Positions 1 through 64,000 of a stretch of 64,000 nt of DNA are shown here, one piece after another (the stretch's first letter is position 1; every line of letters begins with the position of its first letter). The DNA is taken from positions 310,001 to 374,000 of the forward strand of contig NZ_LRFG02000002.1 of assembly GCF_001641755.2 (NCBI RefSeq). The letters run 5' to 3'. The translations under genes were made by a program, and so were the position numbers. The notes under the pieces were generated by a model, which was not told where the DNA came from, ran no database searches, and saw only the letters and a list, made by a program, of their open reading frames with translations. The stretch is from Microbulbifer flavimaris (GTDB lineage: Bacteria; Pseudomonadota; Gammaproteobacteria; Pseudomonadales; Cellvibrionaceae).

Positions 1-1
1 C

Positions 2-103
2 GAGCGGAGCAATACCCGCTTTGCCATCGGCGATGCCATCAGAGTGCGCGTTGCGAGGGTCGATATGGAGCGACGTAAAATAGAATTTGCGCTAGCTGAC
101 TAG
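2..103 (+). CDS. rnr: Exoribonuclease R-type protein, C-terminal end (partial)
   Basis: Only the last 33 codons lie in the window; the gene begins upstream. The end reads as the last strands of an S1 RNA-binding domain, with IGDAIRVRVARVDMERRKIEF closely resembling the S1 end of RNase R (E. coli has VRVEAVNMDERKIDF). RNase R is a processive 3'-5' exoribonuclease that degrades structured RNA. The protein stops right after the S1 domain (FALAD), so it lacks the Lys-rich tail found on E. coli RNase R. An RNase II-family relative is the main alternative. Confidence 0.68.
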   Translation, partial: ERSNTRFAIGDAIRVRVARVDMERRKIEFALAD

Positions 104-560
104 CGCAATTCCAGTACATGTTCCAAGTGTTCACTCCTACAAGTGCGCCAGTCTCAAAGCTGCTTGATCACTTTGAGCCTGGCATGAACCAACAGGACTA
201 GCGGCCTGATCCGGAGATATCGTCGCTGCCATGAAATCCCGCCCCTGCCGCGCACAAACCTTGCCCTTTGCGCTCCGTCATTGATTCGGGGGCCTACCAG
301 GCGGGAATATTACTCGACGCAATCATCAATACATCGACTCCATCACGGGAACCCCCCCGTTTTGTGCCCAAGGTCAGACTCCCACGCACTACAGCTTAGA
401 TTCGGCGGCTTTCCCACAAGGCGCTGCAAGCTTTATATGTGTGAGCGAGACAGCTTCGGGATCTATCCTTATACCATCGAGGTAAGCCGGGTTCGAAGAT
501 GCGATCAACAGCTAGCGCTTACCAATAGCAAACTTCACCTCAATGAGAGGAAGAGCTCAG
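104..560. other. Gene-free stretch
   Basis: About 457 bases between the exoribonuclease end and the SDR gene. One ORF crosses it (281-598), but its translation resembles no family I know and overlaps the start of the SDR gene. No convincing terminator, tRNA or promoter was recognised. A GGGTTCGAA string near 490 resembles a tRNA T-loop but has no matching stem. Confidence 0.5.
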
Positions 561-1238
561 ATGACATCCAAAGTAATGCTCATTACCGGCGCATCTAGTG
601 GCATCGGCCGCGCAACGGCGCTCAAGGCTGCCCGTGAAGGCTTGCAGCTGGTACTGACCGCCAGAAGTGCCGCCCCCCTGGAATCCCTTGTACAGGAGAT
701 TGGGGCAGATAAAGCCTTCTCATTAACCTCGGACGTCTCTAAATTCGACGAACAGTCAAAGGTTGTTGAGCAGGCTATCGATAGATTCGGGAGACTTGAC
801 GCGGTATTCGCCAATGCCGGTACCGGCGTCGACCAGCCCGGCACGGAGAATGGGGATCCCGAGGAGTGGCGCCAGATGCTGGACGTCAACATCATGGGTT
901 TGCTGTGGACGGCCAAGCTGACCCTGCCTCACCTTCGTGCCACCAAGGGCCACTTCATCATGACCGGCTCCCAGGCCGGCAGGATCGCCCTGAAAGGCTC
1001 TATCTATGGCGCTTCCAAGTGGTTCGTGCGCGGCTTCGGCGCCAATCTCGCCGAGGAGATGGCAGAATGGGATGGACGCTGCACCGTCATCGCCCCGGGC
1101 ATGGTCAACACGGAATTCTTTGATGAGCCCAAGCCGGACAAGCTCGATCCCCAGGATGTGGCCGACGCGGTATTATTCGCCATCAATGCGGAGCCGCGCT
1201 GCAATGTCCGGGAGATATTCCTGACCCCCACCTTCTAG
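561..1238 (+). CDS. SDR family NAD(P)-dependent oxidoreductase
   Basis: Classical short-chain dehydrogenase of 225 residues. The Rossmann nucleotide-binding motif TGASSGIG is near the N-terminus, followed by the NAG motif, the catalytic Ser region (TGSQAGR) and the catalytic Tyr/Lys pair (YGASK). It probably reduces or oxidises a small hydroxy or keto substrate, as YdfG-type enzymes do, but the substrate cannot be read from the sequence. The ATG at 561 is chosen because GAGAGGAAGAG precedes it at good spacing; an in-frame ATG at 543 lies in that purine-rich ribosome site. It probably forms its own unit. Confidence 0.9.
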   Translation: MTSKVMLITGASSGIGRATALKAAREGLQLVLTARSAAPLESLVQEIGADKAFSLTSDVSKFDEQSKVVEQAIDRFGRLDAVFANAGTGVDQPGTENGDPEEWRQMLDVNIMGLLWTAKLTLPHLRATKGHFIMTGSQAGRIALKGSIYGASKWFVRGFGANLAEEMAEWDGRCTVIAPGMVNTEFFDEPKPDKLDPQDVADAVLFAINAEPRCNVREIFLTPTF

Positions 1239-1315
1239 ATTGGGTGACTTTTCCCCGGGGATGCCCGTGGTGTGGTCACCGATGAACGATCAAGCTCCAA
1301 CCATGGTTTCCCGGC

Positions 1316-1981
1316 GTGCGCGAGTATCGGCCCCCTACTGATCCCTACCTCACGGTGGTTCACAGCGACCAGTCCCTGCTGGTGCTGGACAAGCCCAGCG
1401 GCCTGCTGTCTGTGCCCGGTCGCGATCCCGCCCACCGCGACAGCCTGGCCAGCCGCGCCCAGGAGCGTTTTCCGGGCGCGATGACGGTCCACCGGCTGGA
1501 TATGGACACCTCCGGGCTGGTGATCATGGCCCGCAATCCAATCGCGCACCGGCAACTGAGCCGCCTGTTTCAGGATCGGCAAGTGGAGAAGGTCTATTAC
1601 GCAAAAGTCTGGGGAGAGCTGGCAGAGGAATCCGGGGAGATCGACCTGCCCCTGATCTGCGACTGGCCGAACCGGCCGCGACAGAAAGTGGATTTCGAGG
1701 TGGGTAAACCCTCACTCACCCGATGGGAGCGTGTTGCCGTGGGTGATGGTTATAGCCTGGTTCGCCTGAAGCCGGTTACCGGGCGCTCACACCAGCTGCG
1801 GGTCCACCTCCAGGCTATCGGGCACCCCATCCTCGGCGATCCCTTCTATGCCCATTCACAGGCGCTCAAGGCCGCGCAGCGACTATTGCTGCATGCGACG
1901 ACACTGAAGCTTCAACATCCGCTCACCGGCTTGGAAGCGCATTTTGAGAGCAAACTTGATCTTCAGCTCTTCAGTATCTGA
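1316..1981 (+). CDS. rluA: RluA-family RNA pseudouridine synthase
   Basis: A 221-residue stand-alone catalytic domain with no S4 domain, which is the size of RluA, the enzyme that isomerises U746 of 23S rRNA and U32 of some tRNAs. The active-site block HRLDMDTSG carries the catalytic Asp. Other family marks are LVLDKPSGLLSVPG near the N-terminus, then KVYYAKVWG and GRSHQLRVHL. The start is a GTG at 1316: an in-frame stop lies at 1283 and no ATG lies between. It sits alone, 77 bases after the SDR gene. RluA itself is the best guess among the RluA/C/D relatives. Confidence 0.88.
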   Translation: MREYRPPTDPYLTVVHSDQSLLVLDKPSGLLSVPGRDPAHRDSLASRAQERFPGAMTVHRLDMDTSGLVIMARNPIAHRQLSRLFQDRQVEKVYYAKVWGELAEESGEIDLPLICDWPNRPRQKVDFEVGKPSLTRWERVAVGDGYSLVRLKPVTGRSHQLRVHLQAIGHPILGDPFYAHSQALKAAQRLLLHATTLKLQHPLTGLEAHFESKLDLQLFSI

Positions 1982-2034
1982 GCCCACCTCCTGACACCCA
2001 AAGATAAAAAACCTCCCAAGCCAAACCGTTCTAT

Positions 2035-2050
2035 TGTGATGCGCATCACA
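2035..2050 (+). promoter_or_regulatory. Perfect CRP-type palindrome
   Basis: TGTGATGCGCATCACA matches the CRP consensus TGTGA-N6-TCACA at all ten half-site bases. It lies 149 bases upstream of the lipoprotein gene at 2199 and 53 bases after the stop of the pseudouridine synthase gene, so it most likely serves the lipoprotein. CRP/Vfr proteins activate or repress in response to cAMP. A weak second half site (TGTGA) follows at about 2085. Confidence 0.75.
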
Positions 2051-2108
2051 GAAACATCTTCAATTTCTTTTTTAGGAATACCTCTGTGATAAAAAAAACA
2101 TGGATATT

Positions 2109-2146
2109 TGAAGTACTTCAGGATTTATGGGGTCGCAGCTTACCCC
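2109..2146 (+). promoter_or_regulatory. Palindrome and hairpin in the lipoprotein leader
   Basis: TGAAGTACTTCA at 2109-2120 is a perfect 12-base palindrome and could be an operator. Just downstream, GGGGT (2129-2133) and ACCCC (2142-2146) form a short hairpin, and CCCAG/CTGGG forms another just before the GGGGG ribosome site of the gene at 2199. No binding protein can be named from the sequence. Confidence 0.35.
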
Positions 2147-2198
2147 TTAGATTGAGACAAACAAAAATAACCCAGTTCGCAGCTGGGCCGGGGGAACA

Positions 2199-4607
2199 AT
2201 GAAAAGGACTTTAATTAATACCATTACGCTGTCATCAAGCATCCTACTTGTCGCATGCGGCGGAGGGGGCTCTGGTGACGGGGCAACTCAAGATAGCAAC
2301 CCTCCCACCAGCACCTCCCCGACTGTCCTTATCGGCTCGATCATCGATAGTCCAATCCAAAATATTCAATTCAAAACCAGCTCAAATCGAGAAGGTACAA
2401 CTGACAATAATGGTGAATTTGAGTTTGAAGAAAATGACACCGTTGTCTTCTCAATCGGAAACATAGAGTTTGAAGCTATCGATGCAAAGCAGGGCCTGAC
2501 CCCCCTGGAGCTGTTCGGAACAGGTAACCTTGAAGATCGTAGAGTCATCAATTTCACGCGATTTATCCAGACTCTCGACGACGATGGCGATATCAGCCTG
2601 GCCATTACTATTACCGAAAGAGCTGCCAGTGCAGTAGAAACGTCAAGCTTAGTCCTTTCTGATTTTGACAGTGAACCCGCTGACTTTTCAGCGAGTGAAA
2701 AAGTCCAAAATTTACTCACTGAACTTAACTTGAGCGAACTGGTTAGCATCGACAATGCCAACACGCACTTTAGTGAATCACTAAGATCCTCCGATATCAT
2801 CGATACCGACGATGACGGCTCCCCCAACAAAAATGATACCGACGATGATAATGATGGCATCGAAGATCAACATGATGAACACCCCTACGATGAACAGGCC
2901 AGTGGGGATTTCGACGGTGATGGCATAGATAACATTGATGATAATGACGACGATAATGACGGCACTGATGACTCCGCTGACGATTTCCCTTTTGACGGTT
3001 CTGAAACCACTGACTCCGACGGTGACTCAATCGGTGACAATGCGGACACCGACGATGACAACGATGGCTTTTCAGATGATATCGACGAATTCCCTTATGA
3101 TCCGGATAAGAGCGGTGATGTAGATGGGGATGGCATCGACAACCTCAGCGACGATGATGATGACGGTGACGGGGTCTTGGACATAAATGACCAGTTCCCT
3201 TTGGACGGCTCGGAAACTGAAGACTTTGACAGTGATGGCATCGGTGATAACGCAGATACTGATGATGACAATGACAACATCATCGACTCTGAAGACAGAC
3301 TGTATGTCACTGGGCAAAGGGACTCATATCTCCAGGAAGAAACCATCAAGCTCACGGCAAAAGGATTCGATCCCAATTTTGAGATAGCGCTTGAGTCCGA
3401 CGGCTGGCACATCCAATTCTACACGTACAGCGTGGAAGAACCTGGAAACTACCTGACCGAATATGTAAATGGCGGTGCCTACAATGCCAATTTTGATGCA
3501 TTTTCAAAGCTTTGGACTATCGAATACTGGGCGCCAAGAAAACCTGGTAATTACCGAACAGAGCTTTCCCTCTACTGCAGCATGAGCCCGAGCGCCTGTG
3601 AGAGCTTCCCCTACGAAGAGGTGAAACAGAATATCTTTTTCGCCAGTACTTGTGAGCAGGAACCGTGTACCTATGAGCCACTGCCTGCAAGAGGAAACTA
3701 CGTCACCAATACGGCAACGTCCTCAGTGCAACCAGGGTTCGCACAGAAGAACGACGGCAGTCTCATTGCGATCTATTCAGTGAATAGTGAGTTCAGCACG
3801 CTGAGCACGGAATCACTTGATGGGGGAGCCACATGGGAAGACAAGGCTACTTTACCAGAAAGGGTTTATGGTGACCCTTCAATCATTGAAACTGCTGGTG
3901 GCTCACTAATATTCGCCGCGCTTTGTAATGGCGGTGGCGGGGTCTGCCTTTACTCCTCATCAGATGGCTCGCTATGGTCAAAGCAGGATATATCACCTTT
4001 ACTTAACTTCGAACGATGCACCACCTCTGAGTGCACTGAGGAAATTACCGCGGACTCCATAATCCAGCTTTCCAATGGAAGCTATGCTATTTCCTATTCG
4101 CACAGGCTCGAGGAAGGCAATGAAATCAAATATGATGTTTTTGTTTCCTCAAGCGAGGACCTGCAGAATTGGAGCAGTCCCGTACAGGTGTCAAATGGAC
4201 CAGGATGGGAGTACAGCTCCAGCCTACTTCAGACTGAAACTGGTAAGTTTTACATTGCTTATCGTTCAAACGACAGCCAGACAACTACCGTTGCAGCATC
4301 TGATGATTTAGCCGACTGGAGCCAGAGGTTTACCCTTGGCAGCTATAACTATGGCTCAAATCCAACGCTGGTAGAGATATCGGGCAAGCCCACGGTTTTC
4401 TATGCGAGGAATTTTAACCTTTATTACAGTTACCTGATGTCGAGTGGCACTTTCTCTGACCCATCCATTGTTGCAGATCAGATACCATTTGGACCTGATG
4501 TTAAACTTCTTCAAAACGGGAAGCTCGGCATAATTTATGAAATGGATCTTAACAACCAGAGGGATATTTTCTACGAGGAGCTTGATGCTCCGCCGGTAGA
4601 CGGCTAG
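2199..4607 (+). CDS. Surface lipoprotein with thrombospondin type 3 repeats and Asp-box repeats
   Basis: A protein of 802 residues. A signal peptide ends in the lipobox LLVAC (Cys20), followed by a Gly/Ser linker, so it is probably lipid-anchored. Residues about 201-366 are Asp-rich calcium-binding repeats of the TSP3 type (units such as DTDDDNDG and DFDGDGIDN). The C-terminal half has Asp-box motifs (SLDGGATW near residue 545, then SSSDGSLW), typical of sialidase-like beta-propellers. The propeller may bind or cleave glycans, but no catalytic set was identified. Codon use is visibly AT-richer than in flanking genes, suggesting transfer. Strong GGGGG ribosome site before the ATG. Confidence 0.85.
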   Translation: MKRTLINTITLSSSILLVACGGGGSGDGATQDSNPPTSTSPTVLIGSIIDSPIQNIQFKTSSNREGTTDNNGEFEFEENDTVVFSIGNIEFEAIDAKQGLTPLELFGTGNLEDRRVINFTRFIQTLDDDGDISLAITITERAASAVETSSLVLSDFDSEPADFSASEKVQNLLTELNLSELVSIDNANTHFSESLRSSDIIDTDDDGSPNKNDTDDDNDGIEDQHDEHPYDEQASGDFDGDGIDNIDDNDDDNDGTDDSADDFPFDGSETTDSDGDSIGDNADTDDDNDGFSDDIDEFPYDPDKSGDVDGDGIDNLSDDDDDGDGVLDINDQFPLDGSETEDFDSDGIGDNADTDDDNDNIIDSEDRLYVTGQRDSYLQEETIKLTAKGFDPNFEIALESDGWHIQFYTYSVEEPGNYLTEYVNGGAYNANFDAFSKLWTIEYWAPRKPGNYRTELSLYCSMSPSACESFPYEEVKQNIFFASTCEQEPCTYEPLPARGNYVTNTATSSVQPGFAQKNDGSLIAIYSVNSEFSTLSTESLDGGATWEDKATLPERVYGDPSIIETAGGSLIFAALCNGGGGVCLYSSSDGSLWSKQDISPLLNFERCTTSECTEEITADSIIQLSNGSYAISYSHRLEEGNEIKYDVFVSSSEDLQNWSSPVQVSNGPGWEYSSSLLQTETGKFYIAYRSNDSQTTTVAASDDLADWSQRFTLGSYNYGSNPTLVEISGKPTVFYARNFNLYYSYLMSSGTFSDPSIVADQIPFGPDVKLLQNGKLGIIYEMDLNNQRDIFYEELDAPPVDG

Positions 4608-4633
4608 CCATATCAGCTGGGATATTTTTGAAA

Positions 4634-4660
4634 GGGCTGCCTCCGGGCGGCCCTTTTTTT
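4634..4660 (+). terminator. Rho-independent terminator after the lipoprotein gene
   Basis: GGGCTGCC-TCCG-GGCGGCCC stem-loop (one G-U pair) followed by seven T. It lies 27 bases after the stop codon of the lipoprotein gene and separates it from the convergent permease gene. Confidence 0.9.
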
Positions 4661-4698
4661 ATTCGGAACCCGAAGTCAGGCGCTTGATCACAACACCT

Positions 4699-6015
4699 CT
4701 AATCGCTCTGCAGCGCGTCGATCGGGTTGAGCTTCGATGCCTTGATGGCCGGGTAGACCCCAAATACCAGCCCGATCAGGGCACAGACGGAAAACGACAG
4801 CACAATCGCCTGCAGAGACCAGGACACCGCCCAGCCCGCATAGAGTGCGATCGCCTCAGAGAGCAACACCCCAAACAGAATACCCAGTAATCCGCCGAGG
4901 ATGGCGATGGTAAAGCTCTCCACCAGGTACTGGGTGCGGATATCCCGCTGGGTGGCGCCCACCGCCCGCAGCAGGCCGATCTCACGGGTGCGCTCCAGCA
5001 CGGTGGCCAGCATGATGTTCATGATGCCGATCCCCCCCACCAGCAGTGAGATACCGGCGACACAGGACATGACGATATTGAAGATGGTCTGTGTTTCCAT
5101 CTTCTGTGCCATCAGTGCCGCGGGCACCACCATGGTGAAATCCTTGACGTTGTTATGGCGGCGATTGAGAAGGTGAGTGATCGCCCGCGCAGCCTCATTG
5201 GCGTCGGTGCCCTCGGCCAGCTGGAACTTGAGCTCGCTGACTTCCGCCGCCAGCAGCGGATGCGGAAAGCGCTGCATGGCGGTGGCGAAGGGCACAAAGA
5301 TCTGGTTCTGTTCGGCTCCCAGGCGGACCCCTTCGAACTCGGCACCATCGACGAAGGGCGAGTCGAGTACACCGACCACCGTGAACCATAAATGATTGAC
5401 CTTGATGCGGCCGCCGATCGCTGGCTGACCCGGGAAAAGCTGGCGGGCGACAGACTCACCCAGCACCGCCACCTGGCTCAGCTGCAGCTCATCCTCATCC
5501 CTAATCAGGCGGCCGGCCGACAGCTGGAATGGCGACATACGGAAATAACCGGGACTGACGCCTGTGGCCGCTGCCTCATTCTTGCCGTATTCGCTGAACA
5601 CGCTGTAAGTTTCGAGCGATTTCTGCGCCGCGAACGCCTCGACAAAACCTAGTGTCGCCAGTGCCGCCTCACCGTCGCGCAGGCTCAAGCCCGCTGACTG
5701 CTTTCGCTGCTCGTAAAGTTCTTCCTTCTCCAGCTCCGGGCTCTGCACGATCAGGTTGTTGAGGCCCATGGTCTCGATCATGCGCAGGGCCTCCTGTTCG
5801 GCGCCCTTACCGATGTTCAGCATGGCGATGACCGCTCCCACGCCGAAAATCATCCCCAGCAGGGTAAGCAGGGTGCGCAGCTTGTGCTGTGACAGCTCGG
5901 CCAGGGCCTCGCGAAAGCTCACCAGCAGTGCCTGGCTGCGACCAGCCCGGTACCCGGTCAGGGGTCGCTGTTGCGGGGTACTTTCTCCGACCGGATCCAG
6001 TAGCGATTCGCTCAT
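4699..6015 (-). CDS. ABC transporter permease, MacB/FtsX type
   Basis: A 438-residue permease with the MacB-type layout: a short cytoplasmic N-terminus, a first membrane helix (residues about 48-68), a large periplasmic domain, then three C-terminal helices. The FtsX-type core includes GGIGIMNIMLATVLERTREIG and a C-terminal YPAIKASKLNPIDAL. It is the last gene of a five-gene minus-strand operon, and its ATG overlaps the stop of the adaptor gene upstream (ATGA). MacB-type systems drive periplasmic substrates out through an adaptor and an outer-membrane channel. The substrate is unknown, and no TolC gene lies nearby. Confidence 0.9.
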   Translation of the reverse strand: MSESLLDPVGESTPQQRPLTGYRAGRSQALLVSFREALAELSQHKLRTLLTLLGMIFGVGAVIAMLNIGKGAEQEALRMIETMGLNNLIVQSPELEKEELYEQRKQSAGLSLRDGEAALATLGFVEAFAAQKSLETYSVFSEYGKNEAAATGVSPGYFRMSPFQLSAGRLIRDEDELQLSQVAVLGESVARQLFPGQPAIGGRIKVNHLWFTVVGVLDSPFVDGAEFEGVRLGAEQNQIFVPFATAMQRFPHPLLAAEVSELKFQLAEGTDANEAARAITHLLNRRHNNVKDFTMVVPAALMAQKMETQTIFNIVMSCVAGISLLVGGIGIMNIMLATVLERTREIGLLRAVGATQRDIRTQYLVESFTIAILGGLLGILFGVLLSEAIALYAGWAVSWSLQAIVLSFSVCALIGLVFGVYPAIKASKLNPIDALQSD

Positions 6016-7244
6016 CGGCTCTCCTCCCCCCGCGCGGTATCGCGACTGTCGACCTCGTAGAGTGCGATTCTCTCGCCGGGCTCTAGCCCGCCGGTAATTT
6101 CGATATGGGTCGGGGTCACTGCGCCCGTCGTCACTGGCCGGCGTTCGAAAACACCGTCCTGGTATACATGTACATAGCTACCGTCGGCATCACGGAACAG
6201 GCTCTGTACGGGTATCTCGATGCGTCGTTCGGGGTCCGCCACGCGGATTTGCGCACGGATGCCACGGCCCAGCTTGAATTGCTCCGGGTGCTGCTGCGCG
6301 AAAGTGGCGGTGACCTCGTAATACTTTTGCGGGTTGCCCCGTTCGATGGAAGACGGGGCAGCACTGATACTGGTGACGGTGGCACTGAACTTGCGGGCTG
6401 GCTCTGTCTCGAACCACAGGGTGACCGGCTGCTCCTCCGCCAGGCCGGCGGCCTCCCGGTCCAGTACCAGTAACCGCGCCTGCATCAGGCTGACATCGGG
6501 CAGGTCGCCCACCTTGCGGCCCGGCCAAATGCGCTTGCCGACCTGGGGCTTTTCACCACGCCAGTTCGCTTCATAGGTGATAAGGCCGTCGTGGGGGGCA
6601 ATAATTTCCAGCTCGGCGAGGCCTTCGTCCAGCCGTTCGATTTTCGCACTGTGCTTTTGTCGCTGTACCGACAGCACGTCCATTGCACCTTCGGCACTGG
6701 TTGAGAAACGCTCGTTTTTCCAGTCGAGGAATTCGAGCTTGGATTGCAGAAACTGGGTATCGAGCTGGTCATCAAGTATTTCCAGGCGGGACTTGATACG
6801 GTCGTCATCAATTGCAAACCGCTCGGCAAAGTTTTTTTCTGCACCCACCTGATCCATATCCAGCAGGATTCCCTTCTGCTCGGTGGTCAGCGCGCCTTCT
6901 TTTTCCCGCAGGTCTTCCGCAACCAGCGACAGGTCGCCCCGGGCCCAGCGCCGCTGTTGACGCATCAACTGGGCATCGAAGCGGACGATGACATCCCCTT
7001 TTTTCACCTTCGAGTACTCGGGCGCCATCCACGCAATCACTTTGGACGGACCGGCCATCGGAGCTTGGATCGCCGTCGCCTCCCTGGCCTCTAATTCGCC
7101 CCGGGCAAATACCAGGGCCTCGCGCTCGCTATAGGAGACCTGGTACAACAGTGGCTCAGACATCTCGTCAGCACAGCCGCCCAGCAGCGTGCCCAAACCC
7201 AACAGTGAGCCAATTAGAAGCCTTGTCGTCACGGCGTGTTTCAT
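6012..7244 (-). CDS. HlyD-type membrane fusion adaptor, lipoprotein (third of three)
   Basis: Periplasmic adaptor of 410 residues with a lipobox (LLGGC, Cys about 25), so it is probably anchored by lipid. It has the adaptor order: a lipoyl half-motif (ATAIQAPMAG with KKGDVIVRFD), a long charged helical hairpin, the second lipoyl half (LEIIAPHDGLITY then NWRGEKPQVG), and beta-barrel and membrane-proximal domains (IEIPVQSLFRD). It is the only one of the three adaptors with a full membrane-proximal domain of the RND/MacA type. Both ends overlap neighbours by four bases, implying translational coupling. Confidence 0.88.
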   Translation of the reverse strand: MKHAVTTRLLIGSLLGLGTLLGGCADEMSEPLLYQVSYSEREALVFARGELEAREATAIQAPMAGPSKVIAWMAPEYSKVKKGDVIVRFDAQLMRQQRRWARGDLSLVAEDLREKEGALTTEQKGILLDMDQVGAEKNFAERFAIDDDRIKSRLEILDDQLDTQFLQSKLEFLDWKNERFSTSAEGAMDVLSVQRQKHSAKIERLDEGLAELEIIAPHDGLITYEANWRGEKPQVGKRIWPGRKVGDLPDVSLMQARLLVLDREAAGLAEEQPVTLWFETEPARKFSATVTSISAAPSSIERGNPQKYYEVTATFAQQHPEQFKLGRGIRAQIRVADPERRIEIPVQSLFRDADGSYVHVYQDGVFERRPVTTGAVTPTHIEITGGLEPGERIALYEVDSRDTARGEESR

Positions 7245-8260
7245 CGGCCCTCCCCGGCTGTGGTCGCGATCGGCTTCGCGGCATTTACCGCTCCCAGAAC
7301 AATGGAGGCCGTCATCCCCGGTTTCAGGTCGGCCTCTGTTCCCGGCTCAATGCCCACCAGCAGATCGATCACCCGCCGTCGGTCTCCGCGGGCGCGATCG
7401 CGCACCACGCTACCCAGTTCTATGATCGTGCCACTGAGCGTGCGCGCCTCGGCACTATCGATGGTCACGTCCACTTCGGCACCGACATACAGCTGCCCCT
7501 TGTCCACCTCATCCGCCTGCGCGCGTACCTGCATCTGCGACAGATGAGAAATCTGCAGCACGGGCTGACCGAAGCGCACCGACTCCCCCTCTGAGGGTTT
7601 TTCGCCCTGCCAGTTGGGCAGGTACTGGACCAGCCCAGCGATAGGGGCTGTCACCCTGAGCTTGTTAACTTCTGCCTGCAGGGAGGCGGTTTCCGCCTCC
7701 AGCTGCTCCACCTTGCCCTCGGCAAGGGAGATATTGAGCACACGGGTACGCCGATGCAGTTCCGCCAGCTCGCGGGCAAGCTGCAGATCGTTAGTGGCAA
7801 TCTCGAAATCAATCGCGGCTTTCTGCCGCTCGTTTCTCGACATGGAGTGATCGAGGATTTCTGCACGACGGCGGGCCTTTTCATATTCGGCCCGCTTTTC
7901 CTCGATGGCCAGTTTGTCATCCTCGGCAATCTGTTCTTCAGTCAACACTATGTTACCGAGCTCACTGCGGGCCTGCTTCAGCTCGGCCTTTTTTTCGATC
8001 AGGCGCTCCCGCACCGGCTTGTCATCAAAAGCGACAACAATATCCCCCTCCTCCACATGGGTATTTTCCGGCACCAGCTGCTTGATACTGTATTGCCACA
8101 TCCTGGAAATGGATGGCGGCGCCACCATAACCGCGTTGGCGGATTCCAGCTCGCCGGCGATCGGCGGCAGCCCAGAGTCACTCCCCACTGCATGCCGCTC
8201 ATCCGGTGCATCCGTACAGGCGGTCAGCAGCAGGGCGAGGCAGGCGAGAGAGCGTTTCAT
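7241..8260 (-). CDS. HlyD-type membrane fusion adaptor, lipoprotein (second of three)
   Basis: A 339-residue adaptor. The start is the ATG at 8260, which overlaps the upstream stop (ATGA) and opens a clean signal peptide MKRSLACLALLLTAC with its lipobox. A longer reading frame to 8368 would run over the upstream gene and lacks a signal. It contains an N-terminal lipoyl half (VEEGDIVVAFDDKPV), a coiled-coil hairpin, and a second half with NWQGEKPSEG that parallels NWRGEKP of the third adaptor. The shared motif suggests the adaptors arose by duplication. Confidence 0.87.
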   Translation of the reverse strand: MKRSLACLALLLTACTDAPDERHAVGSDSGLPPIAGELESANAVMVAPPSISRMWQYSIKQLVPENTHVEEGDIVVAFDDKPVRERLIEKKAELKQARSELGNIVLTEEQIAEDDKLAIEEKRAEYEKARRRAEILDHSMSRNERQKAAIDFEIATNDLQLARELAELHRRTRVLNISLAEGKVEQLEAETASLQAEVNKLRVTAPIAGLVQYLPNWQGEKPSEGESVRFGQPVLQISHLSQMQVRAQADEVDKGQLYVGAEVDVTIDSAEARTLSGTIIELGSVVRDRARGDRRRVIDLLVGIEPGTEADLKPGMTASIVLGAVNAAKPIATTAGEGR

Positions 8261-9219
8261 GAATCCACCTCCGGAAACTCGATCCGTGCACCCATGCCCG
8301 GCAGGATTTGAAACTCCGGCGCCTCCGACAGGGAAAATACCAGGCGGTAGTACAGGCCACTGCCCCACTCCTTACGTCTCTGCGGCTGGGTGGCGATCTC
8401 GGTGAGTGTGGCTGGCAGCTCACTTTGCAGGCGGGAATCAAATGTGAGGACCGCTGGCTGCCCCTCGCGCACCCGGTCGATATCGATTTCGTGCAGCCAG
8501 GCTTCAATATAGAGATCACTCAGCGAGGGGATTTCTGCGATTTCCCACGAGGGCTGCGCCGTCATACCCACAAATACCCGCTCACCGGTCCATGGGTGCT
8601 TGCCATAAAGCACCGGTCCGGCACGTTCAGCGCGCAGAGACATCGCCGCAAGCCGCTCCCGGTTCAATTTCAGTTTATCGAGGGATCGATCGATACTGAT
8701 CTGCTGCTTCTTGATAGCAACATCACGGGCCAGTTTCGCCTGTGCCAGTTCCTTGCGCGCTTTCTCAACCTTTGCCCGGGCCTCCGTTTTGGCTACCTGG
8801 AACGACTCGTATTCGAAAGCACTGAGAAACTGCTTCGGCACTGCCGCATCAATGGCGGCTTTTTTCAGCAGCAATTGTTCACGCTCGAGGGCAAACTCTT
8901 TTTCCAGCACTGTCTGGGCGTGTTTGTTTTTCTCCTGCTGCAGCTTCTCCCTAGCGGTATTCAGGGCCACTGTTTCCGTGTCGATGGCGCCCTGGATTGA
9001 CGCCCCATCGAAAACCACGACGATCTCACCCGGCTGCGCCACCTGGCCCTCGGGCATCAGCCACTGCACTTCCACCCGCCAGTTGTCAGTCATGGGGGCG
9101 TAAAATGCCTGGCTTTCCCTGGCCCGCAACTCTCCGCTCAGCAATAGCGGTGGCCGCGGTTCTGCAGCCACCGCCAGCAGGGATACCGAGCAAAGCAACA
9201 GCAGTATCAGGCGTGACAC
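8257..9219 (-). CDS. HlyD-type membrane fusion adaptor (first of three)
   Basis: A 320-residue adaptor opening with a GTG and a cleavable signal peptide (LLLLCSVSLLAVAAEP) rather than a lipobox. The layout matches the two downstream paralogues: lipoyl half with QPGEIVVVFDG, helical hairpin rich in Lys/Glu/Ala, second half with WTGERVFVG, then a beta-barrel ending in LPGMGARIEF. It overlaps the ATPase gene upstream by 13 bases and the second adaptor downstream by four. It probably helps bridge the inner-membrane transporter to an outer-membrane exit duct. Confidence 0.87.
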   Translation of the reverse strand: MSRLILLLLCSVSLLAVAAEPRPPLLLSGELRARESQAFYAPMTDNWRVEVQWLMPEGQVAQPGEIVVVFDGASIQGAIDTETVALNTAREKLQQEKNKHAQTVLEKEFALEREQLLLKKAAIDAAVPKQFLSAFEYESFQVAKTEARAKVEKARKELAQAKLARDVAIKKQQISIDRSLDKLKLNRERLAAMSLRAERAGPVLYGKHPWTGERVFVGMTAQPSWEIAEIPSLSDLYIEAWLHEIDIDRVREGQPAVLTFDSRLQSELPATLTEIATQPQRRKEWGSGLYYRLVFSLSEAPEFQILPGMGARIEFPEVDS

Positions 9220-9887
9220 GATGAGTCCTCCACCACCTTGCCATCGCTCATGCGAATAATGCGCTGGGCGTGGGCGGCGATCTCCGGCTCGTGGGTCACC
9301 ATAACAATGGTCTGCCCCTGTCCGTGCAGCTGCCTGAGCAGATCGAGAATTTCTTCAGATGTTTTACTGTCAAGGTTGCCGGTGGGTTCATCGGCAAAAA
9401 TCACTTTGGGCCGATTGATCAGCGCGCGGGCAATGGCGACGCGCTGCCGCTGGCCACCAGACATTTCGAACGGACGATGCGTGAGGCGATGGCCGAGTCC
9501 TACCCGTGCAAGCATCTCTGCCGCACGATCGCGCGCGCTGCTTTCATCCAGATTGGAATAGCGCAGCGGTAGCATGACGTTCTGCTGGGCCGTGAGCCGG
9601 GGCAATAAGTGAAAGGTCTGGAAGATAAAACCGATATGGCGGTTGCGAATGGCGGAGAGCGTGTCGTCATCAAAGCTGCCCACCTCGCGTCCATCGAGCC
9701 AGTACTGGCCCGCGCTTTGCTGGTCCAGGCAACCGAGAATGTTCATCAGTGTCGATTTACCGGACCCGGATGAGCCCATAATGGCGACAAATTCATTTTT
9801 CTCGATCTGCAGTGAGACATCTGCGAGCGCCACTACCCTGGCATCGCCATCGCCGTATTCCCGGCGCAGGTTTTTTATCGTTATCAC
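9207..9887 (-). CDS. ABC transporter ATP-binding protein, MacB/LolD type
   Basis: A nucleotide-binding subunit of 226 residues, the usual size for LolD/MacB-type ATPases that pair with a separate permease. It shows Walker A GSSGSGKST, the signature MSGGQRQRV, Walker B VIFADEPTG and the switch His in VMVTHEPE. It is the first gene of the minus-strand export operon and starts with GTG. It should power the FtsX-type permease at 4699-6015. No lipoprotein-sorting genes are linked, so an export role is more likely than Lol. Confidence 0.93.
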   Translation of the reverse strand: MITIKNLRREYGDGDARVVALADVSLQIEKNEFVAIMGSSGSGKSTLMNILGCLDQQSAGQYWLDGREVGSFDDDTLSAIRNRHIGFIFQTFHLLPRLTAQQNVMLPLRYSNLDESSARDRAAEMLARVGLGHRLTHRPFEMSGGQRQRVAIARALINRPKVIFADEPTGNLDSKTSEEILDLLRQLHGQGQTIVMVTHEPEIAAHAQRIIRMSDGKVVEDSSCHA

Positions 9888-10120
9888 GTCCTGTCCCGAT
9901 ACGGGCGTGAGCCCGTCGGACTCCCTGTCAACAAAGTGGTTATCGGCAGGTTAATCATCCTAGTCTGGTCTGGCAAGTAATCTCACGCTGTACGACTTTC
10001 ATTGCCCCCCCATAATAGTCATATCATCGGGCCTGACTTTCAGCACAAGCTTCAGCTGTTTTCCTGTCAATGCACACAGGCCAAGCATGGAATAGGCTGT
10101 AACCTGGCGCTCCATAGTGA

Positions 10121-10197
10121 GGGGACTGGTCCAAATGCGTGCTATTCAACGTATCAGAGAGGTATGCAGGGTGCCTTGCACCAAGGGGACCAGCCCC
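10121..10197 (+). promoter_or_regulatory. Foldable RNA leader upstream of the mrp operon
   Basis: The 342-base gap between the divergent ABC and mrp operons ends with a segment that folds as a three-way junction. The outer stem is 10121-10132 with 10187-10197 (GGGGACTGGTCC against GGACCAGCCCC, one bulged A). Hairpin 1 is 10135-10140 with 10149-10154. Hairpin 2 is GGTGC-CTT-GCACC at 10170-10182. The 3' arm can instead pair with itself (GGGG 10185-10188 with CCCC 10194-10197), so two folds compete. It lies 32 bases before the mrpA start. A Na+- or pH-responsive regulator is possible but unproven. Confidence 0.4.
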
Positions 10198-10229
10198 ATT
10201 GATTCATTCGGCAGCAAGGGCTCGACTTC

Positions 10230-12503
10230 ATGACAGGCCACCGGGACACGGAGGACGCGGAACCACGCCAGACGCTCATAGCTTTGGTCGCGCCACTGGT
10301 GCCTGCCGCCATTACCCTCCTCCTCCTCACGCAGCTCCCCCGGGTGATGGCCGGCGAAGTCCTGACATTCGGCTGGGCCTGGGTCCCGAGCCTGGGTATC
10401 TCCGCCAATTTCTTTGTCGATGGCCTGAGCTCCCTGTTCGCGCTGCTGATCAGCGGTATCGGCGTATTTGTTGCCATCTATGCTGGCAGCTATCTTTCGG
10501 GACACCCCCACCTGCGCCGCTTCTACCTCTACCTGCTGCTGTTCATGATCGGCATGCTGGGGCTGGTCATGGCCGCGGACCTGATCACCCTGTTCGTGTT
10601 CTGGGAACTGACCACGATCTCCAGCTATCTGTTGATCGGCTTCAACCACAGCAACAGTGCCGCGCGCCGCTCGGCCTTGCAGGCGCTACTGATCACCGCG
10701 CTCGGCGGGCTCTGCCTGCTGGCAGGCTTGATTCTCCTAGGTATCACGGCCGACACTTTTGACCTGCGCGAGATTCTCACCCTCGGTGAACAGGTGCGTG
10801 CGAGCACACTGTATGTGCCAATCCTGATCCTGGTTTTACTGGGGGCCTTCACCAAGTCAGCTCAGCTACCGTTCCACTTCTGGCTGCCCAATGCCATGGC
10901 AGCACCCACTCCGGTCAGCGCTTACCTGCACTCCGCCACGATGGTGAAGGCGGGTATCTACCTGCTGGCGCGACTGCATCCTGTGCTCGCCTACACCGAA
11001 GCCTGGCAGTGGACCCTGACGCTGGTCGGTGCCGCCACTGCGGTGGTGGCAGCGGTGCTGGCCCTGCGGCAGACAGACCTGAAATTGAAGCTCGCCTACA
11101 CGACAGTAGTGGCTCTCGGCACGGTCACCATGTTCCTCGGCGCCGAGGCTTCAGTCGCCATCGCCGCCGCAGTGACGTTTATCCTCGTGCACTCTTTCTA
11201 CAAGGCAGCCCTGTTTATGCTGGTGGGTATCATCGACCACCGGACCGGCACCCGCGAGCTGGACCAGCTGGGCGGGTTGCGTAGCGCAATGCCCATTACC
11301 TGTTTCGTCGCCGCTGCAGCAGCGCTGTCTATGGCAGGCTTCCCCCCGTTTCTCGGCTTTATCGGCAAGGAGCTGAAATATGAAGGCGCGCTGGCAATCG
11401 CTTCCGAACCCCTGCTGGTGGCAGGAGCGGCCGTGTTTGCCAATGCGTTGATGGTGGCAGTGGCGGGAACCGTGGTATTGAAGCCCTTCTTCGGCCAGCG
11501 GCGGCCGGCGGACATCCCGGTCACGGAAGCGCCACCGGGACTGTGGCTGGGACCACTGGTGCTGAGTGGTCTGGGGCTGGCCTTCGGGGTCGCCACACCG
11601 CTGGTAGCAGACACCCTGATCCAGCCCGCGGTAACTGCCATCCTGGGGCGACCGGAAGTGGTGAAAATGAAGCTCTGGCACGGGATCAACCTGCCGCTGA
11701 TCCTGAGCCTGCTGACATTCACACTCGGCATACTGGTCTACCTGGCCCAGCGCCCAATACGTGCGGCACTGGCCGCATTCTTCTCGCGCCTGCCGCTGAG
11801 TGGCGACCGCGCCTGGGACCGACTGCTGGAAGGCCTCAAGACCCTGGCGGCAGTGCAGACCAACCTGCTACAGCACGGTGTCATGCGTCGCTACCTGACG
11901 GTGATCTTCGCCACCGTGGCTGCGGCACTGGGGTTCGTCCTGTTGCGAGCGGGAGAGATTCCGCTGGATATCGACTGGCCACAGCTGACCATCAAGGAGT
12001 GGGCCGCGCTGGCCCTGACCCTGGCCGGAGCCCTGGTAGCCGCTACGGCCCGTGCACCGCTGGCGGCCATCTGTGCACTCGGTGCCCTGGGGGTTGGCCT
12101 GGCACTGATCTACCTGTTCTTCGGTGCGCCGGATGTCGCCATCACCCAGCTGTTGGTAGAAACCCTGTTCCTGGTGCTGGTAGCCACCACCCTGCACCGC
12201 CTGCCGGTTTTTTCCGGTGCTCATAATCCCCGCTTCCGTCCGCTGGACGCATTGCTCGCGCTTTTTGTCGGCGCCCTCGTCACGGTGTCGATACTTGCGG
12301 TCATGCAGACACCATTTGATGCCACCACCAGTGAATACTTCGAGCGCACCGCGGTGCCTGAAGCCTACGGACGCAATATCGTCAACGTGATTCTGGTGGA
12401 CTTCCGCGCACTGGATACCTTCGGGGAAATTGTGGTGGTCTTCACCGCTGCCATCGCCGCGGCCACACTGATCGGCCATCGCCTGCGGAGGAAGAAATCG
12501 TGA
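10230..12503 (+). CDS. mrpA: Na+/H+ antiporter subunit A, MrpA-like
   Basis: A large membrane protein of 757 residues homologous to the NuoL subunit of complex I. The proton-channel region includes [18 protein letters not shown], then [30 protein letters not shown]. The C-terminal third carries the MrpB-like/DUF4040 portion fused in MrpA proteins ([19 protein letters not shown]). Mrp complexes exchange cytoplasmic Na+ for external H+ and support alkali and salt tolerance. ATG preceded by AAGGG. It overlaps mrpB (GTGA) and opens a seven-gene operon. Confidence 0.95.
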
Positions 12504-12919
12504 ATTCCGTCATTCTGCAAACTGCCACTCGAGCCCTGGTGGCGCTGATCCTGGTATTTTCCATCTATATGCTGCTGCGCGGGCACAACCAGCCCGGCGG
12601 TGGTTTCATCGCGGGGCTGATCGCCGCCGCCGGGTTCGCACTGTTCGCCATGGCCTGGGGTATTGCCGCAGCGCGCCGGGCACTGCGCGTCGAGCCGGGC
12701 AAGCTGGCCGCGATCGGCGTGTTACTGGCGGGAATTTCCGGCGCCGTGGCAGCTCTGCTGGGACAGGCCCCGTTTACCGGTCAGTGGCTCTTTATCGGCG
12801 CGACAGAGGGAGACAAAGGACTGCCAATCAGCACCATCCTGGTCTTTGATATCGGGGTTTACCTGTCTGTGCTGGGTGCCGTAGTGGCACTGGTTTTTGC
12901 ACTGGAGGAGGACGCCTGA
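12500..12919 (+). CDS. mrpB: Na+/H+ antiporter subunit B, MrpB-like
   Basis: A small membrane subunit of 139 residues with about four helices. The family block [21 protein letters not shown] is clear. It starts with GTG, overlapping the mrpA stop, so the two are translationally coupled. MrpB is part of the membrane arm around MrpA and is needed for a stable complex in characterised systems. Confidence 0.94.
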
Positions 12920-12921
12920 CC

Positions 12922-13302
12922 ATGGAAACGGCTCTCGCAATGGTTGTGGGGATTCTCATCGCTACCGGCGTCTACCTGATGCTGGCACGCAACCTGCTGC
13001 GCTACCTGTTTGGCCTGATTCTGCTCAGTAATGCCGCCAACCTGGCCATCTTCACCGCCGGCCGTCTCACCCGCGCATCACCGCCACTGATCCCCGAGGG
13101 ATTACAGGCTCCGGAAGTGGCTGTTGCCAACCCCCTGCCCCAGGCACTGATCCTGACCGCCATCGTCATCGGTTTCGGCCTGCTGGCCTTTGCCCTGGCA
13201 TTGATCGTGCGGGCCTACCGCCAGCTTGGAACACTGGACGCGGACACCATGCGCGTCGCCGAGCCCGAGACAAAACCCAAACGGGGGAGAAAGCGCTCTT
13301 GA
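12922..13302 (+). CDS. mrpC: Na+/H+ antiporter subunit C, MrpC-like (NuoK homologue)
   Basis: A three-helix protein of 126 residues. The line GVYLMLARNLLRYLFGLILLSNAANLAIF is typical of MrpC/NuoK. The C-terminal tail is basic (KPKRGRKRS). It begins two bases after the mrpB stop and runs into mrpD by four bases. NuoK-type subunits carry part of the charge-relay axis of these complexes. Confidence 0.94.
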   Translation: METALAMVVGILIATGVYLMLARNLLRYLFGLILLSNAANLAIFTAGRLTRASPPLIPEGLQAPEVAVANPLPQALILTAIVIGFGLLAFALALIVRAYRQLGTLDADTMRVAEPETKPKRGRKRS

Positions 13303-14804
13303 GCTGGTTACTGGCATTTCCCTTCCTGCTGCCCACCCTGGCGGCACTGCTGACTTTTCTGGCCAGGGAGCGGGCCCGCCTGGCCCGAGTCCTGTCCGTG
13401 GGCAGCTGTGGCCTGTTGCTGCTGGTGAGCCTGGCGATCTTTGCCCTGGTGGAAAGCGAGGGGGTGCTGGCCGCGCAAATGGGCGGTTGGCCCGCCCCAT
13501 TCGGGATTACCCTAGTGGCGGACCGATTGAGCGCGGTGATGTTGCTGGTGGCAGCAGTGGTGGGTTTGACCGTGGCTGTATTCGCGCTCTCGGACATCGA
13601 TCCCCTGCACGAGCAACTCGGTTTTTACAGTTACTTTCAGCTGCTGCTGGCCGGTGTCTGTGGCAGCTTTGTTACCGGCGACCTGTTTAATCTCTATGTC
13701 TGGTTCGAAGTGATGCTGATCGCTTCGTTCGCCCTGCTGGTACTGGGCGGTGAACGCATTCAGCTGGACGGCGGTATCAAGTACGTGGCCATGAACCTGG
13801 TATCGACACTCTTGATGCTGACCGCCATCGGCCTGTTGTATGGCCTGACCGGCACACTCAACATGGCACAGCTGCACTTGGCACTGTCGGAGGTCGACAA
13901 CCCACTGGCGCTGGACCTGCTTGCGGTGCTGTTTATCTGCGCCTTCGGTATCAAGGCGGCCATTTTTCCACTCTTCTTCTGGCTGCCTGCGTCATACCAT
14001 GCGCCGCCGGTCGCGGTGACCGCCGTATTTGCGGGCCTGCTTACCAAAGTGGGTGTCTATGCATTGATTCGCACGTTCACCTTGATCTTCCCGGCCGGCG
14101 ACGGGCTCGCCCACGATATTCTGCTGGGGGCTGCATTGCTGACCATGCTGACCGGCGTTCTGGGGGCCGCGGCACACTACGAGTTCCGTAAGATTCTCGC
14201 TTTCCATATCGTCAGCCAGATCGGCTTCCTGATACTGGGTCTGGCATTACACAGCCCCCTGGCACTGGCAGGCGCCGTGTTTTACATGGTGCACAATATC
14301 GTCGCCAAGACGAACCTCTTCCTGATCAGTGGCACCGCGCAACGCCTGACCGGCAGCTTCGAACTGGCGGAGATCGGTGGACTGTATCGCGCGAGCCCGC
14401 TGCTGGCGGCGCTGTTCTTCATCGCCGCCTTCAGCCTGGCCGGCTTTCCGCCGCTATCGGGCTTCTGGGCCAAATTCCTGCTGATCAAGGCAAGCCTGGA
14501 TCAGGCTGCCTACTGGGTGGCCGGCGTGGCACTGATCACCGGAGCGCTCACTCTGTTTTCCATGAGCAAGATCTGGGCCGAGGCCTTCTGGAAGGATCAC
14601 CCAGCGAATGCCTGCGCCGGACTGGCGACACTGAGTGGCGCGGATCGCTTGCAACGGTTGTTACCGGTGGTTTTGCTGGCGCTGATTACGGTGGCACTGG
14701 GGTTTGCGCCCGAGCCATTTATCGACTTTTCCCTGGCGGCGGCAGCCCAGCTGCTGGACCCCGGGGCGTACCTGGCAGCGGTGCTGACACCGCCTGCCGA
14801 TTGA
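13299..14804 (+). CDS. mrpD: Na+/H+ antiporter subunit D, MrpD-like (NuoN/NuoM homologue)
   Basis: A 501-residue proton-translocating subunit with about 14 helices. Landmarks are LYVWFEVMLIASFALL, the buried-Lys segment GIKAAIFPLFFWLPASYHAPP, and FAGLLTKVGVYALIR. The start is a TTG that overlaps the mrpC stop (TTGA). MrpD sits beside MrpA in the antiporter and provides the second ion-conducting module. Confidence 0.95.
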   Translation: MSWLLAFPFLLPTLAALLTFLARERARLARVLSVGSCGLLLLVSLAIFALVESEGVLAAQMGGWPAPFGITLVADRLSAVMLLVAAVVGLTVAVFALSDIDPLHEQLGFYSYFQLLLAGVCGSFVTGDLFNLYVWFEVMLIASFALLVLGGERIQLDGGIKYVAMNLVSTLLMLTAIGLLYGLTGTLNMAQLHLALSEVDNPLALDLLAVLFICAFGIKAAIFPLFFWLPASYHAPPVAVTAVFAGLLTKVGVYALIRTFTLIFPAGDGLAHDILLGAALLTMLTGVLGAAAHYEFRKILAFHIVSQIGFLILGLALHSPLALAGAVFYMVHNIVAKTNLFLISGTAQRLTGSFELAEIGGLYRASPLLAALFFIAAFSLAGFPPLSGFWAKFLLIKASLDQAAYWVAGVALITGALTLFSMSKIWAEAFWKDHPANACAGLATLSGADRLQRLLPVVLLALITVALGFAPEPFIDFSLAAAAQLLDPGAYLAAVLTPPAD

Positions 14805-14822
14805 GTCAGGGAGGAAGCTAGC

Positions 14823-15296
14823 GTGGGATTGTTTCTGCTCAATATTCTACTGGCCATCAGCTGGTCGGCACTGACCGGCAGCGCCACACTACTGAACTTT
14901 TTCGCCGGCTTCGTGATCGGCTATGCGGCGCTGGCGCTCTCCCATCCGCTGCTGGGTGATCGCGAATATTTCCGGCGGGTGCCGCGGGTATTGAGCCTGA
15001 TCCTTTTTTTCCTCAGGGAGCTGGTGCTGTCCAGCCTGCTGGCAGTGTACGAGGTGCTGTCGCCGAAATTACACAGCCGGCCACGCATCGTGCGGGTTCC
15101 GCTTGAGATCCGCGACCACAACCAGATACTGGTACTGGCCAACCTGATTTCCCTGACACCGGGTACGCTGGTACTGGATGTTTCGCCGGACAACGATGCC
15201 ATTACGGTACATACCATGTTCGTCGACGATCCCGAGGCGTTTCGTCGGGATATCCGCGACGGTTTCGAGAAGCGGGTGCGGGAGGCCATGTCCTGA
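14823..15296 (+). CDS. mrpE: Na+/H+ antiporter subunit E, MrpE-like
   Basis: A protein of 157 residues with two N-terminal membrane helices and a cytoplasmic domain. The block NQILVLANLISLTPGTLVLDVSPD is the family hallmark. It begins with GTG after the ribosome site GGGAGGAAG, and its stop overlaps the next start (TGATG). Confidence 0.94.
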   Translation: MGLFLLNILLAISWSALTGSATLLNFFAGFVIGYAALALSHPLLGDREYFRRVPRVLSLILFFLRELVLSSLLAVYEVLSPKLHSRPRIVRVPLEIRDHNQILVLANLISLTPGTLVLDVSPDNDAITVHTMFVDDPEAFRRDIRDGFEKRVREAMS

Positions 15297-15634
15297 TGCC
15301 GATCAAACTTGGAGCGGAGCTATCGCCGATGTTGACGGTGGCCGTTGAAGGGGCCTCGTGGTTGCTACTGTTGGCCCTGGCCCTGTGCTTCCTGCGCATC
15401 GCCCGCGGACCGACACTCGCCGACCGGGTGGTGGCGCTGGACGTGCTGAACATTCTCGCCGTGTCCTACTGCGCACTTCTCGCCGTTGCCTCCGGGCGGG
15501 CCGTGTACCTCGATGCCGCCATCGCGCTGGCACTGGTGGCCTTTCTGGTTACCGTAGCTTTCGCCCGCTTTATCGAACGGGGCCACCTGCGCGAGGTGCG
15601 CAGTAAGGAGGGAAAACCCGATGCCAGTCGCTGA
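15296..15634 (+). CDS. mrpF: Na+/H+ antiporter subunit F, MrpF-like
   Basis: A three-helix protein of 112 residues. The conserved stretch FLRIARGPTLADRVVALDVLN identifies MrpF, with a conserved Asp in the membrane region that has been linked to Na+ and bile-salt efflux in studied relatives. It overlaps mrpG by 14 bases. Confidence 0.93.
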   Translation: MPIKLGAELSPMLTVAVEGASWLLLLALALCFLRIARGPTLADRVVALDVLNILAVSYCALLAVASGRAVYLDAAIALALVAFLVTVAFARFIERGHLREVRSKEGKPDASR

Positions 15635-15995
15635 GATCGTGATCGCCACACTGCTACTGGGGGGCAGCTTCTTCGGTTTTACCGCCGCCCTGGGCCTGAT
15701 CCGCATGCCGGATATCTATACGCGCATGAGCACGTCGGGCAAGTCGGCCACACTCTGCTGTGGGCTGCTGCTGGCGGCGGTCGCACTGCTGTTTCGCGAT
15801 GCGCAGGTGACCGCGCGCGCGGTCGCGGCGATCCTGTTCTTACTGCTTACGGTTCCTGTCGGCGCCCACATGATCGCTCGCGCCGCCTACCGGGTTAACG
15901 ACCCCATGTGGGAGGACACCACGATCGATCGCGAGCTGTGGGAGGACGACGGAAGGGGAGAGGCACCGGCCGAACCCGGTGATCCGGGCAGCTGA
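15621..15995 (+). CDS. mrpG: Na+/H+ antiporter subunit G, MrpG-like
   Basis: The last Mrp subunit, 124 residues with three helices. Family blocks are FGFTAALGLIRMPDIYTRMSTSGKSATL and VPVGAHMIARAAYR. An acidic tail follows. The seven genes give a complete group 1 Mrp order (ABCDEFG). The stop is one base from the end of the convergent DUF6671 gene, and I see no terminator between them. Confidence 0.94.
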   Translation: MPVAEIVIATLLLGGSFFGFTAALGLIRMPDIYTRMSTSGKSATLCCGLLLAAVALLFRDAQVTARAVAAILFLLLTVPVGAHMIARAAYRVNDPMWEDTTIDRELWEDDGRGEAPAEPGDPGS

Positions 15996-15996
15996 A

Positions 15997-16866
15997 TCAC
16001 GGGTTGCAGATCTGGCAACTGCCCGGGTCGGCAAACTTTTCCTCCACCGGATAACAGGCCTCTGCCTTGCAGTGCGCACAGACTGCCCTTCTCTGGCGCA
16101 GGCAACCCGTGGCGAAACCACAGGCACTGCAGGGCAATCCATAGTCCATCAGGTCCGGCCAGAAACCGGGCGCCGCACAGTCAGGGCAGAGGCTCAACAG
16201 GCGCTGCCGTAAATTGATCGCGGCCTCGCGGATAAACGCTTGCCGGGCCGGACAGTGCATGGCGCGCAAGTCCGGCTGAACGTTCAGTGGCCAGGGAAAA
16301 GCTTCGCCGTTAATCAGCGCGCGGCCCCGAACCTGCCGGTAAAGTCCTTCCGCCGCCTGCAATAGAGCGTCCGCATCCTGCAGTCCCTTGGCCAGATAGC
16401 CGTTCGCCTGCAGCAACCAGCCCTGCCCCGGGTCCTGCTCGCAGAGCCCGGCACGCAGCTCGTCAGCATCGCGGGCTTCCCACTCCCGTACCTCGAAAGG
16501 CCCCTGGGCACTGGCGACAATTTCCAGATCCCGTTCCAGGTCCACCAGTACCAATAACTCATGGTCCCAGCCCACCAGCCCCGGCAACGGACCGGCGCCG
16601 AAGCTGCCCTCACTGCCGAGGCCGATGGAGGCCCCGCTCAATTCACAGGCGAGACGCGCTTTATGCCGGGCACAGTCGATGGGGGAAAGTTTGCGCTCTA
16701 TCTCACCAGAGAAGGTGCCGAGCGTGTCGGTGTCGAAAGCGTCGGTGTGCTGAAGCGTAAGGAGCCCGTCCTCGGCGAGGACAGGGCCAATCACAGACTC
16801 TTTGCCGTGTTGCGTGAGCAAGACCGCGAAATCCGCAGAGAGCCCGCTCGGCTGCTGGTGTGACAT
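15997..16866 (-). CDS. DUF6671-type protein with C-terminal zinc ribbons
   Basis: A soluble 289-residue protein. The middle block RHKARLACELSGASIGLGSEGSFG matches my memory of the DUF6671 family. The last 60 residues hold four Cys pairs (CPDC, CSACG, CAHC, CQIC), which should bind two zinc ions and hint at nucleic-acid or protein binding. The function is unknown. It lies downstream of purK on the same strand with a 137-base gap, so it may have its own promoter. Confidence 0.6.
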   Translation of the reverse strand: MSHQQPSGLSADFAVLLTQHGKESVIGPVLAEDGLLTLQHTDAFDTDTLGTFSGEIERKLSPIDCARHKARLACELSGASIGLGSEGSFGAGPLPGLVGWDHELLVLVDLERDLEIVASAQGPFEVREWEARDADELRAGLCEQDPGQGWLLQANGYLAKGLQDADALLQAAEGLYRQVRGRALINGEAFPWPLNVQPDLRAMHCPARQAFIREAAINLRQRLLSLCPDCAAPGFWPDLMDYGLPCSACGFATGCLRQRRAVCAHCKAEACYPVEEKFADPGSCQICNP

Positions 16867-17003
16867 CCGCTTTCCCTACCTCCGGTCATCTGACGTCGGT
16901 CAGTGCAGCATCGACCTCTCGAAAAGGTCATCACAGTATGGAAGTCGAGGCGCATCGCCGCTCAGGCGAGCGGCAATGCGCTCCGGGTCGGCGACAAGCT
17001 GGT

Positions 17004-18131
17004 TCAGGCCGGCCGCCTGGATTCGCCGTAAAGCTCCGCCAGCATATCATCAATGCGTGCGGCGAGCGCTTCCTGGGTGTCGTCCAGCAGAATGACATGG
17101 CCCATCTTGCGCCCCGGGCGCAGGCCTTTGCCGTACAACCAGACACCCTCATTCGGCTGGGTCGGCTCTTTATCGACGCCCAGCATGTTGATCATCACGG
17201 CGGGGCGCCCGGCGTGGGTTTCCCCCAGCGGCATGCCGAGAATCGCGCGAATATGGTTTTCGAACTGGCTGGTTTCGGCACCAGCCAGGGTCCAGTGGCC
17301 GCTGTTATGCACGCGAGGTGCCAGCTCGTTGATCAGCAGCCCGTCTTCACTGACGAAGCACTCCATGGCCAGTACACCCACGTAGTCCCACGCGTTCAGC
17401 AGGGTCGACAGGTACTCCTGTGCGGAGCGCTGCAGGGCCTCGTCCGCATCCGGTGCCGGCGCCTTGGAAACCAGCAGTGTGCCTCTGTAGTGATCGTTCT
17501 CGGCCAGCGGATAGGTGCGCACTTCGCCATCGGCAGTGCGGGCACCGATCAGGGATACCTCGCGGGAGAACTTGATTCCCTTTTCCACCACGTATTCCTG
17601 CTCGGCTTGCTGCTCAAGCACCTCGTCGCGGATCGCGGCCAGCGCCTCGTCGCTGTCGACGCGCCACTGGTTCTTGCCGTCGTAACCGTTCTCACAGCTC
17701 TTGATAAAAGCCGGGTATCCCAGCTTCTCCACCGCTGCGCAGATCTCGTCGTAATTGTTCGCGGGCTCGAAAGGCGCTACCGGCAGACCGGCGGCAGTGA
17801 TTGCGGTTTTTTCCCGCAGCCGGTGCTGGGTCTTCTCGAATGCATCCGGGCGCGGGTAGACGGGGCAGAACTTTTCCAGCGCCCGCAGCAAGTCCACAGA
17901 CACCTGCTCGCGCTCGGCGGTGATCACTTCAGGGCTGCCCATGGCGCGGTACAACGCCTCCACGTCGGCGTCCTCCCGGGCGTGCACGACCGTACCCAGC
18001 CCATCCACACAACCGGTGTTCTCGCCGCCCTCGGCGAGGAAGCTGAATGCGATTCCCAGCGGGCGCCCTTCCTGGGCCATCATCTGTGCCAGCTGGCCGC
18101 AACCTACTATTCCAACGCGCCTGACAGTCAT
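17004..18131 (-). CDS. purK: N5-carboxyaminoimidazole ribonucleotide synthase
   Basis: An ATP-grasp enzyme of 375 residues that uses ATP and bicarbonate to convert AIR to N5-CAIR in purine synthesis. The N-terminal VGIVGCGQLAQMM binds nucleotide, the region YDGKNQWR is a family mark, and the metal-binding ECFVSEDGLLINELAPRVHNSGHWT block is intact. It follows purE by 67 bases on the same strand, so the two enzymes of the two-step AIR to CAIR route are made together. Confidence 0.96.
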   Translation of the reverse strand: MTVRRVGIVGCGQLAQMMAQEGRPLGIAFSFLAEGGENTGCVDGLGTVVHAREDADVEALYRAMGSPEVITAEREQVSVDLLRALEKFCPVYPRPDAFEKTQHRLREKTAITAAGLPVAPFEPANNYDEICAAVEKLGYPAFIKSCENGYDGKNQWRVDSDEALAAIRDEVLEQQAEQEYVVEKGIKFSREVSLIGARTADGEVRTYPLAENDHYRGTLLVSKAPAPDADEALQRSAQEYLSTLLNAWDYVGVLAMECFVSEDGLLINELAPRVHNSGHWTLAGAETSQFENHIRAILGMPLGETHAGRPAVMINMLGVDKEPTQPNEGVWLYGKGLRPGRKMGHVILLDDTQEALAARIDDMLAELYGESRRPA

Positions 18132-18198
18132 CTCTGGTACACCTCGATTATTACTCGCCTTCTCTCAACCGGCATTAACCGGCAGATGTGTCTCGACC

Positions 18199-18690
18199 TC
18201 ACTCGACCTCGAACGGCACCTGAGCGCTCTGGCGCTCGCGCCAGGCGATCAGGCGCTGCTGCAGTTCCTCGTCGGTCAGCGACAGCATCTGCGCCGCCAT
18301 CAGGCCGGCGTTGAAGGCGCCGGAGGCGCCGACGGCCTGGGTGGCAACCGCCACGCCCTTGGGCATCTGTACGATAGACAGCAGACTGTCCATTCCGGTC
18401 ATGAATTTGCTTTCCACCGGCACGCCGATAACGGGCAGCGGAGTCATGGCAGCAATCATACCCGGCAGGTGGGCGGAGCCACCGGCGCCGGCAATGATTA
18501 CCTGGGTGCCGTTCTCGTGCGCAGTGGTGGCAAACTCAACCAGCCGCTGCGGGGTGCGGTGGGCAGAAACCACCGCCGTGGCAAACGGGACTTCCAGCTC
18601 AGAGAGGGGCTGAGTCGCCTTTTGCATGGTCGGCCAGTCAGATTGGGATCCCATTACGATGGTGACCTTTTCGAAGGGAATCTGTTTCAC
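18199..18690 (-). CDS. purE: N5-carboxyaminoimidazole ribonucleotide mutase
   Basis: Class I PurE of 163 residues, which moves the carboxyl group of N5-CAIR to give CAIR. The substrate loops are GSQSDWPTM and SAHRTPQRL, and the catalytic-His region GGSAHLPGM is present. It starts with GTG at 18690. No PurR box or purine riboswitch was seen upstream. It is the first gene of the purE-purK unit. Confidence 0.96.
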
Positions 18691-19216
18691 TTACGGTTCA
18701 CTCCAGTGTTACACGAGCGCCAGATCAGCGGGTATCGCCACCAGCGTTTGAGGGGGAAGGTAATCGCCGGGGCAGCGCAATACTGGAAGTGCTGCACCCG
18801 GGACCGCCAGCGAGAATCCGCCGTCGAGGACAGTTCCTGCATTATACCCGAGCCGGCTTCGCCGACCGCCCCGAATTAAAGGGCACGAAGGATACCAAAA
18901 CTCGGCAAGAAAGCACGCTGTAGAAGGGCTTCTGGGCCGTTCAGCAGCGTCTTGAACGCCGCAAACGGGCGAATTCCAGCCTCAGGGCACCATTTCCGCG
19001 GTCAAACCTCTCCGGTTGGTCATTCCCGGCCAAGTCGCAGCTCTCAACCCATACCGGCTTTACATCTGCTTCCCTGCACAATATCCCGGCGGTCGACGCC
19101 CGAACTGCTACTTTTGTTCATTGGACCCTGGTGGCGACCGGTCAACGCGTCACGCGCACTGCCAGCACCCAGCGGTCACTGGCAATCTAATCATAAAGAC
19201 AGCATCGGAGCCGGCG
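18691..19216. other. Gene-free stretch between divergent purE and the OmpW-like gene
   Basis: About 526 bases that must hold both promoters. Reading frames here look like chance: they share the OmpW frame upstream of its ribosome site or show no family resemblance. GGAG just before 19217 marks the downstream start. No other regulatory site was recognised. Confidence 0.45.
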
Positions 19217-20011
19217 ATGGAACGCCACACACTCTCTCATTTCCACTCCCTGTTGCGCCCTTGGGCGCCGGCATTATTGATTATTGTCTCTGCAGCACTG
19301 TGGTGGCCCTCGCCCCGGGCAATGGCCCAGCCGGACTGGAGGGAAGCAGACTGGGGGGATGTCATCCTCAGGGTTGGGGGCAGCTACGTGAGCCCCGACG
19401 ACGAATCGACGCCGTTCAAGTATGCGGTTTTGCAGAACTGGGATCTTTACAACGCCCGCTGGGAGATCGACAGCGAAACCAGCTGGAATCTCTCCGCCGT
19501 GTGGCAGCCCCTGGACCACTGGGGCGTTGAGCTCCTCTATATCGGCAGTACAGGGTTTGACGCTGACCTCCAGGGCTTCCGCGCCCTGCCGGGGCGCAAT
19601 GCTATCCCGCTGGGGGATTTCGAGGTCACCTCATCCAATGCCCTCATCAACTGGTATCCGCTCGGAGCGGAATGCCTGGGGCGACCGTATGTGGGTATCG
19701 GCATCAATTACACCGATTACCACGATGTTTCCCTGAACGGCGAGCTGTCGGATTTCCTGATCGATTCAGGTGTCGCCACCGGACCCGGGCGGCTGTCCCT
19801 CAGTTACTCCTGGGGTGTCGCCGCACAGGCGGGCCTGGATTTTCACTTCGCTCACGGCAGTCCATGGCTCGCCAACCTGTCGCTGCTCTACTTCAAGTCG
19901 GATACCGATGCGCGCATCACCTTTCCCACTGAGCCGGGCTTTGACCGTCTTTACTCGGATTTTGATTACGACCCCTGGATTGTAAATCTCGGTATTGGCT
20001 ACCGATTCTGA
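19217..20011 (+). CDS. OmpW-like outer-membrane beta-barrel protein
   Basis: A 264-residue protein with a signal peptide (hydrophobic LLRPWAPALLIIVSAALWW, cleavage after AMA) and a barrel-like alternation ending in VNLGIGYRF, with a terminal Phe. OmpW-type marks are ILRVGGSYVSPDDES near the mature N-terminus, a WGVELL strand, and YVGIGINYTDY. It probably forms a small eight-stranded outer-membrane channel. The ATG at 19217 is chosen because GGAG precedes it; the frame stays open further upstream without a signal sequence. It is followed after 56 bases by an autotransporter gene. Confidence 0.78.
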   Translation: MERHTLSHFHSLLRPWAPALLIIVSAALWWPSPRAMAQPDWREADWGDVILRVGGSYVSPDDESTPFKYAVLQNWDLYNARWEIDSETSWNLSAVWQPLDHWGVELLYIGSTGFDADLQGFRALPGRNAIPLGDFEVTSSNALINWYPLGAECLGRPYVGIGINYTDYHDVSLNGELSDFLIDSGVATGPGRLSLSYSWGVAAQAGLDFHFAHGSPWLANLSLLYFKSDTDARITFPTEPGFDRLYSDFDYDPWIVNLGIGYRF

Positions 20012-20067
20012 GTCGCCGGCCGCAGCAGCGGCAGCCCTGAAATAATTTCATAAGGCGGGGAAAATAC

Positions 20068-22431
20068 TTGGCCAGATTTAACAGACAACAATTCCCTCTG
20101 TTCCCTCTATCCAAGCCGCAACTTGTCAGTGCGTGTGCAGCTTTAGTCCTGCTCAGTGCCACAGCGCCGGGGTTAGGTGCCTGCCTGCCCGACAATATCG
20201 GCACCGAGGGACCAGACGATATCACCTGTGATATCGACAATGATGCAGTGGGCGCCGACGTCAGCGGACTCGGTGGTGACGATACGCTCAACCTGCTCGG
20301 CGGCACCACCGGCACCGTGGACGGCGGAGACGGTGCCGACACCATTCTTTTAGATGGTGTCATTGTGGAAGGCGACGTCCTCGGCGGCGTCGGTGACGAC
20401 ACCATTATCATGGACAACCGCGACACCCGCATCGGTACGCCTCTGGATGAAGGGGCCATCGACGGTGGTGCCGGCAATGACACCATCGAGCTACTCGATG
20501 GCCTGACATTTTTTGCCCTGGGCGGGGATGGCGACGATGACATCCTGCTCGATGGTGGCTTCGTGTTCCGCTACATCGACGCTGGGGCCGGCGACGACAA
20601 TATCTACTGGGATGAGGGTATTGCCAACGAGGTGCGCGGGGGGCCGGGCTCCGACACACTGCTGATCGATTCCTTCGCCTACGATGGTACCGCTCTGCTC
20701 GACGGCGGTGACGACCTTACCAGCACCGACGGCGCCATCGACACTCTGACTTTTGTCCTCGATCACGAGATCGACGGCAACCTGCTGCGCAACTGGGAAC
20801 GCATCGTTATCGAGGGCAGTTCAAAGATGATCTTCTCCGGCACCCTGGCGGTTGGCGGCGGCAGGGACGGTGATGGCAATGACCTGGGGCTAGAAATTTT
20901 TTTCGGCGGCCTGGTGGAGTTCGTGCCGCGCAACTACCGCATTAGCGGCAATGTCACCAATGCGGGGACGTTAAACCTGCAGAATGCGCGCTATGACAGC
21001 CTGACCCTGAGCCCGGACAGCGAGGGCAGGTTCGGCAACTACCGCGGCAAGGATGGCCGCCTGTGGCTGGACGCGCGACTCGGCGGTGACGGCGCACCGG
21101 CGGATCTATTTCGTGTCGAGGGCAATGTCACAGGCCGTACACTTGTCGATATCGCCAATCGCGGCGGGCTCGGTGCGCCAACCTTCGGCGACGGCATTCG
21201 CGTGATCCAGGTGGATGGCAACTCGCCGGACAGCGCCTTCACACTGGCCGGCGACTTCACCACACGGGATGCCACTCCTGCGATCGTGGGCGGCGCCTAT
21301 GCCTATACCCTGCAACAGGGTGGCCGCGACACGCCTGAAGACGGCGACTGGTATCTGCGCTCCACCTTCGACAGTCTCGATGCGGATTTCCCGGGGCTGC
21401 AGGTTCGCTGGCAGCCCGCAGCCGTACTTTACGAATCCCTGCCACTCCTGCTGCGGCAGCTGAACCAGCCGGAAACCCTGCGCCAGCGTGTGGGCAACCG
21501 CTTCTGGATGGGGAGCAGTTACCAGGACCTCGGCAACTGCGACTTCCCCTCATCCGTGGAGCAGACGATCGATGGTGGTGGAGCCTGGATTCGTGTGCGC
21601 GGCGACTATGGCGAACTGGCGCCAAAGATCAGTACCACCCGGGCACAATGGGAGCAGGATGCCTGGCGAGTCCAGACCGGCATCGATGTCCCGCTGGGAT
21701 TCACCGTCCGCGGTACGCAGCCCCTTGCCGGCGTGGCCCTGCACTACAGCGAATCCGATACCGATGTGGAGTCCTTTTTCGGCAACGGCAATATCCAGCT
21801 GGAAAACTATGGCACAACCCTTTTTGGTACCTGGTACGGAAACCGCGGGGCATACTTTGACGCACAAATACAGCTGAACTGGTTTGAAGCGGAGCTGGAT
21901 CCCGATGACCTGCGTCCGCTGGCCGAAGACAGCGAGGCCTTCGGCTACTCGCTGGCCCTCGAGGGTGGACGTACTTTCAAGTTGTGTGACTATTACTCCG
22001 CAACCCCCTTTGCCCAGCTGGTGTATTCCAGCGAAGACATCGACGACATCATCGACGACTACGGAGTGAAGTTTTCCCAGGCAGACAACGATGGCTGGCG
22101 TTTCCAGTTCGGCTCGGCGTTCGAACAGCGCATCAGTCGCCGTAAATCCCAGCGCAATATGTTTGGCGACAGGCCGCTGGAGCGCATCGCTTTTTATATC
22201 ACCCCCAGCGTCAACTACTTCTACGACGATGTGGCCACTGTCGACGTCTCCGGGACCCAGTTGCGCCAGGAGGGGGACAACTGGTACGGCCAACTCGCCC
22301 TGGGCGCCACCTACGACGAGTGCGGCGATGAATGCTCCGTCTATGGTGAGCTGAATCTATCCTCCAGCCTCAACAACTTCGGCGACAGCACCACCGCAGG
22401 ACTGATCTTCGGTTTCCGTTTCAAGTGGTGA
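20068..22431 (+). CDS. Autotransporter-like protein with RTX-type Gly/Asp repeats
   Basis: A protein of 787 residues opening with TTG behind a GGCGGGGA ribosome site. A signal peptide (ACAALVLLSATAPGLGA) is followed by a Gly/Asp-rich passenger (residues about 60-230; units such as GGDDTLNLLGG, GGDGADTIL, GGVGDDTII) resembling haemolysin-type calcium-binding repeats. A beta-helix-like middle follows, then a C-terminal region of about 280 residues with barrel strands ending in FGFRFKW, an aromatic terminus as in autotransporter barrels. It probably displays a calcium-stabilised repeat domain on the cell surface. Its function is unknown. Confidence 0.75.
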   Translation: MARFNRQQFPLFPLSKPQLVSACAALVLLSATAPGLGACLPDNIGTEGPDDITCDIDNDAVGADVSGLGGDDTLNLLGGTTGTVDGGDGADTILLDGVIVEGDVLGGVGDDTIIMDNRDTRIGTPLDEGAIDGGAGNDTIELLDGLTFFALGGDGDDDILLDGGFVFRYIDAGAGDDNIYWDEGIANEVRGGPGSDTLLIDSFAYDGTALLDGGDDLTSTDGAIDTLTFVLDHEIDGNLLRNWERIVIEGSSKMIFSGTLAVGGGRDGDGNDLGLEIFFGGLVEFVPRNYRISGNVTNAGTLNLQNARYDSLTLSPDSEGRFGNYRGKDGRLWLDARLGGDGAPADLFRVEGNVTGRTLVDIANRGGLGAPTFGDGIRVIQVDGNSPDSAFTLAGDFTTRDATPAIVGGAYAYTLQQGGRDTPEDGDWYLRSTFDSLDADFPGLQVRWQPAAVLYESLPLLLRQLNQPETLRQRVGNRFWMGSSYQDLGNCDFPSSVEQTIDGGGAWIRVRGDYGELAPKISTTRAQWEQDAWRVQTGIDVPLGFTVRGTQPLAGVALHYSESDTDVESFFGNGNIQLENYGTTLFGTWYGNRGAYFDAQIQLNWFEAELDPDDLRPLAEDSEAFGYSLALEGGRTFKLCDYYSATPFAQLVYSSEDIDDIIDDYGVKFSQADNDGWRFQFGSAFEQRISRRKSQRNMFGDRPLERIAFYITPSVNYFYDDVATVDVSGTQLRQEGDNWYGQLALGATYDECGDECSVYGELNLSSSLNNFGDSTTAGLIFGFRFKW

Positions 22432-22450
22432 GTAGCGCAGCGACCCTCTG

Positions 22451-23698
22451 ATGAAATACGACAGACGCGTCTGGGGCTGGGCATTCTACGACTGGGCCAA
22501 TTCGGCCTTCGCTACCGTTGTGCTCGCGGGTTTCTTCCCGTTGCTGTTTCAGGACTACTGGAGTGCCGACGCAAGCGCCGAAGCCGCCAATCTGCGCCTG
22601 GGCTGGGCCAACGCCGCCGCCTCACTGATCATCGCACTTTCGGCTCCCTTCCTCGGCGCCATTGCCGATCGCAGTGGCGCACGCAAGCGACTGTTGCTGC
22701 TGTTTGCCGTGGGCGGCATGCTCGCCACCGGACTGCTGGCCGAGGTCCCCCAGGGCAGCTGGTTCCCTGCGGCGCTGCTGTTCGTCTGCGGCACGATTGG
22801 TTTTCTCGGCGCCAACCTGCTCTATGATGCGCTACTGGTGCACGTGGCTCCGGTCGAGCGCTGGCACGCCGTATCCGGCCTCGGCTTTGGGCTCGGCTAC
22901 CTGGGGGGCGGGTTGCTGTATCTGGGCTGCGTCGCCGCCGCACTCAAACCGGCACTGTTCGGTTTTGCCGACGGCACCGAGGCGGCCCTGGCCGCTTTTG
23001 CCATCACCGCCCTCTGGTGGGCCCTGTTCTCCCTGCCGCTGCTGCTACTGGTGCCGGAACCGCCGGCCACTGCCGCAGCAGCCACCACCTCGCTGTGGAG
23101 AGACAGCGGTGGGCAGGTAATCGACACCCTGCGTGCCCTGCCCCGGCACCGCCACCTGCTGTTGTTCCTGATCGCCTACTGGCTCTATATCGATGGTGTC
23201 GGTACCGTGATTCGCATGGCCGTGGCTTACGGGCGCGCACTGGAATTCGAGCGTTCCCACCTGATTCTGGCGTTGTTGCTGGTACAGTTTATTGGCTTTC
23301 CCGCCGCCATCGCTTTCGGACACCTGGGCAACCGGATTGGTCCGCAACGGGGGATCTATATCGGCCTCGCCATCTACACACTGGTGTGCATCTGGGGATT
23401 CTTTATTCGCGCACCCTGGGAGTTTTTTGCCATTGCCGTGTTGATCGGCCTGGTGCAGGGTGGCGTGCAGGCGCTGAGCCGTTCCTGTTACGCACGGTTG
23501 ATACCCGCCGAGCAGAGCGGCCAGTTCTTCGGCTTCTACAACTTGATGGGGAAGTTTGCCGCACTGATCGGACCGCCGCTGTTCGGTCTTTTCGGCACCT
23601 GGTTTGGCGATGTGCGCTATTCGATGCTGTCGCTGATCATCCTGTTTGCCGCCGGTGCCATCCTGCTCTCGAGAATCCCCGCTACAGCATTCAAATAG
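22451..23698 (+). CDS. MFS permease, UMF1/Atg22-like
   Basis: A permease of 415 residues with about 12 membrane helices. The N-terminal WGWAFYDWANSAFATVVLAGFFP is diagnostic of the UMF1 family related to yeast Atg22, a vacuolar amino-acid exporter. Helix-loop marks include FLGAIADRSGARKR and the second-half QALSRSCYARLIPAEQSGQFFGFYN. The substrate is unknown; amino acids or peptides are inferred only from Atg22. It starts 19 bases after the autotransporter stop and may share its transcript. Confidence 0.85.
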   Translation: MKYDRRVWGWAFYDWANSAFATVVLAGFFPLLFQDYWSADASAEAANLRLGWANAAASLIIALSAPFLGAIADRSGARKRLLLLFAVGGMLATGLLAEVPQGSWFPAALLFVCGTIGFLGANLLYDALLVHVAPVERWHAVSGLGFGLGYLGGGLLYLGCVAAALKPALFGFADGTEAALAAFAITALWWALFSLPLLLLVPEPPATAAAATTSLWRDSGGQVIDTLRALPRHRHLLLFLIAYWLYIDGVGTVIRMAVAYGRALEFERSHLILALLLVQFIGFPAAIAFGHLGNRIGPQRGIYIGLAIYTLVCIWGFFIRAPWEFFAIAVLIGLVQGGVQALSRSCYARLIPAEQSGQFFGFYNLMGKFAALIGPPLFGLFGTWFGDVRYSMLSLIILFAAGAILLSRIPATAFK

Positions 23699-23923
23699 CA
23701 TTGCGACTTCTGCCGGAGCGAGCCCGTCACACCGGAACAAACACCTGAGTCCAATATTTTACTCGGCACGAAGCACCGGGCTTTGACAGATCTCGGAGCG
23801 CGAGACTTGGCAGAACTTGCCGACGCCCGCGTGCCCCCAAACACCGTGCCACAAAAAATCTGAATCGAAACACTTGAATAAGCCGCTGCGCCCTTCACGG
23901 CACAGCGGCCCTGCGGAGTGGCT

Positions 23924-24835
23924 TCAGCCGGCCTCGGTAAGCCCGGCCGCTGGAGTGTCAGCGGACTTTTTCGTGGAGGGAATCACGCGGCGGCCGTAGG
24001 CGGCGAGCAGGAAACCGATCGGGAACATCAGTACACCGTAGATGGCTGACGGCACCGACATCTCACTGGAGTGCAGCAGTGTCAAAGTGACCATCAAACC
24101 CAGGGTGCCATTCTTGATCCCCAACTCTGTTGCCACCGCCAGCGCCTGTGGGCGCGAGAGTCCGCAGGCGCGACTGCAGAGCAGCCCCAGGCCCACACCC
24201 AGCAGATTGAGCAGGATGGCGGAGGGTCCGGCCTGGGCCATCAACTCCAGGAAGCGATCGCGAATGCCGTAGACCAGGGCAACCACCAGCACGGCCAGCA
24301 CCAGACCGCCGAAAATACTGACAACCCCTTCGGCACGGTGGGCAAGCCTGGGCTGCCAGGCCCGGATTCCCATTCCGATCATCACCGGCAACAGGACGAT
24401 CGCCGATAGCATGGCGACAGTGCGGCCGAACGGCAGCACGATTTCCCGCTCGGCGCCAAAGTACAGCTGCAGCGCATAATTGGCGAATATCGGCAGGGTC
24501 ATCACGGTAATCAGGCTTGCGCACACCGTCAGCACAATCGATAGCGCCACGTTGCCACGTGCCAACAGGGTGAAGAGGTTGGAGGTGGTACCACCGGGGC
24601 AGGCGGCGATGATCACCAGCCCGACCGCAATTGCCGGGGGCAGGCTGAGCAGCCAGCAGAGCGCGAAGGCAATCAAGGGCATCACCAGTATCTGCGCGAC
24701 ACTACCGATAATCAGCCCGGTGGGTTTCACCGTCACCTGGTGAAACTCCCTGGCTGTCAGCGTCATGCCAATGCCGATCATGATGATAAACAGGGAGATC
24801 GGCAGACCGATCGAGATCAATGGACCTGATTCCAC
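23924..24835 (-). CDS. Bile acid:sodium symporter family permease
   Basis: A protein of 303 residues with about ten helices. Family marks are MIGIGMTL near the N-terminus, AACPGGTTSNLFTLLARGNVALS (the ACPGG motif of the crossover region), and ELGIKNGTLGL in the second repeat. Members import organic acids or other anions with Na+; the real substrate in bacteria is rarely bile acid. The start is a GTG with GAGGAG eight bases upstream. Confidence 0.88.
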   Translation of the reverse strand: MESGPLISIGLPISLFIIMIGIGMTLTAREFHQVTVKPTGLIIGSVAQILVMPLIAFALCWLLSLPPAIAVGLVIIAACPGGTTSNLFTLLARGNVALSIVLTVCASLITVMTLPIFANYALQLYFGAEREIVLPFGRTVAMLSAIVLLPVMIGMGIRAWQPRLAHRAEGVVSIFGGLVLAVLVVALVYGIRDRFLELMAQAGPSAILLNLLGVGLGLLCSRACGLSRPQALAVATELGIKNGTLGLMVTLTLLHSSEMSVPSAIYGVLMFPIGFLLAAYGRRVIPSTKKSADTPAAGLTEAG

Positions 24836-24982
24836 GGGGGGCTCCTCACATCATTCGTCGTTATTATTTTGCTTGCGTTTGCCAACGCATTGGCAAACCC
24901 TAGCATAGGCCTCCCTGCTGCGCCGCTTTTTTGAAGCGCCTACGTTCGGGCAACTGAAACGCCGCACCGGCATGGCAACTCC

Positions 24983-25969
24983 ATGACTGATTACTTCACA
25001 AACGTCCAACCGGACCACTGGGCAAACCTGCTCTGGGCTGTGAGTGCACCCCATATCGTGCGCGACTGCGGACTGCCCCTGCTGCCGCCGGAGCGGCAGG
25101 CGGCACTGCGGGAGTATTTTGCCGCCGGTGAAAACCGTGCGCGCCTGGAGCCGCTGCTCGCCACTTACCTGACCGAGCGACCGTCGGGGCGCCTGGGCAT
25201 CTACTTCGAGGACCTGTGGGGCTTCGCGTTCGAACATCACCCCCAATACCAGCTGTTGGCACGTAATCTGCCCCTGCGCGAGCAGGGTCGGACCCTCGGC
25301 GAGCTGGATTTCCTGGTGCGCTACCTGCCGGAAAGTTGTGTCGAGCACTGGGAACTGGCGGTGAAATTCTACCTGCAGGTTGACGGGCGCCACTGGGTAG
25401 GCCCGGGACTACGCGACCGGCTCGATGTGAAATTGGCTCGCATGCGCAACCACCAGCTTCCGGTGGCACTCGGCTCCACCGCCAGCGCCGAACTGGCCCA
25501 ACACTTGTGGCAGGTGTCCCGGCAGTGGGCCCTGGTGCCGGGAAGGCTGTTCCGCCCACTCTGCGAGGCGCCACCGGTTTCCGCCGAGATCAACCCGCAA
25601 GTCAGCAACTACTGGTGGGCAACACCCTCGACCCTCGGTCGCGAATTCGCAGTGGCAGCACGGGAGGCGGGGATGGGGGAAACGCACAACTGGCGCTGGA
25701 CGCGGTTACCGAAACAGGCCTGGCTGGCCGACGGGGGCTATGCTGTTGCCGAAGACGTCGGCATCCATACAGTCATCGAGCAATTCTCGCAGCAGGCGGC
25801 CTTCCGGCCCTGGTGTATTGCTGCCCGTTACCATGGCAGCGAGCAGAGCCGCGGCTTTATCGTTCCGGAAGACTGGCCGCACCGCGCCGCGATACCGCCC
25901 CCCTCCGCACCTGACTCTGACTCCAACACCGACACGGACACTGGTAACAGCAAGCCACCACAACATTGA
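24983..25969 (+). CDS. DUF1853 family protein
   Basis: A soluble protein of 328 residues. Recognised by VSAPHIVRDC near the N-terminus, then RLGIYFEDLWGFAFEHHPQYQLLARNLP-like text and GELDFLVRY, a pattern reminiscent of PD-(D/E)XK nuclease folds (E/D...ELDF...E.AVKFYL). The resemblance to nucleases is an inference from that motif order, and the role is unknown. The C-terminus is a low-complexity Asp/Thr/Ser tail. Divergent from the symporter gene. Confidence 0.82.
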   Translation: MTDYFTNVQPDHWANLLWAVSAPHIVRDCGLPLLPPERQAALREYFAAGENRARLEPLLATYLTERPSGRLGIYFEDLWGFAFEHHPQYQLLARNLPLREQGRTLGELDFLVRYLPESCVEHWELAVKFYLQVDGRHWVGPGLRDRLDVKLARMRNHQLPVALGSTASAELAQHLWQVSRQWALVPGRLFRPLCEAPPVSAEINPQVSNYWWATPSTLGREFAVAAREAGMGETHNWRWTRLPKQAWLADGGYAVAEDVGIHTVIEQFSQQAAFRPWCIAARYHGSEQSRGFIVPEDWPHRAAIPPPSAPDSDSNTDTDTGNSKPPQH

Positions 25970-26095
25970 CCGCGTGCTGACAAAAGGCTGCCGGGCGTCG
26001 CAAAAGGCCCATGAGACAGAGAGGCAGCAATAGCGGCTTGCGAGCGCAAATGGGCTATGAATGCCTGGTCAGGTCAAAAGCTTGGCTATGCAGCC

Positions 26096-26186
26096 CCTGA
26101 TTTAACCTGAATCAGGACATTATTTTCTGTCATCGATTGACAGGAATGGCGCAACGGTTAGAATTTTCAAAAATTTCTGAAAGTTC
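26096..26186 (+). promoter_or_regulatory. Cluster of three dyads upstream of the GbsR-type gene
   Basis: Three inverted repeats lie in the 99 bases before the regulator start: CCTGATT-N7-AATCAGG (26096-26116), CTGTCA-TCGAT-TGACAG (26127-26143) and GAATTTTC-N10-GAAAGTTC (26161-26186, one mismatch). The last one ends eight bases before the ATG, and a TATAAT string overlaps that ATG. This layout suits autoregulation or oxygen or redox control, but no binding protein is proven. Confidence 0.45.
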
Positions 26187-26194
26187 AAAATATA

Positions 26195-26761
26195 ATGGAT
26201 CTACTGACAGGCCAGACCAGGGCGTTCGTACTGCACTTTGGCGAGATGGGCAGCCGCTGGGGCTTCAACCGCACCGTTGGGCAGATGCTGGCCCTGCTGA
26301 CTGTGCACGGCGAGCCGCTGAATGCGGACCAACTTGCCGAGGCACTCCGTGTGAGTCGCGGCAACGTGAGCATGGGTCTCAAGGAGCTGCAGGCCTGGCG
26401 CCTGATCGAACTGCGTCACCGGCCCGGAGACCGTAAGGACTATTTCACCGCCGCGGGCTCGATTTGGGATATGGCGCGCACGGTGTTCGAAGAGCGCCGC
26501 AAGCGCGAGCTGGACCCGACACTGTCCCTGCTCCGCCAACTGTTGTTGAACGAGCCAGACAACGAGCGGGAGGCGGCAGCCCAGGAAAAAATGCGTCAGG
26601 TTTATGACCTGCTCGAACTGCTGGACCAGTTTGCCAACACCCTGAGCCGGCTTGATGAACGAGACCTGCTAAAACTGATGAAGCTGGGTTCGGGCGTCAC
26701 CCGCCTGCTCGAGCTGCGGGAAAAAGTAAAGGGAGGTGTCGCCGGCAAAACGGATCGCTAG
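26195..26761 (+). CDS. GbsR/MarR family transcriptional regulator
   Basis: A winged-helix regulator of 188 residues. The N-terminus FVLHFGEMGSRWGFNRTVGQMLALL is typical of the GbsR family, and the recognition region ALRVSRGNVSMGLKELQAWRLI is a clear helix-turn-helix with the wing RPGDRKDYF. The C-terminus is helical and probably dimerises. The characterised GbsR senses choline; here the gene lies 62 bases upstream of the bd-type oxidase genes on the same strand, so control of that oxidase is likely. There is no good ribosome site before the ATG. Confidence 0.88.
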   Translation: MDLLTGQTRAFVLHFGEMGSRWGFNRTVGQMLALLTVHGEPLNADQLAEALRVSRGNVSMGLKELQAWRLIELRHRPGDRKDYFTAAGSIWDMARTVFEERRKRELDPTLSLLRQLLLNEPDNEREAAAQEKMRQVYDLLELLDQFANTLSRLDERDLLKLMKLGSGVTRLLELREKVKGGVAGKTDR

Positions 26762-26823
26762 GGGCTGGGGCGCCCAATGCCAGTCCGCCACGGGAGAGCC
26801 ATTCGCCAACTACAGAGGTTCCC

Positions 26824-28203
26824 ATGCTCGATACACTGATGCTGTCGAGAATACAGTTCGCAGCCAATATCAGCTTCCACATCCTGTTCCCCGCCATCAC
26901 CATCGCACTGGCGTGGATACTGTTCTATTTCAAGCTGCGACACGACCAGACCGATAACCCGATCTGGATGCGCGCCTACCGTTTCTGGGTCAAGGTGTTT
27001 GCACTCAACTTTGCCCTGGGTGTGGTGAGCGGCATCACCATGTCGTTCCAGTTTGGTACCAACTGGCCGGGCTACATGGAAACCGTTGGCAATATTGCCG
27101 GTCCACTGCTGGGCTATGAGGTCCTTACCGCGTTCTTCCTGGAAGCCACCTTCCTCGGCATCATGCTCTTCGGCATCAACAAAGTACCCAGCAAAGTCCA
27201 TACGTTTTCCGCCTTTGTCGTGGCTGTGGGTACCATGCTGTCGACATTCTGGATCCTTGCACTCAACTCCTGGATGCATACCCCCGCCGGATTTGAAATG
27301 CGCGACGGTGTCGCCCATGTCACCAGCTGGATGGAAGTGATTTTCAATCCCTCCTTCCCGTACCGCTTCGCCCATATGCTGATCGCCTCTGGCCTGACCG
27401 GGGCATTCTTCGTGGCGGGCCTGTCTGCCTACCGGATCCTTAAAGGCGACCATAAAAAGGCGCCGCGGCTCACACTGAAAACCGGCCTGGTCATTGCCGC
27501 GGTGCTTGCGCCGATCCAGGCCTATGTGGGCGACCTGCATGGACTCAACACACTGAAACACCAGCCGCAAAAAATCGCGGCAATGGAAGGAGTCTGGGAG
27601 ACCGAGCGAGGCGCTCCTCTGTTGCTGTTTGCCATCCCCGATGAGGAAGAGCGCACCAATCACTTTGAAATTGGCATCCCCAAACTGGCCAGCCTGATCC
27701 TTACGCACGATGCCGATGGTGAGATCGTCGGACTCAACGAGTTCGAGGGCGATCACCCGCCGGTCAAGCCGGTCTTCTTCGGTTTCCGGCTCATGGTCGC
27801 GATGGGTCTACTGATGATCGCGGTTGCCTGGACCGGCTGTTACTTCCTGCGCCGTCGCGGGGAGCTCCCGCAGTGGCTGCTGAAAGTCGTGGTGGGCATG
27901 ACGTTCTCCGGTTGGGTTGCCACCCTGGCGGGCTGGTACGTCACCGAGATCGGGCGCCAACCCTGGCTGGTCACCGGCGTGCTGACCACCGCCGACGCAG
28001 TGACCCCGCTGGCGGCCGGCAACGTGGGCTTCTCACTGGCCATGTACCTCACCATTTACGTGATATTGCTGTGGGCCTATATCCATACGCTGAGGGTCAT
28101 GGCCCGCAAGGCGGTCGAGGTGGAGGAATTCGAAACCACCACGCCTCAGAAGGAGGGCACCATCACCAACCTGCCCGGCGCAACCCAGGAGGGACAGGCA
28201 TGA
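26824..28203 (+). CDS. cydA: Cytochrome bd-type quinol oxidase subunit I (CioA-like)
   Basis: A protein of 459 residues with about nine helices. Haem ligand contexts are visible: FHILFPAI (His near residue 18) and PYRFAHMLIAS. The Q-loop keeps Lys and Glu in QKIAAMEGVWE but is short, as in cyanide-insensitive (CIO) enzymes. The GRQPW motif is present. The enzyme oxidises quinol and reduces O2 to water in the inner membrane with high oxygen affinity. Its stop overlaps the subunit II start (ATGA). Confidence 0.95.
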   Translation: MLDTLMLSRIQFAANISFHILFPAITIALAWILFYFKLRHDQTDNPIWMRAYRFWVKVFALNFALGVVSGITMSFQFGTNWPGYMETVGNIAGPLLGYEVLTAFFLEATFLGIMLFGINKVPSKVHTFSAFVVAVGTMLSTFWILALNSWMHTPAGFEMRDGVAHVTSWMEVIFNPSFPYRFAHMLIASGLTGAFFVAGLSAYRILKGDHKKAPRLTLKTGLVIAAVLAPIQAYVGDLHGLNTLKHQPQKIAAMEGVWETERGAPLLLFAIPDEEERTNHFEIGIPKLASLILTHDADGEIVGLNEFEGDHPPVKPVFFGFRLMVAMGLLMIAVAWTGCYFLRRRGELPQWLLKVVVGMTFSGWVATLAGWYVTEIGRQPWLVTGVLTTADAVTPLAAGNVGFSLAMYLTIYVILLWAYIHTLRVMARKAVEVEEFETTTPQKEGTITNLPGATQEGQA

Positions 28204-29219
28204 ACCCTGAGACGATGACTTTCAACGAGTGGTTGCCGGTGATCTTCATCGGCATCATGGGCCTCGCGGTACTCATCTACGCCGTGTTGGACGGCTACGA
28301 CCTCGGGGTGGGCATTCTGCTGCCCATGCAGACACAGGATGAACTCCAGCGGGATACCATGATCGCCTCGATCGGCCCCTTCTGGGATGCCAACGAAACC
28401 TGGCTCGTGCTGGCGATCGGAATTCTGCTGATCGCTTTTCCCGCGGCGCTGAGCCAGATCATGTTCAGTCTTTACATCCCGGTAGCGATCATGCTCATCG
28501 GGCTCATTTTGCGTGGGGTTGCATTCGACTTTCGCGCCAAAGCCGCAGTGGACCACAAGCTCACCTGGGACCGGGTATTCAAGAGCGGCTCCCTGCTCAC
28601 CACTCTTTCACAGGGCTATATGCTCGGTCAGTATGTGATGGGTTTTGAAAGCGGCTGGCAGGCGCAGATGTTCTCCCTGCTCAGTGCTCTCGGCGTGACC
28701 GCAGCCTACAGCTATATTGGTGCGGCCTGGCTGGTGATGAAAACCGAGAGAGACCTGCAGAAACGCGCGGTGCAGTGGACCCGCAAGGCGGGGCGTGCCA
28801 CTTTACTCGGCGTGCTGGCGGTGTCGCTGATCAACCCGCTGGTCAACCCGGGCGTGTTCGATCGCTGGTTTACCTATCCGCTGGTGATGTTCGTACTGTT
28901 GATTCCCACGCTGACCTTTGCCGGATTTGTGGTCAATGATCGCCTTCTCAAGCGGCTGCCGAAGGAAAATGATCGCCACTGCCGGGTGCCCTTTTTCCTC
29001 ACGGTTGGCATCTTTCTGCTGTGCTTCTCCGGCCTGGCGTTCAGCTTCTTCCCGGAAATTGTGCCCGGCGAACTCAATATCTGGCAAGCTGCCAGCGCCC
29101 CGGAATCCCTGAAATTCATTTTCGTCGGCGCGGCGATCGTGGTCCCCCTGATTCTCGCCTACACCGCGTTTTCCTACTACGTGTTCTGGGGCAAGGCGAC
29201 TGAACTGAAATATCACTGA
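28200..29219 (+). CDS. cydB: Cytochrome bd-type quinol oxidase subunit II (CioB-like)
   Basis: A membrane protein of 339 residues. The family motif LDGYDLGVGILLP and the block FWDANETWLVLAIGILLIAFP are intact. The start is the ATG at 28200 that overlaps the subunit I stop; the frame is open further upstream inside subunit I but without meaning. No CydX-like small ORF was recognised in the 106 bases after it, and no cydDC genes lie nearby. Confidence 0.95.
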   Translation: MNPETMTFNEWLPVIFIGIMGLAVLIYAVLDGYDLGVGILLPMQTQDELQRDTMIASIGPFWDANETWLVLAIGILLIAFPAALSQIMFSLYIPVAIMLIGLILRGVAFDFRAKAAVDHKLTWDRVFKSGSLLTTLSQGYMLGQYVMGFESGWQAQMFSLLSALGVTAAYSYIGAAWLVMKTERDLQKRAVQWTRKAGRATLLGVLAVSLINPLVNPGVFDRWFTYPLVMFVLLIPTLTFAGFVVNDRLLKRLPKENDRHCRVPFFLTVGIFLLCFSGLAFSFFPEIVPGELNIWQAASAPESLKFIFVGAAIVVPLILAYTAFSYYVFWGKATELKYH

Positions 29220-29276
29220 AGATAAAAGCGAGAGAATAGAAAGGGGAGCCAGTGGCTCTCAAACTGTGGAAAAGTA

Positions 29277-29296
29277 GGGGCCTGTCGGCCCCCTTT
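29277..29296 (+). terminator. Probable terminator after cydB
   Basis: GGGGCC-TGTC-GGCCCC stem-loop with a weak CTTTCCT tail, 58 bases after the cydB stop and before the convergent peroxidase gene. A smaller GAGCCA/TGGCTC hairpin precedes it at 29247-29259. Confidence 0.55.
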
Positions 29297-29325
29297 CCTC
29301 TGGTGTCGGTGAGTCAACAGTGAGA

Positions 29326-31053
29326 CTACTCCTCACTCACCCACTCGTCCTCGTCCAACCTCCGCGCCGCGTCATCAATGGACATGCAACTCGAGCGACC
29401 CCGCGGGAACCGGAAGGGAATCACTGGCTCTTCCTCCGCCTCGGCGAGATCACAGATGGTCTCATACAGGCGCATATCCATGAACATGCTGGCCGATGCA
29501 CTGGGCTGGGGCTTCAACAGCTCCGGCTCGTCCGCGCTGTGCAGGTCCGTCAATGTCTGTAGATAAGCCACGATGGCGTCTTCCTGCGCATCGGTCATGC
29601 CCAGCGCGCCAACGAGGAACGGCGGCGACTGTGTAGCAGGAACATCTGCGCGCGGCCAACAGTCGTTGGCCAAGGCCACGGCCTCGGTCAATACCGTTTC
29701 CGCAGGCAGGACATCCTCACAGCGATCCTTTACCTGGCTCGTGTTGTAGAAGTGCACGATGGATTTCATGCTCTTGAAGAAACCGTTGTGCGTATACGCC
29801 TTCACGAATTGTCGGTTGGGACGCTTGTCGATATTGCGGATCGTGGGTGTACGAAAGAAGCCCGGACGATGAATTGCAGTAGTTTCAGACATACCGCCAT
29901 CAAGGATACCTCCGTTCAGGGGCACTTCTGGGTTCGGCGGGGTGCCGATGTTGTGGTACGCTTGGTCCATGTATGTCTGCAGCAGCTCCGAGCCGTCATC
30001 GGTGTCCGGGTTGTCACTGTGGCAGAAGGCGCACTGTGCCGCCGGAATATCATCCCTAGACTCCCGCGGCGAGAAGGGCAGGTCCACGTTGTAGAACAGG
30101 TCGTGGCCCAGGTTTTCCTGATCCGTAAAGAGTACCAACGGGAACTTGCCATATTCTTTGTCAGGATTAGAGGCCTGCAATGTCTGCACGTCCGTACAGA
30201 CACTGGGGTTCCAGTAATCACGGAAGTCGCTATCGATACAGGCCAGCTCAGCGCGGATTGCCAGATCCCGCTTGGAGGTAAACGAGTTGATATCCTTGGA
30301 ATGCTGGTAGGCACCGACAGACATCATCAGCCGCTTGAAGGTGATATCCAGATGCCGCTCGCCGTTATAGGCAATCACATTGCTGCAATTCAGCGGTGTA
30401 TCCCAGGCCAGCTCATAGAGCCAGGCATAATCTGAAGACTGCACGGTCAGGCACACCTGGTCCCGCGGCATATTCTGCTCGACCGTATTGGGGATGGGGT
30501 TGATCGCCTGGTCAGTGGTGGCGCCAATATATTTGGCATAGCCCAGTACCACCGGGTTTTCGATATCGTGGAACACCTCCTCGCCGATATGCGGCGCAGC
30601 GCCCGGGAAACCCTCTATGTTGGGTCGCCCCAGCGCGCGGCCATCCCAGAAGTTACCGCCGCAATACTGCTCCACCCCCGGAGGGTTGTTTGGCCCACCA
30701 AGGTCGCAGGGCAGGAACGGCTCCACGAAACTGGCGTAGGTATTACTCGGGGGCTTACGCCGCCCGACCGTAGCGGGATCTGCCCCCGTAATCGCCACCT
30801 GCGTCAAATTGACGTTTGAATCGCCGCCGGTGCCGCCGGTTTCCGGGGTATGGCAGGTCACGCAGCCCATTTCCCCTGAGCTGGAAAGGCTGGTATCGAA
30901 AAAGACATGCTTGCCCAGCAGCTTCAGGGCAATGTCCCTGTCATCTGCCTGTACGGCTGCCGTCTGTGCGCCAAATGCGAGAGACAACACCCCCGCGACT
31001 ATCCAATTTCTGGAAGGGCGCCGTGGCCCTCCCTCCCCTAGTGAGCTGACCAC
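29326..31053 (-). CDS. MauG/diheme cytochrome c peroxidase family protein
   Basis: A periplasmic protein of about 575 residues with two haem c sites, CVTCH (near residue 64) and CAFCH (near residue 345). A signal peptide (IVAGVLSLAFGAQTAAVQA) precedes the mature part. GKHVFFDTSLSSSGEMGCVTCH is the usual family opening and FFRTPTIRNI a conserved later block. It is much longer than the about 330-residue peroxidases, with inserts between the haems. The GTG at 31053 is chosen because AGGAGG lies six bases before it. Its role may be peroxide reduction or cofactor or protein oxidation. Confidence 0.85.
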   Translation of the reverse strand: MVSSLGEGGPRRPSRNWIVAGVLSLAFGAQTAAVQADDRDIALKLLGKHVFFDTSLSSSGEMGCVTCHTPETGGTGGDSNVNLTQVAITGADPATVGRRKPPSNTYASFVEPFLPCDLGGPNNPPGVEQYCGGNFWDGRALGRPNIEGFPGAAPHIGEEVFHDIENPVVLGYAKYIGATTDQAINPIPNTVEQNMPRDQVCLTVQSSDYAWLYELAWDTPLNCSNVIAYNGERHLDITFKRLMMSVGAYQHSKDINSFTSKRDLAIRAELACIDSDFRDYWNPSVCTDVQTLQASNPDKEYGKFPLVLFTDQENLGHDLFYNVDLPFSPRESRDDIPAAQCAFCHSDNPDTDDGSELLQTYMDQAYHNIGTPPNPEVPLNGGILDGGMSETTAIHRPGFFRTPTIRNIDKRPNRQFVKAYTHNGFFKSMKSIVHFYNTSQVKDRCEDVLPAETVLTEAVALANDCWPRADVPATQSPPFLVGALGMTDAQEDAIVAYLQTLTDLHSADEPELLKPQPSASASMFMDMRLYETICDLAEAEEEPVIPFRFPRGRSSCMSIDDAARRLDEDEWVSEE

Positions 31054-31563
31054 GCTGTACCTCCTGTACATCCCGCTACCTCTTCGCACGGCTCGACAGA
31101 GTTCCCCATGAAACCGCGGCGAAATTACCCTAAAGAAAACCCAAAGTTGCGACTCACCGGGAGAGCACCCACCAAATCAGGCTGTCACTGCCCCACGGAT
31201 GTCGCTACGCACAATCCTAGCGCCTGCACAAAAAGTGACCGCAAAGGCTGCGCCAATAATTTCCGCTCAATTCGCAGGGGTTTGTCTCCATCGATGTCCG
31301 CCGCTGCCGCAGGGCAAAATATCCGAATAGTTTCGAGTTCCCCCACGCAAAACCCGGGTTTTTATGATCCAGCTCACGCGCAAAGTGCTCGCCGGTTGCG
31401 GCTGGACACTGAGTGCAAGATAATCCGGTGTCACCAAACGCCAAAAAGAAGACTCGCGTGCGCCAGGTCAGGCCAATAGTGCGAGCCGAGGTGATAACTA
31501 CAAGGTAAAAATGCCACGACCCGAATGTGATGCCCTCGGGTTAAACAAGAGAGTTACCGAGCG
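31054..31563. other. Gene-free stretch between the diheme protein and TetR genes
   Basis: About 510 bases between divergent genes. The ORF at 31108-31479 (plus) has no recognisable family and poor amino-acid balance, so I do not call it. Promoters for both sides should lie here. No named operator or riboswitch was found. Confidence 0.4.
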
Positions 31564-32238
31564 TTGACTGATCCCAGCCCACCCCTGCCACGAAGGCGGT
31601 ATACAACCCTGCCCCGAAAGCCACAACGAAAGAACGGCCGAGAGAAGTTCGACACACTGCTCGATGCCCTCGACGGCCTGCTGCAATTTCGCGAAACCAG
31701 CGAGATCAGCCTATCGGACCTGAGCGAGGCCGCAGGCGTGCCCGCCGCATCGGTTTACCACTTCTTCCCCAATCGCGAGGCGCTGTTTGCCGCTCTGATG
31801 CAGCGGCACCTGGATTCGCTGCCCGACGTCAGTGCCGGCTCCAGCCCCAACTGGCAGAGCCGCACCGAGCACTTCCTGGATCAGCTCCAGAAACAGCTGT
31901 GCGCCAGCGAATCGGTGATGAAAATGCGCTTCGGTCCCGCCCCCGGCTGGGCGGTACGGGAACTGCTGCTGGAAGACCGCAACCGCCTGGGGCTGCGTCT
32001 ACTGGATTACCTGGATACGGACTTTGAGCTGCCGGCCTCACCCCGCTGGCCGGAGCGCTTTCGGGTAGCACTGACCATCGCAGAGGGTATCTGGTCCGGC
32101 GCCTACGGCCGCTTTGGCCGCATCGATGACTTCAATATCGACGAAGCCAAGCGGGCCGTCATCGCCTATCTCGAGTATTTCTTCGGGGAACGGCTGCCCC
32201 TGCGCATCCGTGAGGAGGAAGAGGCCCTGCTGGACTGA
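31564..32238 (+). CDS. TetR/AcrR family transcriptional regulator
   Basis: A regulator of 224 residues. A basic N-terminal arm (RRRYTTLPRKPQRKNGREK) leads into the helix-turn-helix ISLSDLSEAAGVPAASVYHFFPNREALFAAL, the classic TetR pattern with YHFF. The ligand-binding domain follows and is not assignable. The start is TTG at 31564; the true start could be a little downstream because the ribosome site is weak. Its target may be the divergent diheme protein or an unlinked gene. Confidence 0.85.
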   Translation: MTDPSPPLPRRRYTTLPRKPQRKNGREKFDTLLDALDGLLQFRETSEISLSDLSEAAGVPAASVYHFFPNREALFAALMQRHLDSLPDVSAGSSPNWQSRTEHFLDQLQKQLCASESVMKMRFGPAPGWAVRELLLEDRNRLGLRLLDYLDTDFELPASPRWPERFRVALTIAEGIWSGAYGRFGRIDDFNIDEAKRAVIAYLEYFFGERLPLRIREEEEALLD

Positions 32239-32257
32239 GCGGGCCTGGGAATCGGCC

Positions 32258-32914
32258 TCAGAGGTGGCCGGTCTTCACATAGATCAGCGCCCCGTCTTCA
32301 CGGGTAAAAGGCGTGTGCTCACTCAGGTGTGGGCTGCGAATCCAGCTGCCCCGGGGATACTCGCCATGCTCGTCAAAAAAAGTCCCCTCGATCACGAAAA
32401 TCTCTTCGCCGCCCAGGTGCATATGCTGCTGGAATTGCGTGTACGGGGCCCAGCGCACCAGTGCCACACGTTCTCCCTCCAGCTCGTGTAGCCCCAGCAC
32501 CGAGAGCCCCGGCACCAGCCCGGGCTGCCACTGTGCCGCGCGGGTATCGATGACTATCCGGTTCTTTTCCTTTTCGCTGTGTTGGTGCAGTTTGACAAAG
32601 ATGGTACAGCCTTCCGGGCCCACGCTCGGGCTGTGGCTGGAACCGATCGGGTTGCGGATATAAGTCCCCGCCGGGTAACTGCCATATTCATCCCCGAAAG
32701 CCCCCTCGAGCACCAGGATCTCCTCACCGCCGCCATGGGTATGCTCGGGAAAGGTGCTGTTGGGCGCATAGCGGACGATCGAGGTCGCGCGCGCCACCTC
32801 ATCGCCAATACGATCCAGCATCATGCGCTCGACGCCTGCCACCGGCGACGGGCGCCACTGGTATTCACCCGGACGGATAACCGCTCTGCGATCAAAGTTC
32901 GCATTCAGATCCAC
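32258..32914 (-). CDS. Double cupin protein, ChrR-like cupins
   Basis: A protein of 218 residues with two similar cupin halves. The first has HTHGGGEEILVLEGAFGDEYGSYPAGTYIRNP, and the second repeats the pattern with HMHLGGEEIFVIEG and HGEYPRGSWIRSP. Each half has the metal-binding His/His/Glu set. This is the cupin type found in the C-terminal half of ChrR anti-sigma factors, but the zinc-binding anti-sigma half is absent. The GTG at 32914 is chosen because GGGAG lies seven bases before it. The gap 32915-33214 holds nothing I could identify. Confidence 0.8.
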   Translation of the reverse strand: MDLNANFDRRAVIRPGEYQWRPSPVAGVERMMLDRIGDEVARATSIVRYAPNSTFPEHTHGGGEEILVLEGAFGDEYGSYPAGTYIRNPIGSSHSPSVGPEGCTIFVKLHQHSEKEKNRIVIDTRAAQWQPGLVPGLSVLGLHELEGERVALVRWAPYTQFQQHMHLGGEEIFVIEGTFFDEHGEYPRGSWIRSPHLSEHTPFTREDGALIYVKTGHL

Positions 32915-33214
32915 ACTACAACTCCCAAGCAGTCCACATTGACTATAGTGATCCAGTCCCACGTCTCCGACCGGAGACCTGAGACGCTGCAACGCGCAGC
33001 TCGTGAGCCAGTACTTACGGCACAGGCCTGGATTGGATCAAGTGATTGGATCACGGGCCCGTAAGATTAGCTATAAAAAGAAAGCTCATTAGGTCGGTTA
33101 GTTAGATTGTCATGGGGAAGTCCCAGGCCTGTTCCCCGCTATACCGCTGCGCCAAATTCAACCCAGAGGCTACACTTACGTCGTGGCCGTTCGATAATTT
33201 CGCAGGAGCTTGCC

Positions 33215-33472
33215 ATGCCAATACCTTCCCACTCCCTTGAGAACGACTTTCCCGAATTCAGTGACACCATCCAGCGCCTGAACCGTGAAGACCTGAGGTT
33301 CAAAACCGAAAGCGAAACCTACCACAAACTCGACAAACAAATTCGCGGACTGGAAGAGCGCGGGGTAGCTACCGACGATAACCACTTCAATTCCCTCAAA
33401 ATCCAGCGGGCCCACCTGAAAGACCGCTTGTATCACCGGATCACAAACAGTCACCAGCCGCCGTTGCACTGA
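33215..33472 (+). CDS. DUF465/YdcH-like small helical protein
   Basis: A protein of 85 residues, mostly charged alpha helix. The pattern HKLDKQIRGLEERG followed by LKIQRAHLKDRLYHRI is the usual end of DUF465 proteins. Their function is unknown. The ATG at 33215 has GGAG at good spacing; the frame is open upstream without similarity. It is monocistronic or co-transcribed with the GST gene 70 bases on. Confidence 0.8.
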   Translation: MPIPSHSLENDFPEFSDTIQRLNREDLRFKTESETYHKLDKQIRGLEERGVATDDNHFNSLKIQRAHLKDRLYHRITNSHQPPLH

Positions 33473-33542
33473 TCGCGCCAGCTGGACAGTACGGGCGCCC
33501 TCGCGCAGACTCTGACTTTCACAGTGATCGCAGCAGGGCGCC

Positions 33543-34145
33543 ATGCAACTCTACCTGACCAACTCCTCACCCTATGCCCGCAGTGCCCGCATCGGATTGC
33601 GCGAACACAACCTGCTTGCGCAAGTAAGGGAGACGGTATCCCACCCATTCAGTAACGAGGCGGATTTCCTGAACGCAAATCCGCTGGGCAAAGTGCCGTG
33701 CCTGGTCACCGACGCCGGTCACAGCATCATGGATAGCGAAGTCATCTGCGCCTACCTGGACAGCGAGCTGGGCAATGGCCAGCTCGGATCGGCAGTGGAA
33801 AAAAGCTGGGAGCTCAAGACGTTCTCTTCCGTGTGCTCGGGGCTCATCGACACCCTGGTACTGCTGCGCATCGAAAAAAGCCGGGAGCACGACGGATTGC
33901 GCTCAGAATTCTGGTGGCAGCGATACCAGGATGCCATACAGCGCACTCTCGATTACCTGGCGCAGCATAGCGGGCTGTTGCCCGGGGAGCTGTCCCTGGC
34001 GCATATCAATCTCGCCGTGGCGCTGGGCTATCTCGACTTCCGCCACGCCGAGATCGATTGGCGTAGCAGCCACAGGCAGCTGGCGGAAATAGCGGCCGGA
34101 CTGGAGCAACGCCCGGCCTTTCGGGAGACGGTCCTGAGAGACTGA
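33543..34145 (+). CDS. Glutathione S-transferase family protein
   Basis: A protein of 200 residues. The N-terminal thioredoxin-like half starts MQLYLTNSSPYARSAR, with a Ser/Tyr-Pro active-site region rather than Cys. The cis-Pro segment GKVPCLVTDAG and the glutathione-contact SEVICAYLD are present. The helical C-terminal half follows. It probably conjugates or reduces small electrophiles; the substrate is unknown. Confidence 0.85.
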   Translation: MQLYLTNSSPYARSARIGLREHNLLAQVRETVSHPFSNEADFLNANPLGKVPCLVTDAGHSIMDSEVICAYLDSELGNGQLGSAVEKSWELKTFSSVCSGLIDTLVLLRIEKSREHDGLRSEFWWQRYQDAIQRTLDYLAQHSGLLPGELSLAHINLAVALGYLDFRHAEIDWRSSHRQLAEIAAGLEQRPAFRETVLRD

Positions 34146-34240
34146 TCCACCAGCAGCCCTCTGCCACCTGCCCCCGGTGGCTCTGTTGAAAGAACCTCCG
34201 CCAGCCTAACCTGCACTGCAGGCAACCGCGGAGAGAGCCC

Positions 34241-35164
34241 ATGACTTCCCCGATGTTTTCTGCCTCCGAGCTGGAAACGCTCGGCCAGTCTGGCCTGGAG
34301 CGCATGCAGGCGGCGATTCACAGCGACGACCACGACCGCATCAAGACCAGTTTCCAGCATGTCACAGCCCTCTACCATGAGCTGCACGTGCTCTTTCACG
34401 GTTGGATGACATCCATCATTGCCTACAGCAGCGACAAGCTCGGCCATGAGGCCGCCAAGCACCTGGTACCCATGGAATCACTATTCTCCAACTTCGCCGG
34501 AGAGGGCGTGAGCCTCGCCAGTGTGCGGCCGTTTATGGAAGATCCGCTTGGAGTCTTCACAGAGAAGCTGGAACATGGAGATACGGACGGCGCCTTTGAG
34601 TTCTATCGCACCGTCGAAAGGGGTGCTCGGGATCTGCACGACTTCTACCGGGACTACTGCGCACTGATGCTCACCCGCCTCTACCGGCAACACGGTATCG
34701 AACACCTGAATGACTGCCTGCGCAACAGCTGTGAAAAGGATTGGCTGAGCTGGTATGACAGCGTCAACAAATTGCCGGACAAGGAGCGCGTTATCCGCAC
34801 TGTTGAGTTCTACGCCATCGCCAATTTCGGCAAGGTGACAGTGCGGGAAGACGAAGAGTGGGTTCACGCCGTGCAGAATCCCTGCGGCAGTTGCGGACGC
34901 CAGCAGCGCAGCGGCCGTTACGAACCACCCTGGAATTTCGCCATCATCGAGGAGGAGCACCCCCTATCTTACGAGATGGGCGGCAACACCGTGTACCGGG
35001 CACACGTAGCGATGATGCACCACATTCTGCCGATCGAACTGCACGGCGGTCCCTGGCCCCACAAGCAGTGTCCGCGCTCAAAGTACGGGCGCTGCTATAT
35101 CTCCATCCACAAACGGAATCCGTTCGAGCCAGTTCCCCGGGAGGAAATTCGCTGGTCGGACTGA
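34241..35164 (+). CDS. Uncharacterised protein with Cys/His-rich C-terminal domain
   Basis: A soluble protein of 307 residues whose family I cannot name. The N-terminal two thirds look all-helical. The C-terminal third holds conserved-looking Cys and His sites: NPCGSCGRQQRSGRY, then MMHHILPIELHG, then CPRSKYGRC. I have a memory of DPCGSGGR-type motifs in other uncharacterised proteins with a similar tail, which I cannot verify. Metal or cofactor binding is plausible. It stands alone, convergent with the SBP56 operon; the ribosome site is GGAGAG. Confidence 0.7.
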   Translation: MTSPMFSASELETLGQSGLERMQAAIHSDDHDRIKTSFQHVTALYHELHVLFHGWMTSIIAYSSDKLGHEAAKHLVPMESLFSNFAGEGVSLASVRPFMEDPLGVFTEKLEHGDTDGAFEFYRTVERGARDLHDFYRDYCALMLTRLYRQHGIEHLNDCLRNSCEKDWLSWYDSVNKLPDKERVIRTVEFYAIANFGKVTVREDEEWVHAVQNPCGSCGRQQRSGRYEPPWNFAIIEEEHPLSYEMGGNTVYRAHVAMMHHILPIELHGGPWPHKQCPRSKYGRCYISIHKRNPFEPVPREEIRWSD

Positions 35165-35182
35165 TCGAGATTACCGGAAGGG

Positions 35183-35839
35183 CTACCAGGCCATCCAGGC
35201 GGCGATCCCCGCGGCCGCCAGCAATGCGAACGCCCAGATCAGGTCGAAATTGATCCAGTGCTGGCGCAGTATCGTCAGGCCGAATTTCCGGTATACCACC
35301 CAGGCCGTCGCCCCCATTACCAGCAACATGGCGGCAGTATGCAGACCCACTGCCAGCACCATATCCATACCCGCTGCGGAGACATGGCCCGCATGACCAC
35401 TGTGATCCATCCCCGCACCCGTCACACCCATCAACGCCGGAATCACCATCAAACCGGCACCGTGGGCAGTGGCCATGAGGAAAGACCAGAGGAACAGATC
35501 CCCGAAACCCACCTTCATACCCACCCAGCGAGGGTGTCGGTAGTAGTTGAACAGCTTGTAGAGGCCGAAGAGCAATAACAGGCCTGCGGTGAGCCACTGC
35601 AACACGGATAGAGAGATGAACTGCAACCCCAGCAATACCAGCAGCGCCGCGAGGCCAATCGCGAGGGCGTGGCCTGCGGCAATGGGAATCAGGGATAGCC
35701 AGATCACCCGTTCGCGCTGCTGCTGCAGCCCGAGTGACAGCGCAAACAGCCAACCCATGCCCGGGTTGAGACCGTGGAAGGCGCCAAAGCCGAGCATGGC
35801 GAGCCAGGGGCCGAGAGGCCCTAACACCTCGTTCTCCAC
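35183..35839 (-). CDS. Integral membrane protein with His/Met-rich loop
   Basis: About 218 residues with six predicted helices. The first helix carries GFGAFHGLNPGMGWLFA and the fourth SFLMATAHGAGLMVIP; these HGxxPG and HGAG helices recall Ni/Co or HupE/LysE-type metal and solute exporters. The loop after it, MDHSGHAGHVSAAGMDM, has three His and three Met, a set that often binds copper. The GTG at 35839 comes four bases after the stop of the SBP56 gene, so the two are coupled. A longer frame to 35971 would overlap that gene. Family uncertain. Confidence 0.68.
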   Translation of the reverse strand: MENEVLGPLGPWLAMLGFGAFHGLNPGMGWLFALSLGLQQQRERVIWLSLIPIAAGHALAIGLAALLVLLGLQFISLSVLQWLTAGLLLLFGLYKLFNYYRHPRWVGMKVGFGDLFLWSFLMATAHGAGLMVIPALMGVTGAGMDHSGHAGHVSAAGMDMVLAVGLHTAAMLLVMGATAWVVYRKFGLTILRQHWINFDLIWAFALLAAAGIAAWMAW

Positions 35840-35843
35840 GGGG

Positions 35844-37241
35844 TCATGACGGGTAGCAGAAGGAATCCGTGGAGGCGTCGCCACCCTCCAGGCGGATCTG
35901 GTGGACCCGGGTCTCACCAAAGTCAACGAAGAAATCCGGATCCAGAGCGATGCCGCCGTCGGGATCCACATTGACCTTTACCATCCAGCCTCCCATTTTG
36001 TCCGGGTAAAACTGATCATCCCAGCTGCTGTAGAGGGAATTGGTAAAGTAGACCCGTTTGCCATCACGACTGATCTCCACCATCTGCGGCCCGCCCAACA
36101 GCGGGCTGTCTGATTTGGGGTGCGCCTTTTTGTTGACGACTCCGCCGATGGCAACCTTGCCGGAAAGCTTCGGGTTGAAAGGATCGGAAACGTCGTACTG
36201 CAGCAGCTCACCGGTGCCCCAGCAGGACACGTACAGGAAACGGTCATCGAGGGAGAGATCGATATCACTCACCAGCGGTGGCACAGCGGCGAAAGGCTTT
36301 AACGCCGGAGGCAACTGCTCCTCTTTCACGGGCACCGGTGGGATCGTGATGACCTTTTCCATTTGCCACTTTCCGTCCTTCTGGTGCCATACCCAGATGG
36401 AGGCGGAGAGGTCCTCGGTACTGATAACGACACCGGCAAACCCGTAGCTCTTGCGCGGATCGTGGGCCGGGCGTAACTCCAGCACCATTTGATGCTCGGC
36501 ACCCAGGTCAATGGTCTGGGCTAGTTTGCGCTTGCGCAGGTCCCAGAAATGCAGGCGGTGCCCGTATTTATTTGCGAGTAAATCTTCCGGTACCAGTCCG
36601 TTTTCAAACTGGTGTGGCTTGGCCCACTCGCTGCTGACCAGCACGTCCTCCGCCAGGTGCCACCAGAAATCGTAGGCCAGCTCCTGGTCGCCACGATCTA
36701 TCTCCCACGGGCCTTTCACTTCGAAGCTGAAGTGATCCAGCATGAAGATACCGCCGGGACCATCTTCGCCACTGGCGGTACCCATGGCACTGACGTAGAT
36801 CGCATCCGGACCACAGTGCACGGTATGGGGACGACTGTAGCCGGACTTGGCCATCACTTCTTCCGGCTCAATCACCTTGGTAATCTGCGGATTGGTCGGG
36901 TCCGGTTTGGTATCGATGATATAGAGGCGCGAGCTGCGAATACCGGGCACCACCAGATAGCGGCGCTCAAGGTGCGGATGGGGAGCAAAAGGACACAGGG
37001 CCGAGCTACAGGCATTCCAGCCGAAGTGGTGCAATTCATCGCCAACGTGTGGCAAATCCATTTTGTTGAGCACCGTGCCATACGAATCCGAACTCTCATC
37101 CAGGTCCACAACACAGATGGCATCCGGCTGATCATTACGCCCGTAGTTCAGTGCAGCAACATACGCGTGGCGCTCCGGCGGTGCCTGCATTGCCATTTTG
37201 GGGGAGGGATAGAAAGAGGGGTCGGGTTTCCAGAGCGCCAT
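35844..37241 (-). CDS. mtoX: SBP56 family protein, probable methanethiol oxidase
   Basis: A protein of 465 residues that aligns by eye over its full length with human SELENBP1, e.g. DELHHFGWNACSS, YDFWWHLAEDVLVSSEWA, LSLDDRFLYVSCWGTG and LYSSWDDQFYPD. Bacterial and human members oxidise methanethiol to formaldehyde, H2S and H2O2, and bacterial MtoX needs copper. A predicted beta-propeller without an obvious signal peptide. The membrane protein after it may supply or export a metal or product. An intact glutathione-formaldehyde pathway lies at 50.5-53.1 kb. Confidence 0.85.
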   Translation of the reverse strand: MALWKPDPSFYPSPKMAMQAPPERHAYVAALNYGRNDQPDAICVVDLDESSDSYGTVLNKMDLPHVGDELHHFGWNACSSALCPFAPHPHLERRYLVVPGIRSSRLYIIDTKPDPTNPQITKVIEPEEVMAKSGYSRPHTVHCGPDAIYVSAMGTASGEDGPGGIFMLDHFSFEVKGPWEIDRGDQELAYDFWWHLAEDVLVSSEWAKPHQFENGLVPEDLLANKYGHRLHFWDLRKRKLAQTIDLGAEHQMVLELRPAHDPRKSYGFAGVVISTEDLSASIWVWHQKDGKWQMEKVITIPPVPVKEEQLPPALKPFAAVPPLVSDIDLSLDDRFLYVSCWGTGELLQYDVSDPFNPKLSGKVAIGGVVNKKAHPKSDSPLLGGPQMVEISRDGKRVYFTNSLYSSWDDQFYPDKMGGWMVKVNVDPDGGIALDPDFFVDFGETRVHQIRLEGGDASTDSFCYPS

Positions 37242-37442
37242 GTCTTATCCTCGAATGGTCTGAACAGACAGGATTGATCGAAGCGCAAGCAGTATAGGGA
37301 ACACGCCGTTGCTATAGACGACGACAGATAATTCACAGGCAACAATGGGCGCGCACGTTACCCAATGACCGAGCCCTCCGGTATTGACCGATGCTGGCCA
37401 CTGCCGTTTTTTATCGGTCTAGCAAGCAGACAAAAGCAGCAA

Positions 37443-37459
37443 GCCGGGCAAAGCCCGGC
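37443..37459 (-). terminator. Hairpin after the PepSY gene
   Basis: GCCGGGC-AAA-GCCCGGC, a perfect 7-base stem 33 bases beyond the stop of the PepSY gene. No long T run follows on the minus strand, so termination would be weak. The same 17 bases recur in the strong terminator at 40984-41000. Confidence 0.45.
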
Positions 37460-37491
37460 AATTCAACAGGTAACAAACGACCGGTGACTCG

Positions 37492-38625
37492 CTACGGTGT
37501 TGAAACAGCGACGGCCGGAGCGCGTTTTTTCCATTGCCTTTTTTCCCGCGCCTTACGGCGTTTCTCCCGACGCCTGTACCAGAGGGTGAGCCCGGTAACC
37601 GACAGTATCAAAGGACTCAGGCCCAGTATGCACCAGAGTACCCGGCTCCAGACTCCGGCAAAGTCCCCGAAATGCAGGCGGCGGTAGCTGTCGACCACTT
37701 TGACACCAAGACTCTGCTCCCTGATATCCGCTGCCGCCTGAAACTCGCCGCTGTGCGCATCGAAGGTCACACTGCTGGCATACTGGCTCAGCAGCGGGTT
37801 TCCGCTGGGCACGTCACCCCAGAAGGTGATATTCACTCCCGGCTCCCACGGCATGGTGATATAAGTTGGCTCGAAACCGGCGATGTGCTCACCGGCCTGA
37901 TCATGCAAGGCCTGTAGCGAGAGCCTGTCGCTGTATAGTCGCTGCTCCATGACCTGATGCGCGTGGCCATCGGCGTGCTCTTCCATTTCATGGGCAAAGT
38001 GCGTGATATTCCACCAGGCCCCGGTGAAGCCGAGAATGAGTAAAACCGGCGCACCAATAGTGCCAACCAGTTTATGCAGGTCAGAAAAATAGACCATTAG
38101 TCGCGCATCCCAGCACAGGGTGAAAAATCGCTTCCAAAAATTGCGATACAGAATCAGGCCGGTGATTCCCAGCAGGCACAAGAGAATCGAAAACACACTA
38201 CTGATCAACATACCCCAGTCACCTAGCAGCAGCGTATAGTGCAGGTCCAGCAGCCAGTCGGTCAGGTGATGCGTCAGGCCCATGGGTGGCCGCAACGGCT
38301 CACCGGTGTACTGATTCAGCAGAGCATAGGTCCATTCGTCCGTGCCACGTTCCATGGTGTAAACCAGATCTGCCCGCCCCCTATCCTGAAATAGCGCCCA
38401 TCCGACAATTTCATGATTGGGAAAGCTGCTGTTCACCGAATCAGCCAACGCATCCAGGCTCAGGCGCTCGCGACCCGCGGCATCTACCCGAACCCGATCT
38501 TCGATCAACAGTGCGTCAATCTCATGCTTGAACACCAGAATGCTGCCGGTGATACAAATCACCAGCAGTGGGACAAAGGCAATCAGGGCCATCCAGCCGT
38601 GCAATTTAAACAGGATTTTATTCAT
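37492..38625 (-). CDS. PepSY-associated TM protein (siderophore uptake-linked)
   Basis: A membrane protein of 377 residues starting MNKILFKLHGWMALIAFVPLL, the usual opening of PepSY-TM proteins. Four helices flank periplasmic PepSY regions; RRLHFGDFAGVWSRVLWCILGLSPLILSVTG is typical. Relatives (FhuF-like, FoxB, PiuB) help reduce or release iron from imported siderophores in the inner membrane. It lies downstream of a TonB receptor on the same strand, separated by a hairpin terminator. The ATG at 38625 fits the family N-terminus. Confidence 0.88.
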   Translation of the reverse strand: MNKILFKLHGWMALIAFVPLLVICITGSILVFKHEIDALLIEDRVRVDAAGRERLSLDALADSVNSSFPNHEIVGWALFQDRGRADLVYTMERGTDEWTYALLNQYTGEPLRPPMGLTHHLTDWLLDLHYTLLLGDWGMLISSVFSILLCLLGITGLILYRNFWKRFFTLCWDARLMVYFSDLHKLVGTIGAPVLLILGFTGAWWNITHFAHEMEEHADGHAHQVMEQRLYSDRLSLQALHDQAGEHIAGFEPTYITMPWEPGVNITFWGDVPSGNPLLSQYASSVTFDAHSGEFQAAADIREQSLGVKVVDSYRRLHFGDFAGVWSRVLWCILGLSPLILSVTGLTLWYRRREKRRKAREKRQWKKRAPAVAVSTP

Positions 38626-38647
38626 GCTTTTTTCGGGGTCATCAAAC

Positions 38648-38680
38648 CAAAAAGGGAGTGGCGGGAATTCCGCCACTCCA
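38648..38680 (-). terminator. Terminator or attenuator between receptor and PepSY genes
   Basis: Read on the minus strand, a perfect 10-base stem (GGAGTGGCGG with CCGCCACTCC, 5-base loop) is followed by CTTTTTGG. It lies 35 bases after the receptor stop and before the PepSY start, so it should cut down transcript reaching the second gene. Confidence 0.8.
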
Positions 38681-38714
38681 ATGCTGAGTCAATCAACGTT
38701 GTGGATACTCTGAA

Positions 38715-40814
38715 TCAGTGACGCCAGTTAACGGAGGCGCTGAAATTGCGCGGTGCACCGTAGAAAGCCTGATCCCAGTAGAGGCTGTTTATAAACTTTT
38801 CGTCAGTCAGGTTGGCGGCATTCAGGGCAAAGCTGAGATTCGCGCTATATGCATAGCTGGCAAATGCGCTGACATTGGCATAGCTCTGCTGGCGCACAGT
38901 GATGCCGTAAGCCGTTGTGCGTTCGATATCGTCCTGCCAGTTAACACCGGCACCGACTTTCAGCTGCGGCATTGCCGGCACTCGGTAATTGGCATAGGCG
39001 CGCAATACCCGCTTGGGAACGAAGCTGCGAGCTTCATTACCCTCACGATCCTCGATATCCAGCTCGGTATAGCCCAGACTCGCCTGCAGGCCCTCGCTCA
39101 GCTGGCCAACCAGCTCCAGCTCATAGCCCTGGCTCTCATAGTCCCGCCCCTCGTAAATCGTTGCACCGAGGTCTGCATCAAAGTACGCGGACTCCGAGAC
39201 ATTCCGGTGTTCGGCGCGGAACACTGCGGCTGTGGCAACCAGTTTGCCGTCCATCAGCGCGGCCTTGACCCCCAGTTCGTCATTTGTCCCCTCAGCCGGA
39301 TCCAGGCGCTTCAGATCGGCACCAATATCCCGATTGGGCATAAAGGTTTCGGTGTGACTCACGTAAGCCGAGACAGCGTCAGAGAAGGCGTAAACCAGAC
39401 CGGCATAGGGCAGGACCTCTCCGCTAGCCCGCGCACCGTGATCCTCTCCGTAACTCTCACCCTCACTTTTCCAGTCGGTGACCCGCGCACCTGCGATCAG
39501 GGACAGGCGCTCAGCGAGCCTGAGGCGGGTGGCTGCGTACAGTGATTGCTGGCGATCACTCCAATCGCTACCGCTGAGCCCATCTGTAAATACAGGGCGC
39601 ACCGGTGTTACGCCCGTCCACTCGGTAAAATCGCCAATGGCGGGAAACCCGTTGGTGTAATCGAACAGGGAATAGTCTTCTACTGAACCCTCGGCCCAGT
39701 TGTAGCCGACCAGAAGATCGTGATCCCGACCGGCGAGGGGAAAGCTTCCTGACAGGCGCAGATCGAGCAGGTCACGGCTCTCCTCGAGCCCATACTCGCT
39801 GGCGTAGCCGATCAGGCCTGCGTCGGTCGCTGAGTCGGGCAGGCTGTACTGGTAGAAGAGCTCGCTATCCCCCTCCACCTCGGTGTGGGTGTAATAGGCC
39901 CTCGCCTCCCAGCCGTTTGCGAACTCATGCACCAACTCCGCAAATGCGGTGGTGTCGGTATTGTCCCAGTAGGACCACTCGGCAGAAGTGCTGGCGGACA
40001 CGTCGTAATCGGTCTGGGTGCCGTCGGTATAGTGCATCGGCAGCGCACCCCACAGCGGGCTGTCAGCATTGCTCTCCTGATGACTGATTCCGACAGTGGC
40101 CAGGGTGGATGCACCGAGAGCCCAGTCCACCACACCGTAGGCGACGTTCTTCTGCATGCCATAGCGGTCCAGGTAGGACTCCCGGTCTTCGCCGGCGACC
40201 ACAAAGCGCCCGCGGACACCGCCCGTGAGGGTGCCGGAGACGTCGGCATCCAGCCGCTCCTTGTCCCAGGAGCCGGCAGTCGCGCCAAGCTGCAGGTTGA
40301 AATCATCGGTGGGGCGCTTGCGCACCAGGTTGATGGTGGCAGAGGGGTTACCTGCGCCGGCCATCAGGCCACCGGCGCCGCGCACTACTTCAATGCGTTC
40401 GAAGATGGCGGTATCGATTTCGCCATTGCTGTTACCGTAGGTGGCGGGAACACCGACGCCGTCCAGCTGGAAGTTAGTGATATCAAACCCGCGCGCGGTG
40501 TAGTAAGTGCGGTCGGTTTCGACACTCTCCACCATGATACCCGGAGTGGTTTCCAGCGCCTCGTTCAGGCTGTCGATTTCGAAGTCATCCATCAGCGCGC
40601 GACTGATCTGCGAGACCGACTGCGGTGTCTCCAGTGCACTCAGGCCCAGGCCCGTCGCGGTGCTCATTTCTTCGGCCAGGTAGCTACCCGCCTGCTCGCC
40701 GGTTACCTCGACGGTTTCCAGGCGCGCATCGGATTCTGCGGCAATCGCAGCATTCGTTACACAGAGTGCGGTCGCCAGCAGCGCCCGCGGGAAGATCCTT
40801 GTTGCCTTATTCAT
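38715..40814 (-). CDS. TonB-dependent siderophore receptor
   Basis: An outer-membrane receptor of 699 residues. A signal peptide ends at ATNAAIAAE-like text (ALCVTNAAIAA), followed by a TonB-box candidate (LETVEVTG) and the plug domain with GIMVESVETDRTYYTARGFDI and NLVRKRP, marks of the ferric-siderophore subclass. The barrel covers the rest and ends in NWRH rather than the usual terminal Phe. The ATG at 40814 has GGGGAA upstream; a longer frame to 40904 would run through the Fur-like box. Substrate unknown, probably a hydroxamate or catecholate siderophore. Confidence 0.93.
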   Translation of the reverse strand: MNKATRIFPRALLATALCVTNAAIAAESDARLETVEVTGEQAGSYLAEEMSTATGLGLSALETPQSVSQISRALMDDFEIDSLNEALETTPGIMVESVETDRTYYTARGFDITNFQLDGVGVPATYGNSNGEIDTAIFERIEVVRGAGGLMAGAGNPSATINLVRKRPTDDFNLQLGATAGSWDKERLDADVSGTLTGGVRGRFVVAGEDRESYLDRYGMQKNVAYGVVDWALGASTLATVGISHQESNADSPLWGALPMHYTDGTQTDYDVSASTSAEWSYWDNTDTTAFAELVHEFANGWEARAYYTHTEVEGDSELFYQYSLPDSATDAGLIGYASEYGLEESRDLLDLRLSGSFPLAGRDHDLLVGYNWAEGSVEDYSLFDYTNGFPAIGDFTEWTGVTPVRPVFTDGLSGSDWSDRQQSLYAATRLRLAERLSLIAGARVTDWKSEGESYGEDHGARASGEVLPYAGLVYAFSDAVSAYVSHTETFMPNRDIGADLKRLDPAEGTNDELGVKAALMDGKLVATAAVFRAEHRNVSESAYFDADLGATIYEGRDYESQGYELELVGQLSEGLQASLGYTELDIEDREGNEARSFVPKRVLRAYANYRVPAMPQLKVGAGVNWQDDIERTTAYGITVRQQSYANVSAFASYAYSANLSFALNAANLTDEKFINSLYWDQAFYGAPRNFSASVNWRH

Positions 40815-40877
40815 CTCAGTTCCCCTGTATTTGCCCCAAGTGAGTGGAGGCGAGTCTAGCCATACCGCAAACTTAAT

Positions 40878-40896
40878 GCAACTCATTATCATTTGC
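40878..40896 (-). promoter_or_regulatory. Fur box for the siderophore receptor
   Basis: On the minus strand the 19-mer GCAAATGATAATGAGTTGC matches 13 of 19 positions of the Fur consensus, including the core ATGATAAT. It lies 64 bases upstream of the receptor ATG, a normal place for iron-dependent repression. Confidence 0.75.
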
Positions 40897-40973
40897 ATTG
40901 CCATAATTACAACAGTGAGCGACAGAGGGCCCAGGAGGGGGAAAGGTGGCGACAGGGGCGGGACCGAGAGGGA

Positions 40974-41001
40974 AATAAAAAAAGCCGGGCAAAGCCCGGC
41001 T
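40974..41001 (-). terminator. Rho-independent terminator after the S9 peptidase gene
   Basis: On the minus strand AGCCGGGC-TTT-GCCCGGCT is followed by TTTTTTATT. It lies 26 bases beyond the peptidase stop and upstream of the receptor promoter, insulating the two units. Confidence 0.92.
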
Positions 41002-41027
41002 CACGAAGTCATGGGAAAGCCGCCGGT

Positions 41028-43241
41028 TCAGTCGGCGTTTTTCAGGTGACGATCAAAGAAGTCCCGAATCATGCTGTACTGGTGAATCCGGGTCTGCTTA
41101 CCGCGCAGGCTGTGCTTCTTACCCGGGTAAGTCATCAGTTCAAACTGCTGGCCGTTGTCCTGCAGCTCCTTGATCAACTTGGTGGTATTGGTGAACAACA
41201 CGTTGTCGTCCGCCATGCCGTGGTAGATCAGCAGTGGCCCTATGAGGCCCTCTGCGTATGGGAATACGGAGGCGGCCTCGTAGGCCTTGGGAACCTTGTT
41301 CGGGTTACCCATATAGCGCTCAGTGTAATGCGTGTCGTAGAGCCCCCAGTCGGTCACCGGCGCACCGGAGACACCGGCCTTGAAATGATCGCCAGCCTTG
41401 AACATGGTCATCAGGGCCATATAGCCACCGTAGCTGTGCCCGAATACACCGATGCGCTCCGGGTCGACAAATGGCAGCGTGCGCAGGAATTCCACGCCCG
41501 CCACCTGATCGTCCACCTCCACGGATCCCATGGCCTTGTAGATGGGGTTTTCAAACTCAGTGCCCCGGTTGGCGGAGCCGCGGTTGTCCACGGTAAACAC
41601 CACGTAGCCCTGTTGGGCCATGTACTGGTTGAACAGCCGGTCCCAGCTGTTAGTGACCAGCTGCACGTGCGGTCCGCCATACACGAACACCATCACCGGG
41701 TAGCGCTTGGTAGGATCGAAATCCGCCGGCTTATACAAGCGGTAGTAGAGCTGGTGCCCCTCCGGTGCACGGAAGGCACCAAATTCCGGCTTGATCCAGT
41801 CTTGCTTGTAAGCAAACAGCGGGTGATTCTCATCCACCCGGTTCTCCTCGATCCAGGTAATACGCTCGCCATCCGTGTCGTGCAGGCTCACCTGCTTTGG
41901 AGTCTGCACGTTGGAGAAGGTATCGATATAGCCGGAGGCATCATGGGCAAACTCGACCGAGTGCATGCCGGCGCGCTGGGAAATACGGCGGGGAGAGTCC
42001 TCTCTGGCTGACTGGAGATCAGTGACATACAGGTGACGTTCCATCGGCGTATTTCTGCGACCGGTGAAGTACACGCGTCCCTTTCCTTCGTCCACCGCTT
42101 CCAGCGCGTCTACGGTCCAGTTGCCGGTTGTCAGCTTCTGCAGCAGCTTGCCAGTCAGGTCATAGAGGTACAGGTGGCGGAAGCCATCGCGCTCCGAGGA
42201 CCAGATAAAACGATCGCTGTCTTTCAGGAAATACAGGTCGTCATGCAGATTGACCCAGGTGTCGCTCTTCTCTGTCACCAGGGTGCGGCTGTCGCCGGAA
42301 TCGATATCAACCAGGCGCAGTTCCAGTGTCTGTTGGCTGCGGTCCTGCCATTGATAGCTGAGCAGATTGTCCCGCGCCCACTTGACCCGCGGAATGTAGA
42401 TGTCTGTCTCTTTGCCGAGATCGATCCACTGGGTTTTGCCCGTATCGATATCCAGTACACCGAGCTGGATCTTTACGTTCGGGCGCCCCGCTGCGGGGTA
42501 ACGCTGCTGGATCATGTCGATACGGTCTGCGTAGATCTCGCTGCGGGTTACTTCATCTACCGGACTCTCGTCCACACGCAGGAAGGCGATATGTTTTTCG
42601 TCCGGTGACCACCAGTAACCGGTCATCCGATCCATTTCTTCCTGGGCGACGAACTCCGCCATACCGTTTTTGATCGGTCCCTCACCATCGGTGGTGAGCT
42701 GTCGCTCCTTCCCGGTCTCGAGATCGACAATGAAAATATCCTGCTCGCGGATAAAGGATACATAGCGGCCCTGCGGGGAAACCCGCACGTCGGTTTCAAA
42801 CGCTTCGGTCTCCGTCAGGCGACGCGCCTCACCCTTGGCGAGTTCGTAGTAGAAGACATCACCGGCCAGGGGAAACAGCAGAGAATCCCCCTTTTCCGAC
42901 CAGGTGTACTCCATGATGCCGGTGCCATAGATACGCTGGCGCTCACGACGGGCCTTCTCCTCGTCGGACAGGTTTTCCTCGCCCTGGTGCAAGCGGTCAG
43001 AGTCGACCAGCATCCGGGTTTCACCATCGGCGATGTTGTATTCCCACAGGTCATAGCGGTCGTAATCCTCCTCGCGCCCTTTCAGGAAGGTGACACGCTG
43101 GCCATCGGGGGAGTACTCCAGCGCGCGGGGGGCGGTGCCGTCGAGGGCGGGATCGGAGAACATCCGCTCAATGGTGAGCTGCTCGGCAGAAGATTGCGCG
43201 GCAATCATCCCCCCGAGCAGACAAAGAATCTTCTTATTCAT
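41028..43241 (-). CDS. Prolyl oligopeptidase family S9B peptidase (DPP-IV type)
   Basis: A secreted serine peptidase of 737 residues. It has a signal peptide (ILCLLGGMIAAQSSAEQ), an N-terminal beta-propeller (WSPDEKHIAFLRVDES, a glutamate-pair region DEVTRSEIY) and a C-terminal alpha/beta hydrolase. The catalytic Ser is in FGHSYGGYM, the Asp probably in GMADDNVLF and the His in GKKHSLRG. Such enzymes cut dipeptides after Pro or Ala from peptide N-termini in the periplasm. The ATG at 43241 starts the signal; the frame upstream to 43364 has no signal. Divergent from a LysR gene. Confidence 0.92.
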   Translation of the reverse strand: MNKKILCLLGGMIAAQSSAEQLTIERMFSDPALDGTAPRALEYSPDGQRVTFLKGREEDYDRYDLWEYNIADGETRMLVDSDRLHQGEENLSDEEKARRERQRIYGTGIMEYTWSEKGDSLLFPLAGDVFYYELAKGEARRLTETEAFETDVRVSPQGRYVSFIREQDIFIVDLETGKERQLTTDGEGPIKNGMAEFVAQEEMDRMTGYWWSPDEKHIAFLRVDESPVDEVTRSEIYADRIDMIQQRYPAAGRPNVKIQLGVLDIDTGKTQWIDLGKETDIYIPRVKWARDNLLSYQWQDRSQQTLELRLVDIDSGDSRTLVTEKSDTWVNLHDDLYFLKDSDRFIWSSERDGFRHLYLYDLTGKLLQKLTTGNWTVDALEAVDEGKGRVYFTGRRNTPMERHLYVTDLQSAREDSPRRISQRAGMHSVEFAHDASGYIDTFSNVQTPKQVSLHDTDGERITWIEENRVDENHPLFAYKQDWIKPEFGAFRAPEGHQLYYRLYKPADFDPTKRYPVMVFVYGGPHVQLVTNSWDRLFNQYMAQQGYVVFTVDNRGSANRGTEFENPIYKAMGSVEVDDQVAGVEFLRTLPFVDPERIGVFGHSYGGYMALMTMFKAGDHFKAGVSGAPVTDWGLYDTHYTERYMGNPNKVPKAYEAASVFPYAEGLIGPLLIYHGMADDNVLFTNTTKLIKELQDNGQQFELMTYPGKKHSLRGKQTRIHQYSMIRDFFDRHLKNAD

Positions 43242-43434
43242 AGTGCTCTCGTTTTCTACTTGCGGTGTGTCGCCAGGGTTTTCACGGACACGAGCAGCAC
43301 AGTTTAATCGGCGACGGATTTGGCGGCCAGTTCGCTGACAAGAGGTCCCACCGCCCCACATCACGGCCGCAGTTGAAGCCTTCGCACTGCGCTGCTGTAA
43401 TCACCGAATCACTCGGCCTTGAGACATTAAAGAA

Positions 43435-44343
43435 ATGAATATCTCATCGAAGGACCTGAACCTGCTGGCGCTGTTCAAGGTGCTGTATGAAGAGCAGAAC
43501 CTCTCGGTTGCCGCCCAGCGCATGGCCCTGAGTCAGCCGGCGCTGAGCCACCGCCTCAACAAGCTCCGCGATGAACTCGGGGACCCGCTGTTTGTACGGG
43601 CCGCGAGGGGACTCACCCCAACCCCCAGGGCCCACGCACTGGCGCCGGAAGTGGCTCGACTGGTGGCCGAGATCGAGGATTTTTACCAGTTCAATGAAGG
43701 GCGGGATTTCCTGTCGCAGCCGGACATCATTCACATTTACAGCACGGATTACGTGGAGCAGCTGTTGATGCCGGCGCTCATTCACCGCATTGCCGAACAG
43801 GCGCCCCAGTTGCAACTGGTCACCCACAACACTCGTGGGCAGCTACCGGCGAGGGAGCTGGAAAATGGCAGCTGCGACATCGCCATCGCTGGCTTTTACA
43901 CCGACCTCCCCGGCACTTTTTACCAGCAGGCACTGCACTCTGAGGAATTCGTTGTGCTGGCCAGCGGGGCCAATCGGAACATCAAAAAGCAACTTACGCT
44001 GAAGATTTTCCTGGAGTGCCGGCACCTGGTGACGACATTGACCGGTGATCTGAATGGCGTAGTAGACCGCGCACTGCAAGCTCAGGGGAAAAAGCGCAGA
44101 GTGATCGCCGGACTGTCCAGCTTCCTCGCCCCGCCGGCTGTGGTCTGCGGTACCGACATGCTACTCACCTGCCTGCGTAGCATCGCCGAGGAGGCCTGCG
44201 AGCGCTATCCGGACCTGAAAATCTACCCGGTGCCGCTGCAACTGGAACCAGTGCAGGTGGTGCAGACCTGGCACCAGCGCACCCACCAGGACCCCATGCG
44301 CCAATGGTTGCGACAGCAGATCAAGGAAACACTCAGCACCTAG
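43435..44343 (+). CDS. LysR family transcriptional regulator
   Basis: A regulator of 302 residues with the standard N-terminal winged helix: LNLLALFKVLYEEQNLSVAAQRMALSQPALSHRLNKLR, then GDPLFVRAARGLTPTPRA. The effector domain follows with DIAIAGFYTD. The sequence is closest to NodD/LeuO/PnbR-like members by the opening KDLNLL. It is divergent from the S9 peptidase with a 193-base gap, so control of that gene is the first hypothesis. Confidence 0.9.
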   Translation: MNISSKDLNLLALFKVLYEEQNLSVAAQRMALSQPALSHRLNKLRDELGDPLFVRAARGLTPTPRAHALAPEVARLVAEIEDFYQFNEGRDFLSQPDIIHIYSTDYVEQLLMPALIHRIAEQAPQLQLVTHNTRGQLPARELENGSCDIAIAGFYTDLPGTFYQQALHSEEFVVLASGANRNIKKQLTLKIFLECRHLVTTLTGDLNGVVDRALQAQGKKRRVIAGLSSFLAPPAVVCGTDMLLTCLRSIAEEACERYPDLKIYPVPLQLEPVQVVQTWHQRTHQDPMRQWLRQQIKETLST

Positions 44344-44380
44344 CCACTAACTGCACTCTGCGCATCTACATTCCGGTGGA

Positions 44381-44425
44381 TTGCGACTCTCCGCCATCCA
44401 CACCTGCCCGAGAGCATAGTCGCAA
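44381..44425. other. Hairpin in a convergent gap
   Basis: TTGCGACT (44381-44388) and AGTCGCAA (44418-44425) form a perfect 8-base stem between the convergent LysR and MscS genes. No T run follows on either strand. It may stabilise or end both transcripts. Confidence 0.4.
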
Positions 44426-44447
44426 ACCGCCACGCCATCGCCCTGTA

Positions 44448-46007
44448 CTAACGCCTCGCCAAACGAGCACTCCAGTGATCATTGCGTGCTTCAACGCCCT
44501 CAGCGGTCTGGGCACTTTCTGCATGATCCGACAAGTCCACCCGGGCAGCTGGCGCCCGACCGGATTTATCCTCGCCAAAATAGAGCGTCTGGTGGGGGAA
44601 TGGAATCTCGATACCCTCGCGATCAAATTTGAGCTTGATGCGGCGATTGAATTCCCGCCCCACTCGCCACTTCTCGTGCGCCAGGGTTTTTGTCCGCGCT
44701 TTGATCATGACTGCACTGTCTTCGAATGCGTCCACACCCAGCACCTCAAGCGGCTCCAGGATAAGCGCACCGAACTCGTCACTCTGCCGCATTTCCTCAT
44801 CCACGGCATGCAGGCATTCAATCACCTCGTCGGTGTTCTCGCGATAGGCCACGCCGATATCCAGCATGTAATAGCTATAGTTCTTCGTCAGGTTATCAAC
44901 CACAGAAATCTCACTGAAAGGAATGGTGTGGACAGTGCCGTCCAGTGCCCGCAACTCGATCTTGCGCAGTGAGATATTGGTAACCTCGCCGGTGCGGCCA
45001 CCAACCGTCACGATATCTTCCACCTGCAGAAGATCCTCGAGCAGAATCGTAAAACCGGTGAGGAAGTCCTTGACCAGGGTCTGGGCACCGAAACCGATCG
45101 CAATACCGAAGACACCGGCACCGGCCAACAGCGGCATGACATCCACATCGAACTCCGACAGGAGCACCAGTATGGTCAATACCGTCAGCACAAATAACAG
45201 CAGGTTTCGGATCAGCGGCACGAGGGTTCGCACGCGGGCATTGGCTGACAGCATTTGCCCACCGAAATAATGCTCGATCACACTATTGATCGTCTCCCAG
45301 AGCGCACAGAACACCGCCAGCACGAGAAACAGTGACAACGTGACCTGGGCCATACTCTGCAGGGTTTCCCTGGAAATAAACGCAACCAGAGCACCACCAA
45401 AGAGCTCCACTACGGTATAACCAAACAGGATTACGGCCATGGCATAACCAAGCCAGCGCTGCAGCCTGAACAACACTGAAAAGCGTGAACGCGCAAGTCT
45501 CAGTCGCTTACGCGCCGGTCGCAGCTTTCCATCAATAAATGAGGCGATGTGATTATTGAATGCTACGCCCAGTAGCAGAATTGCAGAGGCGATGACCAGT
45601 AGCAGTAACTTCCCCGCTTCATTGGCAGAAAGGCCAATCCCATTGAGGAAGGACGAGTAGTCGCGCACTATTTCGGTGGCCACATCATCTACCGCGAGGG
45701 CATCACTGATTTTAAGCGCACCCCCTTCTGAAGTGGCCTCACCAGCCTCGCGAAGCCGCTTGAGGTTATCCAAAAATTGTTGGCGCCGGGCTGGATCTTC
45801 CAAAAGTGAAACCAGCTGGTCGATCTGGCCTGGGGACAGGCTGGCGTCAGCATGGCTGGCGCTTCCCGGAGACCCTCCATCCTTATTTCGCGGCGTTTCC
45901 GCCGCAACGTCAGGAGCCGCTTCAACAGGACTCCCTTCGGATTGGGCGGCGCTTTGCAGAGAAAAGACCAGCGAAACTAATAGCAGCAACCGCAAAAATA
46001 TCACCAT
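44448..46007 (-). CDS. Mechanosensitive ion channel, MscS family
   Basis: A protein of 519 residues: signal peptide (LLLLVSLVFSLQSAAQS), a periplasmic segment of about 100 residues, several membrane helices, then the MscS core. The pore-lining helix region reads LLAGAGVFGIAIGFGAQTLVKDFLTGF and the beta domain has DIVTVGGRTGEVTNISLRKIELRALDGTVHTIPFSEI. It releases solutes on sudden osmotic down-shift. It is longer than E. coli MscS (286 residues), in the YbdG/YnaI/MscM size range. The C-terminal tail is basic. Confidence 0.93.
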   Translation of the reverse strand: MVIFLRLLLLVSLVFSLQSAAQSEGSPVEAAPDVAAETPRNKDGGSPGSASHADASLSPGQIDQLVSLLEDPARRQQFLDNLKRLREAGEATSEGGALKISDALAVDDVATEIVRDYSSFLNGIGLSANEAGKLLLLVIASAILLLGVAFNNHIASFIDGKLRPARKRLRLARSRFSVLFRLQRWLGYAMAVILFGYTVVELFGGALVAFISRETLQSMAQVTLSLFLVLAVFCALWETINSVIEHYFGGQMLSANARVRTLVPLIRNLLLFVLTVLTILVLLSEFDVDVMPLLAGAGVFGIAIGFGAQTLVKDFLTGFTILLEDLLQVEDIVTVGGRTGEVTNISLRKIELRALDGTVHTIPFSEISVVDNLTKNYSYYMLDIGVAYRENTDEVIECLHAVDEEMRQSDEFGALILEPLEVLGVDAFEDSAVMIKARTKTLAHEKWRVGREFNRRIKLKFDREGIEIPFPHQTLYFGEDKSGRAPAARVDLSDHAESAQTAEGVEARNDHWSARLARR

Positions 46008-46113
46008 CCCAAGACGCTCATTCCCGCGAGTGAAAAAAATATGTCCCCCTTCAAAAGAATGTGATTAACCACCTTTCGGGTTCTCGAATGTCGACAATCC
46101 TGTCCGCCCGGAA

Positions 46114-46174
46114 GTTCAGCGAGAATTTACTCGAGTACTAAATCCACTCGAGTACTATCCGGCTCTCACTGAAC
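46114..46174. repeat. Nested direct and inverted repeats in an intergenic region
   Basis: The 378-base gap 46008-46385 holds two copies of ACTCGAGTACTA (46129-46140 and 46146-46157, period 17). They lie inside an 11-base inverted repeat, GTTCAGCGAGA (46114-46124) and TCTCACTGAAC (46164-46174, one mismatch). ACTCGAGT is itself a palindrome, so the whole can form a long cruciform. A second hairpin, GTGCCGG-N7-CCGGCAC (46335-46355), sits in the leader of the small lipoprotein gene. Confidence 0.6.
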
Positions 46175-46385
46175 AGATTTATCCTGAGCTCTTTATTCAT
46201 GAGGATAACCGGCCATATATTCAACCCCCTTCCGGGGAATACACCACATATCACATTTTCATAAGCGCGGGGTAGCCCGCGGAATCCAGGCTAGTTACCA
46301 TGGTGAAACGTCGAGCAGTCGATTGCTCCACGCTGTGCCGGGGCGAATCCGGCACCAAATGGTTCACCAATCGAGGAACTAAAGC

Positions 46386-46583
46386 ATGATTATCATTAGG
46401 AAAATGGCACTGGTATTTTTCGCCGCACTGTTGAGTGTTGGCATCGCTGGCTGCGAGCGTGAAACCGGTGCAGAGGAAGTTGGTGAAACGATCGACGAAA
46501 CCGTCGAGGATGTAGGTAATGCGGTGGAAGATGCCTGCGAGGAAGTGAAGGAGGGAGCCGACGTCGCAGATACCGACTGCTAA
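46386..46583 (+). CDS. Small acidic lipoprotein
   Basis: A protein of 65 residues. The signal peptide MALVFFAALLSVGIAGC has a lipobox with Cys about 23. The mature part is about 43 residues and very rich in Glu and Asp (EEVGETIDETVEDVGNAVED), probably one amphipathic helix, ending in a second Cys. It resembles entericidin/Osm-type small envelope lipoproteins, but no family can be named. The ribosome site is GAGGAACT. It is probably stress-induced, given the structured upstream region. Confidence 0.7.
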   Translation: MIIIRKMALVFFAALLSVGIAGCERETGAEEVGETIDETVEDVGNAVEDACEEVKEGADVADTDC

Positions 46584-46756
46584 CGGCTGACGAGGTCGCC
46601 ACTGCAGGGAGAGCGGTGGCGACAGTTACTTTGCGGGCTTGCACTCTCATACTCCCCGCACCATCCGCCCGCCGCTGCCTGGTCTTAAGCCTGCAAGAGT
46701 CATTACCAGGTGATCACGGGCATAAGGGCAGAGACTCCCCCTGACTCCGCTAACCC

Positions 46757-47458
46757 TCAATCCGCTGCGGAAGCCTGCGCCAGGATTCTATCGCGAATTG
46801 CTTCACCCACCCCCTGGGCCGAGGCGGGATTCTGTCCGGTCACCAGGTTGCCATCCACCGTCACCGACTTGGCGAAGTTATCGGCTTTTTCGTGTATCGC
46901 GCCGCGCGCTTGCAATTTTGAAGCGAGCATAAAGGGCACAATATCGGCCTTTTCCACTGCCTTTTCTTCTTCATCGGTAAAAGTCGAGAGCCGTTTGCCA
47001 TCCACAAACCAGCTGCCATCGCTGAGCTTGACGTTGACGAAGGCGGCCGGGCCGTGACAGACGGCGCCCACCACTTTACCGGCCTCCGCCATCTCGCGTA
47101 CGGCATCCTGGACGGCACTGCTATCCGGCAGGTCCCACATGGTGCCGTGACCGCCGGGAAAATAGAGTGCCGAGTACTTTGTCAGATCGAGACTGCCGAC
47201 CGCCGGTGTCGCCTTGATCTGATCAGCGACACCCGGGTCAGACAGAAACGCTTTGTTGGTGTGGTCTTCCAAATCCTCACTGCCGGGATCTACTGGTGCA
47301 GGTCCGCCCTCGGGTGTGGCGAAATCCACCCGAAATCCCGCCTCGCGAAGCACCCGCCATGGATAGGCCGCCTCTGACAGGTGGAACCCTGTTTTCTCAC
47401 CGGTATCACCGAGCTCCTGATGCCCGGTCAGCACAAACAGCACGCGATGGTTTGCCAT
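46757..47458 (-). CDS. DJ-1/PfpI family type 1 glutamine amidotransferase-like protein
   Basis: A protein of 233 residues. The nucleophile elbow AVCHGPAAF carries the reactive Cys, and the acidic partner lies in PWRVLREAGFRVDFATPEGG. LYFPGGHGTMWDLPD is another family mark. The layout is closest to Hsp31/HchA-like or YDR533C-type members, which act as glyoxalase III or protein deglycases. The ATG at 47458 follows AGGGGG; an upstream in-frame start (47494) adds 12 unlikely residues. Confidence 0.88.
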   Translation of the reverse strand: MANHRVLFVLTGHQELGDTGEKTGFHLSEAAYPWRVLREAGFRVDFATPEGGPAPVDPGSEDLEDHTNKAFLSDPGVADQIKATPAVGSLDLTKYSALYFPGGHGTMWDLPDSSAVQDAVREMAEAGKVVGAVCHGPAAFVNVKLSDGSWFVDGKRLSTFTDEEEKAVEKADIVPFMLASKLQARGAIHEKADNFAKSVTVDGNLVTGQNPASAQGVGEAIRDRILAQASAAD

Positions 47459-47652
47459 ACTGGAACCCCCTGATTGAAATGATTGATCTGCCATTGACGG
47501 ACTGGTCTGCCCGTCAACGACGCAACACCTCGCTGAGGCAAGTACAGCAAACCCTTCGATTTCTTCCAGTTTACCCTTTCAATAAATGCGATTTTCCGAC
47601 ACCGGCGTGCTTCATAAGATAGGCGCCAGCTAACAGGCAAAGGGCCTACGCC

Positions 47653-48351
47653 ATGGATTACATTCGCCGGGCCGGTGAGCGCGGGCGTGCCAACTTCGGC
47701 TGGCTGGAAAGCAGACACTCTTTTTCCTTCGGCAGCTACTTTGACCCGCGCCATATGGGCGTTTCCGCACTGCGGGTCATCAATGACGACCGTGTACGCG
47801 GTGGGGGCGGTTTCCCAGCCCACGGGCATCGGGATATGGAAATTATCTCCTACGTGCTCGAGGGCGCGATCGAGCACCGCGATAGCACCGGCAACCGTTA
47901 CGTGGTGCCTGCGGGTGAAGTCCAGCGCATGAGCGCCGGCCGCGGCATAAAACACTCGGAATACAACAGCTCCCGCAAGGAGAACCTGCGGTTTCTGCAG
48001 ATCTGGATCGAGCCCAATGTCACTGGTATCGAACCCGGCTATGAACAGGCCCGCATCCAGCAACAGGGCCCACTGACAGCGCTGGTGACGGCGGATGGCC
48101 GCGATGGTTCACTGTCCATGCACCAGGATGCCAGCCTCTCACGATTGCGGCTTGCCCCCGGGGAGGAGTTCACCCTCGAAACCGGCGGCCGCACAGGCTA
48201 CCTGCACCTGATCGATGGCGGCGCCCGCATTGGCGGAGACACCTTCAGTGAGGGGGACGGTATCGGTTTTATAACGACCCGGGAACAGTCAGTTATTGCT
48301 GGCAGCGACGGCGTTGAGGCGCTCTGGTTCGATCTACCGAAGAACGGTTGA
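47653..48351 (+). CDS. Pirin family protein (YhhW/quercetinase-like)
   Basis: A bicupin of 232 residues. The N-terminal half has the iron-site residues in FPAHGHRDMEIISYVLEGAIEHRDS and GRGIKHSEYN. The opening GRANFGWLESRHSFSFGSYFDP is typical. E. coli YhhW cleaves quercetin in vitro; its natural role is unclear. It is followed by a TSUP permease 13 bases on, probably as one transcript. Confidence 0.92.
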   Translation: MDYIRRAGERGRANFGWLESRHSFSFGSYFDPRHMGVSALRVINDDRVRGGGGFPAHGHRDMEIISYVLEGAIEHRDSTGNRYVVPAGEVQRMSAGRGIKHSEYNSSRKENLRFLQIWIEPNVTGIEPGYEQARIQQQGPLTALVTADGRDGSLSMHQDASLSRLRLAPGEEFTLETGGRTGYLHLIDGGARIGGDTFSEGDGIGFITTREQSVIAGSDGVEALWFDLPKNG

Positions 48352-48364
48352 GGGTGGACTTTAC

Positions 48365-49111
48365 TTGGAAGGAGTCATCGGTTCCCCACTATTCTGGCTG
48401 TTTGCAGCCACCGGCATTGTCCTGACTGGCATTTCCAAATCCGGATTTGCCGGGGGCGCCGGGGTAGTTGCAGTCCCGCTGCTGGCGCTGGTCATACCGG
48501 TACCCACCGCGGTTTTCCTGATGCTGCCCTTGCTGCTTGTCATGGATGTGCGCACGATCCAGTACTATCGCCGGCACGCCAGCTGGCGCGAGCTGCGGGC
48601 CATACTGCCTCCGGCCATGGCCGGCATCGTTGCCGGGGGCCTGCTGCTGGGGGCACTGCCGGATACACTGCTGAAACTGCTGCTTGGTCTGGTGTCGATC
48701 GTATTTGCCCTGTGGCAGCAACTGGCGCCCTGGCTCGGCAACATGCGCGGGGCCAGCTGGTTGTGGGGCGGTATCAGCGGGCTCACCAGCACCCTGCTGC
48801 ATGCGGGCGGTCCGCCGATCAATATCTACCTGATCGCAAGAAACCTGCCCAAACTTACCTGGCTGGCCACTGCGGGCATATTCTTCGGCGTGATGAATGC
48901 CATCAAGGTGGTGCCCTATGTGCTCAGCGGTCAGTGGCCGCTGTGGCTGGTGTGGCTCTCGCTGGCGCTGGTACCCATCGCATTGCTCGGGACCTGGCTC
49001 GGCCGGCGCATTCAGGGGCGCATTTCCGATCGACAGTTTACGCTCAGCTGCCGCGTCCTGCTGCTGGCTTCCGGCCTGCTGCTGGTGCTGCAGGCGCTGG
49101 CGCAGTATTGA
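48365..49111 (+). CDS. TSUP (TauE/SafE) family membrane permease
   Basis: A permease of 248 residues with about eight helices in two repeats. Marks are the N-terminal GISKSGFAGGAGVVAVPLLALVIP and the second-repeat GLTSTLLHAGGPPINIYLIARNLPK. Relatives export sulfite or sulfonates. The start is TTG at 48365, with GAGGGTGGA upstream and no overlap with the pirin gene; the frame stays open to 48296 but that part would overlap pirin. Confidence 0.88.
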   Translation: MEGVIGSPLFWLFAATGIVLTGISKSGFAGGAGVVAVPLLALVIPVPTAVFLMLPLLLVMDVRTIQYYRRHASWRELRAILPPAMAGIVAGGLLLGALPDTLLKLLLGLVSIVFALWQQLAPWLGNMRGASWLWGGISGLTSTLLHAGGPPINIYLIARNLPKLTWLATAGIFFGVMNAIKVVPYVLSGQWPLWLVWLSLALVPIALLGTWLGRRIQGRISDRQFTLSCRVLLLASGLLLVLQALAQY

Positions 49112-49141
49112 CTAGAGTAAAAAGAGTTAGATGGAGGCCTT

Positions 49142-49801
49142 ATGTCCAAGTTGCCACTTCGAATCGATCTCGTCTCAGATGTGGTCTGCCCCTGGTGTGT
49201 GATCGGGTATCTGCGCCTGCAGCGTGCCCTCGCTGACTATCGGGAGCAGTTTGAAACCTCCCTGCACTGGCACCCGTTTGAGCTGAACCCTCAGATGCCT
49301 GCTGAGGGGCAAAACCTGCGCGAGCACCTCGCGGAAAAATATGGCACGACCCCTCAACAGAGCATCGACGCCCGACAGCGCCTGACGGATCTTGGCGCCG
49401 ACCTCGGCTTCACCTTCGATTACAGCGACGACATGCGCATGTACAACACCTTCGATGCCCACCAGCTGCTGCACTGGGCCCACCCCTATGAAAAGCAAAC
49501 GGAGCTTAGCCTGCGACTGTTTGAGGACTTTTTCGGCCAGCGCAAGGACGTCTCCAATCGCGATGTACTGGCGGATGCCGCCCAGGCCGTTGGGCTGAAT
49601 CGCGATGAAGCGCTGCAGGTCCTGGAGGCCCAGGCTTATGCCCAGGAGGTGCGGGCCCAGGAGCAGCAGATCATGGCCCAGGGCGTGCAGGGCGTGCCGC
49701 TCTTTATCTTCAACCGCGAGTATGGGATAAGTGGCGCCCAGGAGGTGGAGACCTTCAAACAGCAATTGCAGCAGATCATTGATGAGCAGGATGCCGGCTG
49801 A
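49142..49801 (+). CDS. DsbA family oxidoreductase, FrnE-like
   Basis: A cytoplasmic thioredoxin-fold protein of 219 residues without a signal peptide. The active site is CPWC in SDVVCPWCVIG, followed by a helical insert with NTFDAHQLLHWA, and the cis-Pro loop GVQGVPLFIFNREYGISGAQ. FrnE-type proteins act in thiol redox chemistry and stress tolerance. Ribosome site GGAGG before the ATG. Confidence 0.92.
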   Translation: MSKLPLRIDLVSDVVCPWCVIGYLRLQRALADYREQFETSLHWHPFELNPQMPAEGQNLREHLAEKYGTTPQQSIDARQRLTDLGADLGFTFDYSDDMRMYNTFDAHQLLHWAHPYEKQTELSLRLFEDFFGQRKDVSNRDVLADAAQAVGLNRDEALQVLEAQAYAQEVRAQEQQIMAQGVQGVPLFIFNREYGISGAQEVETFKQQLQQIIDEQDAG

Positions 49802-49857
49802 AGGCCATCGACAGGACACACTTGAAACAGGACAACACGTTAAAAAGAGAGCTGAAA

Positions 49858-50496
49858 ATGCCGGTGCAAAATAAAAAGGTGCTACTGACGGCCCTGGTCG
49901 CTACGCTGATCACCCTGCAGGGCTGTGAAACGGAAGAGAAAGCCACGGAGGCGGCAAAGCGCAACGGGCAACCCGCCGATATTTTCCTCGCCAACATTGC
50001 CGCACTCTGTGGCAAGGCTTTTTCAGGACGTATTGTCGCGAACGAGCCACGCACCGACCAGCCGGACTCCTTCGAGGGCAAAGCGCTGGTGATGCACGTG
50101 CGCGGCTGTGAGGAGCCTGCGCGGCAACTGCGCATCCCCTTCCACGTCGGCGACGATCACTCCCGGACCTGGGTCCTGACCCGTACCGATAACGGCCTGC
50201 GCCTCAAGCACGACCATCGGCACGAGGATGGCAGTGAGGATGCGGTCACCATGTACGGTGGTGAAACCAGCGATCCGGGCAGTAGTACCCGGCAGGAATT
50301 TCCGGTGGATGCGGAATCCATCGCGCTGTTCCAGCGGCAAGGCCTGGGCGCATCGGTGGAAAACACCTGGGCCATGGAGATCCATCCCGGTGAGATGTTT
50401 GCCTACGAGCTGACACGCCCCAGCGGGCGCCGGTTTCGGGTGGAATTCGACCTGACCGAAGAGAGTGACCTGCCCCCTCCGCCCTGGGGCAGCTGA
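49858..50496 (+). CDS. Uncharacterised lipoprotein
   Basis: A protein of 212 residues with a signal peptide VLLTALVATLITLQGC and lipobox. The mature part has no motif I recognise; it is acidic, with a short DHSRTWVLTRTDNGLRLKHDHRHEDGS-like strand and loop segment and a Pro-rich end (DLPPPPWGS). The ATG at 49858 fits the signal better than the TTG at 49822. It may be co-transcribed with the FrnE-like gene 56 bases upstream. Confidence 0.72.
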   Translation: MPVQNKKVLLTALVATLITLQGCETEEKATEAAKRNGQPADIFLANIAALCGKAFSGRIVANEPRTDQPDSFEGKALVMHVRGCEEPARQLRIPFHVGDDHSRTWVLTRTDNGLRLKHDHRHEDGSEDAVTMYGGETSDPGSSTRQEFPVDAESIALFQRQGLGASVENTWAMEIHPGEMFAYELTRPSGRRFRVEFDLTEESDLPPPPWGS

Positions 50497-50520
50497 ATCA
50501 CACCGAAGTGGCCAGGCAGG

Positions 50521-50925
50521 TCAGTCGCGCTTGGGCAGCCCGTCGTCAATATCGACTATACGCTGCCCGTAATAAAAGTGGCTCTTTGACGCCAGATCCT
50601 CCGGCATTTCCCCCTGGTTCTGCCGCCGCACCAACAGCTGCGAGACGATGCGCCAGTCCATGGCGTTGCTGTTGAATACGGTCTCGCCACAGTTCTTGCA
50701 GAAAAAGCGTTTCATCTTCTTTTCCGGGTGCGGGTAAACGGCGAGCTGATCTTCACCTTTGGTCACAGTCACCTTGTCCGCTTCCCAGGCATCCACCGAA
50801 TGGTAGGGCACCTTGAGAAAGTTACGGCAATCGTCGCAATGGCAGAAGCCCTGGACTTTCGGTGGTCCCACACACTGGAATTCGATCGCACCGCAGTCAC
50901 AGGAAAACTGGTAAGCCTTTGTCAT
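50521..50925 (-). CDS. GFA/CENP-V fold zinc protein
   Basis: A protein of 134 residues. The zinc-binding cysteines of the GFA fold are intact: CDCG near the N-terminus, CHCDDCR, and FCKNCGETVF. The fold is shared with glutathione-dependent formaldehyde-activating enzyme, but most family members have unknown substrates. It lies 150 bases beyond the end of the formaldehyde genes on the same strand. Confidence 0.85.
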   Translation of the reverse strand: MTKAYQFSCDCGAIEFQCVGPPKVQGFCHCDDCRNFLKVPYHSVDAWEADKVTVTKGEDQLAVYPHPEKKMKRFFCKNCGETVFNSNAMDWRIVSQLLVRRQNQGEMPEDLASKSHFYYGQRIVDIDDGLPKRD

Positions 50926-51075
50926 ATCGGCAGCTCGCTGTCAGCAACTCAATGTTGCCCTGCAGCTTAGCAGGTGCTGGTCCATCCCCGGGGCTGCTGG
51001 CCCAATGAGCATGACAGCTCCTGCGCAAGATGGCACTCAACTTGCTCTCTCTGGAAATTGACCGCGACCGGCAAC

Positions 51076-51915
51076 TCAGGGCTTGAGCAGATAGTCGGCG
51101 TGGAAACGCAGGTGCTGCTCGATGAAAGAGGCAATAAAGTAATAGCTGTGATCGTAACCGGCATGATGCTCCATCTTCAGCGGATAACCTGCGGCTTCTG
51201 CAGCCGTTTCAAGCGCGTTGGGCTTCAGCTGCTGCTCGAGGAATTCGTCGTCTTCACCCTGGGAAATCAGGATGGGCTGCTGCTCCGTGGCCCTGCTCAA
51301 TAATACCGTCGCATCGTACTCTTCCCAGCTCTGGCGATCGGCACCAAGGTAGGCACTAAAGGCCTTCTCACCCCAGGGACAACTGATTGGATTGCAGATT
51401 GGGCTGAACGCGGAGATAGACTCGTAGTGCCCCGGGTTACGCATGCCGATGACCAGTGCGCCGTGCCCGCCCATGGAATGCCCGGAGATCGCACGGCGGT
51501 CGGTCACTGGCAGGTTCGCCTCCACCAGTTGCGGCAACTCGTCCACGATGTAGTCATACATGCGGTAATGCGGCTTCCACGGCAGCTGGGTGGCGTTCAG
51601 ATAGAAACCGGCGCCCTGCCCCAGATCGTAACCCTCGTCATCCGCCACATCATCGCCCCGGGGACTGGTGTCCGGAATCACCAGGGCAATGCCCAGCTCC
51701 GATGCCATCCGCTGCGCGCCTGCCTTCTGGCTGAAGTTTTCATCCGTGCAGGTCAATCCGGACAGCCAGTAGAGCACGGGGAATTTCTGTGACTTGTTCT
51801 CGGCCTGGGAAGGCAGGAAAACCGAGAAACGCATGGTGCAGTCGAGCACTTCGGATGCATGCTCGTAGCGTTGCTGGTGGCCGTCGAAAACCTTGGTTTC
51901 GCTGATCAGTTTCAT
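51076..51915 (-). CDS. fghA: S-formylglutathione hydrolase
   Basis: An esterase of 279 residues that releases formate and glutathione from S-formylglutathione. The nucleophile Ser is in [12 protein letters not shown]. The oxyanion region [13 protein letters not shown] and the C-terminal His in [14 protein letters not shown] are the usual ones. It follows the class III dehydrogenase gene by 41 bases, completing the two-step route. Confidence 0.95.
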
Positions 51916-51956
51916 GGATTGTTCTTGTTTCCTTTATTCCTGATGATCTGGTGACC

Positions 51957-53246
<1,290 letters not shown>

Positions 53247-53274
53247 CTATTGGGGAGAGAAAGGCGCCCGGAAC

Positions 53275-54291
53275 TCAGGCTTCGGCGTCCCGCTGCTGTT
53301 TGCGCCACTGCAGCGGCGAAACGCCGTGTACGGCGCGGAAGGCCTTGGAGAATGCGCTGATATCGGTGTAACCGAGGGTGGCGGACAGCAGGTTGATATC
53401 GATACTGGAGGCACGCAGATGCCAGCGCGCCGTTTCCATACGGGCATCCTGCAGTAATTGCTTGAAGGAGGTGCGCTCCTCCGCCAGGCGCCGCTGCAGG
53501 GTGCGCCCGGGCATTTCCAGCAGCCCCGCCACCTGGGCAAGCGTGTGGCGCTGGGCGCCCAGGGTTTGCAGGATCAGGGCCTTGACCTGGGCGGCGACGC
53601 TGTGGCGATGTTTTTCCAGCAGCTGCCGGGTGAACTCCTCAAAGTACAGGCGCAGGCTGGTATTGGGTGCGCAGAGTGTGCGTTCCAGCACCTCAGCGTC
53701 GAACACCAGGGCATCGCACTCGCGCCCAAAGTACACGTCTGCATTGAAAAACTCCCGGTAGCGATCCGCCGCTGACAGGGCATCCTGACGGAAGTGCACC
53801 TCCCGCGGACGGATATCCTGCCCGGCCAGGTCCTGCACCAGTCGGTAACAGGCGCCGACAGACAGCTCCCGATACTGGATCGCGGCCACCGGTTCGACAA
53901 AATGGTCGAAGCGCTGGGCCAGCAAGGCATCACCCTGCGCATCAATGCGCCAGAATTCCGCCTGGTTATGCAGGGCCATATAACGCTGGGAACTCTCCAG
54001 CGCCGTGCGCAGGTTCACCGAGCCCATCAATAGCTGCCCCAACACCCCCAGAATCCGCACGCCCTGCATATCCGCCAGGCGCAGGCCAAAATCCGCACAG
54101 CGCAGCCGGTCAGCACAAAGGTCGAGCAGCTCCGACAATGTGGCGATTGGGATCAGCAAGTCCGGGCGGCGCATACAATCGGCGGGCAGGCCCACCTCCG
54201 CCAACAGCTCAGCGGGGTCGCCACCCAGTCTTGGCACCAGCAGGTTGAACCCCGCCAGGGCGCCGCTACGGATTTCGTAAATGGGCTTCAA
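53275..54291 (-). CDS. AraC family transcriptional regulator
   Basis: A regulator of 338 residues. The N-terminal 200 residues match the ligand-domain type of OruR/ArgR-like AraC proteins (FNLLVPRLGGDPAELLAEVGLP). The C-terminal double helix-turn-helix includes LAQVAGLLEMPGRTLQRRLAEE and INLLSATLGYTDISAFSKAFRAVHGVSP. The start is TTG at 54291. It is upstream of frmA on the same strand, so control of formaldehyde genes is possible, but its ligand cannot be read. Confidence 0.9.
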   Translation of the reverse strand: MKPIYEIRSGALAGFNLLVPRLGGDPAELLAEVGLPADCMRRPDLLIPIATLSELLDLCADRLRCADFGLRLADMQGVRILGVLGQLLMGSVNLRTALESSQRYMALHNQAEFWRIDAQGDALLAQRFDHFVEPVAAIQYRELSVGACYRLVQDLAGQDIRPREVHFRQDALSAADRYREFFNADVYFGRECDALVFDAEVLERTLCAPNTSLRLYFEEFTRQLLEKHRHSVAAQVKALILQTLGAQRHTLAQVAGLLEMPGRTLQRRLAEERTSFKQLLQDARMETARWHLRASSIDINLLSATLGYTDISAFSKAFRAVHGVSPLQWRKQQRDAEA

Positions 54292-54337
54292 CGCTGCGTC
54301 CTATGGTCCAGGTCTTCTCACCGGCGAGGTCGAGCAA

Positions 54338-54907
54338 TCACGACTTCTTGACGAACTTGGTCAGGATCACGATGCGCTGGCCATTGACCCGACCCTCGAT
54401 ATGCTCCGGGTTGTCCGTCAGGCTGATACCCCGCACTGCGGTACCGCGCTTGGCCACCAGGCTGCTGCCCTTCACATCCAGGTCCTTGATCACTGTGACG
54501 GTGTCACCGGCCTGCAGCACAACGCCGTTGCAGTCCCGCTGCACCACCCGTTCGTCATCGGCGGCCAGTGGTGCCGCCTCGGCCCACTCGCGCAGGTCGT
54601 CGTCCAGATAGAGCATGTCGAGCAGGTCCTGGGCCCAGGTTTCACTGGAGAGAGCTTTCAGCAGCCGCCACGCAGCCACCTGCACCGCCGGGACCGGGCT
54701 CCACATGCTGTCGGACAGGCAGCGCCAGTGGTTGCTGTCCAGCGCCTCGCCACCGGATAGCTGCAGACTGCAGGTTGGACACAGCAGGATATCCGCGTTG
54801 GTCCGTCCCCCGGAACCCGGCAGGGTGTAGGCACCGAGGCCGGCATTTGCCGCGCACAGCTCACAGCGGCCTCCGCTGCGCTCCATCAGTTCCCGATCGC
54901 TGCTCAT
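54338..54907 (-). CDS. PhnA/YjdM-like zinc-ribbon protein
   Basis: A protein of 189 residues with an N-terminal zinc ribbon (GGRCELCAANAGLGAYTLP, then LLCPTCSLQL) and the C-terminal PhnA domain (DGNGV-like RDCNGVVLQAGDTVTVIKDLDVKGSS, then GTAVRGISL and IVILTKFVKKS). Historically called alkylphosphonate utilisation protein, but it is not part of C-P lyase and its role is unclear. The ATG at 54907 follows AAGGGG. It lies 46 bases upstream of the AraC gene on the same strand. Confidence 0.9.
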   Translation of the reverse strand: MSSDRELMERSGGRCELCAANAGLGAYTLPGSGGRTNADILLCPTCSLQLSGGEALDSNHWRCLSDSMWSPVPAVQVAAWRLLKALSSETWAQDLLDMLYLDDDLREWAEAAPLAADDERVVQRDCNGVVLQAGDTVTVIKDLDVKGSSLVAKRGTAVRGISLTDNPEHIEGRVNGQRIVILTKFVKKS

Positions 54908-55118
54908 TCCCCTTTCTCCCGGGTGACGGGCACCCTGCTTGTCACCCCACAATCCTTCTGACTTTGGGGGGCGGATTAAAAAAACGGGCGCATTATGCGC
55001 CGCCCGGCACTATCTGCCAATGCAGGCTGCGCCGTCGGTTTGCAGAGCCGGCGGGAACTATCGCCCCGCTATACTGATGGAGGCGCCCGCGCCAACTCAC
55101 TTCGGTAATCGAGACCGC

Positions 55119-56672
55119 ATGCAAGCCATTCCACACCGAATAACGGCGACATCACTGCTCTTGGCCCTATCAGTATTGTCGATACTGTCGTCAGGCTGTA
55201 CCGGACCGGTCCGCTTTCCCGAGCCCCCGCCACGTACCGAAACCCTGCATCAGCCCGGCCCCTCGAATTCGGAACTGGCACGCGTAGTGGACCGCCTTAC
55301 CGCTGCGCATCCCGGCCAGACTGGCGTCTACCCGGTGACCACCGCCCAGGATGCCCTCGCGGTCCGGCTGGCGGCAGTGCGTGCGGCACAGCGATCTGTG
55401 GATATCCAGTATTTTATTTTTCGTCGCGATGAAAGCGGCCGGCTGCTGACCCACGAACTCGTCGACGCCGCAGATCGGGGGGTGCGCGTGCGCTTCCTGC
55501 TCGATGATTTCACCACCGGCGACAGCATTCCGCTGCTGGCTGCCCTGGACCAGCACGACAATATCGAAGTCCGCCTGTTCAATCCCTTCCCCAAACGCAG
55601 CACTCGCGCGATTGAATTACTGGCCGACTTCTGCCGCCTGCAGCGGCGCATGCACAACAAGGCGTTTACCGTCGACGGGCGGGTAACCTTTATCGGCGGT
55701 CGCAACCTGAGTGACAAATACTTCGGTATCGACAACCAGCAGGTATTCCACGACCTCGATATGATCACCATTGGTGCGTCGTTACCGGCAATCAACCGGC
55801 AGTATGATGTCTACTGGAACAGCCCCTTCAGCTTCCCCCTGCGCACCGTCGTGGCCGGCAGCCTGTACCGCAACCACCGGGCAGAGCGCTACTCAGAGCT
55901 CCAACAGTCTGCGCATCGGTTGCTGTCGAGTGAATATGGGCAGAGCCTGCAACAATCACCCATTATCCCGGCACTCACTGCCAGCGACGAGCTCTGGTAC
56001 TGGGGCACGGCAGAAGTTCTGGTAGATCCGCCACAAAAGATCGCAGCACCCGCCGGAGGCAGGGCGCGCTACGCGAGCGATCGACTGATGCGAGCCATTA
56101 CCGGCGCGGATCACCGCTTGATCATCATCTCCCCATATATGCTGCCGGGCCAATACTACTTTCAGGCACTGCTCGAGGCGGCCAAACGGGGGGTAGAGAT
56201 CCACTTGCTCACCAACTCACTGGCCTCGAGTGACCTAGTTCTTGTGCACGGGCCCTACCACAAATACCGTATCCCCATGCTCCGTGCAGGCATCCACTTG
56301 TACGAAATGTCTGCCACGCTGGACTTCGAAAACAACCACTGGCACGAGGATTCGCGCTCCCTCCTGCACGCCAAGCTCTTCGCTATGGATGAAAGACTGA
56401 TCTATGCCGGATCCTTTAACCTTGACCAGCGCTCGCTCTACCTGAATACCGAGCTGGGGCTATTACTGGACTCGCCAGAACTCGCGGAGAAGATCACCAA
56501 TAACTTTGTTGCCAATATCAAAGACAACGCCTTCGCGCTGTCACTGCACGAAGGCGCTCTGGTTTGGACGGCCCCCGACGGCAGCATCCTGCATCGCGAT
56601 CCCGGTGCCAGCTCCCTGCAGAGGCTGGGGGCGCGATTAAGCAGCTGGCTGCCTATCGAGCATCTCTTATAA
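55119..56672 (+). CDS. Phospholipase D family lipoprotein (cardiolipin synthase-like)
   Basis: A protein of 517 residues. The signal peptide has a lipobox (LSILSSGC, Cys near 28). Two HKD motifs are intact: RRMHNKAFTVDGRVTFIGGRN and SLLHAKLFAMDERLIYAGSFN. This is the two-domain PLD arrangement of ClsC-like phosphatidyltransferases or hydrolases acting on phospholipids. The start could be the ATG at 55119 or an in-frame ATG at 55077; the first gives the cleaner signal peptide. Confidence 0.87.
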   Translation: MQAIPHRITATSLLLALSVLSILSSGCTGPVRFPEPPPRTETLHQPGPSNSELARVVDRLTAAHPGQTGVYPVTTAQDALAVRLAAVRAAQRSVDIQYFIFRRDESGRLLTHELVDAADRGVRVRFLLDDFTTGDSIPLLAALDQHDNIEVRLFNPFPKRSTRAIELLADFCRLQRRMHNKAFTVDGRVTFIGGRNLSDKYFGIDNQQVFHDLDMITIGASLPAINRQYDVYWNSPFSFPLRTVVAGSLYRNHRAERYSELQQSAHRLLSSEYGQSLQQSPIIPALTASDELWYWGTAEVLVDPPQKIAAPAGGRARYASDRLMRAITGADHRLIIISPYMLPGQYYFQALLEAAKRGVEIHLLTNSLASSDLVLVHGPYHKYRIPMLRAGIHLYEMSATLDFENNHWHEDSRSLLHAKLFAMDERLIYAGSFNLDQRSLYLNTELGLLLDSPELAEKITNNFVANIKDNAFALSLHEGALVWTAPDGSILHRDPGASSLQRLGARLSSWLPIEHLL

Positions 56673-56750
56673 AACCCCGCCTGCCTCTCTGCGGTGGTTT
56701 AGTTTCCGACTGTTCAGGACACCTCACAGCTCCCTTCAGCCGCCTCCCTT

Positions 56751-56781
56751 CATCGCTCATCGCTCATCGCTCATCGTTCAT
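56751..56781. repeat. Short tandem repeat of 7 bases
   Basis: CATCGCT repeated three times, then CATCGTT and CAT, in the 130-base convergent gap between the phospholipase D and CBS genes. It could vary in copy number by slippage, but it is outside any reading frame I call. Confidence 0.85.
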
Positions 56782-56802
56782 CCCGAGGATCATCGTGAGC
56801 TA

Positions 56803-57219
56803 TCAATGGTGCGCAGACACGGCTGAGGCAAACTCGCCGGACAGGTCGTGATTCACCGCATGGGAGATGTCCCCCATACTCAGAATTCCGACCATTCGCT
56901 TGTCACTGTTCATGACCGGCATACGGCGCAGCTGCTGCTGCTCCATCTTGCTGAGGGCGGCTTCCATGTCATCATCTTCCCAGAGCCATTCAATGCCTTC
57001 GGTCATTACGTCGCGGGCGGTTAGCATAGAGACATCACTCTCATTGGCCACGCCGCGGACGGCGATGTCCCGGTCTGTCACCATCCCGATCAGGCGATCG
57101 TTCTCCCCGACCGGAACAGCACCGATATCTTCCTCCCGCAGGATCTGCGCAATTTCGCTGAGGGGCGTATCCGGGTTGACCCAGGTGCACCCCTGGTGCA
57201 TGGCTTCACCGACTCTCAT
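56803..57219 (-). CDS. CBS domain pair protein
   Basis: A protein of 138 residues made of two CBS motifs. The first has PLSEIAQILREEDIGAVPVGENDRLIGMVTDRDIAVRG, and the second DMEAALSKMEQQQLRRMPVMNSDKRMVGILSMGDI. CBS pairs bind adenine nucleotides and act as energy or stress sensors. It lies 80 bases beyond the hsp20 stop on the same strand, so the two may be co-expressed. Confidence 0.92.
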   Translation of the reverse strand: MRVGEAMHQGCTWVNPDTPLSEIAQILREEDIGAVPVGENDRLIGMVTDRDIAVRGVANESDVSMLTARDVMTEGIEWLWEDDDMEAALSKMEQQQLRRMPVMNSDKRMVGILSMGDISHAVNHDLSGEFASAVSAHH

Positions 57220-57299
57220 GGCAGGCCTCCTTCATAATTAACCTTCTCGGGTTGCACTCTAGGGTCGACTGGCCGCCCCCGCGACAGCAGCCCGGGCTA

Positions 57300-57728
57300 T
57301 CAGTGAATCTCAATGCGTTGCGTGCGCGGTTGGGTGACCTCGCGCTTCGGTGCCTTCAGTGTCAGCACCCCATCCCTGAAGCTCGCGTCAATGTCGCTTT
57401 CACTCACATCAGCCCCCAGATTGAAGCTGCGCATGTACTTCCCGTAGCGCCGCTCCTGACGAATTACACGGCCCTCCTCTTCCTGTTTTTCTTCCCGGTG
57501 TACTTCCGCTTCCAGTGTCAGCACGCCATCCTCAAGCGTTACGCTGATATCGTCCTTGGTCACTCCGGGCAGTTCAGCACTGATCTCATAGCTTTTCTCT
57601 GTTTCCCGGACGTCGATCCGGGGAGAGAAAAAACCCTCTTTCGCTTCGCCGCCCAACCGTGAGGGCGAGAGCATCTGTTCAAACATGTTGTCGAGATCCA
57701 TCAGGGATCCCCTCGGAATCAGGCTCAT
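57300..57728 (-). CDS. Hsp20/alpha-crystallin small heat shock protein
   Basis: A small heat shock protein of 142 residues. The alpha-crystallin domain runs from about residue 39 (PRIDVRETEKSYEISAELPGV) to the conserved A-x-x-x-n-G-V-L-T-L motif (DASFRDGVLTLKAPKRE). It holds unfolding proteins until ATP-driven chaperones act. The ATG at 57728 is chosen because AGAGG precedes it; a GTG three codons earlier is possible. A tandem 11-base repeat lies just upstream. Confidence 0.93.
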   Translation of the reverse strand: MSLIPRGSLMDLDNMFEQMLSPSRLGGEAKEGFFSPRIDVRETEKSYEISAELPGVTKDDISVTLEDGVLTLEAEVHREEKQEEEGRVIRQERRYGKYMRSFNLGADVSESDIDASFRDGVLTLKAPKREVTQPRTQRIEIH

Positions 57729-58103
57729 GGTGCTCACCTCTCTTCAAGCTGCCTTCAAGCTGCGCTTTATTAATTGCGCTGTTCGTTCACCAATTCTGGT
57801 GATGTGCTCCTCCTGATGCCCCGATGCCTGCGACGGCAACGAGGCACCCAGAGCCCTCTCTTATCCGGATTTTAATCAGCGAACGGTTGATCCGTAGCTG
57901 CGTTCGATTGGCATCGGCACAGGTTTTAAGAACGGAGAGTTTTAAACCGGCAGTGCGTCTGCGCAGGTTACCGCACACAAAAACTGACCATGAACCCGAT
58001 TGTCGTCACCCACCCCACCGCCGTTGCTCTCTCCGAGCACATCCCGGGGTGAGCCAGCCTCGACCGCACTAGAATGAATCTGTGCAATAAAGGAGGTTCC
58101 ACC
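57729..58103. other. Gene-free stretch between divergent hsp20 and host-attachment genes
   Basis: About 375 bases. It holds the tandem repeat at 57742-57763 and, on the plus strand, a possible -10 (TAGAAT, 58068-58073) before the perfect AAGGAGG ribosome site of the next gene. No clear sigma-32 promoter was found for hsp20. Confidence 0.4.
57742..57763 (-). repeat. Tandem 11-base repeat in the hsp20 leader
   Basis: On the minus strand GCAGCTTGAAG occurs twice head to tail, ending just before the purine-rich ribosome site. Each copy contains CTTGAA, which looks like a sigma-32 -35 box, but a matching -10 is absent and the distance to the ATG is too short. A role in the leader RNA is possible. 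Confidence 0.6.
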
Positions 58104-58541
58104 ATGGCCAAAGCCTGGGTTTTAGTCGCCAATCACACCGATGCCCGCATGTTTGAAGCCGAGCACCGTACCAGCGCCCTGAGGGAGCTGGACGCGCTGC
58201 ACTACCCCGAGGGACGTATGAAGGGGCGGGAATTGCTCGCCGATGCCCCCGGACGGGTTTTCGACCGCTTCGGGCACGCTTCCCGTGGCATGGGCAACAT
58301 GGGTGACCTGCGCCGCGACGGTGCCGAATCATTTGCCCGAGAAATCGCTCACGCCCTCGAGCGGGGCCGCGAGGAGGGGCGTTTCGAAAATCTCTACATC
58401 GTCGCAGAGCCGAAAATGGTCGGCCCGCTGCGCAACGCACTGTCTGCCACCACCCGCGCGGCGATACAGGGCGAAACCGCCAAGAACGTCATCCACGACG
58501 CGCCCGAGAAGATCCGCAAGCAGTTGCCGGACTTCCTGTAA
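58104..58541 (+). CDS. Host attachment family protein
   Basis: A protein of 145 residues matching the family named protein required for attachment to host cells. Marks are WVLVANHTDARMFEAE near the start, the Gly/Asp/Arg-rich DRFGHASRGMGNMGDLRRDGAESFAREIA, and LYIVAEPKMVGPLRNALSA. It was described in Agrobacterium attachment, but similarity to eRF1-like folds suggests an RNA or ribosome role; the function is open. Perfect AAGGAGG before the ATG, so high expression is likely. Confidence 0.85.
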   Translation: MAKAWVLVANHTDARMFEAEHRTSALRELDALHYPEGRMKGRELLADAPGRVFDRFGHASRGMGNMGDLRRDGAESFAREIAHALERGREEGRFENLYIVAEPKMVGPLRNALSATTRAAIQGETAKNVIHDAPEKIRKQLPDFL

Positions 58542-58694
58542 TTCAGCTTGGCAATCAACTGCTCGTTTTCCTGACCGACACCGGCCGCTCCGCGGCCGGT
58601 GCTGTTTTTGGCTTTTCGCACCGCAGCGCTGGCAGCTTGGGCCAAACCAGCAGATCCGATACCATTGGGTCACATCCAAGCTAGGGAACAGGCA

Positions 58695-59648
58695 ATGTTG
58701 CGACTCTTCGAAATCAACCGGGGCGCCCTGCGCGAGCAGTCCATCGAGGAGACGATGAGCCGGCAACAGCTGTCCGAAGCTGTCTGGATCGACCTGCAGG
58801 AGCCGGAGGAAAACGAACGGGACCTGCTGGAGCAGCTGCTGCGCACGGAGCTGCCGGAATCTGAGGATGTCGAGGAAATCGAGGCCTCCGCACGCTACTT
58901 TATTGACTCTGCCGGCGTGCATATCCACTCCCTGTTCCTGTCCCAGAGTGAGGGGCGCCACGACACCACCACCGTGGCCTTTATCCTGCAGCCACAGCGG
59001 CTGATCACTGTCCGCGATACCGACCTGGCAGACTTCCGTTTATTGCGGATGCGCGCCCGGCGCCGTCAGGTGGAAGCCCACAGTGCACAGGAGCTGATGG
59101 TTCAGGTATTCGACCAGAAGGTGGAGAACCTGGCTGACGCGCTGGAAGATATTCACGTCAAGCTGGGCGAGGTGAGTTACCTGGTGCTGGAAGACGAATC
59201 GGCAGAGCTGGAAGACGCCATCGACTACCTGGCCAAGCTCGAGGACAGCACCGGTAAGGTGCAGCTGTGCCTGATGGATACCCGGCGCTCCATTACGTTT
59301 CTGCAGCGGCATATCCGCATTGATGGCGATTTGCAGGAAAGTTTCCGCGACATCACCCGGGATATCGACACCCTCATGGCCCACACCGGGTTTGTCTTCA
59401 ACAAGATCAACTTCCTAATGGACTCCACCCAGGGGTTTATCAATATCGAGCAGAACCAGATCATCAAGATCTTTTCCATCGCCGCGGTGGTGTTTCTGCC
59501 GCCGACCATGGTGGCCAGCATTTACGGCATGAATTTCGACGTCATGCCGGAACTGAAATGGGTCGGGGGCTATCCGTTTGCCCTGTTCCTGATGCTGCTG
59601 GCCGGCGTGGCGCCCTATGCCTACTTCAAGAAGAAAGGCTGGCTGTGA
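58695..59648 (+). CDS. corA: CorA family divalent metal ion transporter
   Basis: A protein of 317 residues, the usual CorA length. The cytoplasmic N-terminal domain is followed by a long helix and two C-terminal membrane helices with the selectivity motif GMN in MVASIYGMNFDVMPELKW. It forms a pentameric Mg2+ channel; Co2+ and Ni2+ may also pass. The ATG at 58695 opens the family N-terminus. Its position beside Hsp20, CBS and the host-attachment protein gives no pathway. Confidence 0.94.
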   Translation: MLRLFEINRGALREQSIEETMSRQQLSEAVWIDLQEPEENERDLLEQLLRTELPESEDVEEIEASARYFIDSAGVHIHSLFLSQSEGRHDTTTVAFILQPQRLITVRDTDLADFRLLRMRARRRQVEAHSAQELMVQVFDQKVENLADALEDIHVKLGEVSYLVLEDESAELEDAIDYLAKLEDSTGKVQLCLMDTRRSITFLQRHIRIDGDLQESFRDITRDIDTLMAHTGFVFNKINFLMDSTQGFINIEQNQIIKIFSIAAVVFLPPTMVASIYGMNFDVMPELKWVGGYPFALFLMLLAGVAPYAYFKKKGWL

Positions 59649-59745
59649 GGAAAGCAGGTTCCTCGGCAATGTCACCGAACTGCTAGAATTGAAGCACGCA
59701 TACAGATAAATTCTCGCCGCCGGTCTCGCCGCAGTGGAGCGCTTT

Positions 59746-60411
59746 ATGGGCACTGCCGTCAACAAACCCTTCCACCTCAGACAATGGCTCAGCGTGCAGC
59801 AGGCGGTCACCCACCTGAGTGCCGTGGCGGAGGAACCCTTTACCAGCGCCGACCTGGCAGATCTCGCAGAGCAGCATCAACTCGACCTCTACTGGTATCG
59901 GCCCGGGCAGCAGGTTGCCTACCTCGACCGCCCGGCAGTACTGGAACTGAGCCACCCCCTGCGCCTGTGCGCGGAAAACCCCAGTGACTGGAAAGCCATT
60001 GTCGGTATTCTCCGACAGCGCCCCGCCCTGCCCGCCTACGAGCAGGATACGCCACTGTTGGAGGACGAGGACGGTAACCGCCTGCGTATCAGCTTCGACC
60101 ACCGCCGGCGCCCGGAGCCTTTCAGCGGGCGCTGGTACCCGAGCCTGGCCGAGCTGGTGGTCAGGCGCGGTGATATCGAGCAACTGGAACCCACCCTGTT
60201 TTCTGCCTCAGAGGCAGAGCACGCCCTGGAGAAACAGCAGTTGCTCAATGTGATCTGGGAGCTGGAGAAGCTCGCCCTGGACGGCGAGCACCATTCCACC
60301 AGCTGGCTCGCCGAGCAGATCGCCCGCCGCTCCAGCGCCCTCGACCGGCAATCCCTGGAGCGCATCCTGACCGCAGCGGAACGCGAGGGCTCCCGGGGCA
60401 CTCCTCACTGA
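59746..60411 (+). CDS. Uncharacterised soluble protein
   Basis: A protein of 221 residues that I do not recognise. The N-terminal part resembles DNA- or protein-binding helical modules (RQWLSVQQAVTHLSAV, TSADLADLAEQHQL), with a middle strand-rich part (RLRISFDHRRRPEPFSGRWYPSLAEL) and a C-terminal helical part (LLNVIWELEKLAL). The opening LSVQQAVTHLS resembles the winged-helix start of phage or regulator proteins, but no family is certain. The ATG at 59746 follows GGAG; a GTG at 59734 is in frame. Confidence 0.65.
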   Translation: MGTAVNKPFHLRQWLSVQQAVTHLSAVAEEPFTSADLADLAEQHQLDLYWYRPGQQVAYLDRPAVLELSHPLRLCAENPSDWKAIVGILRQRPALPAYEQDTPLLEDEDGNRLRISFDHRRRPEPFSGRWYPSLAELVVRRGDIEQLEPTLFSASEAEHALEKQQLLNVIWELEKLALDGEHHSTSWLAEQIARRSSALDRQSLERILTAAEREGSRGTPH

Positions 60412-60493
60412 GCCAACACGGATTCCGCTCGCCCCTCGCACTCCCCCGCCACAACCTGCGAAATTATCGACAGGATCATTCGGCTTTTTTCGC

Positions 60494-60521
60494 TTTTACC
60501 GAATCGAGTAATTTTTATAAT
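60494..60521 (+). promoter_or_regulatory. Possible sigma-70 promoter for the b561-yceI unit
   Basis: TATAAT (60516-60521) is a perfect -10. An imperfect -35, TTTTAC, lies 16 bases upstream at 60494-60499. The start codon at 60583 is 62 bases downstream. The surrounding 60 bases are AT-rich compared with the genes. Confidence 0.45.
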
Positions 60522-60582
60522 CGTTGCCACTGTGAAAACCTTTCCGGCAAGATCGCATAATTTTTAAACGGAACGAATAAAA

Positions 60583-61218
60583 GTGGCAGCGAAAAACAGC
60601 GAATCCGCCTACGGCTGGGTGGCCATAGCACTGCACTGGCTCATGGCACCGGTAGTGATCGGTCTCTTTGCGCTTGGCTGGTGGATGCGTCAGCTCTCTT
60701 ATTACGACCCCTGGTACCGGCAGGGCCCCGAGCTGCACAAGGCGATTGGCATCCTGCTGCTGATCGCACTGCTGCTGCGCCTGGCGTGGAAGTTCCTGAA
60801 TATCTCCCCGGCCGATGTTCCGGGCACACCGCGCTGGCAGGCTCTGGCCGCAAGACTTGCTCACGGCGGCATCTACCTGCTGCTGTTGGCCATCATGACT
60901 TCCGGCTACCTGATTTCCACCGCCGACGGCCGCGCAATCGACGTATTTGGCCTGTTCAGCGTACCGGCCAGCATCCAGGGCCTGCCCAACCAGGAGGATA
61001 TTGCCGGCGAGATCCACGAGATCCTGGCCTGGACCCTGATGGGGCTGGTCGCACTGCATGCCCTCGCCGCACTGAAACACCACTTTATCGACCGCGATGC
61101 CACTTTACTGCGCATGCTGGGCAAGCCCGGCAAGCCAGAAAGGCAGCGCTCGATAATCGATGAACCGAACCATGAATCGAAACATAAACCAACCCAAGAC
61201 CTGAGCGCCTCAAAATAA
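60583..61218 (+). CDS. Cytochrome b561 family protein
   Basis: A membrane protein of 211 residues with four helices. Haem-ligand His residues are in YGWVAIALHWLM, GPELHKAIGILLL and ALHALAALKHHFI, as in E. coli CybB. It carries electrons between quinol and periplasmic acceptors. GTG start. The YceI gene begins 13 bases after its stop, a pairing common in bacteria where b561 and YceI are adjacent. Confidence 0.92.
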   Translation: MAAKNSESAYGWVAIALHWLMAPVVIGLFALGWWMRQLSYYDPWYRQGPELHKAIGILLLIALLLRLAWKFLNISPADVPGTPRWQALAARLAHGGIYLLLLAIMTSGYLISTADGRAIDVFGLFSVPASIQGLPNQEDIAGEIHEILAWTLMGLVALHALAALKHHFIDRDATLLRMLGKPGKPERQRSIIDEPNHESKHKPTQDLSASK

Positions 61219-61231
61219 AGGAGCATTATCC

Positions 61232-61798
61232 ATGAAGAAAATTGCCATTTTCCTGTTCGCCTCACTGCTGGGCGCCACCGCCCAGGCAGCCGAGTATGTG
61301 ATCGACACCAAGGGCGCCCATGCCTTTATCCAGTTCCGTATCAAGCACCTGGGCTACAGCTGGCTGTATGGCCGTTTCGACGACTTCAATGGCTCTTTCC
61401 AGTATGACGAGAGCAAACCCGAGGACTCCTCCATCAATGTGAATATTGATGTGAGCAGCCTCAACAGCAACCACGCCGAGCGCGACAAGCACCTGCGTGA
61501 CGAGGACTTCCTGTACGTGGAGAAGTACCCCACCGCCACTTTCAAGAGCACCAGCTACGAGCCACTGGAAGATGGTAAAGGCAAATTGACCGGTGACCTG
61601 ACCCTGCGCGGCGTCACCAAGCCGATCACCATCGACGTCACCCACGTTGGTGGCGGCAAGGATCCCTGGGGCGGCTTCCGTCAGGGTTTCACCGGCTCCA
61701 CTGAGTTCAAGCTGAAGGACTTCGGCATCGACTACGACCTGGGTCCGGCTTCACAGACCGTGGAGATGATTCTCGACGTGGAAGGTATTCGTAAGTAA
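61232..61798 (+). CDS. yceI: YceI family periplasmic protein
   Basis: A protein of 188 residues with a signal peptide (IAIFLFASLLGATAQA) and a lipocalin-like barrel that binds isoprenoid quinones in structural studies. Marks are the opening YVIDTKGAHAFIQFRIKHLGYSWLYGRFDDF and SSINVNIDVSSLNSNHAERDKHLRDEDF. It is periplasmic and probably partners the b561 gene just upstream. Strong AAAGGAG ribosome site. Base-induced expression is known for E. coli YceI; here it is unproven. Confidence 0.94.
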   Translation: MKKIAIFLFASLLGATAQAAEYVIDTKGAHAFIQFRIKHLGYSWLYGRFDDFNGSFQYDESKPEDSSINVNIDVSSLNSNHAERDKHLRDEDFLYVEKYPTATFKSTSYEPLEDGKGKLTGDLTLRGVTKPITIDVTHVGGGKDPWGGFRQGFTGSTEFKLKDFGIDYDLGPASQTVEMILDVEGIRK

Positions 61799-61824
61799 CA
61801 CACGCGCGATCTTACGCACGACGG

Positions 61825-61850
61825 AGCCCGGCACTTGCCGGGCTTTTTTG
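61825..61850 (+). terminator. Rho-independent terminator after yceI
   Basis: AGCCCGGC-ACTT-GCCGGGCT followed by TTTTTG, 26 bases after the yceI stop. The stem is perfect over 8 bases. Confidence 0.93.
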
Positions 61851-61934
61851 TGTTTGGGAACAATAGGTAACGGCGGCCAGCGCGCTTCTCCTCAGAGGCT
61901 CAGTAGTCGGGATGAAGCCGACCTCTTGGGCGGT

Positions 61935-62040
61935 GAAGCACCGGGTTCCAGTATCTCGAAACGCTGTGAATACGTCCCTGTACGCTCCGTCGGCGGCGTC
62001 CCTGCCGCCGACGGTTCGAGATACTGGAACCCGGTACTTC
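61935..62040 (-). repeat. Palindrome-embedded hairpin element, copy 1
   Basis: The outer arms 61935-61960 and 62015-62040 are 26-base inverted repeats with one mismatch; they meet in a core of 54 bases (61961-62014). Read on the minus strand the core starts CCGTC, folds as CCGTCGGCGGC-AGGGAC-GCCGCCGACGG, then continues AGCGTACAGGGACGTATTCA and ends GCGT. The core matches copy 2 from end to end, although the arms of the two copies are unrelated. With the core removed, the arms would be one long palindrome. Confidence 0.85.
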
Positions 62041-62169
62041 CCCTTATATTCTGACCGAAGGCGCTCAAAAGCGAATTACCTGACTTTCAAATGTCACTTT
62101 GATTTTTTAGTTGGCTTCAGGGCGGCTGAGCTGAAGCAAGGCAAAAACACTGGATGCGAAGGGCAAGTG

Positions 62170-62260
62170 CTTGGCTTGGCGTTTTAAAACCTTCTGCACC
62201 AGGGATGGTGCAGAGGAGCTACAGGGAGGTATTCATGCGTTTTTAAAACGCCAAGCCAAG
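62170..62260 (+). repeat. Palindrome-embedded hairpin element, copy 2
   Basis: The outer arms 62170-62189 and 62241-62260 are perfect 20-base inverted repeats. The core (62190-62240, 51 bases) starts CCTTC, folds as TCTGCACC-AGGGAT-GGTGCAGA, continues AGCTACAGGGAGGTATTCA and ends GCGT. It is the same element as copy 1, in the opposite orientation, 129 bases apart by nearest core edges counted from 62015 to 62240. The stretch 61851-62308 has no gene. Confidence 0.85.
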
Positions 62261-62308
62261 TGGTTGCCCGCCACCAAAGGCTGGACCTGGCAACCACGTT
62301 CAAAGGAG

Positions 62309-63727
62309 TTATGCACTAGCCCGACTCGGCTCCGGTACGCCCACCGCAAAGCGCGCAATCCCGTACACAGCGAGACCCGCCAGAATACCCGGCATGCCCT
62401 CGTAGATATGGCTGTGCCAGCCCACCCAACGCCACAGTAGCGCCACCGCGAGCCCGACCAGGCTCATCAGGATATAAACACGCTGTGTTGGTCGACCACC
62501 CAGGGCAAGTACGATCAGAACCGGGGCAAAGGCGGAAGCCAGGGACGACCAGGACATCACCACCAGGCTGAAGACACTCTGTTGATTCACAAGCGCCCAA
62601 ACTACCGCCGCCGCGGTGATAGCCACCGTGGTCAGTTTCAGCACCCAGGTTTTTTCCGTGCGCTGCGGGTGAATGTCGTGGGTAATGGCCGCAGAGCAGC
62701 TGAGCACCAGGGAATCTGCCGTGGACATGGTGGCTGCAAATACCCCCGCCAGAATCAGGCCCACCATCACCGGGGATAGCAGTTCCATCGCCATCATCGG
62801 CAGCGCCAGCTCCGCATCAAAGCTACCTGCATCGGTCAGCATGATCCGCGCCAGCATACCGACGCCGGTGGCCATGAAATAGAAAGCAGTGAACCAGAGG
62901 TAATACCAGATGCGCGCATGAATCATACGGTGATGGGATTCGAGCGCCATAAAGCGCACCATTACATGGGGCTGACCGATCACCGACAGGCCGGCAAACA
63001 GCCAGCCCACCGCAAACAGCACACCGCCCGCAAGCCCAGGCAGCAGCATATTGTCCGGATACCAGTCCAGGAAGCCGTCAACCTGACTCATGGACTGCAC
63101 TGCAGCGCCGATGCCGCCGACGGACTGCGTCGCCACTACCAGTAGCGTTCCCATGGCCACAATCATCACGATGGATTGTGCCGCGTCGGTCCAGATAGAG
63201 GCTCGAATACCGCCCGCCAGACAATAGGCGGCCACGATGATGCCGCCGATCACCGCCCCGCTCCAGATGGGCAAGTCCAGCAACACATACAACGCCTTGC
63301 TACCCGCCACCAGCTGGGCGCTGGCATAGGCCAGCAGGAAGATCAGAGAAAGCACCCCCGCGAGGCGCTGCCAGTAAACAAAGCGGGGACCGGTCCAGCA
63401 GCTGATCACCCCGGCGTAGCTGGATTCCCCGGTCTTGTGCGTGGCACGACACAGGGACTTGTGCACCCACAGCGAGCCGAGAAAATCACCCAGGATCCAG
63501 CCCACCATCAACCACACGGACGCGAGGCCGGTAGCGTAGGTGTACCCGATGACACCAATAAACATATAACCACTGTTATTGGTGGCGACGGCGGAGAGCC
63601 CCACCAGGAACGGGGAGACATCCCGGCTGGCAAGGTAGTAGTCCTGCTTGGTGCCGCGGCTTTTCAGATAGGAGCTGACGCCGATGGCGGCAAACATGGC
63701 GAGAAAAAACAGAAAACTGGCGAGCAC
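62309..63727 (-). CDS. Sodium/solute symporter (SSS, PutP-like)
   Basis: A permease of 472 residues with about 13 helices. The family core is visible: YYLASRDVSPFLVGLSAVATNNSGYMFIG, then GGIRASIWTDAAQSIVM, and the second Na+-site region FAATMSTADSLVLSCSAAI. Members import proline, pantothenate, sugars or other solutes with Na+. The substrate is not readable. GTG start with AAGGAGAG upstream. It runs in the same direction as the partial gene upstream. Confidence 0.9.
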   Translation of the reverse strand: MLASFLFFLAMFAAIGVSSYLKSRGTKQDYYLASRDVSPFLVGLSAVATNNSGYMFIGVIGYTYATGLASVWLMVGWILGDFLGSLWVHKSLCRATHKTGESSYAGVISCWTGPRFVYWQRLAGVLSLIFLLAYASAQLVAGSKALYVLLDLPIWSGAVIGGIIVAAYCLAGGIRASIWTDAAQSIVMIVAMGTLLVVATQSVGGIGAAVQSMSQVDGFLDWYPDNMLLPGLAGGVLFAVGWLFAGLSVIGQPHVMVRFMALESHHRMIHARIWYYLWFTAFYFMATGVGMLARIMLTDAGSFDAELALPMMAMELLSPVMVGLILAGVFAATMSTADSLVLSCSAAITHDIHPQRTEKTWVLKLTTVAITAAAVVWALVNQQSVFSLVVMSWSSLASAFAPVLIVLALGGRPTQRVYILMSLVGLAVALLWRWVGWHSHIYEGMPGILAGLAVYGIARFAVGVPEPSRASA

Positions 63728-63813
63728 GGGTCTCTCCTTTCGTCGTTATTATTTTCGGGATAGGCGGGCTTCCCTGCGCGCCCGCCGTATACGGCCACTG
63801 CCGGTATACGGTA

Positions 63814-64000
63814 TCAGGAAACTTCCTGCTTTTCGGCATTCTCTTCTGAGTCACGTTCCATCCCGGTGGACTCAATGCCCATCAGGCGCGCAAACGGTGG
63901 ATACTCGTGCAGCCCGTCCAGGGCTTCGTCTTCCATTGCTTCATCACGGTAGGCCGTGGAGATTTCCAACGCCTTGGACAGGTAATCCACCGCTTCCTCC
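63814..64000 (-). CDS. Probable tetratricopeptide repeat protein, C-terminal end (partial)
   Basis: The last 61 codons of a gene that continues beyond the window. The text AVDYLSKALEISTAYRDEA followed by ALDGLHEYPPFARLMG is the usual last TPR repeat plus the D-x-x-L-x-x-x-P-x-F end of TPR proteins. An acidic tail follows. The function is unknown. It precedes the sodium/solute symporter gene on the same strand; between them, GTATAC-rich inverted sequences (63785-63812) form a hairpin without a T run. Confidence 0.6.
   Translation of the reverse strand, partial: EEAVDYLSKALEISTAYRDEAMEDEALDGLHEYPPFARLMGIESTGMERDSEENAEKQEVS

Follow-up and report, generated by a model that had tools for sequence, protein, structure and literature searches.

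A probable YPAL-type mobile hairpin repeat in Microbulbifer, with co-evolving arms and paired apical loops that resemble CsrA sites

The RU-2/YPAL repeats of Yersinia and Erwinia, the core sequence of which is printed in Table 1b of PMC2759123 (the part of that paper used here), are described in the YPAL passages of a review (PMC2229807) as inserting at or beside dyad symmetries with variable target duplications of 3–26 bp, and have been proposed, according to the same passages, as stability elements of mRNA 3′ ends. The relevant portion of PMC9029176 gives the Rfam family Ysr224 (RF02770) as responding to temperature and as one of the most prevalent small RNA (sRNA) annotations. TwoAYGGAY RNA (RF01731) is known from the human gut, Gammaproteobacteria and Clostridiales (PMC2864571, in the extract drawn on here) and has been proposed to bind CsrA on the basis of a motif match (PMC4333381, likewise in extract). 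REP sequences are defined, in the portion of PMC3733652 that treats them, by GTAG at one end of a 20–40-bp palindrome. Here we describe an element that we file as a broad YPAL-type mobile hairpin repeat, distinguished by its co-evolving arms, its strand-specific constraint and its paired CsrA-like sites.

The window, a 64,000-nucleotide stretch of Microbulbifer flavimaris DNA, holds two inverted copies of one hairpin element, flanked by a YceI-like gene and a convergent symporter gene (Table 1). An earlier note on this DNA had reported two palindromes with a common core in opposite orientations, and both are present where it placed them. Each copy is a long hairpin that carries two small apical hairpins, A and B, with loops around GGGA, and the common core (TACAGGGA.GTATTCA and an AGGGA-loop hairpin) lies on opposite strands in the two copies. 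Folding the four strands of the two copies gave z values of −6.9 to −10.5 relative to shuffled sequence, and in both copies the strand that carries GGA in these loops (the GGA strand) was the more stable (−80.1 versus −73.9 and −66.0 versus −57.3 kcal/mol); in the minimum-free-energy fold of copy 2, hairpin B is not closed on its GGGA loop. The arms do differ from copy to copy, as the note had proposed, but they are not wholly without similarity: three other places in the genome match core 1 and its left arm at 83–85% over query positions 1–93 or more, and copies have in common the inner arm motifs TTTCGAAA and GGGAC and the outer motifs GGCGGC / GAAGGC.

Table 1. Features of the two element copies and their neighbours in the window. 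The ends of copies 1 and 2 are approximate; those of copy 1 are placed by analogy with GTGGCGG...CCTTC of other copies.
Feature	Position	Strand	Basis or remark
YceI-like protein gene, upstream neighbour	61232..61798	plus	PF04264, E 5e-46
Intrinsic terminator of the YceI-like gene, before copy 1, outside the element	61826..61849	plus	Sequence reading; conserved in G021
Element copy 1	61927..62045	minus (GGA strand)	R1 match 61950-62025 minus, 68.3 bits
Copy 1 arm	61932..61963		Pairs with 62012..62043, 32 nt, 91% complementary
Copy 1 hairpin B, TACAGGGACGTA, GGGA loop, CsrA-site-like	61971..61982	minus	Sequence reading and family conservation
Copy 1 hairpin A, 11-bp stem, AGGGA in loop	61987..62014	minus	Sequence reading and fold
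Copy 1 partner arm	62012..62043		Pairs with 61932..61963
Element copy 2	62157..62275	plus (GGA strand), inverted relative to copy 1	R1 match 62179-62251 plus, 52.4 bits
Copy 2 arm	62161..62189		Pairs with 62241..62269, 29 nt, 90% complementary
Copy 2 hairpin A, loop AGGGAT	62191..62216	plus	Sequence reading and fold
Copy 2 hairpin B, TACAGGGAGGTA	62220..62231	plus	Sequence reading
Copy 2 partner arm	62241..62269		Pairs with 62161..62189
Sodium:solute symporter gene, convergent neighbour	62309..63727	minus	PF00474, E 2e-49

By eye, the element shares with YPAL/RU-2 and Ysr224 an ANGGA-loop hairpin, GAGCC, TACATGGATGTA and TTTACGGCGTC, in the same order, and like YPAL/RU-2 it is interspersed and intergenic, with a core inside a long imperfect hairpin. 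Compared with YPAL/RU-2, the copies in Microbulbifer are short (133 bp for those with sharp borders, versus 167–168), their long arms vary between copies, and the family has a far wider host range. None of 17 own-genome loci reached the Ysr224 cut-off of 70 (best, 34.5 bits; window copy 1, 30.9). Among 18 loci outside Microbulbifer only one, from Pectobacterium (L122), passed it (73.3 versus 70), and a strict Rfam search of those 18 loci returned an RNA-family match at the element, to Ysr224, in L122 only, which leaves the other hosts' copies there without a family name. Ysr224 is modelled on the non-GGA strand. TwoAYGGAY RNA is likewise a pair of hairpins with AYGGAY-type loops set on one stem; against its cut-off of 43, the only match among the 17 own-genome loci scored 36.4 bits (L037) and the 18 other loci gave none, and the parts of PMC4333381 and PMC2864571 that concern it do not describe it as a mobile repeat. 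The CsrB/CsrC/RsmX-Y-Z decoy RNAs resemble the element in their paired GGA hairpin loops, but they are single sRNA genes with many sites in the accounts drawn from PMC4333381 and PMC4383904, whereas the element is a dispersed repeat with two. REP or GTAG palindromes are also short, palindromic, mostly intergenic and sometimes arranged as inverted pairs; the unit described here, at 133 bp, is 3–6 times longer, has two apical hairpins and comes from a genome with no Y1 transposase match, and by eye window copy 1 contains GTAG on neither strand.

The window core is not a chance pattern, since TGAATACNTCCNTGTANNNN had 20 exact matches in the genome against none for the reversed control, and a covariance model built from 71 sequences (R1) found 50 places in the same genome (G000) at E 0.001 or better. 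The earlier suggestion of a small, multi-copy and apparently mobile element is supported. BLAST of the genome with core 1 and core 2 returned 23 and 11 matches, respectively, totals that take in the query and the arms within the window. The close relative G021 has 47 R1 places, and numbers among congeners run from 0 to at least 125 per genome, the high values being lower bounds because no more than 127 candidates were scored in any one genome. Across 38 genomes, own genome included, 29 have an R1 match at E 0.001 or better and 22 the exact core pattern, with no reversed-control match in any of the 38. A class-wide R1 scan with stricter filters (E 1e-5 or better) found matches in 35 of 185 genomes, again with our own counted. 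Among the matches listed, named hosts with copies accepted by either the model or the arm filter include Pectobacterium, Stenotrophomonas, Marinobacter, Pseudomonas, Idiomarina, Methylotuvimicrobium, Luteimonas and Halomonas. This hairpin-repeat family is widespread in Gammaproteobacteria. The 172 exact-pattern copies collected, which include apparent chance matches in other phyla, were reduced to 137 by removing 28 whose arms were weak and 7 that were widely spaced.

Some copies depart from the simple form or turn up in unusual settings. Tandem copies lie about 120–160 bp apart at three loci (L083, L125 and L135), and the first two neighbours in L125 have different arms; six others (L043, L052, L048, L104, L158 and L162) have an additional hairpin beside hairpin B or insertions within hairpin A. 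A relative of the Pectobacterium copy, about 82% identical to it over 109 bases, occurs in near-identical copies on enterobacterial plasmids, among them those of Escherichia and Citrobacter (L322 and L323), where, in both regions opened, it adjoins an iron-containing alcohol dehydrogenase gene with IS26 near. It has matches in 5 of 5,426 E. coli genomes, and the 16 plasmid records with a match comprise 5 from Klebsiella, 5 from Citrobacter, 4 from Escherichia, 1 from Shigella and 1, weak, from Halomonas. Marine-type copies also occur in metagenome bins labelled Klebsiella pneumoniae (L170, L182 and L184), labels that look doubtful.

The earlier note had read the core as a unit inserted at the centre of palindromes that it targets or creates. 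The genome G013, also from Microbulbifer, has five copies at unrelated loci that stay near-identical through arm, core and arm, from ACTAAAAAGG to GTAGTA, after which identity ends sharply; two further copies of a subtype in that genome have the same shared unit and abrupt ends. A selection by both end motifs gave 14 copies of this subtype, each at its own site, in four genomes. Every one measures 133 bp over the same span; the 3′ end has TAGTA in all 14, and the 5′ end has TACTA in 12. As in MITEs, these units are short and carry no gene, and they have sharp common ends with short terminal inverted repeats. In support of movement of the whole unit, a genome of another species (G003) has the flanks of one G013 locus without any of it: TAACTCTGA stands on either side of the insert at the filled site, and TAACACTGA occurs once at the empty one. 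The resulting 9-bp target duplication, which has this empty-site support, is found at 1 of the 14 sites, and the other 13 examined show no duplication of 6 bp or more. G003 yielded no clean empty site for L345 or L348, and L344, L346, L349 and L350 had no match within the G003 stretches compared; for copies of G000, the possible empty counterparts in G011, G005, G002 and other genomes had diverged too far for borders to be seen. The mobile unit is thus almost certainly the whole hairpin, arms included, as observed for the subtype with sharp borders. For that subtype, insertion into pre-existing palindromes is refuted: near-identical copies carry core and arms together, orthologous arms show changes on both sides, and the one empty site found lacks the arms too, an outcome that the note had named in advance as contradicting its model. 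Nor does a RAYT transposase, the mover suggested there, fit the distribution of the repeat. The Y1_Tnp profile (Y1/RAYT transposase) has no match in G000 or G021, which hold 50 and 47 copies, and G031 has 49 Y1_Tnp matches yet no copy, so on this evidence the element is not RAYT-linked. In a Chromatiales genome, a group II intron (RF02001; L117:7394-7560) lies about 7 kb from an element copy.

In 48 copies (46 from Microbulbifer and 2 from order-level relatives) the complementarity score of the two arms had a median of 22 and a minimum of 11, compared with a median of 7 (95% at 11; highest, 27) for arms combined across different copies and 6.5 (95% at 9; highest, 25) for 335 genomic control segments; the left arm paired best with its own right arm in 43 of the 48. 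The copies sit between inverted arms that differ from one to the next, as the earlier note had anticipated for their flanks. Between G000 and G021, ten orthologous copies provide 312 stem pairs, of which 228 are unchanged, 42 have changed on both sides and still pair (Watson–Crick, or G–U on the GGA strand), 22 have a one-sided change and still pair, 14 and 5 are broken by one-sided and two-sided changes, respectively, and 1 has a gap. When the partner arm was slid by 1–3 columns, 13–20 both-sided changes were counted, with 3–10 of them pairing. In window copy 1, five both-sided and two one-sided changes among 32 pairs all preserve pairing, and none is broken. The count leaves out window copy 2 (its arms are replaced in G021), L004, L007 and L029 (G021 has a different or opposite-orientation copy), L032, G000 copies without a located place in G021, and the second copy at L020, which has one both-sided change kept, three one-sided kept and three one-sided broken. 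A larger tally of 23 pairs (485 unchanged; 100 both-sided kept and 14 broken; 37 one-sided kept and 62 broken; 20 gaps) was set aside because it mixes true orthologs with replaced copies and reads G–U on the wrong strand. In 71 diverse sequences, 88.3% of cells pair, compared with 61.8% after shuffling and 31–48% after sliding, and the covariation score is 0.625 versus 0.176; the number of pairs with any both-sided change in this set (16 of 19) is not above that in shuffles (mean, 15.0; 98 of 500 as high). Given the both-sided changes between two close species, the arms are co-evolving structural parts of the element, and because they change in step and keep pairing they come to seem unrelated when different copies are compared.

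Part of this change may come from fold-back copying or from conversion between copies, since 18 of the 42 kept paired changes are transversions and two copies (L293 and L309) differ by a block of several adjacent paired changes while their stem base and core agree. The orthologs L026 and L255 have common arms and different core subtypes, and such core swaps could be explained by gene conversion between copies. In G104, the core is flipped between perfect arms in 3 of 13 copies. In G104 (L352-L363) the element is also part of a larger repeat, in which there are additional ANGGA hairpins (gcggtgcagggatgcaccgc); at the G021 loci orthologous to L007 and L029 it occupies the same intergenic place as in G000 in the opposite orientation; and the ortholog of the L020 locus in G012 (L217) has, by eye, similar ends and long arms around another apex, TAAACAGCCTCATCGGCAATCG, with no GGA hairpins.

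The two strands of the hairpin are not equivalent. At stem pairs 8–17, chosen after the whole-stem counts had been seen so as to avoid conserved mismatches at the stem base, G–U pairs fall on the GGA strand rather than the other strand by 38 to 9 in 145 Microbulbifer copies (p 2e-5) and by 54 to 7 in 102 copies from elsewhere (p 4e-10), giving 92 versus 16 variable-stem wobble pairs overall, in counts for which the copies are not all independent and orthologs are included. The rest of the stem leans in the same direction (inner pairs, 13:6 and 16:5; outer pairs, 210:2 and 59:19). So do copies in each of the four gene contexts, counted over pairs 3–17: convergent (25:3), divergent (9:2) and the two co-directional ones (10:2 and 27:6). 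This agreement speaks against a mutation bias linked to transcription. Folding gave the GGA strand greater stability than its complement in 123 of the 145 Microbulbifer copies and 77 of the 102 others; for upstream control segments, divided into two slightly impure groups, the same strand was the more stable in 56 of 139 and 39 of 99. With wobble pairs mostly on it, the GGA strand seems to be the one that works in folded, single-stranded form, a reading that we consider very probable. The wobble asymmetry would be expected alike from RNA and from single-stranded DNA.

Loop A, absent from every search pattern, contains GGA in 127 of the 137 filtered copies; several of the 10 exceptions are misfolds that still carry GGA, and copies without it include L170 and L173. 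Among 75 distinct R1 hits, GGA is present in loop B in all 75 and in loop A in 69. The 24 hits that lack the exact search pattern all have GGA in loop B, about nine of them with a different stem, and the variant stems that keep it include TGCA/TGCA, CCCA/TGGG and CACA/TGTG. Most copies were found with a pattern that included loop B, and R1 itself rewards GGA, so this is no blind test for loop B. The CsrA consensus derived by SELEX is RUACARGGAUGU, with ACA and GGA invariant and GGA in a loop (in the section of PMC4347634 that reports it). The common form of loop B, UACARGGAUGU, is that consensus without its first base and includes both invariant motifs. The element thus has the features of CsrA sites, with GGA in paired hairpin loops, variable stems and the ACA–GGA consensus, and a CsrA gene is present in the genome. 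CsrA or RsmA is, on this sequence likeness, a possible main ligand of the GGA-strand hairpin. We keep that reading tentative because the orientation of neighbouring genes speaks against it and Ysr224 is modelled on the other strand. In the open-licence literature, we found no work that joins YPAL-type repeats with CsrA.

Gene context was read from crude ORF calls for 158 of 247 copies, after removal of 34 with a short flank, 29 with no ORF and 26 inside a predicted ORF. By these calls, and with no control for chance in intergenic DNA, 138 of the 158 copies face a gene stop on at least one side and the other 20 lie between divergent genes. Co-directional neighbours read the GGA strand in 26 cases and the other strand in 46 (p 0.024, again on crude ORF calls), and a smaller orientation count gave 17 versus 21, with no bias. 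Gene stops are nearer on the other-strand side (medians of 44.5 versus 87 nt), which was the nearer in 42 of 66 convergent pairs. No conserved promoter-like block was seen upstream of the start of the GGA strand.

We propose, as the probable explanation, that a YPAL-type repeat moves as a whole hairpin and that its GGA strand is a folded single strand with CsrA-like loops. The mobile unit would be the entire hairpin, about 120–135 bp in Microbulbifer with its arms, and the GGA strand would work in folded form, most likely as RNA, with a stem of roughly 30 bp that ends in a pair of small hairpins; the loops of both read ANGGA, the signature of CsrA/RsmA sites. The strand would be transcribed by read-through from neighbouring genes, one CsrA dimer could bridge both loops, and the copies may act as dispersed CsrA decoys or as 3′-end elements. 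The arms would need only to pair, and so could drift by paired changes through selection, perhaps with fold-back copying.

Two other readings, each unlikely, assign the structure a different role. The GGA strand might fold as single-stranded DNA and serve as substrate for a recombinase or transposase of a kind other than Y1, which would cut it, move it and recognise the loops in place of CsrA. A strand-specific fold, the fixed ends of the 133-bp units and the cores flipped inside perfect arms in G104 would all suit such a process, and G–T wobble is better accommodated than A–C in DNA too; this reading does not, however, predict the match to the CsrA consensus, and the G000 and G021 genomes lack Y1_Tnp matches. 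Alternatively, the repeat might be a stability hairpin of mRNA 3′ ends and nothing more, placed beyond the stop codon and seen by RNase III or exonucleases, with loops that matter little. The very stable folds, the gene stops that face most copies, at medians of 44.5 and 87 nt (on the crude calls and without the intergenic control noted above), and the YPAL proposal in the review passages of PMC2229807 favour this role, which nevertheless leaves unexplained why GGA is kept in two loops on varying stems and why the constrained strand is the one less often read from neighbouring genes.

The remaining explanations are less probable and concern how copies change or spread. Purely mutational homogenisation, in which fold-back template switching copies arm onto arm without selection, would account for the adjacent paired-change block and the share of transversions, but it predicts no difference in wobble between strands, and the GGA loops are conserved; the strand asymmetry counts against it as a sole cause, an explanation we regard as improbable, and it may act together with selection. 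More doubtful still is a SINE-like element copied through RNA and reinserted, often at terminators, by a reverse transcriptase of the host or of a group II intron. A constraint on one strand that resembles that of RNA, the variable target duplications given for YPAL in the review passages and the single 9-bp duplication here would agree with it, whereas nearly all the sites examined lack any duplication of the size scored. The RAYT-driven insertion of a core into the centre of existing palindromes, as the earlier note had it, we consider very improbable. It would explain arms that differ between copies, the one ortholog that keeps its arms around another core subtype and, by eye, the similar ends and arms around another apex at L217; it runs against 133-bp units that include the arms, the empty site, the paired arm changes and the absence of Y1_Tnp.

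A bolder version of the whole-hairpin reading, which we offer as a speculation unlikely to hold in full, is that a selfish repeat has spread tens to more than 100 paired CsrA/RsmA docking hairpins through the genomes of Gammaproteobacteria, so that CsrA titration would track copy number, which ranges among congeners from 0 to about 125. On this view the arms would be neutral, self-correcting spacers that preserve the fold and prevent recombination between copies, and spread through an RNA copy may occur. If the loops bind CsrA, the copy number of the repeat would be a fast-evolving dial on a global regulator. Even without CsrA, the family supplies natural cases, in the hundreds, of arms that evolve as pairs with a strand polarity, of use in separating selection on RNA folding from fold-back mutation.
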